Positions 1 through 46,695 of a stretch of DNA of 46,695 bases are shown piece by piece (within the stretch, counting starts at the first letter, position 1; the number at the start of each line of letters is the position of its first letter). Origin of the DNA: Nitrospirota bacterium (lineage in GTDB: Bacteria > Nitrospirota > Thermodesulfovibrionia > UBA6902); the NCBI GenBank assembly GCA_016234115.1, contig JACRHD010000010.1, positions 1 through 46,695 of the forward strand, written 5' to 3'. The translations under genes and the position numbers were made by a program. Under the pieces are notes generated by a model that made no database searches, had not been told where the DNA came from, and saw nothing but the letters and a program-made list of their open reading frames with translations.

Positions 1-11
1 TAATTTTTCAT
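1..11 (-). CDS. Start of a gene running off the window (partial)
   Basis: Only the first codons (Met-Lys-Asn) of a minus-strand gene fall in the window. The start codon is the complement of bases 9-11. It is preceded by an excellent ribosome binding site, AAGGAGG, in the complement of 19-25, which is the main reason to believe a gene starts here. Nothing can be said about the product. Confidence 0.55.
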
Positions 12-94
12 AACCTGTCCTCCTTAATTGTGGCTCTGAGCCTCTGGGTTTATTCCCTTAAGCTTAATCCACGTCGCTTAAGGTTGGACAGGTT
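12..94 (-). promoter_or_regulatory. Leader with an inverted repeat that could hide the ribosome binding site
   Basis: Bases 12-20 (AACCTGTCC) pair perfectly with 86-94 (GGACAGGTT). After a small bulge, 22-25 (CCTT) pair with 80-83 (AAGG). In the minus-strand mRNA this 13-pair stem covers the AAGGAGG ribosome binding site of the gene starting at base 11. The 60-base loop contains a smaller hairpin around 32-48. The pairing is visible in the sequence; a regulatory role is inferred and no known riboswitch class was recognised. Confidence 0.4.
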
Positions 95-205
95 TAATAC
101 ATTATGTCTACTGTTGGCTTCGCGAGTATGACGGCTCTAACTTACAAAATAAAGAGTTTTTCAACAGCCTCTTAGAACTTCCTTACTTTCCAATCGGTTT
201 AGTGC

Positions 206-226
206 GGGGAGGTTTCTCACCTCCCC
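206..226. terminator. GC-rich hairpin downstream of the exported protein gene
   Basis: GGGGAGGT (206-213) and ACCTCCCC (219-226) form an 8-bp stem with a 5-base loop. It lies just past the stop codon of the minus-strand gene 250-759. There is no run of T after it on either strand, so it may be a weak terminator or an mRNA-end stabilising hairpin. Confidence 0.4.
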
Positions 227-249
227 GGTTGTATCTGACGTAATCGTGG

Positions 250-759
250 TTATCGGCCCCTATGCCGTCCGCGGCCTTCGCCATCTTCTCTTCTTTCGTC
301 GCGCCTTTCCCGTCCGCGTCCTTCGCGCCAGCGCTCGTCCCTTTCCCAGTGTTTATTTCTCTCCCATCTGCGCCAGTTCCTGTTGAAGTCGCGATAGGCT
401 ATCCTTGGATGTTCCCTGTAAATATGGCGATAATCCCGCGGCAGCTCGATCAATACACCGGGAACTCTTGAGGGGGCTATCACGCCCCACGGGCCGTTGT
501 AGCCCCTTGCCCTGAACCAGCGGCCCTCATAAGTGCGATACCAGTAGCCGTTGAAAAAGACGATATCTACATCGGTCTCCGGAGCAAAATAGGCATATGT
601 CCCGGGGACGACCACCAGATGAGGCGGCGCGGCAAATCTGAATGAGGGGATATTAACCCCTATCCCGACACTTACACCCGCATAGGCCTGTGAAGAAAAT
701 ATCGCCAGCGCCAGAAAAATGACTCCGGCCATCAATAAACCTGACTTCCCTGCTTTCAT
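250..759 (-). CDS. Exported basic protein of unknown function
   Basis: This 169-residue protein begins with a clear Sec signal peptide: Lys at 2 and 5, a hydrophobic stretch at about 8-24, and a likely cut after AYA at about residue 27. The mature part has a short aromatic-rich domain (residues 50-110) with FFNGYWYRTYEGRWFRA and YNGPW patterns. The last 40 residues are an Arg/Glu/Trp-rich, probably disordered tail. Similar small exported proteins with YWY/WF repeats occur in Geobacter-like and Nitrospirota genomes, but their function is not known. A purine-rich AGGAGGAT ribosome binding site precedes the start. The gene stands alone between a hairpin and the USP cluster. Confidence 0.8.
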   Translation of the reverse strand: MKAGKSGLLMAGVIFLALAIFSSQAYAGVSVGIGVNIPSFRFAAPPHLVVVPGTYAYFAPETDVDIVFFNGYWYRTYEGRWFRARGYNGPWGVIAPSRVPGVLIELPRDYRHIYREHPRIAYRDFNRNWRRWERNKHWERDERWREGRGRERRDERREDGEGRGRHRGR

Positions 760-897
760 GACACCATCCTCCTTTTGGCCTGAGCTTCACTGCCCAGGAG
801 AACCGAAATTAACATCTGCCATGAATAGAGCATAGGCCGTGCCAGTCGGCAGGGCGTGCTCTAACCGGTTGTCAGCGTTCAATCTTCACTATGTCTT

Positions 898-913
898 CAC
901 AATGTTGATGCCA
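898..913 (-). promoter_or_regulatory. Possible sigma-54 promoter for the exported protein gene
   Basis: The minus strand reads TGGCATC-AACA-TTGTG. It has the GG and TTG elements at sigma-54 spacing but T instead of C in the -12 GC. It lies about 140 bp upstream of the start at 759, and no palindromic activator site was seen. This is the weakest of the sigma-54 candidates in the window. Confidence 0.25.
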
Positions 914-982
914 ATTTTTAGCCTCTTTAGGTAAAGACGATTCTGATTTGGGGAACCGGGACCGGAGCGGACATTGTTCAGA

Positions 983-1405
983 TTACACCACCAGCACCGG
1001 ACAGGGGGCCTGCTGGATCACTTTTTCGACTACATTGTCCCCGAATATGGTCCGAAGCCAGCTGCGTTTCCTGGAGCCCATGATGATAACGTCGCACCTT
1101 TCCTCCTGGGCCACCTCGACTATTTTTTTGTCGATCTCGCCTTCCTCGACACGGGCCTTGATAAGTGCGCCTTCAGAACGCGCGACATCAAACATTTCAG
1201 AGACAGCCCGCCCGCTGCCGTTACTGAAGACGTCTTCGAGATTTTTAATGCCGGTAAGATTGAGGTCGCCTTCGTAGGGAGATATCACCTTTACAACCGT
1301 GACCCAGCATTTTTCGTCCCCGGCAAGCTTCAGGCCGTTGACCAGGACGTCCTTCGAGCCGTTCATTGCAATCAGAATTTTTCTATAGCCTTTCATCTCT
1401 TTCAC
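983..1405 (-). CDS. Universal stress protein, single domain, ATP motif lost
   Basis: This is a 140-residue single UspA domain: YRKILIAMNGS at the N-terminus, the CDVIIMGS strand, and the C-terminal EKVIQQAPCPVLVV strand. The usual G-x2-G-x9-G-S/T nucleotide loop is replaced by GSRKRSW...FGDN, so this is probably a non-ATP-binding USP. Its start overlaps the stop of the upstream tandem USP gene by four bases, so the two should be translationally coupled. It is the last gene of the first five-gene cluster. Its closest relative here is the last gene of the second cluster (18935-19354), which has the same altered loop. Confidence 0.9.
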   Translation of the reverse strand: MKEMKGYRKILIAMNGSKDVLVNGLKLAGDEKCWVTVVKVISPYEGDLNLTGIKNLEDVFSNGSGRAVSEMFDVARSEGALIKARVEEGEIDKKIVEVAQEERCDVIIMGSRKRSWLRTIFGDNVVEKVIQQAPCPVLVV

Positions 1406-2259
1406 CTCACAACCAGTACGGGGCAGGTCGAGTTAAGTATTACCCTCTCTGCCGTGCTTCCCATAATGGCCTTGTTTATGCCTCTGTACCCATGGCTTCC
1501 GATTGCTATCAAGTCGGCCCCGAGCCGTCTGGCAGATTCGACTATCCTGTCTGCCGCCTGCCCCTCAACGATCTCCGTCCTTGGGTTGACTCCCTGGATA
1601 TTCGCGTGATTGACCGCCCTGGCGATTATCTTCGCCGCCTCCTGCTGCAGGCTGTTTTTGATCGACTCCGTCTTAAAGAAATCGACCATTTCTTCATAGC
1701 GCGGGATCACATACATGACCGTAACCTCTGCCCCGTCGATCTTCGATAACTGACACGCCCTGTTCAGGGCCTTCTTGCTGAAATCCGAATTATCAAACGG
1801 CACCAGGATCGATCTATATGAGCCGGTGCATTCGACGCATCGTTTCTTTACTACCAGTGTGTCAATGGACGCGTTGAGTATTACCTGGGATGTGACGCTC
1901 CCCATAAGCAGTCTGTTGAGCCCCTTCCGCCCGTAAGTGCCCAGCATGATCAGATCGGCATTTTTGCCCTGGGCCACCTCAGTGATCACTTCCGGGGGCT
2001 CGCCCTCGCAGAGTATATAATGAGCGTCGATATTGAATTCTTTAGTTATCGTCTCCTTCGCCTCGACACAGACCTTTTCCCCGATTCTGAGGCGTTTTTC
2101 GAGCTGTTCGGGCGCGATGCCGAATTCCTCCGTATCAAAGAAGACTGAATGCGCAAGGAAAAGTTTGCCGCCATGCCGTTTTATCCGGTTTGAGGCCTCG
2201 ATAACCGCCGCCTTGCTTGACGGTGATTCATCAAAACCTACCACAATTGTTTCATACAT
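1402..2259 (-). CDS. Tandem-domain universal stress protein
   Basis: This 285-residue protein has two UspA domains, residues 1-145 and about 150-285. The first keeps the ATP loop GTYGRKGLNRLLMGS and the second GSHGYRGINKAIMGS, both matching G-x2-G-x9-G-S, so both halves probably bind ATP. I chose the start at 2259 (MYETIVVGFDE) rather than a longer upstream reading, because the latter would run through the preceding gene; the two genes are only two bases apart. Position 4 of the first sigma-54 cluster. The matching gene in the second cluster is 18016-18876. Confidence 0.92.
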   Translation of the reverse strand: MYETIVVGFDESPSSKAAVIEASNRIKRHGGKLFLAHSVFFDTEEFGIAPEQLEKRLRIGEKVCVEAKETITKEFNIDAHYILCEGEPPEVITEVAQGKNADLIMLGTYGRKGLNRLLMGSVTSQVILNASIDTLVVKKRCVECTGSYRSILVPFDNSDFSKKALNRACQLSKIDGAEVTVMYVIPRYEEMVDFFKTESIKNSLQQEAAKIIARAVNHANIQGVNPRTEIVEGQAADRIVESARRLGADLIAIGSHGYRGINKAIMGSTAERVILNSTCPVLVVR

Positions 2260-2261
2260 GA

Positions 2262-3080
2262 TTAATGCGCTCCTCCGCCTTTTCTGAATATAAGGCCCAC
2301 CCCGAATCCGGCGCCGAGGGCCGAGATAATTGATATAATCCCGTAGAGGGCCCCGTTCTTCTTTGCCATGTTCGAGAGTGTGTTGACTATTCCAACCTGC
2401 TCGACCAGCACCTTCGATTCCGCAGTTTCGACAACCTTGCCGTCCTTTACCGCATAGACGGTGACGACATAGTCGCCGGGCGGCGCCTGATAGGGCCATT
2501 CGGTCATGATGTAGTAAGGCTGATGTCCGTCGGCCATATTTTTAAGCTCGATCCTGCCCGTGGATGTGTCATACAGCCTGGAATTTTCTTTATATTTAAT
2601 GAATTCGCTGAACCACCTGGCCTTGTCCTCATCGTCTTTAACAGGGCCCATCTCCGCATGCCTGCCCAAGGCGGGATAGCCGATCACATATTTGTCCAGC
2701 TCCGTTTGGTCGAGGATCTCCTCCAGCTTCCTCGTGCTGTGTATGGAATACAGGTTAGGCACGTTTTCGAGCTTGAGGGTTGCAACGTTCATCCAGAGGA
2801 AACCTGCCACCTTGCCCTTTTCCTTAAGCACTTCATGCCCTTCCGGAGATGCTATCTTGATGATGAGATCGGCCCCGGCGTCCGAAAAGCCGCTGACGCT
2901 TACAGTGCTTCCGTGATAGAAAAAGTCAATCTTGATATGGTCGTGGTTCGCCCTGGCTGTCAGTTCGCCAGAGGCGGTTCTTTCCGATATGACAAAGCCC
3001 AGCATAACAAGTAAGGCCATCATGAACAAGTTATGTGTTAACTTCCCGCTTACGGCTTCAGACTTCCGCGCTTGTCTCAT
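2262..3080 (-). CDS. TIGR02186-type membrane-anchored protein paired with TauE
   Basis: This 272-residue protein has an N-terminal hydrophobic segment (about residues 18-33), a large extracytoplasmic domain, and a C-terminal membrane helix ending GFGVGLIFRKGGGAH. The features NHDHIKIDFFYHGS, TDWPYQ-like AEWPYQAPPGDYVVTVYAV and a terminal helix match the TIGR02186 family (Alph_Pro_TM). As I recall, that family is commonly encoded beside TauE/SafE permeases, as here, where it starts one base after the permease gene. The biochemical role is unknown; it is probably an accessory subunit or periplasmic partner of the permease. It is paralogous to 17091-17894. Confidence 0.8.
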   Translation of the reverse strand: MRQARKSEAVSGKLTHNLFMMALLVMLGFVISERTASGELTARANHDHIKIDFFYHGSTVSVSGFSDAGADLIIKIASPEGHEVLKEKGKVAGFLWMNVATLKLENVPNLYSIHSTRKLEEILDQTELDKYVIGYPALGRHAEMGPVKDDEDKARWFSEFIKYKENSRLYDTSTGRIELKNMADGHQPYYIMTEWPYQAPPGDYVVTVYAVKDGKVVETAESKVLVEQVGIVNTLSNMAKKNGALYGIISIISALGAGFGVGLIFRKGGGAH

Positions 3081-3081
3081 C

Positions 3082-4002
3082 TTAATGTCCTCCTGCCTGT
3101 GCCAAAAGTAATGAGGGACTCAGGGTGAGATCAAATATAATCTTGACCGTTACCGCAAGTACTATCCCCGCGAGGATAACCTTGAGCTGTTCGCCCTTGA
3201 GCCGCCTTCCGAAGACCGCGCCGACCTGTGCCCCGACGGTTGACCCTAAAAGCAGCAGGACCGCCAGGACAAAGTCGACGTTATGGTTTGTGTAGGCCTG
3301 CAGAAAGGTCACCTCTATGCAGTTAAAAAGTATCTGGAATAGGCTCGTGCCGACGACGACATGCATCGGCATCCTAAGTATATATACCATGATCGGCACC
3401 ATAAGGAAGCCGCCGCCCACACCCATGATCGCGCCGAGCACGCCTACAAACCCGCCGAAGAGGACCGGCAGAAGGAGCGAATGCGTGACCCCCGATTTTT
3501 CGAACCGTGTCTGAAGCGGAAGCTTCTTTAAAAGCCGGGAAAACCCTGATTCTTTCTCAGGGGCAACGGTGTCATTGACCTTCTTTTTCCTCATGCTGCT
3601 TAAGCTCTCTATAAACATATAGGTCCCGACAGTCCCCAGCAGCAGGACGTAGGTCATCTTGATGGCGAAATCGGCATTGCCGGTCGCCTTAAGGACCTTG
3701 ATCGCCTGCACGCCCAGTAAACCTCCGGCAAACCCGCCGATAAGCAGGTAGAGGCCCATCTTGAAGTCAACGTTTCCGACCCTCCAGTGTGCGTATGTGC
3801 CTGAGGTCGAAGCTGCCACGATCTGGTTTGAATCGGTCGCGGCCGCGACAGTTGAGGGAATACCGAACATGATCAGAAGTGGCGTCATCAAAAAGCCTCC
3901 CCCGACCCCAAACAACCCGGAAAGGAGCCCCACGGCGAGGCCCAGCCCTACGGGTATCAGGATATTGATGCTTGTTAACGCTACTGGCAGATAAAGATAC
4001 AT
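3082..4002 (-). CDS. TauE/SafE-family anion permease
   Basis: This 306-residue membrane protein has about eight predicted helices in two homologous halves. Each half carries the family's glycine motif: FGVGGGFLMTP (near 32) and MGVGGGFLMVP (near 197). TauE/SafE members export or import sulfite, sulfoacetate and other small organic or sulfur anions; the substrate here cannot be read from sequence. A charged cytosolic linker (about 137-160) separates the halves. The gene sits between a diverged USP-like gene and a TIGR02186 protein in one operon. It is nearly identical over long stretches to the protein of 16154-17089, so both copies are likely functional. Confidence 0.9.
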   Translation of the reverse strand: MYLYLPVALTSINILIPVGLGLAVGLLSGLFGVGGGFLMTPLLIMFGIPSTVAAATDSNQIVAASTSGTYAHWRVGNVDFKMGLYLLIGGFAGGLLGVQAIKVLKATGNADFAIKMTYVLLLGTVGTYMFIESLSSMRKKKVNDTVAPEKESGFSRLLKKLPLQTRFEKSGVTHSLLLPVLFGGFVGVLGAIMGVGGGFLMVPIMVYILRMPMHVVVGTSLFQILFNCIEVTFLQAYTNHNVDFVLAVLLLLGSTVGAQVGAVFGRRLKGEQLKVILAGIVLAVTVKIIFDLTLSPSLLLAQAGGH

Positions 4003-4032
4003 TATACTTCTCCTCCGATAAATATTGATTTG

Positions 4033-4524
4033 TCAGGCCTGGACAATGTATTGCCTGGACATGGTGACCACAGGACGGGACGCCGTCCTTACCAACCGCT
4101 GAAGGTCTCTGCCGGAGAGCTGTCCATCCCCGGTGACGCTCGGGTCGAGCAGGACCATGTCTATCCCGCTGCTCTGTTTCAGGTAGTCCTTGACCGCTGA
4201 TACGGTGTCGTTCGTTACCGAGTGGATGTTTACATTCACCCCGACAGAGAGGCATTTTTTCCGTATCGATTCCAGGTCCGACGCAGAACCTTGATCCTCA
4301 TGCGGCGCGTTGTTGTCCAGGAACTGCACCGCGGTATCAGGGAGCCCTTCTTCGGCAAAGGTTATCGCCGTCATCATGTCTTCGAGCCTTCTCATCAGCT
4401 TCTCTTTTTTGACAAGAAGGACAGTAATGCCTTCGTTCATCGTCCTTGCGAGATCGACAGCGTAGGAAAGGCCTTCATCCATCTCCTCATTCTGGTAAGT
4501 CACAAATAAAAGTCTTTTTTTCAT
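4033..4524 (-). CDS. USP-like protein with an internal FAE motif
   Basis: This 163-residue first gene of the cluster starts like a stress protein (KKRLLFVTYQNEEMDEGL, then AVDLARTMN) and ends with a USP-like strand (ASRPVVTMSRQ). Residues 46-67 hold the recurring motif RRLEDMMTAITFAEEGLPDTA, which interrupts the USP fold where the nucleotide-binding protein would continue. No ATP loop is visible. It is a close paralogue of 15536-16015, and the motif is shared with 21231, 24904, 26383 and 30521. A good sigma-54 promoter lies 37 bp upstream. The function is unknown; I infer a stress-signalling or protein-binding role. Confidence 0.82.
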   Translation of the reverse strand: MKKRLLFVTYQNEEMDEGLSYAVDLARTMNEGITVLLVKKEKLMRRLEDMMTAITFAEEGLPDTAVQFLDNNAPHEDQGSASDLESIRKKCLSVGVNVNIHSVTNDTVSAVKDYLKQSSGIDMVLLDPSVTGDGQLSGRDLQRLVRTASRPVVTMSRQYIVQA

Positions 4525-4560
4525 CTTCCGACTCCTTTTTTATCAATTCAAAAGAGTAAT

Positions 4561-4576
4561 CGCACAAAAGGTGCCA
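4561..4576 (-). promoter_or_regulatory. Sigma-54 promoter of the first USP/TauE cluster
   Basis: The minus strand reads TGGCACC-TTTT-GTGCG. It has TGGCAC at -24 and the GC at -12 with correct spacing. Transcription would start about 25 bp before the first codon at 4524. Two palindromic activator sites lie upstream, the nearer one 50 bp from the promoter edge. Confidence 0.8.
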
Positions 4577-4625
4577 ATCGTAACTACCTGATATTAATGA
4601 TTAATTATTTGACGAGAGGGTTGGC

Positions 4626-4640
4626 GTTCAGATTTTAAAC
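4626..4640. promoter_or_regulatory. Palindromic activator site, proximal (GTTYA-N5-TRAAC)
   Basis: GTTCAGATTTTAAAC, flanked by CGG on the right. Its edge is 50 bp from the sigma-54 element at 4576, exactly the spacing seen at the second cluster. I infer it binds the enhancer-binding regulator encoded at 4823-6154. Confidence 0.65.
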
Positions 4641-4719
4641 GGTGCGTTGATGCAGTAAACAGCGGACATGTTTTGTGGAGGACGTTGAAAATAAAGGTTT
4701 TTTTAGAAAAAAATCATGC

Positions 4720-4734
4720 GTTCAAAATATAAAC
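4720..4734. promoter_or_regulatory. Palindromic activator site, distal (GTTYA-N5-TRAAC)
   Basis: GTTCAAAATATAAAC, again followed by CGG. Its centre is 94 bp from the proximal copy, consistent with paired enhancer sites. The rest of 4525-4822 holds no gene. Confidence 0.62.
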
Positions 4735-4822
4735 GGTGTGAACACTTGGGGTTCAAAAAAGTGGACGCCGGATACTGACGGGGGTGAAGATACGTGACCA
4801 GGATGGAGATTGTCAGTAAGCT

Positions 4823-6154
4823 CTAGTCTTCCTTCAGAATCTTCCAGAGGCTGGTCCTCGATATCCCAAGCAGTTCGGCGGCCCTGGTTTTGTTGCCGTC
4901 GAGCATTTTGACCACCTTCTCCGCGTACTCCTTAACAATCTCGTCGACCGTCCTGATGCGATCAGGGTCTATCGTCTCTATATCAAGGACGCGGAGGCCG
5001 CGGGGCAGACTCTGAGGTGTTATCTGCCCGCCCGGCTCAAGTATGATGGCCCGCTCAATGATATTTTCCAGTTCCCTGACATTGCCGGGAAAGCTGTAAT
5101 TGCGCAATATTTCGAAGGCCTCGTCAGTAAACCCCGATATCTTCTTTTTGACCCGCGGCAGGTGTTTCTGGAGAAAATAGGCGCTTAACGGCCTGATGTC
5201 CTCGGGCCGCTCGCGGAGCGGGGGGATAAGGAATTCCATTATGTTTAGTCTGTAGTACAGGTCTTCCCTGAATTTACCCTCTGAGATCAGGCGTTTGACA
5301 TTCTGGTTTGTGGCGGCTATAAACCTGACGTCGACCTTCTTGGGCTTTGTCCCGCCTACGCTGTAGAACTCGCCGTCCTCAACGACCTTTAGAAGCTTCG
5401 CCTGAAGCTGGGGCGAAAGTTCCGCGATCTCATCCAGAAACAGTGTCCCGTTATCGGCGATCTCTACAAGCCCCTGTTTCGCGGTAAGCGCGCCCGTAAA
5501 AGCCCCGCGCTCGTGGCCGAAGAGTTCGCTCGCCAGGAGGTCTTCAGTGAGCGTCGCGCAGTTGAGGGAAAGGAAAGGCCGGTCCTGACGTCTGCTCGTA
5601 AAATGGATGATCTTGGCTATCAGGCTCTTTCCGACCCCGGTCTCGCCGGTCAGAAGCAGGTTGAAATCCGAAACCCTGATCCCTTCGATCGTATTTAAGA
5701 TCTTCTTCATCCCGTCGCTCTTGGCGATGATGGTGAAACGCTTGTCCATCCCGAAATAGGTTTTAAGGGCCTGGTTTTCTTTCCTCAGGACCTTCTGCTC
5801 CGCTATCTTTCGTACCCGCAAGGTCAGTTCGTCCAGGTCGAAGGGCTTTGTAATATAGTCGATGGCCCCTTTTTTCATCGCCTCTACGGCGGACCCTATG
5901 CTCCCGAACCCGGTTATTATGATCACGTCGGTCTGGGGATATTTTTCTTTTGTCTTTTCGAGCAGGTCCATCCCGCTAAGGCCGGGCATCCTTATATCCG
6001 TGACCAGAATATCGAAATCGGACTTCTCCATCCGCAGAAGGGCCTCGGCGCCGTCCGTCGTCCCGGAGACATCGTAGCCTTCATCCTTGAGGGAATCAAT
6101 AACATTTTCGAGGGTGATCTCTTCGTCTTCGGCAACCAGTATCTTTATAGCCAT
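4823..6154 (-). CDS. Sigma-54 enhancer-binding response regulator (NtrC family)
   Basis: This 443-residue regulator has three standard parts. The receiver domain (1-118) has acidic residues E9/D10, phospho-acceptor D53, T81 and K103. The AAA+ domain has Walker A GETGVGKS at 170-177, the sigma-54 contact loop GAFTGA at 217-222 and Walker B GTLFLDE at 236-242. A Fis-type helix-turn-helix lies at about 405-440 (NKTRAAELLGISRTSLWKIL). It starts eight bases after the sensor kinase gene, so the two form a two-component pair. It is the obvious candidate to bind the GTTYA-N5-TRAAC sites just downstream at 4626-4734 and the matching sites at 15308-15440. Confidence 0.93.
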   Translation of the reverse strand: MAIKILVAEDEEITLENVIDSLKDEGYDVSGTTDGAEALLRMEKSDFDILVTDIRMPGLSGMDLLEKTKEKYPQTDVIIITGFGSIGSAVEAMKKGAIDYITKPFDLDELTLRVRKIAEQKVLRKENQALKTYFGMDKRFTIIAKSDGMKKILNTIEGIRVSDFNLLLTGETGVGKSLIAKIIHFTSRRQDRPFLSLNCATLTEDLLASELFGHERGAFTGALTAKQGLVEIADNGTLFLDEIAELSPQLQAKLLKVVEDGEFYSVGGTKPKKVDVRFIAATNQNVKRLISEGKFREDLYYRLNIMEFLIPPLRERPEDIRPLSAYFLQKHLPRVKKKISGFTDEAFEILRNYSFPGNVRELENIIERAIILEPGGQITPQSLPRGLRVLDIETIDPDRIRTVDEIVKEYAEKVVKMLDGNKTRAAELLGISRTSLWKILKED

Positions 6155-6161
6155 TTTTTAG

Positions 6162-7766
6162 TCATGCCCCGGCGCGGCCGTCACCTGCCGAAACTGCTTC
6201 CTTGTCCGACCCGGCCGGCAGGATTTTGGGGAGAGTGATGATGAATGATGTGCCCTTCCCCTCAATGCTGGAGACCGCTATCTCGCCGCGGTGCCTTTTT
6301 ATGATATTAAATACAATCGCAAGCCCTAGCCCGGTCCCCTTTTCTTTTGTGCTGAAAAAAGGCTCGAATATCTTCTCGGCCGTCTCCCTGGGCATCCCGG
6401 GGCCTGTGTCGGACACTGTGATGACGACATGATGGTCTTCTTCGACCGCGCCTACTGAAAGACTTCCTGAGCCGGTCATGGATTCGACCGCGTTCGAAAA
6501 CAGATTTACGAATACCTGTTCCAACTGCTCGGGGTCGGCGTATATCACTATCTCCTGCGGCATCAGCTGAAGCCCAAAAGATACCTGCTTCACGTCGATG
6601 GAATTTGCTACCTGTTTGTAAACCCCCTGTATGAATGACATCAGCTCTACGGGCCTTGGGTGGGGATCTCTGCCCCTTGCGAAAGACAGGAGGTCGGACA
6701 CAATCCGCTTGACCCTCATCGACTGCCCGAATATGTCGTCAAGCCCCCTGGTGATGAAATCGGGCCCTTCAGCGCCGGTCTTCTTCCTGAGCCTCTGGGC
6801 CGTCGTGTAAATATTATTGAGAGGGTTATTGAGTTCGTGGGCGACCCCCGCAGCCAGGGTCCCGATCGCTGCCAGTTTCCTCGACTGGAGCAGTTCCTTC
6901 TCCCTCAATTCAAGCTGTGTTTCCATCTGGTTGAATTTGAGTATAAGCTGGCCGACTTCATCACTCCCCCACCCGTCTACCGGCTCTGAGACATGCTCGA
7001 AGTTTCCTCTGCCGGTCTTCTCTATCAGACCGGTCAGCAAATGCAGGCGTCTGACTACACCGCTTACGATAAACAATGTTGTTCCGAACCCGACTATCAA
7101 AAATATCGGGGAAATGACCAGTATCGCGACGCGGGAACTGTGGATGAAACTTTCCACGTTTTCCCTGGCTGTTTTATCCAGTTCTTTTGAGACGGCAAGC
7201 ATGTTTTCACCGGTCTTCCTAAGGGCCGTTATTTCAACGTCAAGTTCTTTAAGCTGAAGGATCAATTGGTCATCGGACCTCATCGAGAAGGCCTCTTCCA
7301 GATACCGTATGTCCTCAAGAGGCTTATCGAGAAAATTCGCGCTGATGAGGCCGCTTACTCTCGAATAAGCACTGGAAGTGCTCTTTAAATGTTCCGATTG
7401 GGCCGAGACCGCATTTAAAAGTCTCTCTATATTGCGGAACTGCAGACTGTACTCATCCAAAAGCCCCCTGAGCGATGAGGTCCTGGCAACTCCGTCCGGT
7501 GTCATGGCCTTCAGGATCGCGTCAAGTTCGGAAAGATACTGATAGATGGCCTTTGACTCTTCATCCGCCTTTTCGGGCGCGTAGAGGAAGTAATTCTTTT
7601 CGTGTCTTCTGAGCTGGAGGGTTTTGCTCCTGATAGTGTCCGTCAACTCAAGAAAGACCGTCTCCTTCGTGATCTCGATAAAATTAAGATACAGAAAGAC
7701 TGAAAGTATGGCGATAAGGAAGGAACTTACAAGGAAGCCGAGAATTATTTTTTTCTTGAGCGACAT
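6162..7766 (-). CDS. Sensor histidine kinase with a helical periplasmic sensor
   Basis: This 534-residue kinase has a membrane helix at 8-30, a helical extracytoplasmic sensor (31-210) and a second helix at 213-237. A HAMP domain, a dimerisation/phosphoacceptor domain with H310 in AAGVAHELNNP, and a C-terminal ATPase domain (N box NLFSNAVESM, DTGPGMP, GTGLGLAIV) follow. The sensor contains RRHEKNYF (53-60), the signature I associate with HBM-type four-helix sensors; the same motif occurs twice in the kinase at 39446. Its partner is the regulator eight bases downstream. The ligand is unknown. Confidence 0.93.
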   Translation of the reverse strand: MSLKKKIILGFLVSSFLIAILSVFLYLNFIEITKETVFLELTDTIRSKTLQLRRHEKNYFLYAPEKADEESKAIYQYLSELDAILKAMTPDGVARTSSLRGLLDEYSLQFRNIERLLNAVSAQSEHLKSTSSAYSRVSGLISANFLDKPLEDIRYLEEAFSMRSDDQLILQLKELDVEITALRKTGENMLAVSKELDKTARENVESFIHSSRVAILVISPIFLIVGFGTTLFIVSGVVRRLHLLTGLIEKTGRGNFEHVSEPVDGWGSDEVGQLILKFNQMETQLELREKELLQSRKLAAIGTLAAGVAHELNNPLNNIYTTAQRLRKKTGAEGPDFITRGLDDIFGQSMRVKRIVSDLLSFARGRDPHPRPVELMSFIQGVYKQVANSIDVKQVSFGLQLMPQEIVIYADPEQLEQVFVNLFSNAVESMTGSGSLSVGAVEEDHHVVITVSDTGPGMPRETAEKIFEPFFSTKEKGTGLGLAIVFNIIKRHRGEIAVSSIEGKGTSFIITLPKILPAGSDKEAVSAGDGRAGA

Positions 7767-7769
7767 AGC

Positions 7770-7808
7770 CTATATATATCCGGCGCCGCCTGTAATCAGA
7801 ATTTTCAT
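7770..7808 (-). pseudogene. Vestige of an NAD-dependent epimerase start
   Basis: A 12-codon reading frame (MKILITGGAGYI, then TAG) sits between the epimerase gene and the kinase gene. It is preceded by GAGGAGC. Its sequence is the classic start of an extended short-chain dehydrogenase Rossmann fold, including GGAGYI, but it stops at once. It probably marks a deleted second epimerase gene. Confidence 0.6.
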
Positions 7809-7821
7809 CCGGCCGCTCCTC

Positions 7822-8850
7822 TTATGCCTTACCCCTGGTTGACATGTATTCGGTATACCATCCGACAAACTTGCCGAGCCCTTCTTCGATCGTAGTGACC
7901 GGCCTGAAGCCGGTGTCCCTTACGAGGTCGTCTATATCGGCGTAGGTCATAGCCACGTCACCTGCCTGCATAGGCAGCATCCGCATCTCCGCCTTCCTGC
8001 CGAGGCACTTTTCAAGGACCTCTATGAAATGCACGAGATGCACCGGTTTATTGTTGCCGATGTTATAGAGCCTGTATGGGGCGGTACTGCTTGCTGCGTC
8101 AGGCGAGGCCGCGGACCAGTCAGGGTCGGGCGCGGGGACCCGGTCCATCACCCGGACCACCCCTTCAGTGATATCGTCTATATATGTAAAGTCACGCTGC
8201 ATCTGCCCATGGTTGAACACATCGATCGGCCTGCCCTCGAGTATTGCCTTTGTGAAGAGGAAATAGGCCATGTCAGGCCTTCCCCACGGGCCATAAACCG
8301 TAAAAAATCTGAGGCCCGTACATGGTATCCGGTAGAGATGGGCGTACGCGTGGGCCATCAATTCGTTCGATTTCTTCGTGGCGGCATAAAGAGAGACGGG
8401 GTGATCGACATTATCGTGGACAGAGAAGGGGACCTTTGCATTCGCCCCATACACCGAGCTTGAGGAAGCAAAGACGAGATGACCTACGCCCGAGTGCCTG
8501 CAACCCTCAAGTATGTTCAGAAAACCGTCGATATTGCTCTCGATGTAGGCGCGGGGGTTCACCAGCGAATACCTGACACCCGCCTGGGCGGCAAGGTTCA
8601 CGACCACATCGAACTTCTCCTCGTCGAACAGCCTTGTCATGGCGGCCTTGTCCGAGAGGTCGAGCCTGACCGGCTTGAAAGACGGCTCGAACGACATCTG
8701 CTTCAGCCTGCCGAGCTTAAGGCCTACATCGTAATAATCGTTGAGGTTATCGAGGCCCACCACCTCGTCTCCCATGGAGACAAGTCGCTTCGCGAGATGA
8801 AAACCGATGAACCCGGCCGCTCCTGTGACCAATACCTTTCTTTTTGCCAA
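7822..8850 (-). CDS. Nucleotide-sugar epimerase (UDP-glucuronate 4-epimerase type)
   Basis: This 342-residue extended short-chain dehydrogenase has the NAD-binding motif GAAGFIGFHLAKRL near residue 10, the SSSVYG motif with its catalytic Ser region, and the YAATK catalytic Tyr-x3-Lys. The later RFFTVYGPWGRPDMA block is typical of UDP-glucuronate or related 4-epimerases. It would interconvert UDP-sugars in the cytoplasm for surface polysaccharide synthesis. No glycosyltransferases are adjacent, so its pathway is not evident here. It is the first gene upstream of the kinase-regulator pair (55 bp gap), which suggests possible co-transcription. Substrate assignment is less certain than the family. 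Confidence 0.88.
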   Translation of the reverse strand: MAKRKVLVTGAAGFIGFHLAKRLVSMGDEVVGLDNLNDYYDVGLKLGRLKQMSFEPSFKPVRLDLSDKAAMTRLFDEEKFDVVVNLAAQAGVRYSLVNPRAYIESNIDGFLNILEGCRHSGVGHLVFASSSSVYGANAKVPFSVHDNVDHPVSLYAATKKSNELMAHAYAHLYRIPCTGLRFFTVYGPWGRPDMAYFLFTKAILEGRPIDVFNHGQMQRDFTYIDDITEGVVRVMDRVPAPDPDWSAASPDAASSTAPYRLYNIGNNKPVHLVHFIEVLEKCLGRKAEMRMLPMQAGDVAMTYADIDDLVRDTGFRPVTTIEEGLGKFVGWYTEYMSTRGKA

Positions 8851-8892
8851 AAAACCTCCCTCAGCAATGCCTGCGCATTTCCGCTAATCAAT

Positions 8893-8921
8893 ACATTAAT
8901 TATCTTTGAAATTATTTTCAA
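8893..8921 (-). promoter_or_regulatory. Sigma-70-type promoter of the epimerase gene with an overlapping palindrome
   Basis: The minus strand carries TTGAAA, a 17-base spacer and TAATGT, about 43 bp upstream of the epimerase start. The -35 end overlaps a TTGAAA-N4-TTTCAA inverted repeat (8906-8921), which could be an operator. Confidence 0.45.
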
Positions 8922-9145
8922 CTCCGACGCCCGGCGGGTTATAATCCATCCACGAAAACCGCTTTTACAGTCGCGGGTTTATGACGATTTTTTACGAGTA
9001 TATCAAAGACTGAGTGCCTGCTGATATCTTACGCACAATCACATTCTATTATTACAATTACATGGCGGGGATCGAGTATAATGAGAGCGGAAGGGTGATT
9101 ATCACTGACATAATTATCAACACTATTTACTTGACTGGGGGGCTT

Positions 9146-9430
9146 ATGGAAAATCATGATTTGGCGGCCTTGGGGATCAAGACTTTTGAGGAAACAAAGA
9201 AGGAAAATGAATATGGCGCGGAGTATTGGAGCGCGCGAGAACTTCAACCGCTTCTGGGCTATACACAATGGCGTCGGTTTGAAGAAGCAATTCAGAGAGC
9301 TATAACTTCTTGTAAACAATCAGGAAACGATCCTTCTTATCATTTTGCCGGCGTCGGCAAAATGATCGGGCATAGGAAGAGAGTGCATCCCTGGAGTATG
9401 AGATGTCAAATAAATATTGCGGAAAATTAA
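9146..9430 (+). pseudogene. dinD: Truncated DinD-like protein
   Basis: The first 73 residues (YWSARELQPLLGYTQWRRF, then SYHFAGVGKMI) match the N-terminus of DNA-damage-inducible protein D, which is usually about 270 residues. After KMI the similarity stops, and the frame closes at 94 residues with an unrelated tail. I chose the ATG at 9146 because the family begins there. An intact C-terminal part is absent downstream, so this is a 3'-deleted remnant at the left edge of the accessory island. Upstream (9022-9145) no clear feature was found beyond a TATAAT at 9078. Confidence 0.75.
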
Positions 9431-9443
9431 CTTATAAGTTAAA

Positions 9444-9824
9444 ATGATAAAAGTTAAACGTTTTTTAAAAGGAACAAAGGATTTATATATATCTGAAAAA
9501 GTATTCGGTTTTATACGATCCTATGAAAAAAAGGACAGGGACGGCCGTCCCGTCAATGAAGTTGTCTATAAACTAGACTATTTGGCTCGTGGCGGTTTTG
9601 TTGTTGACAACAAAATCATTAAGCATGAAGGTGACGGCGTTTTTCGTATTAGAGTGCAGGATATCGGCCGCATTATTGGCTTCTATGAAGGCACTGACAG
9701 GTTTATCGCCGTAAATTGGTATTACAAAAAAACTCAGAAACTCAATAGAAGTCAAAGGAGAATCATCAAACAAGCGGCAGAAACAAAGAAATTCAACCAA
9801 TGGATTTATGAGATAGGAGGCTAA
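9444..9824 (+). CDS. Putative HigB/Gp49-like toxin (RelE superfamily)
   Basis: This 126-residue protein has the C-terminal pattern of the phage Gp49/HigB group: RIIGFYEGTDRFIAVNWYYKKTQKLNRSQ, then a basic helix IIKQAAETKKF. Members are ribosome-dependent mRNA interferases or related RelE-fold toxins. The N-terminal 45 residues (KGTKDLYISEKVFGFIRSY) are longer than usual and not recognised. The next gene, two bases downstream, is an XRE-type antitoxin, giving the toxin-first order typical of higBA. Low GC and A-rich codon use mark this stretch as different from the neighbouring chromosomal genes. Confidence 0.68.
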   Translation: MIKVKRFLKGTKDLYISEKVFGFIRSYEKKDRDGRPVNEVVYKLDYLARGGFVVDNKIIKHEGDGVFRIRVQDIGRIIGFYEGTDRFIAVNWYYKKTQKLNRSQRRIIKQAAETKKFNQWIYEIGG

Positions 9825-9826
9825 TT

Positions 9827-10189
9827 ATGGATTTCGGCACATACGCACAAACAATACTTGAAACCACGAGAGAATCAACCGTTGGCATTGAACTCGACCT
9901 GAGATTTGACGTCATAGACTTTATCAAAACCAGATTAAGAGAAACAGGGCTGTCTCAGAAATCTTTGGCGCTTAAGATGAAAATGAAAGATAGCCAACTT
10001 ACCAGAATTTTAAATGCTGAAAGCAACATAACCTTGGAAACAGTTGCCAGAATTTATCATGCCTTTGGCTGCAGACCAACTATAGCGGAAAGCCAGGAGT
10101 TCACTGAAACAATCAGTGACGATCAGGTCTATAGACAAGCGGCACTATATGAACATCAAAATCAATATATGATTGCCGGCGTTAATTAA
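9827..10189 (+). CDS. XRE-family antitoxin (HigA-like)
   Basis: This 120-residue protein has a helix-turn-helix at about residues 34-75 (LSQKSLALKMKMKDSQLTRIL, NITLETVARIYHAFG). Its position directly behind the toxin gene and the AGGAGG ribosome binding site inside the end of that gene support a toxin-antitoxin operon. It would neutralise the toxin and repress the operon. The operator was not identified. Confidence 0.78.
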   Translation: MDFGTYAQTILETTRESTVGIELDLRFDVIDFIKTRLRETGLSQKSLALKMKMKDSQLTRILNAESNITLETVARIYHAFGCRPTIAESQEFTETISDDQVYRQAALYEHQNQYMIAGVN

Positions 10190-10200
10190 GGAGAATTGAA

Positions 10201-10539
10201 ATGGACAAAAAAAAGAAATCAACTGAAGTTAAAAAGCCCGCTCAAATTCAGATAAAGGGCTATCAGACAATCCCTCCAACGGAGGGCCTTTCTATAAACC
10301 CAAATAACCCGACCCATCATGCCGACATAATAAATGTTCTGTTTAGCAACGAAGGGTTAGCTTTGATAAGTTTTTTTTCGCGGACGCCCGGGCTCAACGT
10401 TGAAGAATGCAGGGTCTCTTTTTCTCATGCACTGGCAAAAAAAATTGTGGATCTGCTTTGTCAACATCTTAACTATTACCCGAAAAGTGCCTCTCCGCAA
10501 ATTGAAACAAAAAAAGGACGAGTTTCCAAAAACCCATAA
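10201..10539 (+). CDS. Small protein of unknown function, third gene of the toxin-antitoxin operon
   Basis: This 112-residue protein has a Lys-rich N-terminus, a central block INVLFSNEGLALISFFSRTPG, then a helix SHALAKKIVDLLCQHLNYYP. It has no signal peptide or membrane helix. It starts 11 bases after the antitoxin stop with an AAGGAG ribosome binding site, so it is probably co-transcribed. I do not recognise the family. Its layout (a short beta region, then a helix that would pack in a small alpha/beta fold) loosely recalls DUF3467, but I would not assign it. Confidence 0.6.
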   Translation: MDKKKKSTEVKKPAQIQIKGYQTIPPTEGLSINPNNPTHHADIINVLFSNEGLALISFFSRTPGLNVEECRVSFSHALAKKIVDLLCQHLNYYPKSASPQIETKKGRVSKNP

Positions 10540-10721
10540 AGAGACCGTCGGCGCTAGCATTGACTTCAAGATATAAAGGGCGCTGCACTAAACTGGAATT
10601 GGAAGAGAAGGATGCCAAAGATTGATAGTCAAGTCGGGAGAGGATATATGAGCTTGGGGCTGGAGTTTGAGAATAGGGGAAGTGTCCCTGGTTTATTCGT
10701 ATTCGGAATGACAAACAATGC

Positions 10722-10825
10722 TGTCATTTCGACTGAAGGGAGAAATCTTTGTTCCCGTGAAAGATTCCTCACTGAACCTGTCACGAGCGTCAAAATCAAG
10801 ATTTCTCGTTTTGATCGAAATGACA
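10722..10825. repeat. Inverted repeat pair of the TGTCATTTCGAC family
   Basis: TGTCATTTCGACTGAAGGG-AGAAATCT (10722-10748) is opposed by a diverged reverse copy, ATTTCTCGTTTTGATCGAAATGACA (10801-10825). This is the same repeat that frames the GIY-YIG gene. Reading frames across this stretch are made of repeat sequence and are not genes. Confidence 0.7.
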
Positions 10826-10876
10826 GCGAGGTGGTTGGAATGACACAAAAAGGGCTTTTTACAAGAGGCTCATTTT

Positions 10877-10985
10877 TTAAACCCGTCGAATTCGACGGAT
10901 TTAAATTGTGGCGAATTCGCCATAATTGGAATAGAAGCAATTGCGCAATCAGGATTTTAAACCTCTCGAATTCGAAAGGTTTAAA
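10877..10985. repeat. Array of small palindromes
   Basis: Four short perfect or near-perfect palindromes follow each other: CCGTCGAATTCGACGG, GGCGAATTCGCC, a weaker one around AGCAATTGCGCAAT, and CTCGAATTCGAAAGG. Three are centred on GAATTC. They can fold into a row of small hairpins. I saw no coding capacity. Confidence 0.6.
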
Positions 10986-11004
10986 AAGTCTTTCGCTCCA
11001 TCAC

Positions 11005-11032
11005 TGTCATTTCGACCAAAGGGAGAAATCTC
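11005..11032 (+). repeat. TGTCATTTCGAC repeat, left copy next to the GIY-YIG gene
   Basis: Direct copy of the repeat ending GGGAGAAATCTC immediately before the GIY-YIG start codon. The GGGAGA of the repeat serves as the ribosome binding site. Confidence 0.75.
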
Positions 11033-11410
11033 ATGCTCAGAGAACATCGCTACTACGTATATCTATTGACGAACAAGAACGACAAGGTCATGTACGTTGG
11101 TGTAACCAACAATCTTGAGCGACGGGTGTATGAGCATAAAACAAAGCTGGTCCCAGGTTTTACTGAAAAGTACAACGTGAATAAATTAGTCTACTTTGAG
11201 GATACGCCTGATGTCCACACCGCGATAGCAAGGGAAAAGGAAATCAAGAAATGGCGTCGAGATAAGAAGAACAATCTGGTTGTCGCTGTCAATCCTGAGT
11301 GGAAGGATCTGAGTGCTGGGTGGTTTGAGATCTCTCCCTTCGGTCGAGATGACAATAAAGCAGAAGGTCGAGATGACAGAAGAGAAAAAGGTCGAGATGA
11401 TACAGGATAG
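11033..11410 (+). CDS. GIY-YIG nuclease-family protein embedded in repeats
   Basis: The first 95 residues form a single GIY-YIG domain: YYVYLLTN and MYVGVTNNLERRVYEH provide the two strands and the catalytic Arg, and AIAREKEIKKWRR carries the conserved Glu region. It resembles the small YhbQ/UPF0213-like proteins. The tail after about residue 97 (ISPFGRDDNKAEGRDDRREKGRDD) is translated repeat sequence, so the natural end is probably nearer to SAGWFEI. The gene lies between a direct repeat copy (11005-11032) and an inverted one (11328-11354). Its own ribosome binding site is part of the repeat. It could be a cargo or a mobilising enzyme of this repeat. Confidence 0.85.
   Translation: MLREHRYYVYLLTNKNDKVMYVGVTNNLERRVYEHKTKLVPGFTEKYNVNKLVYFEDTPDVHTAIAREKEIKKWRRDKKNNLVVAVNPEWKDLSAGWFEISPFGRDDNKAEGRDDRREKGRDDTG
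11328..11354 (-). repeat. TGTCATTTCGAC repeat, inverted copy at the gene's 3' end
   Basis: GAGATCTCTCCCTTCGGTCGAGATGACA is the reverse of the left copy. It is followed by two shortened copies of GGTCGAGATGACA up to about 11400, all inside the reading frame of the GIY-YIG gene. Confidence 0.75.
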
Positions 11411-11481
11411 ATTCCTCACATTCGTTCGGAATGACAGAGAAAGGCGAAATGACAGGAGAATGTCAGAATGACAAAAAATGC

Positions 11482-11530
11482 TGTCATTTCGACCGAAGGG
11501 AGAAATCTCACGCGTTCGGTCGAGATGACA
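11482..11530. repeat. TGTCATTTCGAC repeat, right-hand copy with partial inverse
   Basis: A full direct copy (11482-11509) is followed at once by GTTCGGTCGAGATGACA, a partial inverse copy. The next gene starts 25 bp downstream. Confidence 0.72.
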
Positions 11531-11554
11531 AATGCGTAATATGAGAGGTGACTA

Positions 11555-14326
11555 ATGGCGCTGCATAAAGACTTTCCGCAATCCCCGTATGCGATTCTCG
11601 ATCCGGGCATCCGCTGGTTTCCTGCCGATGAGGCGCTACGCGAGACCAGCATGGAGAAGCTCATGCCGCCGCTCGTGGCGGAGCTGCGCCGCAAGGTGAA
11701 GGAGTTCCGGGACTCTGGGTACGCGGACGCGACAGACACCAGCCGGAGCCTGCTCAATTGGTGGTTCAAGACGCCGCACCTGCAAACCCTCACCCCCGGC
11801 CCCTCTCCCTTGTCAGGACGAGGGGAGAATCCCATGGTGGAGTTTCAATACTACTTTGCCCAGCGCGAGGCATTGGAGACGATTGTTTACCTCTACGATG
11901 TGGTGGGGGTCAAGGACAAGCATGATATGATGCGCTTCGATGCGAGCGGCCTTGTCTCGGGGAGCATGTTCGACGAAACCTGGCGGCGGTTCGTGGTGAA
12001 GATGGCGACGGGCAGCGGCAAAACCAAGGTGCTGAGCCTGGCGCTGGCGTGGAGTTTTTATCACAAACTGTACGAGCCTGAATCCGAACTGGCGCGCAAC
12101 TTCCTGGTTATTACGCCAAATATCATCGTCCTGGACCGTGTTTACCGGGATTTCCAGGGCCTCCGCATCTTCTTCGACGATCCGGTGCTGCCGGACAATG
12201 GATTTGATGGGCGCAACTGGCGCGACGATTTTCAACTGACGCTGCATCTGCAAGACGAGGTCCGGATCACCCGGCCTACTGGCAATATTTTCCTGACGAA
12301 TATTCATCGGGTTTATTCTGGCGAGGATATTCCACCGTCACCGGATGATGAAGACATGCGGGATTATTTTCTGGGCAAGCGGCCCACGGGCGCGACCACG
12401 GATTCCAAGGTGGATTTGGGCATGATTGTCCGGGATATAGATGAACTTATGGTGTTGAATGACGAGGCGCACCATATTCACGACCCGCGCATGGCGTGGT
12501 TCAAATCAATCGAAGATATCCACAACCGGCTGAAGCAGAAGGGGGCGGCCCTTTCCATGCAGGTGGACACGACGGCCACGCCCAAGCACAATAACGGGGC
12601 GATTTTTGTACAGACCGTGGCTGATTACCCACTGGTGGAGGCCATCAAGCAAAATGTGGTGAAGCATCCTGTTCTGCCTGACGCGCCGAGTCGCGCGAAG
12701 TTGAGCGAACGGCAGAGTGCGAAGTACACCGAGAAATACGCCGACTATATCCATCTCGGCGTGATCGAATGGCGCAAGGCGTATGCCGAACACGAGAAGA
12801 TGGGCAAGAAGTCGATCTTGTTTGTAATGACCGACGATACGCGCAACTGTGACGACGTGGCCGGGTATCTGGAGGGGCATTACCCTGACTTGAAAGACGC
12901 GGTGCTGGTCATTCATACAAAAAACAATGGTGATATTTCCGAATCCGCTTCGGGCAAAGACAAGGACGAACTGGAGAAACTGCGCAAGCAGGCGAATGAG
13001 ATTGACGGAATGGACAGCCCGTACAAGGCCATCATCTCGGTGATGATGCTCAAAGAGGGGTGGGACGTGAAGAATGTTACTACTATCGTCGGCCTGCGCG
13101 CATATTCCGCAACTAGCAACATTCTACCAGAGCAGACGCTGGGCAGGGGGTTACGCAAAATGTATCCCGGTGATGTGGAAGAGTACGTTAGCGTGGTCGG
13201 CACCAAGGCCTTCATGGAGTTCGTGGAATCTCTTCAGGCCGAAGGAGTGGTGCTGGAGCGCAAGCCAATGGGGGAAGGTACGGGGCCGAAGACGCCGCTG
13301 GTGGTCGAAGTTGACAAGGAGAACGAGAAGAAGGACATCAGCGCCCTGGACATTGAAATACCGGTGCTGACACCGCGTGTCTACCGGGAATACAAATGCC
13401 TGGGCGATCTGGACATCACTGCAATGGGGCATCAGCGCGTGTTGTATTTGCAGTTCAGCGAAGAAGAACAGCGTGAGATTGTCTTTAAGGACATCGTGTC
13501 CGGAGAAATTACGCATACCACTATTCTCGACACAGCCGGTGTTGCCGACTACCGCAGCGTGATCGGCTACTTCGCGCAAAGCATCATGAAGGATTTGCGT
13601 CTGGTCAGTGGCTATGATGTGCTGTATGGCAAAGTCAAAGCGTTTGTGCATGGGGAGTTGTTTGACCGCCCCGTGGAACTGGAAGACCCTAACGCATTAC
13701 GCAACATGTCGGAACTGGCAGCCACCAAGACACTGATTGAGACCTTTAAAAAGGCCATCAACGCGCTGACCGTCCGGGACAAAGGCGACGCCGAAATCCG
13801 GGACACGATCAAGTTGCGCCAGACCCGGCCTTTTGTGGCCAAGAATCAAGGCTACCTTGTCCCGAAGAAAAGCGTCTTCAACCGCATTATTGGTGACAGC
13901 GATCTGGAGCTTCGGTTTGCCGCATTCCTGGAGAATTGCAGCGACGTGGTCTCTTACGCGAAAAACTACTGGGCCGTCAATTTCAAGCTCGATTACGTGA
14001 AAGCGGATGGCGACATTTCCAACTACTACCCGGATTTTATAGTCAAGCTCTCCGGCGACGCCCACGGAGGGGGGGAGTGTCGAGGGAGGCCACGGATGGC
14101 CGGAGCGACCAAGCGGCTTGTCATTGTCGAAACGAAAGGGCAGGAAGACTTGGATGTGCCGCTGAAGATGGCACGGCTGCGGCAATGGTGCGAAGATATC
14201 AACCGGGTTCAGAAAGACGTGGAGTACGACTTCGTTTACGTGGACGAAGAGAGCTTTGAGAAATACAAACCCACCTCATTCCGGCAATTGGTTGATGGCT
14301 TCAGGGAATATAAAGAGAAGACATAA
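11555..14326 (+). CDS. Type III restriction-like Res protein (helicase-nuclease) without methylase
   Basis: This 923-residue protein combines a superfamily 2 helicase with a C-terminal nuclease. ATGSGKTKVLSLALAW (near 153) is Walker A and VLNDEAHHIHD (near 301) is the DEAH-type Walker B. TATPKHNN follows as motif III, and the QTLGRGLRKMYPG region (near 530) is motif VI. The C-terminus has YYPDFIVKL and VIVETKGQED, a PD-(D/E)xK endonuclease core. In type III systems such a subunit cuts after translocation and needs a Mod methylase; none is within reach here. Two in-frame repeat insertions break the protein (residues about 79-92 and 834-851). It is probably an orphan or decaying defence enzyme, possibly still an ATPase. 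Confidence 0.85.
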   Translation: MALHKDFPQSPYAILDPGIRWFPADEALRETSMEKLMPPLVAELRRKVKEFRDSGYADATDTSRSLLNWWFKTPHLQTLTPGPSPLSGRGENPMVEFQYYFAQREALETIVYLYDVVGVKDKHDMMRFDASGLVSGSMFDETWRRFVVKMATGSGKTKVLSLALAWSFYHKLYEPESELARNFLVITPNIIVLDRVYRDFQGLRIFFDDPVLPDNGFDGRNWRDDFQLTLHLQDEVRITRPTGNIFLTNIHRVYSGEDIPPSPDDEDMRDYFLGKRPTGATTDSKVDLGMIVRDIDELMVLNDEAHHIHDPRMAWFKSIEDIHNRLKQKGAALSMQVDTTATPKHNNGAIFVQTVADYPLVEAIKQNVVKHPVLPDAPSRAKLSERQSAKYTEKYADYIHLGVIEWRKAYAEHEKMGKKSILFVMTDDTRNCDDVAGYLEGHYPDLKDAVLVIHTKNNGDISESASGKDKDELEKLRKQANEIDGMDSPYKAIISVMMLKEGWDVKNVTTIVGLRAYSATSNILPEQTLGRGLRKMYPGDVEEYVSVVGTKAFMEFVESLQAEGVVLERKPMGEGTGPKTPLVVEVDKENEKKDISALDIEIPVLTPRVYREYKCLGDLDITAMGHQRVLYLQFSEEEQREIVFKDIVSGEITHTTILDTAGVADYRSVIGYFAQSIMKDLRLVSGYDVLYGKVKAFVHGELFDRPVELEDPNALRNMSELAATKTLIETFKKAINALTVRDKGDAEIRDTIKLRQTRPFVAKNQGYLVPKKSVFNRIIGDSDLELRFAAFLENCSDVVSYAKNYWAVNFKLDYVKADGDISNYYPDFIVKLSGDAHGGGECRGRPRMAGATKRLVIVETKGQEDLDVPLKMARLRQWCEDINRVQKDVEYDFVYVDEESFEKYKPTSFRQLVDGFREYKEKT
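11788..11832 (+). repeat. In-frame palindromic repeat (CTCACCCCCGGCCCCTCTCCC family) inside the Res gene
   Basis: The bases encode LTPGPSPLSGRGEN, the typical peptide of this widespread small palindromic repeat. It interrupts the N-terminal part of the Res protein without a frameshift. Confidence 0.7.
14056..14106 (+). repeat. Second in-frame insertion in the Res gene
   Basis: A GC-rich insert encodes GDAHGGGECRGRPRMAGATK between the two nuclease motifs (PDFIVKL and VIVETKG), where related enzymes have a tight turn. It has local repeat structure (CACGGAGG and CACGGATGGC) but I did not find a second copy in the window. Confidence 0.45.
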
Positions 14327-14346
14327 TAAGCTCGGAGATTAAAAAT

Positions 14347-14493
14347 ATGCCGGCAACATTCGCTCATTGCCTTATGGGTTCTAAGGCCATAGATATTTTG
14401 ATAAAGAAAGGACCCAGGAATTATGCAAAGATTTTAGGAGAGCGCAACAATTTCGTAATTAGGGGAGCGACTGGCCCCGACTATCTTATTTGA
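14347..14493 (+). pseudogene. N-terminal fragment of a zinc-dependent phospholipase C-like protein
   Basis: This 48-codon frame reads MPATFAHCLMGSKAID and ends FVIRGATGPDYLI before a stop. This matches the start of the zinc-dependent phospholipase C family (PATFAH at the N-terminus, GA.SPDY near residue 45), which is normally several hundred residues. No continuation is seen downstream. It is too short to be functional and sits between the Res gene and the PIN module. The stretch 14494-14564 holds nothing recognisable. Confidence 0.6.
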
Positions 14494-14564
14494 CGGATAT
14501 GCTCCCGTCCGGAGTCCTGAAAATGAGGGGGGAGAGTAGTAGATATTGTCCAACGATGAACAAT

Positions 14565-14954
14565 TTATCCCAGATACTCTTTCAGGGTGATTATCTTTAT
14601 TCCTTTATATTCCTTCAAAGCGAGCATTTGTTTGTCCCCCGTTACAATCATATCCGCTTTTCCGCTGATTGCACATTCGAGAATTCTGTTGTCAGGATCA
14701 TCTCTTAAAATCTTGATGCCTCTGATTGGATGAATAATTTCCCCCAGCCCTGCAAGATAAACAGCAACACGGCTTACAGCTTCCCTGTCGCGTCCGAATT
14801 TACGGGCAAGAACAGACAATATTTCATCAATAACCGGTTTGGAAAGTATGAGGAAATCCTGACTGTCAATGAGTTTGAAGATTGCCTTTTCAGCCTGGCT
14901 CCCGGGGATAACGAGGGCGGAGATAAAAATATTTGAATCGAAAACGACCCTCAT
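14565..14954 (-). CDS. PIN-domain toxin (putative toxin COG1569 family)
   Basis: This 129-residue protein starts MRVVFDSNIFISALV, giving the first PIN acidic residue (D6). The later DPDNRILECAISGKAD and MIVTGDKQMLAL carry the remaining Asp/Glu residues of the metal site. PIN toxins are Mg-dependent RNases. Its start overlaps the last codon of the upstream antitoxin gene (four bases, ATGA), which makes a toxin-antitoxin pair very likely. Confidence 0.85.
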   Translation of the reverse strand: MRVVFDSNIFISALVIPGSQAEKAIFKLIDSQDFLILSKPVIDEILSVLARKFGRDREAVSRVAVYLAGLGEIIHPIRGIKILRDDPDNRILECAISGKADMIVTGDKQMLALKEYKGIKIITLKEYLG

Positions 14955-15187
14955 TTCGCGAGGTATCTTTGAAGGTCTTTCTCAGTGAGAATCCCTTTTT
15001 CTTTTGCCTTGGTACTCCATTGGCCCTGCAATTCTCTGAATTCCTTCCTTAGTCTTTCCTTCCTTGCCGTACGCAAGGCATCCTGAATTACCGCGCTCAG
15101 GGTCTTCCCTTCCTCGCTGGCAATCTCTTCAGCTTCTTTGGCAAGTTCAGGGGGAAGTGATATTGTTTTCTTCACAGCAGTCGGCAT
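14951..15187 (-). CDS. Ribbon-helix-helix antitoxin of the PIN toxin
   Basis: This 78-residue protein has VKKTISLPPELAKEAEEIA and GKTLSAVIQDALR, the strand and two helices of a ribbon-helix-helix DNA-binding fold, followed by a charged C-terminal region that would wrap the toxin. I placed the start at 15187 (MPTAVKK). GGAGG lies eight bases upstream, and a longer frame would include a sequence with no family resemblance. It is expected to neutralise the toxin and repress the pair. Confidence 0.82.
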   Translation of the reverse strand: MPTAVKKTISLPPELAKEAEEIASEEGKTLSAVIQDALRTARKERLRKEFRELQGQWSTKAKEKGILTEKDLQRYLAK

Positions 15188-15307
15188 CGGGCATCCTCCA
15201 TATCGGTATGAATAAATACTACCACACATAATTAAAAAAGAACAATTGAATTTTATCTGCACAGTAGTGGCACTGCTTGCCGTGCCGTTTATTTCATTGT
15301 TAACACC

Positions 15308-15322
15308 GTCCATATTCTAAAC
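15308..15322. promoter_or_regulatory. Palindromic activator site, distal, second cluster
   Basis: GTCCATATTCTAAAC matches GTTYA-N5-TRAAC with one change (GTCCA). Its centre is 118 bp from the proximal copy. Apart from the sites and promoter listed, 15188-15535 contains no gene. Confidence 0.6.
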
Positions 15323-15425
15323 ACCCCATAAATACCCTCATTCCGTTCAGCCCATCTCTTTGCAACTCAATAGATTATCATCCGATTCCCCTCGGCGAAC
15401 GCAACCAATCGCTGCTTAAGTAGCT

Positions 15426-15440
15426 GTTCATATTCTAAAC
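15426..15440. promoter_or_regulatory. Palindromic activator site, proximal, second cluster
   Basis: GTTCATATTCTAAAC. Its edge lies 50 bp from the sigma-54 element at 15490, the same distance as at the first cluster. Confidence 0.68.
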
Positions 15441-15489
15441 ATAACTTTTTAGCTTCTGAATTTATCCTTTTAATTCAAGAAGATTTACT

Positions 15490-15505
15490 TGGCATGCTTC
15501 ATGCT
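15490..15505 (+). promoter_or_regulatory. Sigma-54 promoter of the second USP/TauE cluster
   Basis: TGGCATG-CTTC-ATGCT, with the invariant GG and GC at correct spacing. The start codon is at 15536, after a GGGAGG ribosome binding site. Confidence 0.82.
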
Positions 15506-15535
15506 CTTCTTTAGGTGTAACTTGGGAGGAAAACT

Positions 15536-16015
15536 ATGAGAAAACAGATTCTGTTTGTCACTTATCAGAACGAAGACTTTGATGAAGGACTATCTTATGC
15601 CATTGACCTTGCAAAGGCAATGAATGAGGACCTGGCCATCCTGCTGGCCCATAAGAATAAACTATTGAAGAGGTTTGAAGAGATTATGACGGCGATAACT
15701 TTTGCCGAGGCCGGCGAACCTGAAACTGCGAGAGAAATTCTGTCCGCCGGTCCTGACAACGGTTCCCGCACAAAGTTGAATGCCTTGATCGAGAAGTGCC
15801 ACAACGCCGGGATCGCCGCGAAGGTATATACGGTAGCTCTGGATGCGGGCTCCGCGATAAAAGATATTCTCAGGCAGAAAAATTCTGTCGACATGGTCTT
15901 GTTGAGCCCGAGCGTTACGGAGAACGGCAATATTTCATCAGGCGAATTACAGAAGCTCGTAAGGACGGCTTCACGGCCGATTGTAACAATGGCAAAGCAG
16001 TTTTCCGCTGCATAA
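15536..16015 (+). CDS. USP-like protein with an internal FAE motif (second copy)
   Basis: This 159-residue protein is a paralogue of 4033-4524, beginning KQILFVTYQNEDFDEGL. The FAE motif at 46-69 is the more complete version: KRFEEIMTAITFAEAGE followed by ETAREIL. The second half continues as a USP-like fold (SVDMVLLSPSVTENG, ASRPIVTMAKQ) without an ATP loop. It is the first gene after the sigma-54 promoter. The 138 bp gap to the permease gene contains a GTCATTGCGCA-type repeat fragment and a second ribosome binding site, so transcription may continue through it. Confidence 0.82.
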   Translation: MRKQILFVTYQNEDFDEGLSYAIDLAKAMNEDLAILLAHKNKLLKRFEEIMTAITFAEAGEPETAREILSAGPDNGSRTKLNALIEKCHNAGIAAKVYTVALDAGSAIKDILRQKNSVDMVLLSPSVTENGNISSGELQKLVRTASRPIVTMAKQFSAA

Positions 16016-16153
16016 GTTTAGCAACCGGGAAGTATTTCTTTCACGTCATTGCGCATTCGTTGCACTCATTGCGTCGACCGCCGGAAATGATTGCGGGCAA
16101 TCCGGAATGACAGTCATTGAAAATATTTCAGAAATATTAAGGAGAACATTTCG

Positions 16154-17089
16154 ATGAATTATATGTACCTTTATTTACCTGTAGCATTGACCAGCATCAA
16201 CATACTTATTCCCGTGGGATTGGGCCTCGCGGTCGGTTTGCTTTCCGGCCTGTTCGGGGTCGGGGGCGGGTTCCTGATGACGCCGCTCTTAATAATGTTC
16301 GGCATCCCATCTACGGTCGCGGCGGCCACGGACTCCAACCAGATAGTGGCGGCTTCCACCTCCGGGACATACGCTCACTGGAAGGTCGGGAATGTGGATT
16401 TCAAGATGGGGCTTTATCTGCTCGTCGGAGGCTTTGTCGGCGGACTTTTCGGCGTGCAGGCGATCAAGATACTCAAGGCAACCGGCAATGCTGACTTTGT
16501 AATAAAGATGACCTATGTGATCATGCTCGGGGTCGTGGGGACGTATATGTTCATCGAGAGCCTGCACAGCATGAAGAAGGCAAAAAAACAGAGTCAGGAG
16601 TCAGGAGTCAGCAGTCAGGAGTCAGGTTTTACAAAATTCCTTAAATCCCTGCCGCTTCAGACACGCTTTGAGAAATCGGGGGTCACGCATTCCACCCTCC
16701 TTCCAATAATCTTTGGCGGGTTTGTAGGAGTGCTCGCGGCAATCATGGGAGTCGGCGGCGGTTTTCTTATGGTGCCCGTTATGGTTTACATCCTGAGGAT
16801 GCCGATGCACGTGGTGGTGGGTACGAGCCTTTTCCAGATATTGTTTAATTGCATAGAAGTGACATTTCTTCAGGCATACACAAACCACAACGTGGATTTT
16901 ATACTTGCGGTCCTGCTGTTGTTAGGCTCAACAGTCGGCGCTCAAGTTGGTGCGGTCTTCGGAAGAAAGCTCAAGGGTGAACAGCTCAAGATAATCCTCG
17001 CGGTCATCGTGCTTGCTGTGACCGCCAAGATAGTATTGGAACTTACATTAACGCCGTCGCTGCTTATATCACAGGGAGGAGGACATTAG
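16154..17089 (+). CDS. TauE/SafE-family anion permease (second copy)
   Basis: This 311-residue permease is almost identical in its membrane parts to the protein of 3082-4002, with the same FGVGGGFLMTP and MGVGGGFLMVP motifs and the same C-terminus ending GGH. The two differ mainly in the cytosolic linker, where this copy has QSQESGVSSQESG, encoded by a GAGTCAG heptamer repeat. AAGGAG precedes the start. The TIGR02186-type gene follows after one base, as in the first cluster. Retention of both copies suggests dose or condition-specific use. Confidence 0.9.
   Translation: MNYMYLYLPVALTSINILIPVGLGLAVGLLSGLFGVGGGFLMTPLLIMFGIPSTVAAATDSNQIVAASTSGTYAHWKVGNVDFKMGLYLLVGGFVGGLFGVQAIKILKATGNADFVIKMTYVIMLGVVGTYMFIESLHSMKKAKKQSQESGVSSQESGFTKFLKSLPLQTRFEKSGVTHSTLLPIIFGGFVGVLAAIMGVGGGFLMVPVMVYILRMPMHVVVGTSLFQILFNCIEVTFLQAYTNHNVDFILAVLLLLGSTVGAQVGAVFGRKLKGEQLKIILAVIVLAVTAKIVLELTLTPSLLISQGGGH
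16591..16626 (+). repeat. GAGTCAG heptamer repeat inside the permease gene
   Basis: About five copies of a GAGTCAG/CAGTCAG unit lie in the reading frame and encode the Ser/Gln/Glu-rich linker. The same unit occurs between genes elsewhere in the window. Confidence 0.75.
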
Positions 17090-17090
17090 A

Positions 17091-17894
17091 ATGAAAAAAT
17101 TCAAAATTCAAAATTCAAAATTCAAAATTGAGGTATTTCTTTTTCTTGCATTTTGCATTTTATATTTTGCGGCATCTGCAACAGCATTCGCGGACCTTAC
17201 CATAAAGGCAAATCATGACCACATCAAGATCGACTTCTTCTATCACGGCAGTTCGGTAAGCGTAAAGGGTGAGGCTGATCCGGGAACGGACCTGATTGTG
17301 AAAATAACCTCTCCTGAAGGGACTCAGGAACTGCGAAAAAAAGGGAAGGCCGCAGGCTTCTTATGGATGAACGTGGGGAACCTGGACTTCGAGAATACCC
17401 CGTACCTCTATTCGGTCCACAGCACAAAAAAGTTGGAAGACATGCTCAGCCGCGAAGAGATGGATAAATATGTGATCGGCTATCCGGCGTTAAGCAGGCA
17501 CATTGAAATAACGCCTGTCTCCGGTGAAGACGAAAAATTAAAGTGGTTCGATGAATTTTTGAAATACAAGGAATCTTCAAATCTGTACAGAAGTTCTTCC
17601 GGAAAGATAATGACCTCGTCTGAAGGCGGCAGGCAGGCTTACTATATTTTGACAGACTGGCCTTATCAGGCCCCTCCGGGGGATTATATAGTTACCGTGT
17701 ATGCGGTAAAAGACAGACAGGTCATTGAAAAAGCAGAAGCAAATGTATCGGTTGAACAGGTCGGGATAGTAAAGGCCCTGGCCGAAATGGCCAGAAGCAA
17801 GGCAGCGATGTACGGAATAATTTCCATCCTTGCCGCGCTGGCCGCGGGCTTCGGCGTAGGGTTGATTTTCAGAAAGGGCGGGGGGGCGCATTAA
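17091..17894 (+). CDS. TIGR02186-type membrane-anchored protein (second copy)
   Basis: This 267-residue protein is a paralogue of 2262-3080, with the shared NHDHIKIDFFYHGS, AAGFLWMNVGNL, VIGYPAL and TDWPYQAPPGDY blocks and a C-terminal helix ending GVGLIFRKGGGAH. The N-terminal signal region follows a stretch encoded by TTCAAAA heptamers (FKIQNSKFKIEV), so a repeat has replaced the original leader. The hydrophobic core FLFLAFCILYFAASATAFA should still work as a signal peptide. The function is unknown; it is probably a partner of the permease. Confidence 0.8.
   Translation: MKKFKIQNSKFKIEVFLFLAFCILYFAASATAFADLTIKANHDHIKIDFFYHGSSVSVKGEADPGTDLIVKITSPEGTQELRKKGKAAGFLWMNVGNLDFENTPYLYSVHSTKKLEDMLSREEMDKYVIGYPALSRHIEITPVSGEDEKLKWFDEFLKYKESSNLYRSSSGKIMTSSEGGRQAYYILTDWPYQAPPGDYIVTVYAVKDRQVIEKAEANVSVEQVGIVKALAEMARSKAAMYGIISILAALAAGFGVGLIFRKGGGAH
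17097..17129 (+). repeat. TTCAAAA heptamer array inside a start region
   Basis: Four to five units of ATTCAAA directly behind the start codon of the TIGR02186-type gene. Related degenerate units lie at 17900-17936 and 37808-37841. Confidence 0.75.
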
Positions 17895-18015
17895 GAAAAT
17901 ATTAAATTTGAGATTTGAAATTTAAAATTTAAAATCAGAGGATACCATGCTCGACAAACATAAAGATCAAACACGGGACAATGTTCAGGTGATGCCGGAC
18001 CCGAAGGAGAAAAAA

Positions 18016-18876
18016 ATGTATGAAACGATATTAGTCGGGTTCGATGAATCGCAATCAAGCAGGGCCGCGCTTATTGAGGCGGCAAACCGGGTAAAGAGGC
18101 ACGGAGGAAAACTCATCCTCGTTCATGCCGTATATTTTGATACCGAGGAATTCGGGCTTGCCCCGGAGCAGTTGGAAAAACGCTTTAAGGTCGGAGAAAA
18201 GGCGTGTGTTCAGACAAAAGAGATGTTGACTTCAGAGTTCGGCATAGAGGTGCAGTCCCTGCTTTGCGAGGGCGATCCGCCGGCTGTCATAGTTGACATC
18301 GCGAGGGAAAAGCAGGCGAATCTCATCGTGCTTGGGACCTACGGCAGGAGGGGGTTAAACAGGCTGCTGATGGGCAGCGTCACTTCACAGGTAATCGTCA
18401 ACTCCCCGGCAGACGTACTGGTCATCAAGAAACCATGCGAGGAATGCACAGGAGAATATAAATCCATACTGGTCCCCTTTGATGCGTCGGTGCCCAGCCA
18501 GAAAGCGCTTAACCGGGCCCTTCATTTATCGAAGATTGATAATGCGGAGATAACGGTCCTCTATGTGATCCCCCGCTATGAAGAGATGATCGGTTTTTTC
18601 AGGACCGGGTCAATACAGAAAAGCCTGATGCTTGAGGCCCAAAAGATTCTCGATACGGCAAACAGGCTTGCGTCCGCGAATGGGGGCGTCTCGCTGAAAA
18701 CAGAGATACTGGAAGGTCCTGCCTCGGAGGAGATCATAAAGACCTCGGCAAGCCTCAAGAATGATCTGATAATAATGGGGAGCCATGGGTACACGGGTGT
18801 TGACAGGGCAATTCTCGGCAGCACCACCGAGAGGGTGATTACGAATGCCTCATGTCCGGTGCTTGTGGCGAAGTGA
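18016..18876 (+). CDS. Tandem-domain universal stress protein (second copy)
   Basis: This 286-residue paralogue of 1402-2259 has ATP loops GTYGRRGLNRLLMGS and GSHGYTGVDRAILGS in its two domains. I placed the start at 18016 (MYETILVGFDE), behind AAGGAGA, rather than at an in-frame ATG at 17947, because the first cluster's protein starts at the same residue. The gap from the previous gene (17895-18015) holds TTGAAAT-like heptamers. Position 4 of the cluster, as in the first copy. Confidence 0.92.
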   Translation: MYETILVGFDESQSSRAALIEAANRVKRHGGKLILVHAVYFDTEEFGLAPEQLEKRFKVGEKACVQTKEMLTSEFGIEVQSLLCEGDPPAVIVDIAREKQANLIVLGTYGRRGLNRLLMGSVTSQVIVNSPADVLVIKKPCEECTGEYKSILVPFDASVPSQKALNRALHLSKIDNAEITVLYVIPRYEEMIGFFRTGSIQKSLMLEAQKILDTANRLASANGGVSLKTEILEGPASEEIIKTSASLKNDLIIMGSHGYTGVDRAILGSTTERVITNASCPVLVAK

Positions 18877-18934
18877 ATATGAAGTGATGAAGTCAGGAAG
18901 CGGGGAGTGATGGAGTAAAGGAGGGTCATTAACT

Positions 18935-19354
18935 ATGAAAGGTTACAGGAAAATATTAATAGCGGTAAACGGCTCAAGGAATGTCCTTAAAGAAGGACTG
19001 AAACTTGCCTGCGATGAAAAATGCTGGGTCACGGTCGTAAAAGTGATACCGCCATATGAAGGCGATCTGGACCTGACGGCAATCAGGAACATCGGGGACG
19101 TGCTGAACAGCGAAGGGGAGAAGGCCGCCTCCGGACTTAGAGAGATGGCCGAGTCCGAAGGTGCCCTGATAAAGACGCGGCTGGAAGAAGGCGCTGTCGA
19201 TAAAAAAATCGTGGAAGTCGCCGAGGAAGAAAGATGCGACGTCATCATCATGGGGGCGAAAAAACGGAGCTGGATAAGAAAGTTATTTGGAGACAATGTG
19301 GTGGAAAAGGTCATTAACCGGGCCCCATGCCCTGTTTTTATAGTCGGCGCTTAA
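18935..19354 (+). CDS. Universal stress protein, single domain (second copy)
   Basis: This 139-residue paralogue of 983-1405 has the same altered nucleotide loop (GAKKRSW...FGDN) and EKVINRAPCPVFIV at the end. It is the last gene of the second cluster. Unlike the first cluster, where the two USP genes overlap, here they are 58 bp apart with a separate AGGAGG-like site. It is convergent with the regulator gene that ends at 19399. Confidence 0.9.
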   Translation: MKGYRKILIAVNGSRNVLKEGLKLACDEKCWVTVVKVIPPYEGDLDLTAIRNIGDVLNSEGEKAASGLREMAESEGALIKTRLEEGAVDKKIVEVAEEERCDVIIMGAKKRSWIRKLFGDNVVEKVINRAPCPVFIVGA

Positions 19355-19359
19355 ATTTT

Positions 19360-19379
19360 GCGGTGCAATCAACCACCGC
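19360..19379. terminator. Hairpin between convergent genes
   Basis: GCGGTG (19360-19365) and CACCGC (19374-19379) form a 6-bp stem between two converging genes. A-T-rich flanks (AAATTTT on the left) would give a U-poor tail, so it is at best a weak bidirectional terminator. Confidence 0.4.
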
Positions 19380-19398
19380 AGCAGATGACGCGGAATTT

Positions 19399-20760
19399 TT
19401 ACCCCTCCTCCATCCCATATTTTTTCAGCTTGCGCCAGAGAGAAACCCTGTCTATTCCCAGCACCTGCGCGGCTGCGGTCCTGTTGCCCCCGGTCTCGTT
19501 CAGGACCCATTTAATGTAAGACTCCTCCTGGGCATCGAGGGAGGGTATCCTGCCTTCTTTTTTCCTGAACGTCCTGATGCTCAGCTCCTTAAGGTCTTCG
19601 GGAAGATGGGCCGTCTCCATAATATTTCCGTTTGAAAGGGCCACTCCCCGCTCTATGATATTTTCCAGCTCCCTGACATTTCCCGGGAAGTCGTAATTCA
19701 TCAGCACCGCTATTACTTCCTGGGAAACGGCATTAACATCTTTTTTCATGAGGGTCGCATATTTTTTTAGAAAATAATAGCTCAGCATCGGGATATCTTC
19801 CCTCCTGTCCGACAGGGGAGGGATATGCAGAAAGACGACATTCATCCTGAAATACAGGTCCTGCCTGAAATCGCCCCTTTTTATCGCGTCGAGTATGTCC
19901 CTGTTTGTCGCAGCTATGAACCTGACATCGACCTTGAGCGGTCTTGTGGCGCCGAGCCTCAGCACCTCTCTTTCCTGTATGACCCTCAGGAGCTTCACCT
20001 GCATGGACGGGGGCATCTCCGTGATCTCGTCAAGGAAAAGCGTCCCTCCGGTCGCCATTTCGACGAGCCCTTTCTTGTCCGTTGTCGCGCCTGTAAACGC
20101 CCCTTTTTCATGACCGAACAGCTCGTTTGATAAAAGCTCCTCCGTGAAGGCGCCGCAATTAATCGCAAAGAACGGACCGCCTCCCCTTGCGCTGTGGATA
20201 TGGATGTACCTTGCGAACATTTCCTTCCCCGTGCCGCTTTCTCCGCTCAGCAGGACATTGCAGTCCGTCGGCGCGATCTGTTTGGACGTCTCAAGCAGCC
20301 TCTGCATCGCGGGGTCCTGGGTAATGATCCTGACCTTGCCTTCGAATTTTTCAAGCTGCTCCCTCAGTTGGGCGTTCTCCTTTTTCAGCCTTATTTTCTC
20401 GAGCGCTTCTTTGACGACCCTTCTCACCTCGTCAAGCTTGAAAGGCTTAGAAATGTAGTCGTAAGCCCCCTTCTTGATGGCCTGTATCGCGCTTTGTACG
20501 GTCGCGTATCCGGTTATCATGATCACCTCTGAGTCAGGATTAAGCTCACGGCACCTTTTCAGGAGCTGCATACCATCGACCTTTTCCATCTTTAAATCGG
20601 TCAACACTATATCAAACCCCTGTTCTTCGATCAGCTTCAGGGCCTGCTGCCCCTTCGAGGTCCCGATGACCGCGTATCCTTCCTTTTGCATAACGTGGAC
20701 CAGACTTCTCAGCGCAATCGTCTCGTCATCGGCGATCAGTATTTTAGGCTTTGTTTCCAT
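19399..20760 (-). CDS. Sigma-54 enhancer-binding response regulator, no adjacent kinase
   Basis: This 453-residue NtrC-family protein has a receiver with D11/D12, phospho-acceptor D55, T83 and K105. Its AAA+ domain has GESGTGKE at 173-180, GAFTGA at 220-225 and LFLDE just after, and a Fis-type helix-turn-helix (NRTAAAQVLGIDRVSLWRKL) is at the C-terminus. No histidine kinase is adjacent; kinases at 27066 or 39446 are possible partners. It is transcribed away from the promoter region at 20985-21178, which suggests it binds the TTGCA-N3-TGCAA sites there. It is distinct in sequence from the regulator at 4823. Confidence 0.93.
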   Translation of the reverse strand: METKPKILIADDETIALRSLVHVMQKEGYAVIGTSKGQQALKLIEEQGFDIVLTDLKMEKVDGMQLLKRCRELNPDSEVIMITGYATVQSAIQAIKKGAYDYISKPFKLDEVRRVVKEALEKIRLKKENAQLREQLEKFEGKVRIITQDPAMQRLLETSKQIAPTDCNVLLSGESGTGKEMFARYIHIHSARGGGPFFAINCGAFTEELLSNELFGHEKGAFTGATTDKKGLVEMATGGTLFLDEITEMPPSMQVKLLRVIQEREVLRLGATRPLKVDVRFIAATNRDILDAIKRGDFRQDLYFRMNVVFLHIPPLSDRREDIPMLSYYFLKKYATLMKKDVNAVSQEVIAVLMNYDFPGNVRELENIIERGVALSNGNIMETAHLPEDLKELSIRTFRKKEGRIPSLDAQEESYIKWVLNETGGNRTAAAQVLGIDRVSLWRKLKKYGMEEG

Positions 20761-20823
20761 TTTTGTATTCCGATCTAATGTTCAGTGTAGTGCGTCCGGC
20801 TTTTCTTTACATATGTTCAAGCC

Positions 20824-20912
20824 GTCATTCCCGCGGTCCTTAAGCGGGAATCCACCCTGAGGCCCTGAGCTTGTCGAAGGGTGGATTCCCGATTACTACC
20901 TCGGGAATGACA
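20824..20912. repeat. GTCATTCCCG palindromic repeat (REP-like)
   Basis: GTCATTCCCGCGG at the left is matched by an inverse CGGGAATGAC at the right. The centre contains the common CCTGAGCTTGTCGAAGGG element, so it looks composite. It lies upstream of the regulator gene. Confidence 0.75.
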
Positions 20913-20984
20913 GTTTTCAAGAGCTTCAATGTAGAGGGATTACGACTCACTACACTCGCTTCTATAACATCCTACCATTGTTGA

Positions 20985-20997
20985 TTGCATATTGCAA
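20985..20997. promoter_or_regulatory. TTGCA-N3-TGCAA palindrome, distal
   Basis: TTGCATATTGCAA, with a TGCAA half-site 20 bp downstream (21013-21017, in TGCAACATC). The same arrangement occurs at 26106-26138. Confidence 0.65.
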
Positions 20998-21071
20998 CAT
21001 AAGACGCCTTTGTGCAACATCATCTAAACGCCATATTAAACAGTTAGTTGCAGGGCGGTTAAATATCCACG

Positions 21072-21084
21072 ATGCATAATGCAA
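21072..21084. promoter_or_regulatory. TTGCA-N3-TGCAA palindrome, proximal (one mismatch)
   Basis: ATGCATAATGCAA. It ends 79 bp before the sigma-54 element at 21163; the corresponding site at 26227 ends 82 bp before its promoter. Two more TGCAA half-sites follow at 21110 and 21118. Confidence 0.6.
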
Positions 21085-21162
21085 TGTTTTAATCATTTCC
21101 TTCAGTTTGTGCAACGATGCAAAAATGCTGTTTTATCAGATCGATACATGTTTCTTCCGTCG

Positions 21163-21178
21163 TGGCATGGTTGTTGAT
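21163..21178 (+). promoter_or_regulatory. Sigma-54 promoter of the fused FAE-USP gene
   Basis: TGGCATG-GTTG-TTGAT has TGGCA and TTG at the right spacing with A for C at -12, exactly as in the promoter at 26321. It decides the start of the next gene, since transcription would begin after about 21189. Confidence 0.72.
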
Positions 21179-21230
21179 ATTAACCCCTTCAAATCCAGGA
21201 CACACTTTAAACGGAGATCAAAAAAAGAAC

Positions 21231-21710
21231 ATGAAAATGAAGAGATTTGAAGACCTGATGTCGGCCATCACCTTTGCCGAGGCAGGGGAACATGAGAAGG
21301 CGAGGGAGATCCTTCATAACAAGAATACGATATTGCTTGCGGTCTCCGAAGGGAAGGTCGATACAAATGTTTTCAGGTACGCCATAAATATAAGCAAGAG
21401 AATAAAGACGGCCATCGATGTCCTCTATCTGAAGATGTCGGAGGTAAAGAACGCGGCATTACATGAATTCCTCTCCGAGGCGGCAAAGGAGGGGATACCG
21501 TGCAATCTGGTCACTGAAGAAGGCTGCATGAAAAAGGCGATCCTCGACTATACGGAAAAAAGGAAGGACGTATTGTTTGTAGTAGTCGGCTCGACCCCCG
21601 AGCTCGATATCGAATGCAAAGGAGGTGGTAAGGCGCTGTCGGACGCGTGGAAGAAACTGAAGTGTCCGCTGGTGGTGGTTTCAAAAGGTGAAATGCCTTC
21701 AACGGCGTGA
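21231..21710 (+). CDS. FAE motif fused to a USP-like domain
   Basis: This 159-residue protein opens directly with the FAE motif (KMKRFEDLMSAITFAEAGE, then KAREIL, residues 2-28). It continues with a USP-like domain (NTILLAVSEGKVD, VLYLKMSE, GCMKKAILDYTEKR, WKKLKCPLVVVSK). The domain lacks the ATP loop. I chose the start at 21231 because the sigma-54 promoter lies inside the longer frame; an ACGGAGA ribosome binding site is about 14 bases upstream, and 21237 is a possible alternative start. The gene pair 26383/26550 is a split version of the same protein. Its function is unknown. Confidence 0.82.
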   Translation: MKMKRFEDLMSAITFAEAGEHEKAREILHNKNTILLAVSEGKVDTNVFRYAINISKRIKTAIDVLYLKMSEVKNAALHEFLSEAAKEGIPCNLVTEEGCMKKAILDYTEKRKDVLFVVVGSTPELDIECKGGGKALSDAWKKLKCPLVVVSKGEMPSTA

Positions 21711-21749
21711 AAACAGAGTTAAGAGTCAAGAGTCAAGAGTTTAGTAGGG

Positions 21750-21766
21750 GCGGGTTTCAAACCCGC
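21750..21766. repeat. Perfect GCGGGTTT hairpin
   Basis: GCGGGTTT-C-AAACCCGC sits between the FAE-USP gene and the permease gene, preceded by AAGAGTC heptamers (21718-21741). It belongs to the GTAGGGGCGGGT-type intergenic repeats and could be a processing or stabilising structure. Confidence 0.65.
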
Positions 21767-21803
21767 ACATGAAAAAAACAAAAACAGAAGGAGGAGAATC
21801 AAA

Positions 21804-23087
21804 ATGGGAACGGGAAGACGAGTATTTGAATTCCTGAAGATGGCGTCGATGGCCCACGCCAAATGGGACTATGAGGTCTCGATGAGCATCCTGAAGCAAA
21901 GGAAAAAAATGTGGCTGCTTCTTATCATGACGCTGCCGATAATCGCGGTAGGAATGGTGGAGGCGGGCGATATGTTAGGGAGCAAGACGGCTTACGCGCC
22001 GGCATTTTATTCAACCGGAATTTTTCTTGTGTCGATAGCAATCGGTTTGTGCGCGGGTCTTATTACCGGATGTATCGGAGCGGGAGGCGGCTTTATCATA
22101 ACCCCGGCCCTGATGGCGGCGGGAGTAAAAGGCATACTTGCAGTCGGCACCGATCTTTTCCATATCTTTGCAAAAGCGATAATGGGGACGGCTGTTCACA
22201 AAAAACTCGGCAACGTCTCGGGCAAGCTGGCAATCGCGTTCCTTGTCGGTTCCGCGGGCGGGACCTTCATCGGCGGCGCGATCAACAAGGGTCTCTATGA
22301 TTATGACCCGAACCTGAGTGAGGCCTTTATCAGCCTCATCTACGCGGTGCTGTTAGGTTTCCTCGGCTTCTACGCGCTGGCGGACTTCCTGAAGTCGAGA
22401 AAATCAAAAGACACGGGAGATGCTCACGGCGGAAGTTCCGGCCTGACAAGTCTCGCCGTCAAGGTACAGAATGTAAACATCCCGCCGGCAATAAGGTTTG
22501 ACGAGGACTTCGTTCCGGGCGGCAGGAAAATCTCCGGCGTGATCGTTGCGATGGGCGGCGTTGTCGTCGGGCTGATGGCTGCAATCATGGGCGTCGGCGG
22601 CGGCTTCATCACATTCCCGATGTTCGTTTATGTCTTCGGAGTATCATCGATGACGACGGTAGGGACCGACATCCTCCAGATCATCTTCACCGCAGGTCTC
22701 GCCGCAACTACACAGTATGCGATTTACGGATATGTGTTTTACACGCTCGCTATGGGAATGCTCCTCGGCTCACTCATAGGCATTCAGGTGGGGGCGCTCA
22801 CAACAAAGGTCGTAAAAGGAATACACATCAGGGGCTTCTATGCAGTTTCCATTCTCGCGGGTTTTATCAACAGGGCCGCTACACTTCCCAAGAAACTTGT
22901 GGAACTTGAAGTCATCAACTGGTCTAAGCCCGTTGTCAAGGGGATCGAAACCGCCGGCAATTACATATTCTGGATAGTCGTCGCGGCCTTCGCGGTATGG
23001 GTCATAGGCAAATTCGTGGCAAATATCGGTGTATTGCGCGGCGAGGAAGATTATGCGAAGCCGGAGCTTGTAAAGGAGGAGGCGTAA
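21804..23087 (+). CDS. Large TauE/SafE-family permease
   Basis: This 427-residue permease is longer than the other two in the window. The N-terminal 35 residues are cytosolic and amphipathic. A first half carries GCIGAGGGFIITPAL and GTDLFHIF, and a second half MGVGGGFITFPMFVY and GTDILQIIF. Between them lies a soluble linker of about 50 residues (SRKSKDTGDAHGGSSG onward), and a C-terminal extension has one more helix. As I recall, permeases of this size occur in sulfate-reducing and related bacteria. The substrate is probably a sulfur oxyanion or small organic anion. It forms an operon with the next gene (one base apart). Confidence 0.87.
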   Translation: MGTGRRVFEFLKMASMAHAKWDYEVSMSILKQRKKMWLLLIMTLPIIAVGMVEAGDMLGSKTAYAPAFYSTGIFLVSIAIGLCAGLITGCIGAGGGFIITPALMAAGVKGILAVGTDLFHIFAKAIMGTAVHKKLGNVSGKLAIAFLVGSAGGTFIGGAINKGLYDYDPNLSEAFISLIYAVLLGFLGFYALADFLKSRKSKDTGDAHGGSSGLTSLAVKVQNVNIPPAIRFDEDFVPGGRKISGVIVAMGGVVVGLMAAIMGVGGGFITFPMFVYVFGVSSMTTVGTDILQIIFTAGLAATTQYAIYGYVFYTLAMGMLLGSLIGIQVGALTTKVVKGIHIRGFYAVSILAGFINRAATLPKKLVELEVINWSKPVVKGIETAGNYIFWIVVAAFAVWVIGKFVANIGVLRGEEDYAKPELVKEEA

Positions 23088-23088
23088 C

Positions 23089-23799
23089 ATGTTAGTGAAA
23101 AATAAAAAGACATTCAGTTTGGGAGTAGTTTTTGCGATATCCTTTCTTGCCGTACTGGCATTGATATTCACTCCGGTGTTTAACGGGAAGAACGGGCTCG
23201 TATTTTCGGACGACAGCTTCAACAAGTTAGCCAAGGGCTCTTCATACTTTATACCGAAGGTCATGAAGTCGGTAGAAAAAATTGCGGGCAAATCCGTTTC
23301 CGTGACCATTAAAACAGAAAACGCGGAGCAGGCCGGGAATACGGCAAAGCTCTTTACTGCCGCGGGCGCGACCGCTGCTGTAAATGGACAGGAAATGAAG
23401 GTGGAAGGCGACCTCGGGGCCATTCTTCAAAGCGCGCTTCGGGACGCCGACGCCATGTATAAGAACGAAGGCAAGGCCGTTGCCGACCGGTACGGTTATG
23501 ATGAAAAGGCGGTTTTGAAGAACTGGTGGACTGCGTTGACCGGCATTGAAAAGAACCTGAAGAAAGAGAAGCTCATCGCAGAGGCGAAGGTCGTAGCCGA
23601 AGTCGTCAAAAAGGGAGTGGAGCCCGGCTACAATTTCTACAAGATCGACGCCAACAAGGTCGCCGACCACGCGGGCATGATGTCCGGACTGTTGATATTC
23701 TATGTGGCTTATACCATGTGGTGGGGATACGCCATATTCTATATCTTCGACGGTCTCGGGCTGAGCATGAAAAAGGCAAAGGTGAAGAAAGAAGCGTAG
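23089..23799 (+). CDS. Membrane protein of unknown function, permease partner
   Basis: This 236-residue protein has an N-terminal helix (about 11-30), an extracytoplasmic region with mixed helices (31-190), and a C-terminal helix LIFYVAYTMWWGYAIFYIF before a basic tail. It starts one base after the permease stop, with AAGGAGGAGG inside the end of the permease gene, so the two are translationally linked. Two-helix architecture and position recall the TIGR02186 proteins next to the smaller permeases, but no sequence motif is shared. It may play the same accessory role. Confidence 0.75.
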   Translation: MLVKNKKTFSLGVVFAISFLAVLALIFTPVFNGKNGLVFSDDSFNKLAKGSSYFIPKVMKSVEKIAGKSVSVTIKTENAEQAGNTAKLFTAAGATAAVNGQEMKVEGDLGAILQSALRDADAMYKNEGKAVADRYGYDEKAVLKNWWTALTGIEKNLKKEKLIAEAKVVAEVVKKGVEPGYNFYKIDANKVADHAGMMSGLLIFYVAYTMWWGYAIFYIFDGLGLSMKKAKVKKEA

Positions 23800-23807
23800 A
23801 AAAAAAA

Positions 23808-23868
23808 GGGTCAAGGGTCAAGGGTCAAGGGTCAAGTTATTTCCCTGGACCCCGGCCCCTTGCCCCTT
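23808..23868. repeat. GGGTCAA heptamer array with an inverse arm
   Basis: Four GGGTCAA units (23808-23837) face CCCTGGACCCC-GGCCCCTTGCCCC on the other side, so the array can fold back on itself. It lies between two genes of the same operon. Confidence 0.75.
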
Positions 23869-23886
23869 AAAGTTCAGGGAGAAACA

Positions 23887-24744
23887 ATGTCAAAATACAG
23901 AAAAATACTGGTGGCTGTCGACGGGTCGGAATCAGGCAAAAATGCCTTCAGGCAGGCCTGCCGGATCGCCCGTGACGACAAGAGCTGGATAACCGTTATT
24001 ACCGCCATGCCTGTCTTCCCGGACCAGTTCGATGTGCTCAGCACAAAGGAGAAGGCGACCAGGGCGCTGCTTGAAGAAGGGGAAAAAATCCTCACGGAGA
24101 TAATCAGGGTCGCCAAAGAGGAAGACACCATTATCAGGCCGGCGCTTAAAGAGGGGAGTCCCTTTGAAATGATCCTCGAGACCGCGGAAGAGGGCAATTA
24201 CGACCTGATCGTCATGGGAAGAAGAGGCAAGTCGCGCATCGAAAAGACGCTCGTGGGAAACGTTGCCGCCGGGGTCATAGTGCACAGCCGGAGGGACGTA
24301 CTCGTTGTTCCCAAAGACGCCGAATTAGGATGGGGAAATATTCTTCTGCCTACGGACGGGTCGAAATACAGCGGTTTCGCGGCGGAAAAGGCGATGGAGA
24401 TCGCGACTTCTTACGGCGGGAAGATTACGGTCGTGTCGGTCGTCGACGTTACGGATGAATTCTCCGCGCAGGCGCCGGAGGCCGTCGAGGAACTTATAAG
24501 GAAGGCACACGCATTTACGGAAGACATCAGAAAAAGGGGTAACGGGCTTAACATTACGGCGCTGGTAAAGGAGGGCGAGACGTACGAGGTCATCACGAAG
24601 CTTGCCGGAGAATGCCTGTCGAACGTTATCGTCATGGGGAGCCACGGCAGGACGGGGGTCAGGAGATTTCTCATAGGCAACGTGACGGAGAAGGTCATAG
24701 GGTATGCGCCCTGCCCGGTGCTTGTAGTGAAGGAAAGCCGTTAG
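23887..24744 (+). CDS. Tandem-domain universal stress protein
   Basis: This 285-residue protein has two UspA domains with nucleotide loops GRRGKSRIEKTLVGN and GSHGRTGVRRFLIGN (Asn replacing the final Ser). It starts SKYRKILVAVDGSESG. I placed the start at 23887 behind CAGGGAGA, because the upstream frame is repeat sequence. It is more distant from the two cluster copies (1402 and 18016) than they are from each other. It probably belongs to the operon started at 21163. Confidence 0.9.
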   Translation: MSKYRKILVAVDGSESGKNAFRQACRIARDDKSWITVITAMPVFPDQFDVLSTKEKATRALLEEGEKILTEIIRVAKEEDTIIRPALKEGSPFEMILETAEEGNYDLIVMGRRGKSRIEKTLVGNVAAGVIVHSRRDVLVVPKDAELGWGNILLPTDGSKYSGFAAEKAMEIATSYGGKITVVSVVDVTDEFSAQAPEAVEELIRKAHAFTEDIRKRGNGLNITALVKEGETYEVITKLAGECLSNVIVMGSHGRTGVRRFLIGNVTEKVIGYAPCPVLVVKESR

Positions 24745-24771
24745 CTTATTATTGAGTACATCCGCTGTAGC

Positions 24772-24855
24772 GTCATTCCCGCAGTCTGTTGAGCGGGAAT
24801 CCAGGGTTCTTTAAGACGCAAAAATGGATTCCGGCTTAAAGACTGCCGGAATGAC
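24772..24855. repeat. GTCATTCCCG palindromic repeat (REP-like)
   Basis: GTCATTCCCGCAGTCTGTTGAG opens and ACTGCCGGAATGAC closes an imperfect palindrome of about 84 bp. It separates the stress protein gene from the small FAE gene. Confidence 0.75.
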
Positions 24856-24903
24856 AGAAAGTTAGGACATTATTATTACAGACGAGAAACAAAGGAGGTT
24901 GCT

Positions 24904-25071
24904 ATGAAAAGGATAATCAGAAAACTGGAGAAGATGATGACGGCGGCCGCGTTCGCCGAAGCGGGGGAGCATGACGCCGCAAGAGAGATAATGAGGGAGA
25001 AAGAGACGCGGTATGACAGCAGAGACACTACGCGGCCCCCGGCGCGCCCGAAAAATCAGCTCAGGGCGTAG
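24904..25071 (+). CDS. Free-standing FAE-motif small protein
   Basis: This 55-residue protein consists almost entirely of the recurring motif: KLEKMMTAAAFAEAGE (8-22) and AAREIM (25-30), then a basic, Pro-rich tail ending RPKNQLRA. A strong AAAGGAGG ribosome binding site precedes the start. The predicted structure is two short helices joined at a Gly-Glu turn. It matches the 55-residue protein of 26383 in length, motif position and tail. Both may be adaptors that act with USP-like partners; this is inference. Confidence 0.78.
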   Translation: MKRIIRKLEKMMTAAAFAEAGEHDAAREIMREKETRYDSRDTTRPPARPKNQLRA

Positions 25072-25097
25072 CAGCGCCCGTGCGACGTTCTCGATAA

Positions 25098-25160
25098 GTG
25101 CCCCTTATTATGGGCAGCCACGGACGGTCGGGTTTTGGGAAATTTATGACGCTACTACGA
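25098..25160 (+). pseudogene. Remnant of a universal stress protein C-terminus
   Basis: In one frame the bases encode PLIMGSHGRSGFGKFM, the end of the USP nucleotide loop, with no intact frame upstream. It follows the free FAE gene, so a USP gene once stood here, as one still does after the FAE gene at 26383. It overlaps the 3' end of the HepT gene by a few bases. Confidence 0.55.
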
Positions 25161-25547
25161 AAGCTCTTTTACAAGTTTCGTGAAATCTCTAAGGGCGGCA
25201 GGGATGCTTTTATGGACGATACTGTAATCGACCTCTTCATATTCGTGAGCAAGGATATTTCTTAAGCCTGCGCTCAGTGCGAGCTTCTTACTCAGACTCC
25301 TGCTGATCAGTCCCATTTCTCCCGCCCGCAAAAAAGCCGCCCTGTAAGATGCCGGTGCGGGTTCCCCCTTTGCTGTTATAAGATGAAAAACTATATCACT
25401 GGAGGTCATCACAAGGAGTTCCAGAATGCGCTCGATCTCATAATGCTTCTGCATGAAGTCTTTAAACGTGATCTTCCTGTACGGCATGAGATCGTTCAGA
25501 TAACCGGTAAGCGAAACAAGTTTTTTCTTTATGACATCAGGCGACAT
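25155..25547 (-). CDS. hepT: HepT-type RNase toxin (DUF86)
   Basis: This 130-residue all-helical protein has the R-x4-H-x-Y active-site motif RNILAHEY near residue 95 and a typical helical N-terminus (KDFMQKHYEIERILELLVMTSSDI). HepT proteins are HEPN RNases whose activity is blocked when the partner MntA adenylylates the motif tyrosine. The gene overlaps the MntA gene by 11 bases. The pair has been inserted beside a degraded USP gene. Confidence 0.85.
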   Translation of the reverse strand: MSPDVIKKKLVSLTGYLNDLMPYRKITFKDFMQKHYEIERILELLVMTSSDIVFHLITAKGEPAPASYRAAFLRAGEMGLISRSLSKKLALSAGLRNILAHEYEEVDYSIVHKSIPAALRDFTKLVKELS

Positions 25548-25938
25548 GGGCGACCTTTCTCTTAAGGGCCTTCAGATATTTATCGTTAAAGCGGCGTATC
25601 CTTGCAGTGTCGAGATAGAGCTTCCAGGCCCTTAATTTCTGATTGATGAAAATGCCTTTTTTGCTTTCATAAAGAGGTCTGCCCCGGAAAAATATTTCAT
25701 AAAGAAGGAGCGGGTCTGTTTCCGGCGTCAGGACGACAAGGTCAATTTTTTTGCCGTCAAAAAACTCATCGAGCCCGTAAATCAATTTCAGCTTCGAGAC
25801 CTTGCTTTTCCATTTTAATAAGACGGCAATATCGATATCGCTTCCGGCATGTTCTGTACCGGTAGCGCTTGAGCCAAACTGCACGAGGAGCTGAATATGA
25901 TTTCCCCAGCAATACTTTTTAAACTCTCCCTTTTTCAT
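25537..25938 (-). CDS. mntA: MntA-type nucleotidyltransferase antitoxin
   Basis: This 133-residue minimal nucleotidyltransferase has the signature GSSATGTEHAGSDIDIAVLL (GS-x10-DxD) at about 23-42 and a third acidic residue in KKIDLVVL. It is expected to use ATP to modify and silence HepT. The order antitoxin then toxin on the minus strand, with overlap, is standard for this system. Confidence 0.85.
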   Translation of the reverse strand: MKKGEFKKYCWGNHIQLLVQFGSSATGTEHAGSDIDIAVLLKWKSKVSKLKLIYGLDEFFDGKKIDLVVLTPETDPLLLYEIFFRGRPLYESKKGIFINQKLRAWKLYLDTARIRRFNDKYLKALKRKVAHVA

Positions 25939-26105
25939 AGCTTTTCCAAAACAGCGGCAATGCCTGCCTCTAAATTAACAGAACAATAATCAGATGTCAA
26001 AAATTATTCGCGGAAGAGAGTTGATGGCCTGCCGATTGCATAAACTCAGGCGCTGAGGAGATGGTCATGAAAGAATTAGGAGTCTGGGGACAGGGAGTTA
26101 TAATG

Positions 26106-26118
26106 TTGCATAGTGCAA
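26106..26118. promoter_or_regulatory. TTGCA-N3-TGCAA palindrome, distal, with half-site
   Basis: TTGCATAGTGCAA, followed 20 bp later by the half-site TGCAACATC (26134-26142). Both the spacing and the half-site sequence repeat those at 20985-21021. Confidence 0.68.
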
Positions 26119-26226
26119 TCCCTATTCCTTAAATGCAACATCTTTTACAATGAAAGGTAAAAGATAAGCATTATATGGTGTTATACTCCGCATGCGGCGG
26201 GGATTATTGATAAACCTGAATTCTAA

Positions 26227-26239
26227 TTGCAAAATGCAA
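26227..26239. promoter_or_regulatory. TTGCA-N3-TGCAA palindrome, proximal
   Basis: TTGCAAAATGCAA, ending 82 bp before the sigma-54 element at 26321. No gene is present in 25939-26382. Confidence 0.66.
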
Positions 26240-26320
26240 CGTTTATGCCCTGGCGGCCCTTGTTATCATAAAACTAAGGTGAGTCAATAATTTTAAGGGG
26301 TTACGAGGTTTGATCGGGCC

Positions 26321-26336
26321 TGGCACGGATTGTGAT
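26321..26336 (+). promoter_or_regulatory. Sigma-54 promoter of the split FAE/USP pair
   Basis: TGGCACG-GATT-GTGAT. The -24 half is a perfect match; the -12 has GA for GC, the same deviation as in the promoter at 21163. The start codon follows 47 bp later. Confidence 0.75.
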
Positions 26337-26382
26337 ATATATACTTCGAAATTCAGTTAATTTACCAAAGGAGGGACAGTAT

Positions 26383-26550
26383 ATGAAAAAGATTCTGAAA
26401 AAGATGGAAGATGTTTATGCCGCGGCCGCCTTTGCCGAAGCCGGGGAGGAGGAGAGCGCAAGAGAAATTTTAAGAGGCGAAAAGCGGACCGAAAAAAGAG
26501 ACCAGCTCACCAAAAGGCCGCGCACGCAAATGAGGGCCCCCGGGAAATAA
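26383..26550 (+). CDS. Free-standing FAE-motif small protein
   Basis: This 55-residue protein contains KMEDVYAAAAFAEAGE (7-22), SAREIL (25-30) and a basic tail ending RTQMRAPGK. It is preceded by AAAGGAGGG. The stop codon overlaps the next start (TAATG), so the following USP-like gene is translationally coupled. Together the two genes correspond to the single fused protein of 21231-21710. Confidence 0.82.
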   Translation: MKKILKKMEDVYAAAAFAEAGEEESAREILRGEKRTEKRDQLTKRPRTQMRAPGK

Positions 26551-26996
26551 TGTTTATGAATGAGCCGTCGGGAGCGCCCGAAAAAAACCATAAAACCGTC
26601 CTCCTTGCCGTTTCCGATGGGGCTTTTGACAGGAGCGCCCTGAGATATGCCCTGAGCATAAGTGAAAGAATGAGGGCGAGTCTGGAAATACTTTACGTAT
26701 CCGCTTCCGAAAAGGACCGGAAGGGACTCAAAGTTTTTTTATCGGAGGTCGAAAGAGTGGGCTTCAGATTCAGCCTCGTGATGAAACACGGCTGCGTAAA
26801 AAAGGCGATACTCGACTATACGGATAAAAGGAGCGAGATACTGTTTGTGATAGTCGGGGCCGAGAGAGAACTGAATATCGGATGTGATGCAAGGGAAAAT
26901 TCTTTTGAGAACGCGTGGAAAAATATGAAATGTCCTCTCGTGGTGGTTTCAAAAAACGGGGCCGGCAGCGGGACAAAAAAAGTTTCAAGGCCTTAA
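26550..26996 (+). CDS. USP-like protein, partner of the small FAE protein
   Basis: This 148-residue protein aligns with residues about 30-155 of the fused protein at 21231. Shared blocks include KTVLLAVSDGAFD, a long helix FRYA/LRYALSISERM, GCVKKAILDYTDKR, ILFVIVG and MKCPLVVVSK. It lacks the USP ATP loop. It has no ribosome binding site of its own and depends on the TAATG junction. The extra C-terminal tail (GSGTKKVSRP) is basic. The exact role is unknown. Confidence 0.8.
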   Translation: MFMNEPSGAPEKNHKTVLLAVSDGAFDRSALRYALSISERMRASLEILYVSASEKDRKGLKVFLSEVERVGFRFSLVMKHGCVKKAILDYTDKRSEILFVIVGAERELNIGCDARENSFENAWKNMKCPLVVVSKNGAGSGTKKVSRP

Positions 26997-27065
26997 GGTC
27001 AGGGGGGCAATACTTTAATAGCTGTCCAACCTTGCGCCTTTGTCCCTTAAGCCTTTAAACAGGAT

Positions 27066-29336
27066 ATGCATAGCACTCACTCCAAAGATATCGGTTCCTC
27101 AAGTCCCGGACTGAAGGGCCACATTCTTCGTTTCATAGAAAGATACAGGCTTTTTCATTTGAGCACGGTCCAGATTACACTGGCCCTGATTACCCCTGTC
27201 CTGCTCGCGGCAGTCCTTATTCTTGGCTGGACATACTCAAAGAAGGTAAAGGAAATTGTAACCAACGATTTCAATCAACAGCAATTGGTCCTTTCCCAGC
27301 TCGCGGCAAGGCAGATAGAAAACAGACTGAATCTCCTCAAGAAGGAATTATCTTTGCTCAGCCTGTCGCCGTCCATTCAGTATTTTGAAAGGGTCTCGAT
27401 GGGCAAGAGAATGGGTATCACTTTTTCGAGCATCAGGGAGGAAGGGGCATTGGAAATAAGATACGTTGAATCCACGGGACAGAGGACCCATCTGCTCGAC
27501 AGCGGCGGTCACCAGGTCGGCAATTCAGCCCCGGAAGACCGTAAATGTCTGGAATGGGCGCGTCACGCGGAGAATAAAGGGAGCATCCTTCTCAGGGAAC
27601 GCGAAGCGCCGTGGAGACGAAAAGAGGACGGGAAGGAATTTCTTGTAATGAAAATGGCAGTGCCTGTCTGGCAGGTATCCGTTGATGAGGCAAACCCAGT
27701 GGCGACCAATAAATTCTCGGGCGTTCTGCTGTTTACCGTCGATACAACTGAAATGATAAAAAAAATAACGAAGGGCATCAGATCGGGAAGGACCGGGTAT
27801 GCATGGGTCATAAATAAAAGCGGGACCTTCCTCTATCACCCTGAAAGAGAATTCATAGGGAAAAATGCCTTTGAGGCGAGAAAGGAAAAAAAGCCCACAA
27901 TATCCTTTGACAGGATCAACGAGATACAAAAGAAACTGATGCTCACCGGAAAGGAGGGAACGAGCTGGTATATCTCCGGATGGCACAGGGGGGAGCAGGG
28001 GGAGATGAAGAAGCTGATTGCCTATACGCCGATCCATCTCGGCCAGCCTGAAAGCCATTTGTGGTCGGTGGCGGTCGTGGCCCCGATAAGCGAAGTCGAG
28101 AATGCAATCCATTCCATACATATACGCCAGTTTTCGCTGCAAACACTTATTATCGTCATTATTCTGTTGGGAGGCATAACGCTTATTTCCTTTATGATAA
28201 CCTGGTCCCATGCCCTTGAGCAGGAGGTCGCAAAGAAGACCATCGCATTAAAGAAATCGGAAAACCGGCACAGGCTGCTCATAGAAAATGCCAACGACAT
28301 CATATTTACGGTGAATCCGGCAGGTGATATTACATCCATAAATAAGGCGGGATCGGTATTTTTCAGAAAACCCAGAGAAGAGCTTGTGGGAGAAAACATA
28401 GGGGAGATATGTCACAATGAGAGCGGCGCTTCCCTGCAGTTCAGGGCCATCGACGATGTATACAAAACCGGAGAAAGCAGACAGATAGTCTATTCGGTCA
28501 GCATTGACGACAATGAATACTGGCTGAGCACGAATTTCAACGCCCTTCAGGATGAAAAAGGAGACGTCTCCTCCGTGCTCGGAATCGCCAGAGACATTAC
28601 GAGAAGGAAGAAGATGGAAGAGCAGATGTTTCATACGGAGAAGCTTGCGTCGGTGGGGACCCTGGCGGCGGGCGTGGCGCATGAGATAAACAACCCTCTT
28701 GCGATAATTCTCGGTTTTACCGACCTGCAGCTTGAGAAGACGTCTCCGGACTCGGAGCTTTATGAGATTCTCAAGACCATAGAAAGACAGGGAACAAACG
28801 CCAAAAGGGTCGTCGAGAACCTTTTGAGCTTTACGCGCTTCTCAGAGCAGGTTGAAGAATATGTAGACGTCAATCAGAATATTAACTCCGTGCTGTCTGT
28901 TATAGGCAATACTGCATCTCTCAGCAAGATTAATCTCGACAAGAATTTGTCTGCGTCCCTCCCCCCGGTCAAAGGGCATTCCGGAGAATTACAGCAGGTC
29001 TTTTTCAATATCATAAACAACGCGATATCGGCTATGAAGGCCGGGGGAAATCTTTCTATCGTTACCGGGCCCTCTGACGACGGCAGAGGGGCCGAGATAA
29101 GAATATCCGATACGGGTTGCGGGATAGAAAGTCAGCACAGAGCCAGGATATTCGATCCCCTCTTCACTACAAAAAAGGTGGGTGAAGGCACCGGATTAGG
29201 TCTTTTTGTTTCTTATGGTATTATAACCAAGCATGGCGGCGCGATAACCTTTGATTCAAGGACCAGGGAAGAAGCTGCCGAATCGGGAACGACCTTTATA
29301 ATAACTTTGCCGGCGGGAAGCCCAGTGAATATTTGA
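27066..29336 (+). CDS. Sensor histidine kinase with Cache-like and PAS domains
   Basis: This 756-residue kinase has a first membrane helix (about 35-56) and a large periplasmic domain to 356 whose second half has GRTGYAWVINKSGTFLYHP, the dCache signature. A second helix lies at 357-379, then a PAS domain (400-515; ENANDIIFTVNPAGDITSIN) and a phosphoacceptor helix with H539 in AAGVAHEINNP. The ATPase domain has NIINNAISAM, DTGCGI and GTGLGLFVS. It probably senses a small extracellular ligand. Two single receivers follow (29439, 29998); either could be a partner, as could the orphan regulator at 19399. Confidence 0.92.
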   Translation: MHSTHSKDIGSSSPGLKGHILRFIERYRLFHLSTVQITLALITPVLLAAVLILGWTYSKKVKEIVTNDFNQQQLVLSQLAARQIENRLNLLKKELSLLSLSPSIQYFERVSMGKRMGITFSSIREEGALEIRYVESTGQRTHLLDSGGHQVGNSAPEDRKCLEWARHAENKGSILLREREAPWRRKEDGKEFLVMKMAVPVWQVSVDEANPVATNKFSGVLLFTVDTTEMIKKITKGIRSGRTGYAWVINKSGTFLYHPEREFIGKNAFEARKEKKPTISFDRINEIQKKLMLTGKEGTSWYISGWHRGEQGEMKKLIAYTPIHLGQPESHLWSVAVVAPISEVENAIHSIHIRQFSLQTLIIVIILLGGITLISFMITWSHALEQEVAKKTIALKKSENRHRLLIENANDIIFTVNPAGDITSINKAGSVFFRKPREELVGENIGEICHNESGASLQFRAIDDVYKTGESRQIVYSVSIDDNEYWLSTNFNALQDEKGDVSSVLGIARDITRRKKMEEQMFHTEKLASVGTLAAGVAHEINNPLAIILGFTDLQLEKTSPDSELYEILKTIERQGTNAKRVVENLLSFTRFSEQVEEYVDVNQNINSVLSVIGNTASLSKINLDKNLSASLPPVKGHSGELQQVFFNIINNAISAMKAGGNLSIVTGPSDDGRGAEIRISDTGCGIESQHRARIFDPLFTTKKVGEGTGLGLFVSYGIITKHGGAITFDSRTREEAAESGTTFIITLPAGSPVNI

Positions 29337-29341
29337 TAGGC

Positions 29342-29413
29342 GAATTCAGGAGTCAGAATACAGAATTAAATCCCGGTCTCTATTCTGACTGCTGACTTCT
29401 GTATTCTGAATTC
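29342..29413. repeat. Inverted heptamer repeat (AGAATTC/GTCAGAA type)
   Basis: GAATTCAGGAGTCAGAATACAG at the left is inverted as CTGACTTCTGTATTCTGAATTC at the right. A closely related copy lies at 34200-34273. It separates the kinase from its receiver. Confidence 0.75.
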
Positions 29414-29438
29414 TTTTGAATTTAATAGTGGAGGAACC

Positions 29439-29861
29439 ATGCCTGAGAAATTATTGGTAGTAGATGACGAACCCGACATGCTGAAGTTATTGAGCATGAT
29501 CATCAGAGAGAAGACCTCTTATGAAGCAATTATGACCAACAACCCGTTCGAAGCCCTCGAGATGATTAAAAACGGAGGGTGCGACCTCGTGATTGCGGAC
29601 CTGAAAATGCCGGGACTTGACGGCATAGAGCTCCTTGACGCCATCAGGCAGACTGATCATGATATACCTGTAATTATAATAACCGCGTTCGGTACTGTTG
29701 AATCAGCGATAGAGACCATGGGGAAAGGTGGCTTTGATTTTATCACAAAACCGTTCAAGAAAGAACAGATACTCTTCACAATAGACAAGGCCTTGAAGTG
29801 GGCCTGTCTTCAGAAAGAAAACAGGACGCTGAAGACAAGATTAAAGCAGTTTGAGGGGTAA
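29439..29861 (+). CDS. Single-domain response regulator (canonical receiver)
   Basis: This 140-residue protein is a stand-alone receiver: D9/D10, phospho-acceptor D54 in LVIADLKMP, T82 region IIITAFG and K104 in FITKPF are all intact. The last 20 residues form a coiled-coil-like tail (LQKENRTLKTRLKQFEG), the linker that would lead to an AAA+ domain in NtrC-type proteins. It therefore looks like an NtrC regulator reduced to its receiver. It follows the kinase by 102 bp. Confidence 0.9.
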   Translation: MPEKLLVVDDEPDMLKLLSMIIREKTSYEAIMTNNPFEALEMIKNGGCDLVIADLKMPGLDGIELLDAIRQTDHDIPVIIITAFGTVESAIETMGKGGFDFITKPFKKEQILFTIDKALKWACLQKENRTLKTRLKQFEG

Positions 29862-29886
29862 TGGCAGCCCACGGCTGTTCACCGCT

Positions 29887-29901
29887 GTTTAAATCTGAAA
29901 C
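29887..29901. promoter_or_regulatory. Possible GTTYA-type activator site
   Basis: GTTTA-AATCT-GAAAC matches the GTTYA-N5-TRAAC palindrome with one changed base. Its edge is 55 bp from the sigma-54 element at 29956, close to the 50 bp at the two USP clusters. Confidence 0.4.
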
Positions 29902-29955
29902 GTCCATATCACTACGGAAGCAATCTCTATCTTTATATTTCAGTGAGTTGCATGC

Positions 29956-29971
29956 AGGCACTTAACTTGCT
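29956..29971 (+). promoter_or_regulatory. Sigma-54 promoter of the pseudo-receiver gene
   Basis: AGGCACT-TAAC-TTGCT contains the core GGCAC-N5-TTGC without a mismatch. The start codon at 29998 follows 26 bp later, so the leader would be short and includes the GAAGGGAG ribosome binding site. Confidence 0.75.
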
Positions 29972-29997
29972 TTCTTCTTAACTGAAGGGAGTGAAAT

Positions 29998-30414
29998 ATG
30001 AAGAACAAGATATTGATTGTTGACAGCGAGCCTGACATGCTGTTACTTCTGAGCAGGCTCATCATGGAAGTTACACATTATAAGCCTGTGATTACAAATA
30101 ATCCCCTGGAAGGCCTTGAACTGGCCAGAAAAGGCGATATCGATCTTGTAATCGCGGAATTGAAACTGCCCCTTTTTGACGGGACTGAACTGATCGAAGC
30201 ACTGAAGGGCATTGACGAAGATATCCCGGTGATTATCATGTCCGCTTATGGCACTGCGGAGTCGGCTCTGGAAGTAAAAGATAAAGGCGGGTTTGATTTC
30301 ATAAAGAAACCGTTCAGAAAAGACCGGATGCTCTTTGCCGTGGATAAAGCCCTGCAGATGGCAAAGCTGAAAAAAGAGAACAGGACTCTGCGGGAGATGG
30401 TTAAGACTGTTTGA
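29998..30414 (+). CDS. Pseudo-receiver with the phospho-acceptor Asp changed to Glu
   Basis: This 138-residue protein is a clear paralogue of the receiver at 29439 (TNNPLEGLE, ENRTLREM tail). The phosphorylation site reads LVIAELKLP, so the Asp is Glu54 (codon GAA), and the upstream acidic pair is D9/S10 instead of D9/D10. The S82 and K104 switch residues are kept. Glu can imitate phospho-Asp in some receivers, so this may be a permanently active or non-phosphorylated decoy. It has its own sigma-54 promoter, unlike the canonical copy. Confidence 0.9.
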   Translation: MKNKILIVDSEPDMLLLLSRLIMEVTHYKPVITNNPLEGLELARKGDIDLVIAELKLPLFDGTELIEALKGIDEDIPVIIMSAYGTAESALEVKDKGGFDFIKKPFRKDRMLFAVDKALQMAKLKKENRTLREMVKTV

Positions 30415-30520
30415 CGGCCTTAAGAACTTATGAAAAGTGAATAATCCGGGTTAGAAGAGGTCGAAAGGCTGAACGTTGAAAAGAGAGCGTCGGCTTGCTT
30501 GTTCATAATGCAGCCGGCCT

Positions 30521-33214
30521 TTAATGTGCAAGTGCCTTCTCCACATGGTCCCTGACAAATTCCTCAATATACCAGTCAGTGACGGCGTCGTTGTACATGA
30601 CCATATCAAGCTGTTTGGTGTAGGCGGTCAGCTTGCCCATTACGGAAAGCCTGTCTTCAATGTCGGACGGGTTGTATTTGGTCAGCATTGCATTGACCAC
30701 ATCTTCTTTAACATCAACTCTGAAATTCATCGCCTTCAGAATTTCTTTTATAAGCCGCACTCTCCTCAGTTTCCTGTCGGTCGCAGCGCCGCCGCCTTTG
30801 AAGAAGAATTTGATATAGTTGTCATTTATATTTTCTCCCGCATAAGCCTCCACCATCGAGAAGTGATATCCGAGCCTTATGCTGAAGGTCATGTAATTCA
30901 GCGAAACGATAGCGTAGCTCTTTTCAGCCATTTTAAGGAGCTGCGCCTCTGTCATGGCTGCCGTTTGCGCCGCCATTCCGAGGAAACCTCTTGCGTCCAC
31001 GGGAGGGGGGCCTGGCCATCTCATTTCCCTCATGCCTTTCAGGAACGAGGAGAAAGGTATCGAGGTAATGTCTTCCGGCGCCGCCTTCTTCTTAAAGTCT
31101 TTCACCCCGCCGCCGATGTCTATAAGGCGAGCTTCAACGGGGATCCCCGCCCTGAGCACTATAGCCTGTTCGTCTATATCGCTGGTGTCGTTTGACTCCG
31201 CAAATGTGATGGCGGACATAAGGTCTTCAAAGCTGTCGATATCGCGTCCCCTGCCGGTCTTGAATATCTCCGCCATTGCCATTTCATGTGCAAACCGCGT
31301 TATATCGTGAAATGTCCGGCAATTCTCGGGAGCAAATCCTTCTTTGTCGGGATCGATCAGGTTTAAGGGGACTATCAACTTCAGGACCTTCTCCAGTAAT
31401 CTGAAAAGGTGAGTATCGTTAAACGTCGAGCGTTGAGCGTCGGTCCTTAAATTGATCAATTCCTCCACTTTCCCCTCATACACATTGCAATTGATTGCGT
31501 CCACCGTTATTTCCTGGCCGTCTCTGATGATGTCCGTGGCGTTTCCCGTATCGAGAATAGTCGGCACCTTATATTCTCTCGAAAGAGACGCCATATGTCC
31601 TGTCGCGCTCCCGACATCCGTAATAATGGCGGAGGCCCTGTCCATGACCGTCACATATTTCGGCGCAGTATGTATTGCCACAAGCACTGAGCCTTCAGGG
31701 AAGTCTTTGAGGCCTTCGTCGTCTTTAAGAACGAACGCCTTGCCGCAAGCTATCCCTTTACAGGCAACGACGCCCCTGTCAATCAGAATTTTATATTTCT
31801 CAATCCTTCTTGGGACGACGGGCGCTGTACTCTTTACATCAAACGTTCTTAATTGGCGACTTTGCAGTATGTATATCCGGTCATTGTCGTCCAGCGCCCA
31901 TTCCGTGTCCTGTGGCGAGCCGTAATGGGCTTCAAGAATTTCGGAGTACCCTGAAAGCATTATTATCTGTTCATCCGTCAGACACTGGATTCCTCTTAAA
32001 TTATCCGGCACGGCAACGTCTGTGATATCGCCGTCTGTGTTACATATGCACATGCGCTGCTGGACCGGCACCCGTTTTTCTGAAATGGAGCCCGTCTCCC
32101 TTGAAACGATATAGAGATTCGGGGTTTCCGTGCCGTCTACCACCAGATTGCCGAGACCCCATATCGCATTAATTACGGTCGTCTTCTTTTCAGGATCATT
32201 CGGCTCCCGTGAGTACATGACCCCGCCTGCCTTTGCAGTGATCATCTTCAGGACCCCAACCGACATTACCATGTCGTCATCACAAAAGCCCTTGGTCTTG
32301 TAATAGAATATCGCCCTGGGATTGAACAGGCTCGCCACAACCTCCTTGTATTTCCGGAGGACGGAATTGAGAGGCACATTGAGAAAGGTTGAATATTGTC
32401 CTGCGAAGCTGAATGCCCCGTCTTCATGAATAGCACTGCTGCGGACCGACACCTTAAATTCCCCTTCAACCCCCTCCGTCAAAGGGTGAGATTCCGGAAT
32501 TCCTCCTTTGACGGAGGGGGATAAAGGGGGATTTTTTAACTGCTCAATCTTTAACCTCTCAACTGCTGTTTCTATTGCCGTCCGCAGGTCATCCGGCAGC
32601 TCCGCATTTATAGCCAGTTCCCGGATCTCTCCGCTTGCCAGGTCGATATCCTCCATGTTATCCGCCTTCAATACAGAAAGCCTTTCATTTATTTTATCAG
32701 CTAACCTGTTATGGTCCATGAATTTCCTGTAAGCGTATGCGCTGATTGAAAATCCCTCGGGCGTCAGCAGGGCAAGACGGCTCCTTATCTCTCCAAGGTG
32801 AGCCATCTTTCCGCCGGCGATATTCATCATTTCCTTTGTAAGGTTTTCGACGGGAATGGTAATATCGCTGACCGGAATCTCGATCTTGTGTGCCAACGTC
32901 AACTCTATTTCCGACTTAATATTTTCATGTTTTCCGAGCAATGACCCGAACCTGTTATGAGACAGGATATTGAGGCATTCGATGATGTTTAATACCTTGT
33001 CCGACAGTAAACCGACATTCGTGTTCAGATAATGCCTGTCAAACAGGTATTCGCCTGAGCTCTTCTCTTCCATGTCCGCCATGAGGCTGAGGACGGCGTT
33101 ATTTTCGGCAAGGAGTTTCTGAAAGACAATGTATCTTTCTTTCAGAGAGGCCCGCAGGTTTCCTTTACTTTTTGTCTTGTCGGATTTTCTGAACCGTTTA
33201 AAGATATTTAGCAT
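30521..33214 (-). CDS. PEP-synthase-like protein with a changed C-terminal domain
   Basis: This 897-residue protein has an unrecognised helical N-terminus (1-120), then a pyruvate phosphate dikinase ATP-grasp domain (about 125-455; KVSVRSSAIHEDG, FAGQYSTFLNV). A swivelling phospho-His domain follows (475-590) with H540 in SATGHMASLSRE. The usual PEP/pyruvate TIM barrel is missing; instead about 300 residues with no known match follow. These begin FAHEMAMAEIF and include the FAE motif (661-674, SFEDLMSAITFAES). It may transfer phosphate to another acceptor, or act as a regulatory phosphotransferase. An in-frame repeat interrupts the ATP-grasp part (228-251). It diverges from the GntR gene. Confidence 0.82.
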   Translation of the reverse strand: MLNIFKRFRKSDKTKSKGNLRASLKERYIVFQKLLAENNAVLSLMADMEEKSSGEYLFDRHYLNTNVGLLSDKVLNIIECLNILSHNRFGSLLGKHENIKSEIELTLAHKIEIPVSDITIPVENLTKEMMNIAGGKMAHLGEIRSRLALLTPEGFSISAYAYRKFMDHNRLADKINERLSVLKADNMEDIDLASGEIRELAINAELPDDLRTAIETAVERLKIEQLKNPPLSPSVKGGIPESHPLTEGVEGEFKVSVRSSAIHEDGAFSFAGQYSTFLNVPLNSVLRKYKEVVASLFNPRAIFYYKTKGFCDDDMVMSVGVLKMITAKAGGVMYSREPNDPEKKTTVINAIWGLGNLVVDGTETPNLYIVSRETGSISEKRVPVQQRMCICNTDGDITDVAVPDNLRGIQCLTDEQIIMLSGYSEILEAHYGSPQDTEWALDDNDRIYILQSRQLRTFDVKSTAPVVPRRIEKYKILIDRGVVACKGIACGKAFVLKDDEGLKDFPEGSVLVAIHTAPKYVTVMDRASAIITDVGSATGHMASLSREYKVPTILDTGNATDIIRDGQEITVDAINCNVYEGKVEELINLRTDAQRSTFNDTHLFRLLEKVLKLIVPLNLIDPDKEGFAPENCRTFHDITRFAHEMAMAEIFKTGRGRDIDSFEDLMSAITFAESNDTSDIDEQAIVLRAGIPVEARLIDIGGGVKDFKKKAAPEDITSIPFSSFLKGMREMRWPGPPPVDARGFLGMAAQTAAMTEAQLLKMAEKSYAIVSLNYMTFSIRLGYHFSMVEAYAGENINDNYIKFFFKGGGAATDRKLRRVRLIKEILKAMNFRVDVKEDVVNAMLTKYNPSDIEDRLSVMGKLTAYTKQLDMVMYNDAVTDWYIEEFVRDHVEKALAH
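32462..32533. repeat. In-frame inverted repeat inside the PEP-synthase-like gene
   Basis: AACCCCCTCCGTCAAAGG and CCTTTGACGGAGGGGG face each other, encoding NPPLSPSVKGGIPESHPLTE. This is the peptide typical of a small mobile palindromic repeat inserted without a frameshift. Confidence 0.75.
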
Positions 33215-33373
33215 GCTGATTAGAGACCTGGCTATAACAGGACTTTTTAAAATTTTCTGACTTATAACAATTATAAATGGAAAGAATTAAAATTTGCGTC
33301 ATAAAATATTCAGAATAGATAAACTGCGCCTTATTTAATTTTCTAATTAAATTATAAAATTCCCGTAAAGGTC

Positions 33374-33402
33374 TTGACAAACATACTTTAAGTTTATATT
33401 AT
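33374..33402 (+). promoter_or_regulatory. Sigma-70 promoter of the GntR gene, with AT-rich palindrome
   Basis: TTGACA, a 17-base spacer and TATTAT, about 60 bp before the start codon at 33462. ATTATAACATTATAAT (33400-33415) follows directly, a palindromic AT-rich stretch that could be an operator for the GntR protein itself. Confidence 0.7.
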
Positions 33403-33461
33403 TATAACATTATAATGAATAAGATAATAAAGACATAAAGACAGTATGAATTCTCTCGAAC

Positions 33462-34196
33462 ATGGATAATTTAATAGACAGGCATAAATCCGAGAAGCTG
33501 TATGTGCAGCTCTTCGACATTCTTAAAAAGAAGATAGAAGACGGTGATTGGCCTGTCACTTCTCAAATACCCACGGAAGAAGAGATTTGCAGGACTTACG
33601 AAGTAAGCAAGGCCACCGTAAGGCTCTCTGTGCTTGAGCTCGTAAGACAGGGATATCTTACCCGCCAGCAGGGGAAAGGGACATTCGTTTGCAAAAGGAT
33701 AATTCCCGAAGGCCTGATGATGTCGACCAGTTTCAGAGAGCTTATGCTTGAAGCCGGGGTCAATTTCTCAACAAAGCTTCTTGCAAAGACTGTTACAATG
33801 CCCATCGATGATATCGATGTGAAACTTGGCGTCCCTGAAGACAGGCATATCATTTATATCAGGAGACTCCGCCTGCTGGATAATGAACCTATTCTGCTTC
33901 AGGAATCGTATATCCCGCATCATCTGTGTCCTTCCCTGCTTCACGATGACGTTGAAGATAATTCCCTGTTCGATCTCTTTGAAAAAAAATATGGGATGAA
34001 GATTACGAGGATAGTGGACTTCATAGAAATTGCCCATGTCACCGCTGCTGAGGGGCAGGTGCTCGGTCTGCCCGAAGGGGCCGTCGCCATGCTGCTGGAA
34101 CAGCACTTCTACGCTGGAGATACACAGGTCATGTATATGCGTTCGGTCAAGAGACCGGAGCGGTTCAGGTTTTATATAGAGATGGAGAGAAAGTGA
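33462..34196 (+). CDS. GntR-family regulator with UTRA ligand-binding domain
   Basis: This 244-residue protein has an N-terminal winged helix (15-80; PTEEEICRTYEVSKATVRLSVLELVRQG, YLTRQQGKGTFV). A UTRA domain follows (90-240; VPEDRHIIYIRRLRLLDNEPILLQESYIP), the HutC subgroup layout. These sense a small metabolite and repress neighbouring transport or catabolic genes. It stands directly upstream of the CBS-SLC13-LCIB-NhaD group and is the most likely regulator of that group, and perhaps of the divergent PEP-synthase-like gene. Confidence 0.9.
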   Translation: MDNLIDRHKSEKLYVQLFDILKKKIEDGDWPVTSQIPTEEEICRTYEVSKATVRLSVLELVRQGYLTRQQGKGTFVCKRIIPEGLMMSTSFRELMLEAGVNFSTKLLAKTVTMPIDDIDVKLGVPEDRHIIYIRRLRLLDNEPILLQESYIPHHLCPSLLHDDVEDNSLFDLFEKKYGMKITRIVDFIEIAHVTAAEGQVLGLPEGAVAMLLEQHFYAGDTQVMYMRSVKRPERFRFYIEMERK

Positions 34197-34199
34197 AAA

Positions 34200-34273
34200 G
34201 AATACAGAATACAGGAGACAGAATAAAAATAAGGGCCTTTATTCTGGATTCTGACTCCTGAATTCTGAATTCT
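34200..34273. repeat. Inverted heptamer repeat (second copy of the type at 29342)
   Basis: GAATACAGAATACAGGAGACAG at the left is inverted as CTGGATTCTGACTCCTGAATTC at the right. It occupies the gap between the GntR and CBS genes. Confidence 0.75.
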
Positions 34274-34296
34274 TATACAATCAAAAAGGAGGCTTT

Positions 34297-34824
34297 ATGT
34301 CAACAAGCAAGGTGGCAAAGGATTTGATGATTGACGTCTTTGAATTCCCCCACATACCTTATTGGTTCTCAATAAGGCAGGCCATAGGGATTATCAAGAA
34401 ATCCCTGCTCACCAAGGAAAAATGTCTTCAGCCGATGGCGGTGCTGGTATTTGATGAAAAGTACAACCTCGTCGGAACGGTATCGATGAAGGACATACTT
34501 CGAGGCCTCGAGCCGAGGTTCCTGAAGCCTACAACAAAAGCTCAGGGTCATGTAGCGGATGAAGCCGGATTATCTGTTCTCTGGGACACTCTTTTCAACA
34601 AAGAGTCAAAAGAGATGGCGGAGAAACCGATAAGCGATGTTATGACTCCGGCTAAATTCTTCGTGCTGCCGGACGACCCTATCACAAAGGCGGCATACCT
34701 CATGGTGCATAATGAACTGGCTTTGCTTCCCGTTCTTGAGAACAATAAAAAGTTTGTCGGTCTCGTGAGAATGATAGAAGTCTTTGATGAGCTGTCAAAT
34801 AATATTCTGGAAGGAAGGGGGTAA
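34297..34824 (+). CDS. CBS-domain protein, permease-linked
   Basis: This 175-residue protein has two CBS motifs. The first runs from AKDLMIDVFEFPHIPYWFS to GTVSMKDILRGL. The second has ISDVMTPAKFFVLPDDPITKAAYLMV and ENNKKFVGLVRMIEVFDEL. Tandem CBS pairs bind adenine nucleotides and often gate transporters. The gene lies six bases before the SLC13 permease and is presumably its regulator. A second, shorter CBS protein with the same PHxPYWF N-terminus (37381) stands before the NhaD antiporter. Confidence 0.88.
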   Translation: MSTSKVAKDLMIDVFEFPHIPYWFSIRQAIGIIKKSLLTKEKCLQPMAVLVFDEKYNLVGTVSMKDILRGLEPRFLKPTTKAQGHVADEAGLSVLWDTLFNKESKEMAEKPISDVMTPAKFFVLPDDPITKAAYLMVHNELALLPVLENNKKFVGLVRMIEVFDELSNNILEGRG

Positions 34825-34829
34825 ATACA

Positions 34830-36350
34830 ATGGCAGAGAAAGATATTAATACATCTCAAGGGCTGCCGGAAGCTCCGAAAGATATAGTTGTGGCGGAAGC
34901 TCCGAAAGTCCCTTTTGACTGGAAGCGTACGTTTTTTATTTTATTAGGCCTGGGACTTTTTCTTTTCGTTTATTTTATGCCGCCCTGGAGTGACGCCATT
35001 GACCCGACTGGAAAGGCGTTCCCTTTGCCGAAGGAGGGGAAAGGCGCTTTGGCCCTTTTCATGCTGGCAAGCATCTGGTGGATTTTTGAGGTTGTGCCGA
35101 TCGGCGTGACAGCCATAGCAATCGGCGTGTTTCAGGCCCTGTTCGCGATCCGTCCCGCAAAAGAGGCCTTCAAGGATTTCATGGACCCCTCGGTTATGTT
35201 TATCTTTGCTTCGGTCGTAGTTGGACTTGCATTTACGAAATCAGGTCTTACAAAACGCCTTGCTTACAAGATGCTTCAGGTCGTGGGAGAGAAGACAAAT
35301 ATGATTTTATTGGGAGCATTGGTAGTTACCGCAGGGCTTGCACATGTTATGGCGCATACCGCTGCCGCTGCCACTGTATTTCCGATACTCCTTGCGGTCA
35401 ATGCCCTGTATGGTGAAGGGGACAAACAGACAAATTTCGGTAAATCTTTGTTTATCGGCATGGCTTACGCGGCAGGTGCAGGCAGCGTAATCACCTTTTT
35501 GGGTTCAGCGCGCGCCGCTGCCGGCGCAGGCATGTTTGCCGAATTCACCGGCAGGACCATCGGGTTCTTTGAACTTACGAAATACTCTTTCATTATCGGC
35601 TGGGGAATGGTCTTCCTGATATGGGTTTACCTGATGGTCTTTCTGAAGCCTGAAAAGAAAATAATACCCGGGCTTAAGGAAAAGGTCGGCAAGCTCACAA
35701 AAGAACTCGGGCCAATGACCAGGGATGAGAAGTTTGTGATCATCACTGTCATAGGCGCTATAGCCGTAATGTCCATGCAGGCCTTTGTGCCCGCCTTAAA
35801 GTCGCTGGACAGGGCCGCAATCATGCTCGTATCAACTCTCTTATTCTTCGTATTTAAGGTGCTGACTGTTAAGGAGCTTGAGGACATCCCCTGGAATATC
35901 ATCCTCCTCTTCAGCGGCGCTATGAGTATAGGTTTCTGTCTCTGGCAGACAGGCGCGGCCCAGTGGCTGGCGGTGAACTGGCTCGTCATGTTCCAGAACG
36001 CGCACTGGCTCGTATTCGTTCTGAGTATAGCGACCTTCGTGCTCATCATGACAAATTTCATCATGAACGTGGCTGCAATCGCAATATCGCTGCCGGTTTC
36101 TCTTGTCATAGCGCCCTATCTGGGGGTTGCGCCTGATGTGATTTTTTATTCATCACTGTTGACAGCAGGCATGCCTTTTGTGCTTTTGATCGGAGCTGCG
36201 CCGAATGCTATTGCCTACGAGTCGAAACAGTTTACCCCCGGTGAGTTTTTCAGGCATGGGTTGTTGCTGAGCGTCGGATTGGTAGCGATTATAGGATTGG
36301 CAATAGTCACTTTCTGGCCGATGATGGGAATGCCGACATTGATGAAATAG
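34830..36350 (+). CDS. SLC13/DASS-family permease with atypical sodium motifs
   Basis: This 506-residue protein has about 11-12 membrane helices and fits the SLC13 family (divalent anion:sodium symporters: sulfate, dicarboxylates). Blocks such as WWIFEVVPIGVTAIAIGVF and NIILLFSGAMSIG are family features. The two SNT sodium-site motifs are changed: the first region reads AHTAAAATVFP and the second NFIMNVAAIAISLP, where SNTA is usual. This predicts altered ion coupling or substrate. Neighbouring LCIB-like and NhaD genes suggest bicarbonate or another anion, but the family alone cannot decide. Confidence 0.85.
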   Translation: MAEKDINTSQGLPEAPKDIVVAEAPKVPFDWKRTFFILLGLGLFLFVYFMPPWSDAIDPTGKAFPLPKEGKGALALFMLASIWWIFEVVPIGVTAIAIGVFQALFAIRPAKEAFKDFMDPSVMFIFASVVVGLAFTKSGLTKRLAYKMLQVVGEKTNMILLGALVVTAGLAHVMAHTAAAATVFPILLAVNALYGEGDKQTNFGKSLFIGMAYAAGAGSVITFLGSARAAAGAGMFAEFTGRTIGFFELTKYSFIIGWGMVFLIWVYLMVFLKPEKKIIPGLKEKVGKLTKELGPMTRDEKFVIITVIGAIAVMSMQAFVPALKSLDRAAIMLVSTLLFFVFKVLTVKELEDIPWNIILLFSGAMSIGFCLWQTGAAQWLAVNWLVMFQNAHWLVFVLSIATFVLIMTNFIMNVAAIAISLPVSLVIAPYLGVAPDVIFYSSLLTAGMPFVLLIGAAPNAIAYESKQFTPGEFFRHGLLLSVGLVAIIGLAIVTFWPMMGMPTLMK

Positions 36351-36367
36351 ACAATTTCACCCCGTAG

Positions 36368-36417
36368 GGGCAGGCCCCCGTGCCTGCCCGATATGGGGCA
36401 ACCACAGAGGGTTGCCC
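36368..36417. repeat. Two adjacent GC-rich hairpins
   Basis: GGGCAGGC/GCCTGCCC (36368-36389) and GGGCAACC/GGTTGCCC (36396-36417). They belong to the GTAGGGGCAGGCCCCCGTGCC family of intergenic repeats and lie between the permease and carbonic-anhydrase-like genes. Confidence 0.7.
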
Positions 36418-36433
36418 TTGCAAATGGAGATGT

Positions 36434-37147
36434 ATGGATACTGCAAAAATCCTGACAAAGTTTTTCGACAAGACATACACCGAGATCGAATTCATCAAAA
36501 AGACTTATGAGGCTTTGAGACAATTGGGTTTTAATGATGAAAATTCGATTGCCGCCACATGCATCTGCCGGGACGAGATTTCACAGTCCCTGAGGAGCAT
36601 TATTAAACACATGTGGGGTGAGGCCTTCAATCTTTCGAGCCTTGCCGGGATGTTCTTTGCGGGAAAAACGGGATTGGCAGCGGCCATGCATCACGCGCCG
36701 ATTGAAGGCGGAAAGGAGCGGTACGTCTTTTACGCCCTGCCGCACATAGCAATTGACGCCGAGGGGCATATAGGAATCTGCAAGCGTATGGGCAGAGAAG
36801 GAGAATCGGTCGCCTGCGGCGCGCTGAACGCCTTTCAAAAAGAAATGGCCGGAGGCAGGGTCAATCTGATGATGGACAACGAGGACGTTGAACAGAGCCT
36901 TATCAGGATGAGACTCTTGAGAGAGATACCATACGGCCACGTCCCCGACCTCCTTGAACTCACAAGGATAACGCAAGCGGCAATACAGGCAGACCTTGAA
37001 AACACGATAACGAAAGTTGTGGATGTTAAAAAGAGCAACTATGCGGTGATAACCGGAATACAGATACACGGCGCGGATATCAACTATATCTGGCCCTCCT
37101 CGTGTTACGCGGTGGTGGATGGGGAAAGAATCAGTTTGAGAGTTTAG
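36434..37147 (+). CDS. LCIB-type carbonic anhydrase-like protein
   Basis: This 237-residue cytoplasmic protein matches the limiting-CO2-inducible B (LCIB) family: CICRDEISQSL (43-53), LAGMFFAGKTGLAAAMHHAP (70-89), ALPHIAIDAEGHIG (101-114) and SVACGALNAF (125-134). Candidate zinc ligands are C45, H104 and C128, with the R46/D47 dyad, as in beta-carbonic-anhydrase-like LCIB proteins that hydrate CO2 or dehydrate bicarbonate. The start at 36434 gives the family-like N-terminus; an earlier in-frame start lies in repeat sequence. Position between an anion permease and a sodium/proton antiporter supports a role in inorganic carbon handling. Family assignment is from memory of the motifs. Confidence 0.72.
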   Translation: MDTAKILTKFFDKTYTEIEFIKKTYEALRQLGFNDENSIAATCICRDEISQSLRSIIKHMWGEAFNLSSLAGMFFAGKTGLAAAMHHAPIEGGKERYVFYALPHIAIDAEGHIGICKRMGREGESVACGALNAFQKEMAGGRVNLMMDNEDVEQSLIRMRLLREIPYGHVPDLLELTRITQAAIQADLENTITKVVDVKKSNYAVITGIQIHGADINYIWPSSCYAVVDGERISLRV

Positions 37148-37371
37148 AGAGTTTATAGAGTTGAAGGAGTTTAAATAGAGTCTGTGTATAAAGTGCCACT
37201 TTTTATTTTCGTCATACCCGAAGTCCTTAATCGGGTATCCAGAACTTACTGTAAAGACTGGATTCCCGCTCAACAGACTGCGGGAATGACGGTCTAATGC
37301 TGAGTTTATACACAGACACTAAATATCCACAAAACTCTTCAAACTCTCAAACTCCCTGAACTCTATAGAAG
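37137..37371. repeat. Nested inverted repeat with a GTCATTCCCG core
   Basis: Outer arms are heptamers (GAGTTTA units at 37141-37178; AAACTCT units at 37331-37360). Inside lies a 13-bp perfect inverted repeat (GTCTGTGTATAAA, 37180-37192, with 37305-37317). At the centre is a GTCATACCCG...GGGAATGAC element (37211-37291). Three layers are stacked one inside the other. Confidence 0.72.
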
Positions 37372-37380
37372 GAGTCTGAC

Positions 37381-37803
37381 ATGACAAAGGACAAAACCGT
37401 AGAAGACATCATGGTCGGCATTTCAGAATACCCTCACGTGCCGTACTGGTTCGCCATAAGCAAGGCCGTGGAGATAGTCAGATTGTCTCTTTACGGAGGC
37501 GGGAGTTATCCTGTTCCGATGGTAGCGCTTGTATTTGACGAAAGATACGACCTGATGGGGATATTGTCCTTAAGGGACTTATTAAAGGGGCTTAAAGGGC
37601 CTGAAAAGGCGGCAGACCGCCCAGTGAGCGCGATAATGTCGCCTCTGAAATTCCATGTCGAACCGTTTGACGGCATCCGCAAGGCGGCGGATTTAATGAT
37701 TCAGAATGATCTTGAAATGCTGCCGGTTATAGAAGACCAAAGACACTTTGTCGGTCTTGTCAGAATAGCAGAGGTATTTGATGAATTGTTGAATGAGATT
37801 TAA
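37381..37803 (+). CDS. CBS-domain protein, antiporter-linked
   Basis: This 140-residue tandem CBS protein is shorter than the one at 34297 but clearly related: VEDIMVGISEYPHVPYWFA, VALVFDERYDLMGILSLRDLLKGL, then VSAIMSPLKFHVEPFDGIRKAADLM. It probably binds adenine nucleotides. It sits between the LCIB-like gene and nhaD, with GAAGGAG before its start. Confidence 0.87.
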   Translation: MTKDKTVEDIMVGISEYPHVPYWFAISKAVEIVRLSLYGGGSYPVPMVALVFDERYDLMGILSLRDLLKGLKGPEKAADRPVSAIMSPLKFHVEPFDGIRKAADLMIQNDLEMLPVIEDQRHFVGLVRIAEVFDELLNEI

Positions 37804-37807
37804 AAGA

Positions 37808-37841
37808 AATTCAATATTCAAAATTCAAGATTCAAGATTCA
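37808..37841 (+). repeat. ATTCAAA heptamer array
   Basis: About five degenerate units of ATTCAAA/ATTCAAG follow the CBS gene stop, the same unit as at 17097. Confidence 0.65.
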
Positions 37842-37866
37842 GCAAAATTAAAAGGAGGGCAACAAA

Positions 37867-37932
37867 ATGAGCGCTGAAGCAGCAGTAACATCTTTTCGCA
37901 GCAAACAACTACAAGGAGGTCCAAACAAATGA
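37867..37932 (+). CDS. Possible 21-residue leader peptide before nhaD
   Basis: The frame MSAEAAVTSFRSKQLQGGPNK has an excellent AAAAGGAGGG ribosome binding site, and its stop TGA overlaps the nhaD start codon (ATGATGA). It could couple translation of nhaD or act as an attenuation leader. No family is recognised, and its reality is unproven. Confidence 0.4.
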   Translation: MSAEAAVTSFRSKQLQGGPNK

Positions 37933-39209
37933 TGACCATGGTAGCTGTTGTATTCGTGTTAGCCTACTCAATGATCGCGCTCGAGCACCCCATCAAAATC
38001 AACAAATCTGCTACTGCGCTGATTGCCGCGGGACTTATGTGGACACTGTACTCCTTTGCAAGTCCTCATGGTGTTGAAGGCGTTATTCACCAGCTCACTG
38101 AAAAACTGGCCGAGACAGCGGCCATCGTATTCTTCCTGATCTGCGCCATGACCATTGTCGAGGTGACGGACTCCCACGGCGGTTTCGAGGTCATCACCTC
38201 GCGCATCAAGGCCACCAGGCTGACAAGCCTGCTCTGGATCATCGGCTTCATCACCTTTTACCTGTCTTCCATTCTCGACAATATGACAACTACCATCGTA
38301 ATGGTCGCACTTATGAAGCGCCTCCTCAAGGACCATAAACAGCGCCTCTTCTTTGCGGGTATCATCGTCATTGCCGCCAATGCCGGAGGCGCCTGGTCCC
38401 CTATCGGCGATGTGACCACTACCATGCTCTGGATCGGCGGACAGATCACAACAGTCAATATTATGAAGACTACATGGATTGCTTCCATGGTCAATATGCT
38501 GGTCCCCCTTGTCATGGCCTCTTTCATGCTCAAGGGAGACATTGTGCCTCCGGACAAGGTCGAAAATGGCGCTGGCACCACTTCCCAGTTTGAAAAGAAC
38601 CTGATGTTCTTTATGGGCATGGGGTCCCTGATCTTCGTTCCAATATTCAAGTCCATTACGCATCTGCCCCCATATCTTGGTATTTTACTGGCCCTCGGGG
38701 TGCTTTGGCTTGTGGGCAATATCGTGCATCGCAACAAACCTTATGAGATGAAAGAGCACCTCACCCTGACCAAGGCCCTCAAACGCATCGACATGGCGTC
38801 TGTGGTGTTCTTTATCGGGATACTGCTTGCCGTGGCTACTCTTTCCGCTAACGGCATGCTCCCCGCATTGGCCCAGTGGCTCGACGTCAAGCTCGGCAAC
38901 CAGTCTGTAATCGTCATTATCATCGGCCTTGTTTCAGCAATCGTGGATAATATCCCGCTGGTGGCCGCTTCCATGGGCATGTACCCGCTTGCACAGTTCC
39001 CGCCGGACTCCTTTATCTGGGAATTCATGGCTTACTGCGCGGGCACCGGCGGTTCTATCCTGATCATCGGTTCGGCCGCGGGTGTGGCCGCCATGGGACT
39101 GGAAAAGATCGAGTTCTTCTGGTATGCGCGCCGCATCGGGCCGCTTGCCTTTGCCGGGTATTTCGCCGGCGTGGCGGCCTACATTGTGCAGTACAGACTG
39201 TTGCACTGA
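37929..39209 (+). CDS. nhaD: NhaD-type sodium/proton antiporter
   Basis: This 426-residue membrane protein has about 12 helices. The blocks ALEHPIKINKSATALIAAG, SSILDNMTTTIVMVALM, ANAGGAWSPIGDVTTTMLW and SAIVDNIPLVAASMGMYPL are the NhaD signatures, including the conserved Asp residues of the ion path. It would export Na+ (or Li+) in exchange for protons across the inner membrane. Within this group it could recycle sodium brought in by an anion permease. AAGGAGGT lies at the ideal distance from the start. Confidence 0.9.
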   Translation: MMTMVAVVFVLAYSMIALEHPIKINKSATALIAAGLMWTLYSFASPHGVEGVIHQLTEKLAETAAIVFFLICAMTIVEVTDSHGGFEVITSRIKATRLTSLLWIIGFITFYLSSILDNMTTTIVMVALMKRLLKDHKQRLFFAGIIVIAANAGGAWSPIGDVTTTMLWIGGQITTVNIMKTTWIASMVNMLVPLVMASFMLKGDIVPPDKVENGAGTTSQFEKNLMFFMGMGSLIFVPIFKSITHLPPYLGILLALGVLWLVGNIVHRNKPYEMKEHLTLTKALKRIDMASVVFFIGILLAVATLSANGMLPALAQWLDVKLGNQSVIVIIIGLVSAIVDNIPLVAASMGMYPLAQFPPDSFIWEFMAYCAGTGGSILIIGSAAGVAAMGLEKIEFFWYARRIGPLAFAGYFAGVAAYIVQYRLLH

Positions 39210-39236
39210 GAGAGTGTGAGTGATCAGAGTCAGTTA

Positions 39237-39380
39237 CTAAGGAGTTCATAAGAAAAGACACATGAATTAGCGTCATGCCCGGAGTTTTTAATCGGGGATC
39301 CAGTTCTTTTAATTCTCTGGATTCCCTCTTACTGACCGCGGGAATGACGGGCTATGGACCCTTACTTATGAACTCCTTAG
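39237..39380. repeat. GTCATGCCCG element framed by a 16-bp perfect inverted repeat
   Basis: CTAAGGAGTTCATAAG (39237-39252) is exactly inverted at 39365-39380. Between them lies a GTCATGCCCG...GGGAATGAC repeat (39272-39348). It is structurally the same kind of nested element as 37137-37371. Confidence 0.8.
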
Positions 39381-39388
39381 CAGCTCTT

Positions 39389-39418
39389 TTGCTGACACTA
39401 TCCCCAAAACTCTAAAAT
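39389..39418 (+). promoter_or_regulatory. Probable sigma-70 promoter of the third kinase operon
   Basis: TTGCTG, an 18-base spacer and TAAAAT, 28 bp before the chosen start codon at 39446. Confidence 0.45.
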
Positions 39419-39445
39419 AATGTATCATTAATGACCGGGGAATTT

Positions 39446-41161
39446 ATGCAATTAAAGATCTGGCATAAGATGATCATCGGCATCTCGATCCCCGCCCTTC
39501 TTACCCTCATCGGCGGTCTGTGGTCCTACAAATATATCAATGACGTTAAAAAGCGTCATAGTTATGTGCAGATCGCAGACGATCTGAAGGAAGACGTGCT
39601 TGAAGTCAGACGAAACGAAAAGAATTATCTGAACTACAGGGACCACGAGCACTTCAAGCAGGTCCTTGCCAGCATCACCGTTCTTACCCGTTCGATAAAG
39701 ATGATATCTCCTGCGACCATTGATGAAATAGGGAAAGACGAGTTTCTGCTGTTGAACAGGACCTCAACAAATTATTCGACTGTCATGGAGAAGCTGCACG
39801 CGCATTTTCATCAGGAGAAGCAGAGCATTGAAAAAGTACGCGAGGAAGGGAGAAGACTGGAAACCTTTGCCGCAACCGGGGAACATAAGGTGGGTCTTTC
39901 AACCAATTTCATCCTGAACCTGAGGCGCCTGGAAAAAAATTACATGCTTTTCCGCGACAGAGACTCATTTACACAATTAGACAACGCGCTCTCTCAACTG
40001 AAAGGCATGGTCGAGTCCTGTTATGACTGTATGCCGTATGTCGAAGCCATCCGGGACCTTTTCGCGAGCTACGAAAAAAGCGATTCGGGAATAGGCGAGC
40101 TCCAGATTTCCGGCAACACCCTCGAAGAAATCACGGACAGGATAGCCCGGCGCGAAAGGCAACATATTGAGACCTTCTTTACCATAACGCAGCGTTTCAC
40201 GCTTATAGCGCTCATCCTGCTTTGTACACTGGGGCCAATGCTCGTATACGGGACGGCCTCATATATCGTCGCGCCGATAATACGGCTCACGGAAATTACA
40301 AAGAAAATAGCGGAGGGCGATTTATCTCTCAGGGCGCCCATCAAGGAGCACGATGAAACATTTACCCTTGCCGTATCTTTCAATACGATGTTAGACCATC
40401 TGCAGCTTTCTCACAAGTCCCTCGAAAAAAGCATGGAGCTCCTGAGAGAAAAACAGGAAGAGGTGGAAAAATGCGCGTCCGTCGGACTCCTTGTATCAGG
40501 TGTCGCGCACGAGATGAATAATCCGCTCAATAATATCTCCCTGACCGCTGAAACAATGAAGGAAGAAATGGACGTGCTTTCACACGGAGAGCTTAACGAA
40601 TGCCTGCAGGACATACTCAACCAGTCCGACCGCGCGAAGCGCGTCGTCGAAAACCTGCTTAATTACGTGGGCGCCCGGAAATCATCCGCCGTGGAAAGGC
40701 TCGACATCAACAGCGTTGTAAACGAATCGGTCAACCTGATAACAAATGAGCTCATGGTCACCAATATACACCTGAATAAGAACATACCTTATACCCCGCT
40801 GTATGTTAAAGGAGACCACAATAAATTAGAGGAAATACTCGTCAACATCATGGTAAACGCCATTCACGCCCTGAAGGATGCCGACCCAGGGGTACTCTCC
40901 GTGAGCATCAGTCACGAGCAGGCTGACGGGCAGGTCCTTATCAGTATCGGAGATAACGGTCACGGCATTCCGGAAAGCGACCTGAAAAATATATTCGAGC
41001 CTTTTTTCACGACCAAGCCGACCGGGCTGGGGACCGGTCTCGGGCTGCCGGTGGCCCGGAAGCTTGCGCGGGAGCACTACGGCGAAATAGAGGTGGAAAG
41101 CAAAGAGGGAGAGGGCACGACTTTTAAAATCAGGCTGCCGGTGTATGAGGAGAATGTTTAG
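39446..41161 (+). CDS. Sensor histidine kinase with a bimodular helical sensor
   Basis: This 571-residue kinase has membrane helices at 10-29 and 251-275 around a helical periplasmic sensor. The sensor holds two copies of an R-x-EKNY motif (RRNEKNYLNYRD, 54-65; RRLEKNYMLFRD, 160-171), as expected for a two-bundle HBM sensor, and a C-x2-C pair at 192/195. A HAMP domain, H355 in VSGVAHEMNNP and an ATPase domain (NIMVNAIHAL, DNGHGIP, GTGLGLPVA) follow. I preferred the start at 39446 because the GGGG stretch upstream serves as its ribosome binding site; 39431 is an alternative. A receiver gene follows. Confidence 0.92.
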   Translation: MQLKIWHKMIIGISIPALLTLIGGLWSYKYINDVKKRHSYVQIADDLKEDVLEVRRNEKNYLNYRDHEHFKQVLASITVLTRSIKMISPATIDEIGKDEFLLLNRTSTNYSTVMEKLHAHFHQEKQSIEKVREEGRRLETFAATGEHKVGLSTNFILNLRRLEKNYMLFRDRDSFTQLDNALSQLKGMVESCYDCMPYVEAIRDLFASYEKSDSGIGELQISGNTLEEITDRIARRERQHIETFFTITQRFTLIALILLCTLGPMLVYGTASYIVAPIIRLTEITKKIAEGDLSLRAPIKEHDETFTLAVSFNTMLDHLQLSHKSLEKSMELLREKQEEVEKCASVGLLVSGVAHEMNNPLNNISLTAETMKEEMDVLSHGELNECLQDILNQSDRAKRVVENLLNYVGARKSSAVERLDINSVVNESVNLITNELMVTNIHLNKNIPYTPLYVKGDHNKLEEILVNIMVNAIHALKDADPGVLSVSISHEQADGQVLISIGDNGHGIPESDLKNIFEPFFTTKPTGLGTGLGLPVARKLAREHYGEIEVESKEGEGTTFKIRLPVYEENV

Positions 41162-41233
41162 GGTCCAGGGTCCGGGGTCAAGGGTCCGGGAACGGTTTTT
41201 TTCCTGGCCCCTGGCCCCTTGCCCCTGGACCCT
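41162..41233. repeat. GGGTCCA heptamer array with inverse arm
   Basis: GGGTCCA/GGGTCAA units on the left face TGGCCCCTTGCCCCTGGACCC on the right. It lies between kinase and receiver genes. Confidence 0.7.
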
Positions 41234-41245
41234 TAATATTTAATA

Positions 41246-41635
41246 ATGGAACACAAACTCCGCATGATGATAATCGACGACGAGCCGATAGTCGGCAGGA
41301 GGCTCAGCCGTATGTTTGAAAGGGACGGGTATGAAGTCGAGACCTTCATCGACAGTGAAGCGGCAGCGAGGGAGCTGGAAAACAGGACTTACGAAATCAT
41401 TATCACCGACCTCAAGATGCAGAATGTCGACGGGATCAGGATACTTGAAACCGCCGTAGAGAAGAACCCTGACGTTAAGGTAATCATCATTACGGGTTTC
41501 GGCAGGAAAGAGACGGCCAAGGAGGCCTTCCGCAAAGGCGCCTTCGCTTTTATCATAAAACCCTTCAGGTTTGAGGAGCTTCGCCAGGTCATCAGGAAGG
41601 CTGAAAAAGAAATCAGGAATTTTTCATCAGGATGA
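41246..41635 (+). CDS. Single-domain response regulator
   Basis: This 129-residue stand-alone receiver has IIDDEP (D10/D11), the phospho-acceptor Asp in IIITDLKMQNVDG, T in IIITGFG and K in FIIKPF, all intact. There is no output domain. It follows the kinase at 39446. Its last codons overlap the 3' end of the receiver-Lon gene on the other strand (41613-41635), so the two genes converge. Its output may be protein interaction, perhaps with that protease. Confidence 0.9.
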   Translation: MEHKLRMMIIDDEPIVGRRLSRMFERDGYEVETFIDSEAAARELENRTYEIIITDLKMQNVDGIRILETAVEKNPDVKVIIITGFGRKETAKEAFRKGAFAFIIKPFRFEELRQVIRKAEKEIRNFSSG

Positions 41636-43616
41636 GGTCTGCCATGTCCTCGATCCTGTCTACCGTCCTGATGTCCAGGTCCTTCCGGACGTCCTGGGGA
41701 AGGTTGTCGATGTCCACCCTGTTTTTCGACGGCAGTATCACTGATTTCACGCCGGCCCTGCGCGCCGCAAGGAGTTTCTCCTTTATCCCGCCCACCGGCA
41801 GTATCCGGCCGCTCAATGTTATTTCACCGGAAACCGCCACGTCCCTTTTCGCCGGTCTTCCCGTTAAAAGGGACATGAGCGAAATCGCGATAGTGGTGCC
41901 GGCAGACGGCCCGTCTTTCGGAATCGCCCCTGCAGGGACATGAACGTGCACGTCGCTGAATTCAAAAAAGTCCTCATCTATATTCAACGATGCGGCGTGA
42001 CTCCTTATGTAACTTAATGCGGCCTGGGCGGATTCACGCATGACATTGCCTAAAGAACCTGTAAGTATAAGCTCGCCCTTACCCTTCATCTTCGCGGCCT
42101 CGACAAATATAATTGCTCCTCCGACCTCGGTCCAGACAAGCCCGGTGGCGACCCCCACGCGGTTCTCCTCATCCGTCACCTCAAAATAATACCTCCCGGG
42201 GCCGAGATATTTTTCAACGGCCTCAGGCGTGACCTTTATATTTTCCCCTTCCTCATGATGAACGAAGCCGGCGGCTATCTTCCTGCAGACAGAGGCGATC
42301 TGTCTTTCGAGGTTTCTTATCCCGGCCTCCCGCGTATATTCCCGGATGATTTTTGAAACTGCCTCCCCCGTGAATTCGGGCGGATACTCTGAGAGGCCTT
42401 TCTCATGTATATGCTTCGGCACGAGATAACGCAGGGCTATTTCCATTTTCTCATCTTCCGTGTAGCCCGAAAATTCGATGACCTCCATGCGGTCCCTCAG
42501 CGCGTCAGGGATATTGTCGGCGACATTTGCCGTTACTATAAACATGACGCTCGACAGGTCGAACGGCACGTCAAGGTAATGGTCGATGAAATTATTGTTC
42601 TGCTCCGGATCGAGGGCCTCGAGAAGGGCCGACGCGGGGTCCCCTTTGAAATCATGTCCTACCTTGTCGAGCTCATCCAGCATGAGGACCGGGTTGGATG
42701 ACTGCGCCCTGTTGATCTCATCTATAATGCGTCCGGGCATTGCGCCGGCATAGGTCCTTCGGTGCCCCCTTATTTCGGCTTCGTCTTTTATCCCGCCCAA
42801 TGAAATCCTCGCGAACTTCCTGCCTAACGCGTCCGCGATGGCCTTGCCCAGGGACGTCTTCCCCGTACCGGGCGGCCCGGCGAAACAGAGGACGGAGCCC
42901 TTGGTCGATCTCTTTGAATGCTTTTTCTCAAGCGCCCTCTTTACGGTATCGCGCACGTCGTCGAGTTTGAAAGGTTTTGCGATATAATGAAAGGCCCCCT
43001 TTTTGATGGAATCGACGGCGGAATCCACGGAGGCATAACCCGTAATCATAATGACCTGGGTGTCGGGATATTTGTGCTTTGCCTTCTCAAGGACATCGAG
43101 GCCGCTGACCTTTTCCATCCTGATGTCGGTAATAACGACGTCGAAGTCAAAATCGTTCAGCCTGTTCAATGCCTCGGTCCCGCTGTTCGCCGTCACTATC
43201 GCGTACCCTTCCTTGCTCAGAGCGTGGTCCAGGTTTTTCAGCACAACCTTTTCATCATCGACTACGAGTATCCGGGGTTTCTTATTGATGACCAGTATCT
43301 TTACGGCAAGATGCTCTAATATCCTTTCCTTTATCTCTCTCAGGCCGTAATGTCTTTCATCCAGCACCTTCGCGGCCCTTTCAATGTCGAGGTTGTCCTC
43401 GGTCTTTTTGCTCCACGGCAGGCCGATGACATAATCGATATAGGAAAGCCCGATTGAGTATTCCGCCACGGAGGGATTTATCCGGGACAGCATTTCAAGC
43501 TCGTTGTGGGCTACCTGCTGAACGTGCCGGGGTAATTTGGCCAGGTCGATTTTCTGCCGCAATTCCCCTAAGGCTTCATTCTGGAGTTTTTCGTCCGATT
43601 TTTTGAAAAGGCCCAT
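41613..43616 (-). CDS. Lon-type protease with an inserted receiver domain
   Basis: This 667-residue protein starts with the helical segment of Lon (1-105; PEYSIGLSYIDYVIGLPW-like, NLDIERAAKVLDERHYGLREIKERILE) but lacks the N-terminal LON substrate domain. A complete receiver follows (113-232; D120/D121, D164, T192, K214), placed exactly between LAV and the Walker A (GPPGTGKT, 247-254). The AAA+ module (Walker B VLMLDELDK) and the protease domain with the S571/K612 dyad (PKDGPSAG, GGIKEKLL) are intact. Normal Lon is about 780-810 residues without a receiver. I infer an ATP-dependent protease gated by phosphorylation. The nearest kinase is at 39446. Confidence 0.9.
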   Translation of the reverse strand: MGLFKKSDEKLQNEALGELRQKIDLAKLPRHVQQVAHNELEMLSRINPSVAEYSIGLSYIDYVIGLPWSKKTEDNLDIERAAKVLDERHYGLREIKERILEHLAVKILVINKKPRILVVDDEKVVLKNLDHALSKEGYAIVTANSGTEALNRLNDFDFDVVITDIRMEKVSGLDVLEKAKHKYPDTQVIMITGYASVDSAVDSIKKGAFHYIAKPFKLDDVRDTVKRALEKKHSKRSTKGSVLCFAGPPGTGKTSLGKAIADALGRKFARISLGGIKDEAEIRGHRRTYAGAMPGRIIDEINRAQSSNPVLMLDELDKVGHDFKGDPASALLEALDPEQNNNFIDHYLDVPFDLSSVMFIVTANVADNIPDALRDRMEVIEFSGYTEDEKMEIALRYLVPKHIHEKGLSEYPPEFTGEAVSKIIREYTREAGIRNLERQIASVCRKIAAGFVHHEEGENIKVTPEAVEKYLGPGRYYFEVTDEENRVGVATGLVWTEVGGAIIFVEAAKMKGKGELILTGSLGNVMRESAQAALSYIRSHAASLNIDEDFFEFSDVHVHVPAGAIPKDGPSAGTTIAISLMSLLTGRPAKRDVAVSGEITLSGRILPVGGIKEKLLAARRAGVKSVILPSKNRVDIDNLPQDVRKDLDIRTVDRIEDMADLILMKNS

Positions 43617-43619
43617 ATC

Positions 43620-43636
43620 TTATCTCTAAGAGATAA
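43620..43636. promoter_or_regulatory. Palindrome next to the receiver-Lon start codon
   Basis: TTATCTC-TAA-GAGATAA lies four bases upstream of the start codon. It could be an operator, or an mRNA hairpin covering the ribosome binding site, which is otherwise poor. Confidence 0.5.
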
Positions 43637-43648
43637 TAACTAAAGACA

Positions 43649-43730
43649 GGGGCAAGGGGCAAGGGGCAAGGGGCAAGGGGCATGGGGCAAGGGGCATGGG
43701 GCATGGGGCATGGGGCAAAAGGCAAGGGGT
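43649..43730 (+). repeat. GGGGCAA/GGGGCAT tandem heptamer array
   Basis: Eleven or so units of GGGGCAA and GGGGCAT in direct repetition, the longest uninterrupted heptamer array in the window. It lies upstream of the receiver-Lon gene. Confidence 0.85.
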
Positions 43731-43757
43731 TCAGACAGCATGGTGACCTGCAGTGCC

Positions 43758-43836
43758 GTCATTCCCGAGGTAGTAATCGGGAATCTATTGTCTATAAAAA
43801 CAAGGAACCTGGATTCCCGCCTTCGCGGGAAAGACG
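43758..43836. repeat. GTCATTCCCG palindromic repeat (REP-like)
   Basis: GTCATTCCCGAGGTAG at the left and CCTTCGCGGGAAAGAC at the right. The rest of 43617-43993 holds GTAGGGGC- and TTTCGGGA-type repeat fragments and no gene. Confidence 0.7.
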
Positions 43837-43993
43837 CGCCGTAGGGGCTGGTCTGAAACTGTTATTGTGTTTCGGGAGTCCCTCCCGAAACCGGTCCGAT
43901 AAGGCATGTTGACGGCGGATTGATTTCGGGAAGGATTCCCGAAATACAGGGAAAGGGGCAAAAGGGCAGGCTTCCCTTTGCGCGGTTCCGGCG

Positions 43994-44794
43994 CTATCTC
44001 TCAACGAACGGCAGCGCGAGCAGCTTCGGCAGGGTGAGCTTCTTCGGGTCCCTGAAATTAGCGAGACCGATATTCATGTTGGTATGGCCCTTGTCCGGCT
44101 GGTCTTTATACGTCCTGAAAATCCGGTCCCACCACGGCAAATTAAATCCGAAGTTGCTGTTATATTCCCTGATTATCACTGAATGGTGCACCCGGTGCAT
44201 GTCGGGCGTGACGACGAACAATCTGAGCACGCGGTCCAGCCCGAGAGGGACGAGGACATTACTATGGTTGAACATCGAGGTCGCGTTGAGCAGGACTTCA
44301 AACGCGACCACCGACCAGGGAGGGGCCCCGATAACTATGACCGACACCATCTTTATTCCCATGGACAGGACTATCTCTCCGGGATGGAAGCGCGCGCCGG
44401 TAGTCACGTCTATGTCGAGGTCCGTGTGATGCATCCTGTGGAATTTCCAGAGCGGATATATATAATGGACCCCGGCGTGCTGGGCGTATATAATGAGGTC
44501 GAGTATTATCACCGACAGGACGCCCGCCGCGATTTCGGGCACGCCAAGGATGTTAAATAGTCCCCAGCCGTATTCGGCGCTCAGCTTTGCCATATCGAAG
44601 GCCATCAGCGGAAAGACCAGCCTTATCGTTGCGGTGTCAATGAATGTTATGGAAAGATTATTAAACCACCTTGCGGCCTTCGGGGTCTTCAGCGCGCGCC
44701 TCGGAGAAATCAGCTCCAGTGCAGCCATCGCGGCAAACACGCCGAAGAAGAAACCGAGCCTGATATAAATCTCATTGTCGTTTGTGACGGGCAT
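43994..44794 (-). CDS. Sterol desaturase/fatty acid hydroxylase-family membrane protein
   Basis: This 266-residue protein has several membrane helices (14-30, 45-65, about 85-115, 145-165) and the three His clusters of the family: HAGVH, HRMHH and HRVHH, which hold a di-iron centre. Such enzymes hydroxylate or desaturate lipids with O2. The substrate is unknown; a bacterial lipid or hopanoid is possible. It stands alone, with no lipid genes adjacent. Presence of an O2-dependent enzyme is of note for an organism that otherwise looks anaerobic or microaerophilic. Confidence 0.85.
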   Translation of the reverse strand: MPVTNDNEIYIRLGFFFGVFAAMAALELISPRRALKTPKAARWFNNLSITFIDTATIRLVFPLMAFDMAKLSAEYGWGLFNILGVPEIAAGVLSVIILDLIIYAQHAGVHYIYPLWKFHRMHHTDLDIDVTTGARFHPGEIVLSMGIKMVSVIVIGAPPWSVVAFEVLLNATSMFNHSNVLVPLGLDRVLRLFVVTPDMHRVHHSVIIREYNSNFGFNLPWWDRIFRTYKDQPDKGHTNMNIGLANFRDPKKLTLPKLLALPFVER

Positions 44795-44850
44795 GCTTAT
44801 ATTTTATCATCTCCGCGCCCCTGCCTGCCCGGATTCACCATCAAGAGACA

Positions 44851-44905
44851 AACCACAGAGACCACAGAGGGATAAATAAATCTCTTCTCTGTGACCTCTG
44901 TGGTT
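44851..44905. repeat. AACCACAGAG inverted repeat
   Basis: AACCACAGAG (44851-44860), a second CCACAGAG copy beside it, and CTCTGTGGTT (44896-44905) can form a hairpin. Between two divergent genes, so it does not terminate either. Confidence 0.65.
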
Positions 44906-44952
44906 AGGTGGTGGATTCTGGCCTGGTCCTTTTCTTGACGCGAAATTAAGAA

Positions 44953-45921
44953 ATGTGCAATCATTATTCAATCACCTTGAAGCATAAATTATTATTAATA
45001 ATGTTGGGCCTGTGTGTCGCAGTCCTGTCGGGCGAGGCATTTTTCAGGGTCGGCAACCTGATTGTAAATAAAACTCATATTAATGCCTCCTGCACGCATG
45101 GGGACAAGTACAGGATATTGTGCATGGGAGATTCCAGCACGTACGGCCTTGGGGCGAGTGATGCCGGGAAGTTCAGTTATCCGGCGCAGCTTCAGACAAT
45201 ACTTGACAGGAATATATCCTCCAGGAAGTGTGAGGTATTGAATCTCGGGGTCCCAGGGATAAATTCTTCTCAGCTTTTAAACCGTTTCAGGTCCAATATT
45301 TTAAAGTACAAACCCGATTTAGTGATTGTGATGGTGGGAATAAACGACCCGTGGAACCTCGAAGAAAGCGGCATTTTGAAATTTTATAACGCGGGCGCGT
45401 TCCGGAAGTTGATGATGAATATGGAATTCGGCCTTAACAGGTCGCGCCTGTTCCGTTTTTTCAGGCTGGTATTATTGTCGAAAGAGGTAAACAGCGCGGA
45501 CGCAGAGCCGAACATTGCGGATTTCAATGACAGGACACGAAGCAGCGGTTTCAGGTATTCTCCTGCCTCCGACCCAGTCAGGTCCGGCGCGTTATATTCG
45601 TCCATCAATGAAAACATCACGGAAATGCTTCGGATAGCCCGCGACGAAGATACCGATATTTTATTTATGAAATATCATAATTCCGGCTGGGGCAACCCGG
45701 AAAAAATCATCCACGAGGTTTATAAGAAGCTCGAACTGCCGGTCGCGGACTGCGAAACTCCGTTTAGAGAGGCCGCAAGGCGCGGTATTAACGTACGAAG
45801 CGCCGACGGCTGGCATCCGAATGACCTTGGTTATTTGTTCATAGCGGCTACTGCCTACAACAGGATGGTTTCGTTAAAGCTCGCAGACGGGGAGCCGGTC
45901 AGGGTCAAACTTTCTCCCTGA
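44953..45921 (+). CDS. SGNH/GDSL-family hydrolase, membrane-anchored
   Basis: This 322-residue protein has an N-terminal membrane helix (LLLIMLGLCVAVLSGEAFF, about 12-31). The SGNH hydrolase blocks are present: block I MGDSSTYG with the catalytic Ser, block III region VMVGINDPW, and block V DGWHPND with the catalytic Asp/His. The active site should lie outside the inner membrane. Members act on acyl or acetyl groups of polysaccharides and lipids; the substrate is not known here. The ribosome binding site is weak. No partner gene is adjacent. Confidence 0.85.
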   Translation: MCNHYSITLKHKLLLIMLGLCVAVLSGEAFFRVGNLIVNKTHINASCTHGDKYRILCMGDSSTYGLGASDAGKFSYPAQLQTILDRNISSRKCEVLNLGVPGINSSQLLNRFRSNILKYKPDLVIVMVGINDPWNLEESGILKFYNAGAFRKLMMNMEFGLNRSRLFRFFRLVLLSKEVNSADAEPNIADFNDRTRSSGFRYSPASDPVRSGALYSSINENITEMLRIARDEDTDILFMKYHNSGWGNPEKIIHEVYKKLELPVADCETPFREAARRGINVRSADGWHPNDLGYLFIAATAYNRMVSLKLADGEPVRVKLSP

Positions 45922-46038
45922 CGCCGGTAGTGCCTTCCCGAAATCAATCCCTCTGTCTCAACCTGCCGTTCCCGACCGGTTCCGTGTGTCCTCCCGAAAC
46001 ACATTATATCAGGCGACCCGCCGGCTCGCCCCTGCTCC

Positions 46039-46073
46039 CAAACTCTAAACTCTAAACTCCAAACTCCAAACTC
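46039..46073 (+). repeat. AAACTCT/AAACTCC heptamer array
   Basis: Five units in direct repetition after the SGNH gene. The surrounding 45922-46384 contains no gene apart from the promoter and a possible leader RNA. Confidence 0.75.
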
Positions 46074-46104
46074 TTACGCCCTCAGGGCTGAGTAATTTCA
46101 CCTA

Positions 46105-46132
46105 TTGACAAGCCCTTTTTTTTTGATACCAT
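46105..46132 (+). promoter_or_regulatory. Sigma-70 promoter of the lipoprotein gene
   Basis: TTGACA (46105-46110), a 16-base T-rich spacer and TACCAT (46127-46132). The leader to the start codon at 46385 is about 245 bases, unusually long, with GAGACGAAAGC- and CCCG/CGGG-type pairing potential. Confidence 0.55.
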
Positions 46133-46384
46133 TGTCCTTAAGAAGGGTCCTTCATCGTATCGGTTTTATTGTTTGACGTGAAAGGAGGAAGGAGAGAAGA
46201 GATTTTTTGCGAAGACGAAAGCAGGCATCTACCCGCTAATGACCCGACAGCATGCCGGGGATTGCAAAGGTTGATTGGAAATTAAGGAAACAAAATTACC
46301 ATAAGTGCGCCGGGCTTTTCTTTACCGGAGAAGTTCGGTGAAGCAGAAGCGCATAAAACGAGTTTGAAAAAATGGAGGTATATC

Positions 46385-46695
46385 ATGAGTAAGAAAAAAA
46401 TATTTAACTGGATATTGGTACTTTTAATGGCCTTGCCGCTGTTGACTCTCTCCTGCGGCGGAGGAGGAGGCGGCGGCGACGGCGGGGCAGGCAACGTCCC
46501 ACCACCGGGCGACGGCGGTAACCCTCCGGGTCCGGCCGCCATTCCACCTAAGCCGGGAGTAACAATCGGCGTGATGAAAAAAGGGAGCGTTATTGTAAAC
46601 GGAATCAGAATGACCGTGTCTCCTACTGCGACAATAACGATTGACGACGTACCGGGCAAGACCGAAGCGGACCTCCTCGACGGCATGGTAGTGAA
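46385..46695 (+). CDS. Lipoprotein with a DUF5666-like start (partial)
   Basis: The first 103 residues are in the window. A signal peptide (SKKKIFNWILVLLMALPL) ends with a lipobox LTLSC, so the protein is a lipoprotein anchored at about Cys 24. A Gly/Asp/Pro-rich spacer follows, then GVMKKGSVIVNGIRMTVS and DDVPGKTEADLLDGMVV, which match the opening of a DUF5666 repeat domain. The rest lies beyond the window. TGGAGG precedes the start. Confidence 0.78.
   Translation, partial: MSKKKIFNWILVLLMALPLLTLSCGGGGGGGDGGAGNVPPPGDGGNPPGPAAIPPKPGVTIGVMKKGSVIVNGIRMTVSPTATITIDDVPGKTEADLLDGMVV

Follow-up and report, generated by a model that had tools for sequence, protein, structure and literature searches.

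A predicted sigma-54 enhancer array, conserved in Nitrospirota and Desulfobacterota, for an NtrC-type regulator of stress-protein operons

Introduction

Two sigma-54 promoters in a Nitrospirota genome deviate from the consensus at the same base and are each preceded by palindromes. Which protein acts through these palindromes, and do the sites matter beyond this one genome? The window analyzed here is the 46,695-nucleotide stretch at positions 1 to 46,695 of contig JACRHD010000010.1 (assembly GCA_016234115.1). NtrC- and glnA-type sigma-54 enhancers consist of paired palindromic sites for a response-regulator activator, located upstream of a −24/−12 promoter. Both operons in the window are very probably switched on by a neighboring response regulator, encoded at 19399, because an array of near-identical spacing precedes their counterparts in dozens of distant bacteria. 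To trace this array, 10–20 kb around the orthologs of the operon, the regulator and a receiver-Lon gene were compared in Nitrospirota and Desulfobacterota, with one further order sampled through shorter stretches. Sigma-54 boxes are throughout matches to consensus.

Results

Two promoters share an array of sites

The elements upstream of the two operons (A and B) are as follows.

20985–20997, forward strand: distal palindrome (P1) of operon A, TTGCATATTGCAA, exact and conserved in orthologous promoters
21013–21021, forward strand: half-site TGCAACATC of operon A, exact, starting 20 bp after the start of the P1 right half
21072–21084, forward strand: proximal palindrome (P2) of operon A, ATGCATAATGCAA, one mismatch
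21163–21178, forward strand: sigma-54 promoter A, TGGCATGGTTGTTGAT (TGGCAT-GGTTG-TTGAT), consensus match, conserved in 22 Nitrospirota promoters
26106–26118, forward strand: P1 of operon B, TTGCATAGTGCAA, exact
26134–26142, forward strand: half-site TGCAACATC of operon B, exact, starting 20 bp after the start of the P1 right half
26227–26239, forward strand: P2 of operon B, TTGCAAAATGCAA, exact
26321–26336, forward strand: sigma-54 promoter B, TGGCACGGATTGTGAT (TGGCAC-GGATT-GTGAT), consensus match

The first-pass annotation of this DNA had assigned two TTGCA-N3-TGCAA palindromes to each promoter. Three are exact, but the fourth, at 21072, is one base off. A letter-by-letter check reproduced the gaps it gave between the end of the near palindrome and the −24 box (79 and 82 bp), and at each promoter the half-site does follow the distal right half at exactly 20 bp. 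The −12 deviation that it saw at both promoters (TTGAT and GTGAT) can likewise be read from the letters, the −12 GC being without its C in each. The palindromes themselves are 87 bp apart in operon A and 121 bp apart in operon B.

Exact TTGCA-N3-TGCAA occurs four times in the whole 3.5-Mb genome, three times at these promoters; the fourth copy lies in AT-rich DNA between rpoB and rpoC and was judged to be there by chance. The palindrome combined with the 20-bp half-site (14 fixed bases) has exactly two copies in the genome, both at these promoters, and a reversed control pattern gave no genomic match with up to one mismatch allowed. A single palindrome was rejected as diagnostic because AT-rich genomes without the regulator can hold many of them; for example, one that has no ortholog (G026) contains 17 exact copies. 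A wider regulon list from a one-mismatch search of the bacterium's own genome was dropped, as its 97 sites were too many.

The array is conserved in two phyla

The first-pass annotation had let its proposal stand or fall with the presence of these sites in orthologous promoters. They are present there, with conserved spacing, in both phyla. In most relatives that have the regulator, the orthologous operon is preceded by the same array, in the order distal GTTGCA-N3-TGCAAC (the extended consensus), half-site, proximal palindrome and promoter; some of these sites were accepted with one or two mismatches. In 30 orthologous Nitrospirota promoters (approximately 12 kb), we counted 36 exact and 23 one-mismatch palindromes, compared with 0.07 and 1.07 in dinucleotide shuffles. 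The Desulfobacterota with palindromes upstream of the orthologous operon include genomes of 57–65% G+C. Two operons (G025 and G035) have one clear palindrome each, and a third (G013) has no clear palindrome, though that genome has the regulator.

Spacing is conserved along with sequence. The proximal palindrome is 89–94 bp from the −24 box in 42 of 48 loci, which are phylogenetically related, and 78–80 or 68 bp from it in the others. As TG[CT]AA, the half-site is found in 36 of 47 loci at 20–22 bp past the right half of the distal palindrome, with five matches over 18 other offsets combined; its p-value is optimistic, as is that of the IHF-like site described below, because the patterns were written after viewing the alignments. 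Distances between the palindromes cluster at 76–77, 86–90, 121–122 and 133–137 bp, with one at 186 bp. The fixed distance of about 91 bp, with exceptions one or two turns shorter, would fit a face-of-the-helix requirement; the helical phasing of the rarer spacings (p about 0.03) is suggestive at most.

Related genes stand behind both promoters, hence the sites could simply be copies left by a recent duplication, present by chance or shared ancestry and functionless. However, the flanks, the N3 spacers and the palindrome spacing (87 versus 121 bp) differ between the two promoters. Flanks and spacers are also unconserved across relatives, which argues against mere recent ancestry, and between phyla only the sites and their spacings persist. 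We consider this explanation refuted by the comparative data and its probability negligible.

The half-site has a variant form in other genomes. In several genomes of the order containing the Desulfovibrio-like loci L277 and L278, a second near-palindrome 18 bp on takes the place of the half-site. Upstream of the receiver-Lon gene in the high-GC genomes of L282–L290, the near-palindrome 18 bp past the distal palindrome is CTGCAAACTGCA. This form suggests a degenerate second dimer site, of which the half-site would be one arm.

The divergent regulator is the probable binder

19399–20760, reverse strand: NtrC-type response regulator, proposed binder and activator, with receiver (PF00072), sigma-54 AAA+ (PF00158) and Fis-type HTH (PF02954) domains
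4823–6154, reverse strand: paralogous NtrC-type regulator with a FAE/TauE/USP cluster of its own (promoter near 15490, operon from 15665)

The 19399 product combines in one protein the three domains by which an NtrC-type response regulator is recognized, and its translation includes the GAFTGA loop that contacts sigma-54. The first-pass annotation had named this protein as the likely binder, and several lines of sequence evidence support that assignment. Across 41 genomes, the regulator and the FAE-USP gene of operon A occur together in 23, are both missing from 14, and occur singly in only 4 (p = 3e-7). In relatives, the regulator gene is mostly divergent from the operon. Where it has been relocated (G013, G021, G022 and G007), an exact palindrome is found 72–187 bp upstream of it. 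The recognition helix, IDRVSLWRK, is near-invariant wherever the sites occur, even in orthologs that are 47–60% identical overall, and in a quick-version tree the form [DN]R[VA]SLWR falls on one side of a branch with 100% support, against the SRTSLW (ISRTSLWK) of the paralogue. Binding and activation by the 19399 regulator would account for this pattern.

Another regulator, such as the paralogue, could instead bind the palindromes, with the 19399 protein merely nearby. There is precedent for shared sites in the paralogous DVU0539 and DVU0946 (PMC3333781), and FAE/TauE/USP clusters are served by both regulators. However, none of the paralogue's 15 operons, which hold the same kinds of genes, contains a TTGCA-N3-TGCAA palindrome. 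They have a different one, approximately TGTTCATATTCTAAACA, and the recognition helices differ as well (SRTSLW in the paralogue, DRVSLW in the 19399 protein). Relocated genes of the 19399 type, moreover, keep the palindromes with them. We therefore regard a different binder as improbable.

A role for the 19399 regulator confined mainly to repressing or autoregulating its own divergent gene, with the operons driven by other means, seems to us very unlikely. Only about 225 bp separate the distal palindrome from the regulator's start codon, and relocated regulator genes have a palindrome without a clear sigma-54 promoter, both as autoregulation would have it. Against this, the distance from the proximal site to the −24 box is near-fixed in two phyla, the complete array precedes operon B, which has no regulator gene divergent from it, and in D. 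vulgaris DVU3305 binds at the divergent operon as well as at its own (PMC3333781). Activation of both operons by the 19399 regulator thus remains our preferred reading.

A sister regulon has a canonical −12 box

The paralogue's promoters have a canonical TGC at −12, and the palindrome approximating TGTTCATATTCTAAACA lies 40–130 bp upstream of them in about ten relatives. The first-pass annotation spoke of a second sigma-54 regulon, and the paralogue's separate cluster, different palindrome and canonical −12 box bear this out.

In relatives with the 19399 regulon, the promoter takes the form TGGCAY-N5-TTG(A/T), about 91 bp past the proximal palindrome, in Nitrospirota and Desulfobacterota alike. 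When 22 Nitrospirota promoters were compared with TGGCAY-N5-TTGCW, the −24 box and the spacing were present and the −12 C was missing in 21; the C is found in 1 of these 22 and in 4 of 25 Desulfobacterota promoters. In the same genomes, each of the 11 clear promoters that belong to operons of the paralogous regulator has TGC, versus 1 of 22 in the 19399 regulon (p = 6e-8, with related sequences). Going beyond the first-pass annotation, which had noted it at two promoters, the comparison identifies the −12 deviation as a property of the 19399 regulon. A C-less −12 box across a whole regulon, with the sister regulon normal, would provide a natural experiment on the role of that base in sigma-54 promoters.

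A predicted bend site lies before each promoter

21134–21146, forward strand: IHF-like site TATCAGATCGATA of operon A, 29 bp before the −24 box, agreeing with the consensus at 7 of 9 positions
26291–26303, forward strand: IHF-like site TTTTAAGGGGTTA of operon B, 30 bp before the −24 box, likewise agreeing at 7 of 9 positions

With a match defined as at least 7 of 9 positions of WATCAANNNNTTR, 45 of 66 promoters have an IHF-like site approximately 28–30 bp before the −24 box, compared with a match in 26 of 330 control windows. From this position, IHF may have a role at these promoters.

The operons encode stress proteins and a candidate sensor

21231–21710, forward strand: fusion of FAE motif and USP fold (AlphaFold2/Foldseek), first gene of operon A, with orthologs in 24 of 41 genomes
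21804–23087, forward strand: TauE/SafE-family anion permease, operon A (PF01925, E 4e-37)
23089–23799, forward strand: conserved membrane protein, operon A, no Pfam or NCBIfam match
23887–24744, forward strand: tandem universal stress protein, operon A (PF00582, two copies)
24904–25071, forward strand: small FAE-motif protein (55 aa), operon A
26383–26550, forward strand: small FAE-motif protein of 55 aa, which opens operon B
26550–26996, forward strand: USP-like protein, operon B, 46% identical to the 21231 product
27066–29336, forward strand: sensor histidine kinase (dCache, PAS and HisKA domain matches), third gene of operon B, a layout also seen in G007 and G032
29439–29861, forward strand: single-receiver response regulator (PF00072), probable end of operon B

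Both promoters had been said to drive FAE-motif plus USP-like genes, and this description holds. The 21231 product matches no Pfam family, but its AlphaFold2 model (mean pLDDT 78) matches USP structures in Foldseek, which places its C-terminal part in the USP fold. The FAE-motif proteins form a small family of about 55 aa with the pattern AAxAFAEAGExxxAREI (24904–25071, 26383–26550 and the N-terminus of 21231–21710), which no Pfam or NCBIfam model matches. Such a protein is often the first gene of these stress operons, and in the Desulfovibrio-like L277 and L278 its motif reads VAYAERNMDGEAKRIL.

Since operon B includes the sensor kinase, the genes under the regulator's control probably include a candidate for its own sensor. 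In the close relatives G005 and G004, most genes of operons A and B are in a single run, while in G007 and G032 they are split as in the window. Between the two operons (25155–25938, reverse strand) lie two small overlapping genes that, as read from the sequence, resemble a HEPN/nucleotidyltransferase-type pair, which may have separated them. Intergenic inverted repeat elements, GTCATTCCCG... ...GGGAATGAC, occur near both operons, at 20820–20915 and 24770–24870, and resemble dispersed palindromic repeats.

A receiver-Lon protease accompanies the regulator

41613–43616, reverse strand: receiver-Lon protease fusion (Lon-RR) of the DVU3303 type, with Response_reg, AAA and Lon_C matches

The domain matches identify this gene as the partner expected of a DVU3305-like regulator. 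In its product, the receiver domain is inserted in the N-terminal part of the Lon protease. In the phylum searched, 48 of the 395 genomes sampled have a receiver-Lon gene, as do many Nitrospirota.

In many relatives, the receiver-Lon gene adjoins the regulator or the operon. The order Lon-RR, kinase, regulator is found in L137, L141, L274, L277 and L278, and four of these (L137, L141, L277 and L278) have the FAE/TauE/USP operon divergent from the set. In the window these genes are scattered, with no kinase gene adjoining the 19399 regulator. The regulator's receiver is most similar to that of Lon-RR (53% identical, the closest regulator-containing pair in the window), which is consistent with a shared kinase. 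The 19399 regulator also shares a clade with Desulfobacterota regulators that adjoin Lon-RR, apart from the paralogue. The Lon-RR/kinase order accompanies the 19399 ortholog, for which reason the paralogue was set aside as the DVU3305 ortholog.

Discussion

We hold with good confidence that both promoters depend on sigma-54 and that they are activated by the phosphorylated 19399 regulator through the palindromes and half-site together with a DNA bend. This regulator is probably the counterpart in Nitrospirota of DVU3305, the response regulator in the Lon-RR/kinase/RR stress system. In the mechanism that we propose, phosphorylated regulator dimers would occupy both GTTGCA-N3-TGCAAC palindromes, and a further dimer would be held cooperatively at the half-site, about two helical turns from the distal site. 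The bound dimers would nucleate the ATPase ring, and IHF or an HU-type protein would bend the stretch from the proximal site to the promoter at a conserved site approximately 29 bp before the −24 box. The ring would remodel sigma-54 polymerase, which sits at a promoter whose −12 box is weak. The predicted output of operon A is an anion permease of the TauE type along with stress proteins of the USP and FAE-motif kinds, and that of operon B a FAE/USP/sensor-kinase module. By analogy, the signal may be general or anion stress.

A bolder reading, which we offer tentatively and think somewhat doubtful, is that the array represents a deeply conserved enhancer "grammar". The distal palindrome and half-site would nucleate an oligomer of three dimers or more, the second palindrome and bend site would be kept at fixed distances, and the weak −12 box would make the stress operon strictly activator-dependent. 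Any change in spacing would come in whole helical turns, and the array would have been maintained across Nitrospirota and Desulfobacterota. The comparison yields predictions of the binding site, the complete promoter anatomy and the regulon for a widespread, little-studied receiver-Lon/kinase/NtrC-type stress system in two phyla, mostly in uncultivated bacteria.

Parts of this architecture resemble known systems. With NtrC/glnA-type enhancers, operons A and B have in common the paired palindromic activator sites before a −24/−12 promoter, but they differ in the sequence of the sites, the half-site after the distal palindrome, the IHF-like site in between and a −12 box without its C. With IHF-assisted sigma-54 promoters such as nifH and Pu, they share an IHF-consensus site between activator sites and promoter, while activator and function differ.

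The closest likeness is to the DVU3303-DVU3304-DVU3305 three-component stress system (PMC3333781, PMC4641369, PMC10102598), which also comprises a receiver-Lon protein, a histidine kinase and an NtrC-type regulator. In Desulfovibrio vulgaris, DVU3303-3305 is divergent from DVU3302-3298, and the targets mapped for DVU3305 are its own operon and the divergent one, which encodes UspA and membrane proteins (PMC3333781). As in the layout seen in relatives of the window genome, the divergent operon encodes UspA proteins and a putative anion transporter. In a later fitness study, the DVU3303-3305 genes were co-fit and were linked to the anion transporter DVU3299, needed under chlorate (PMC10102598). 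Orthologs of DVU3305 with a conserved site have been noted in Thermodesulfovibrio, a member of the Nitrospirota (PMC3333781). The likeness is one of genes, domains and layout; the DVU3305 motif is published as a figure logo, and a search of the accessible literature for TTGCA-N3-TGCAA as a literal motif returned nothing. The window differs from D. vulgaris in that its Lon-RR gene is 21 kb from the regulator, a second operon has the same array, and the activator loop reads GAFTGA in the 19399 product versus GAFSGA in DVU3305. Judged by the shared features, the 19399 system probably belongs to a kind of stress signaling already studied in Desulfovibrio, to which the present comparison adds the description of a cis architecture that spans two phyla.
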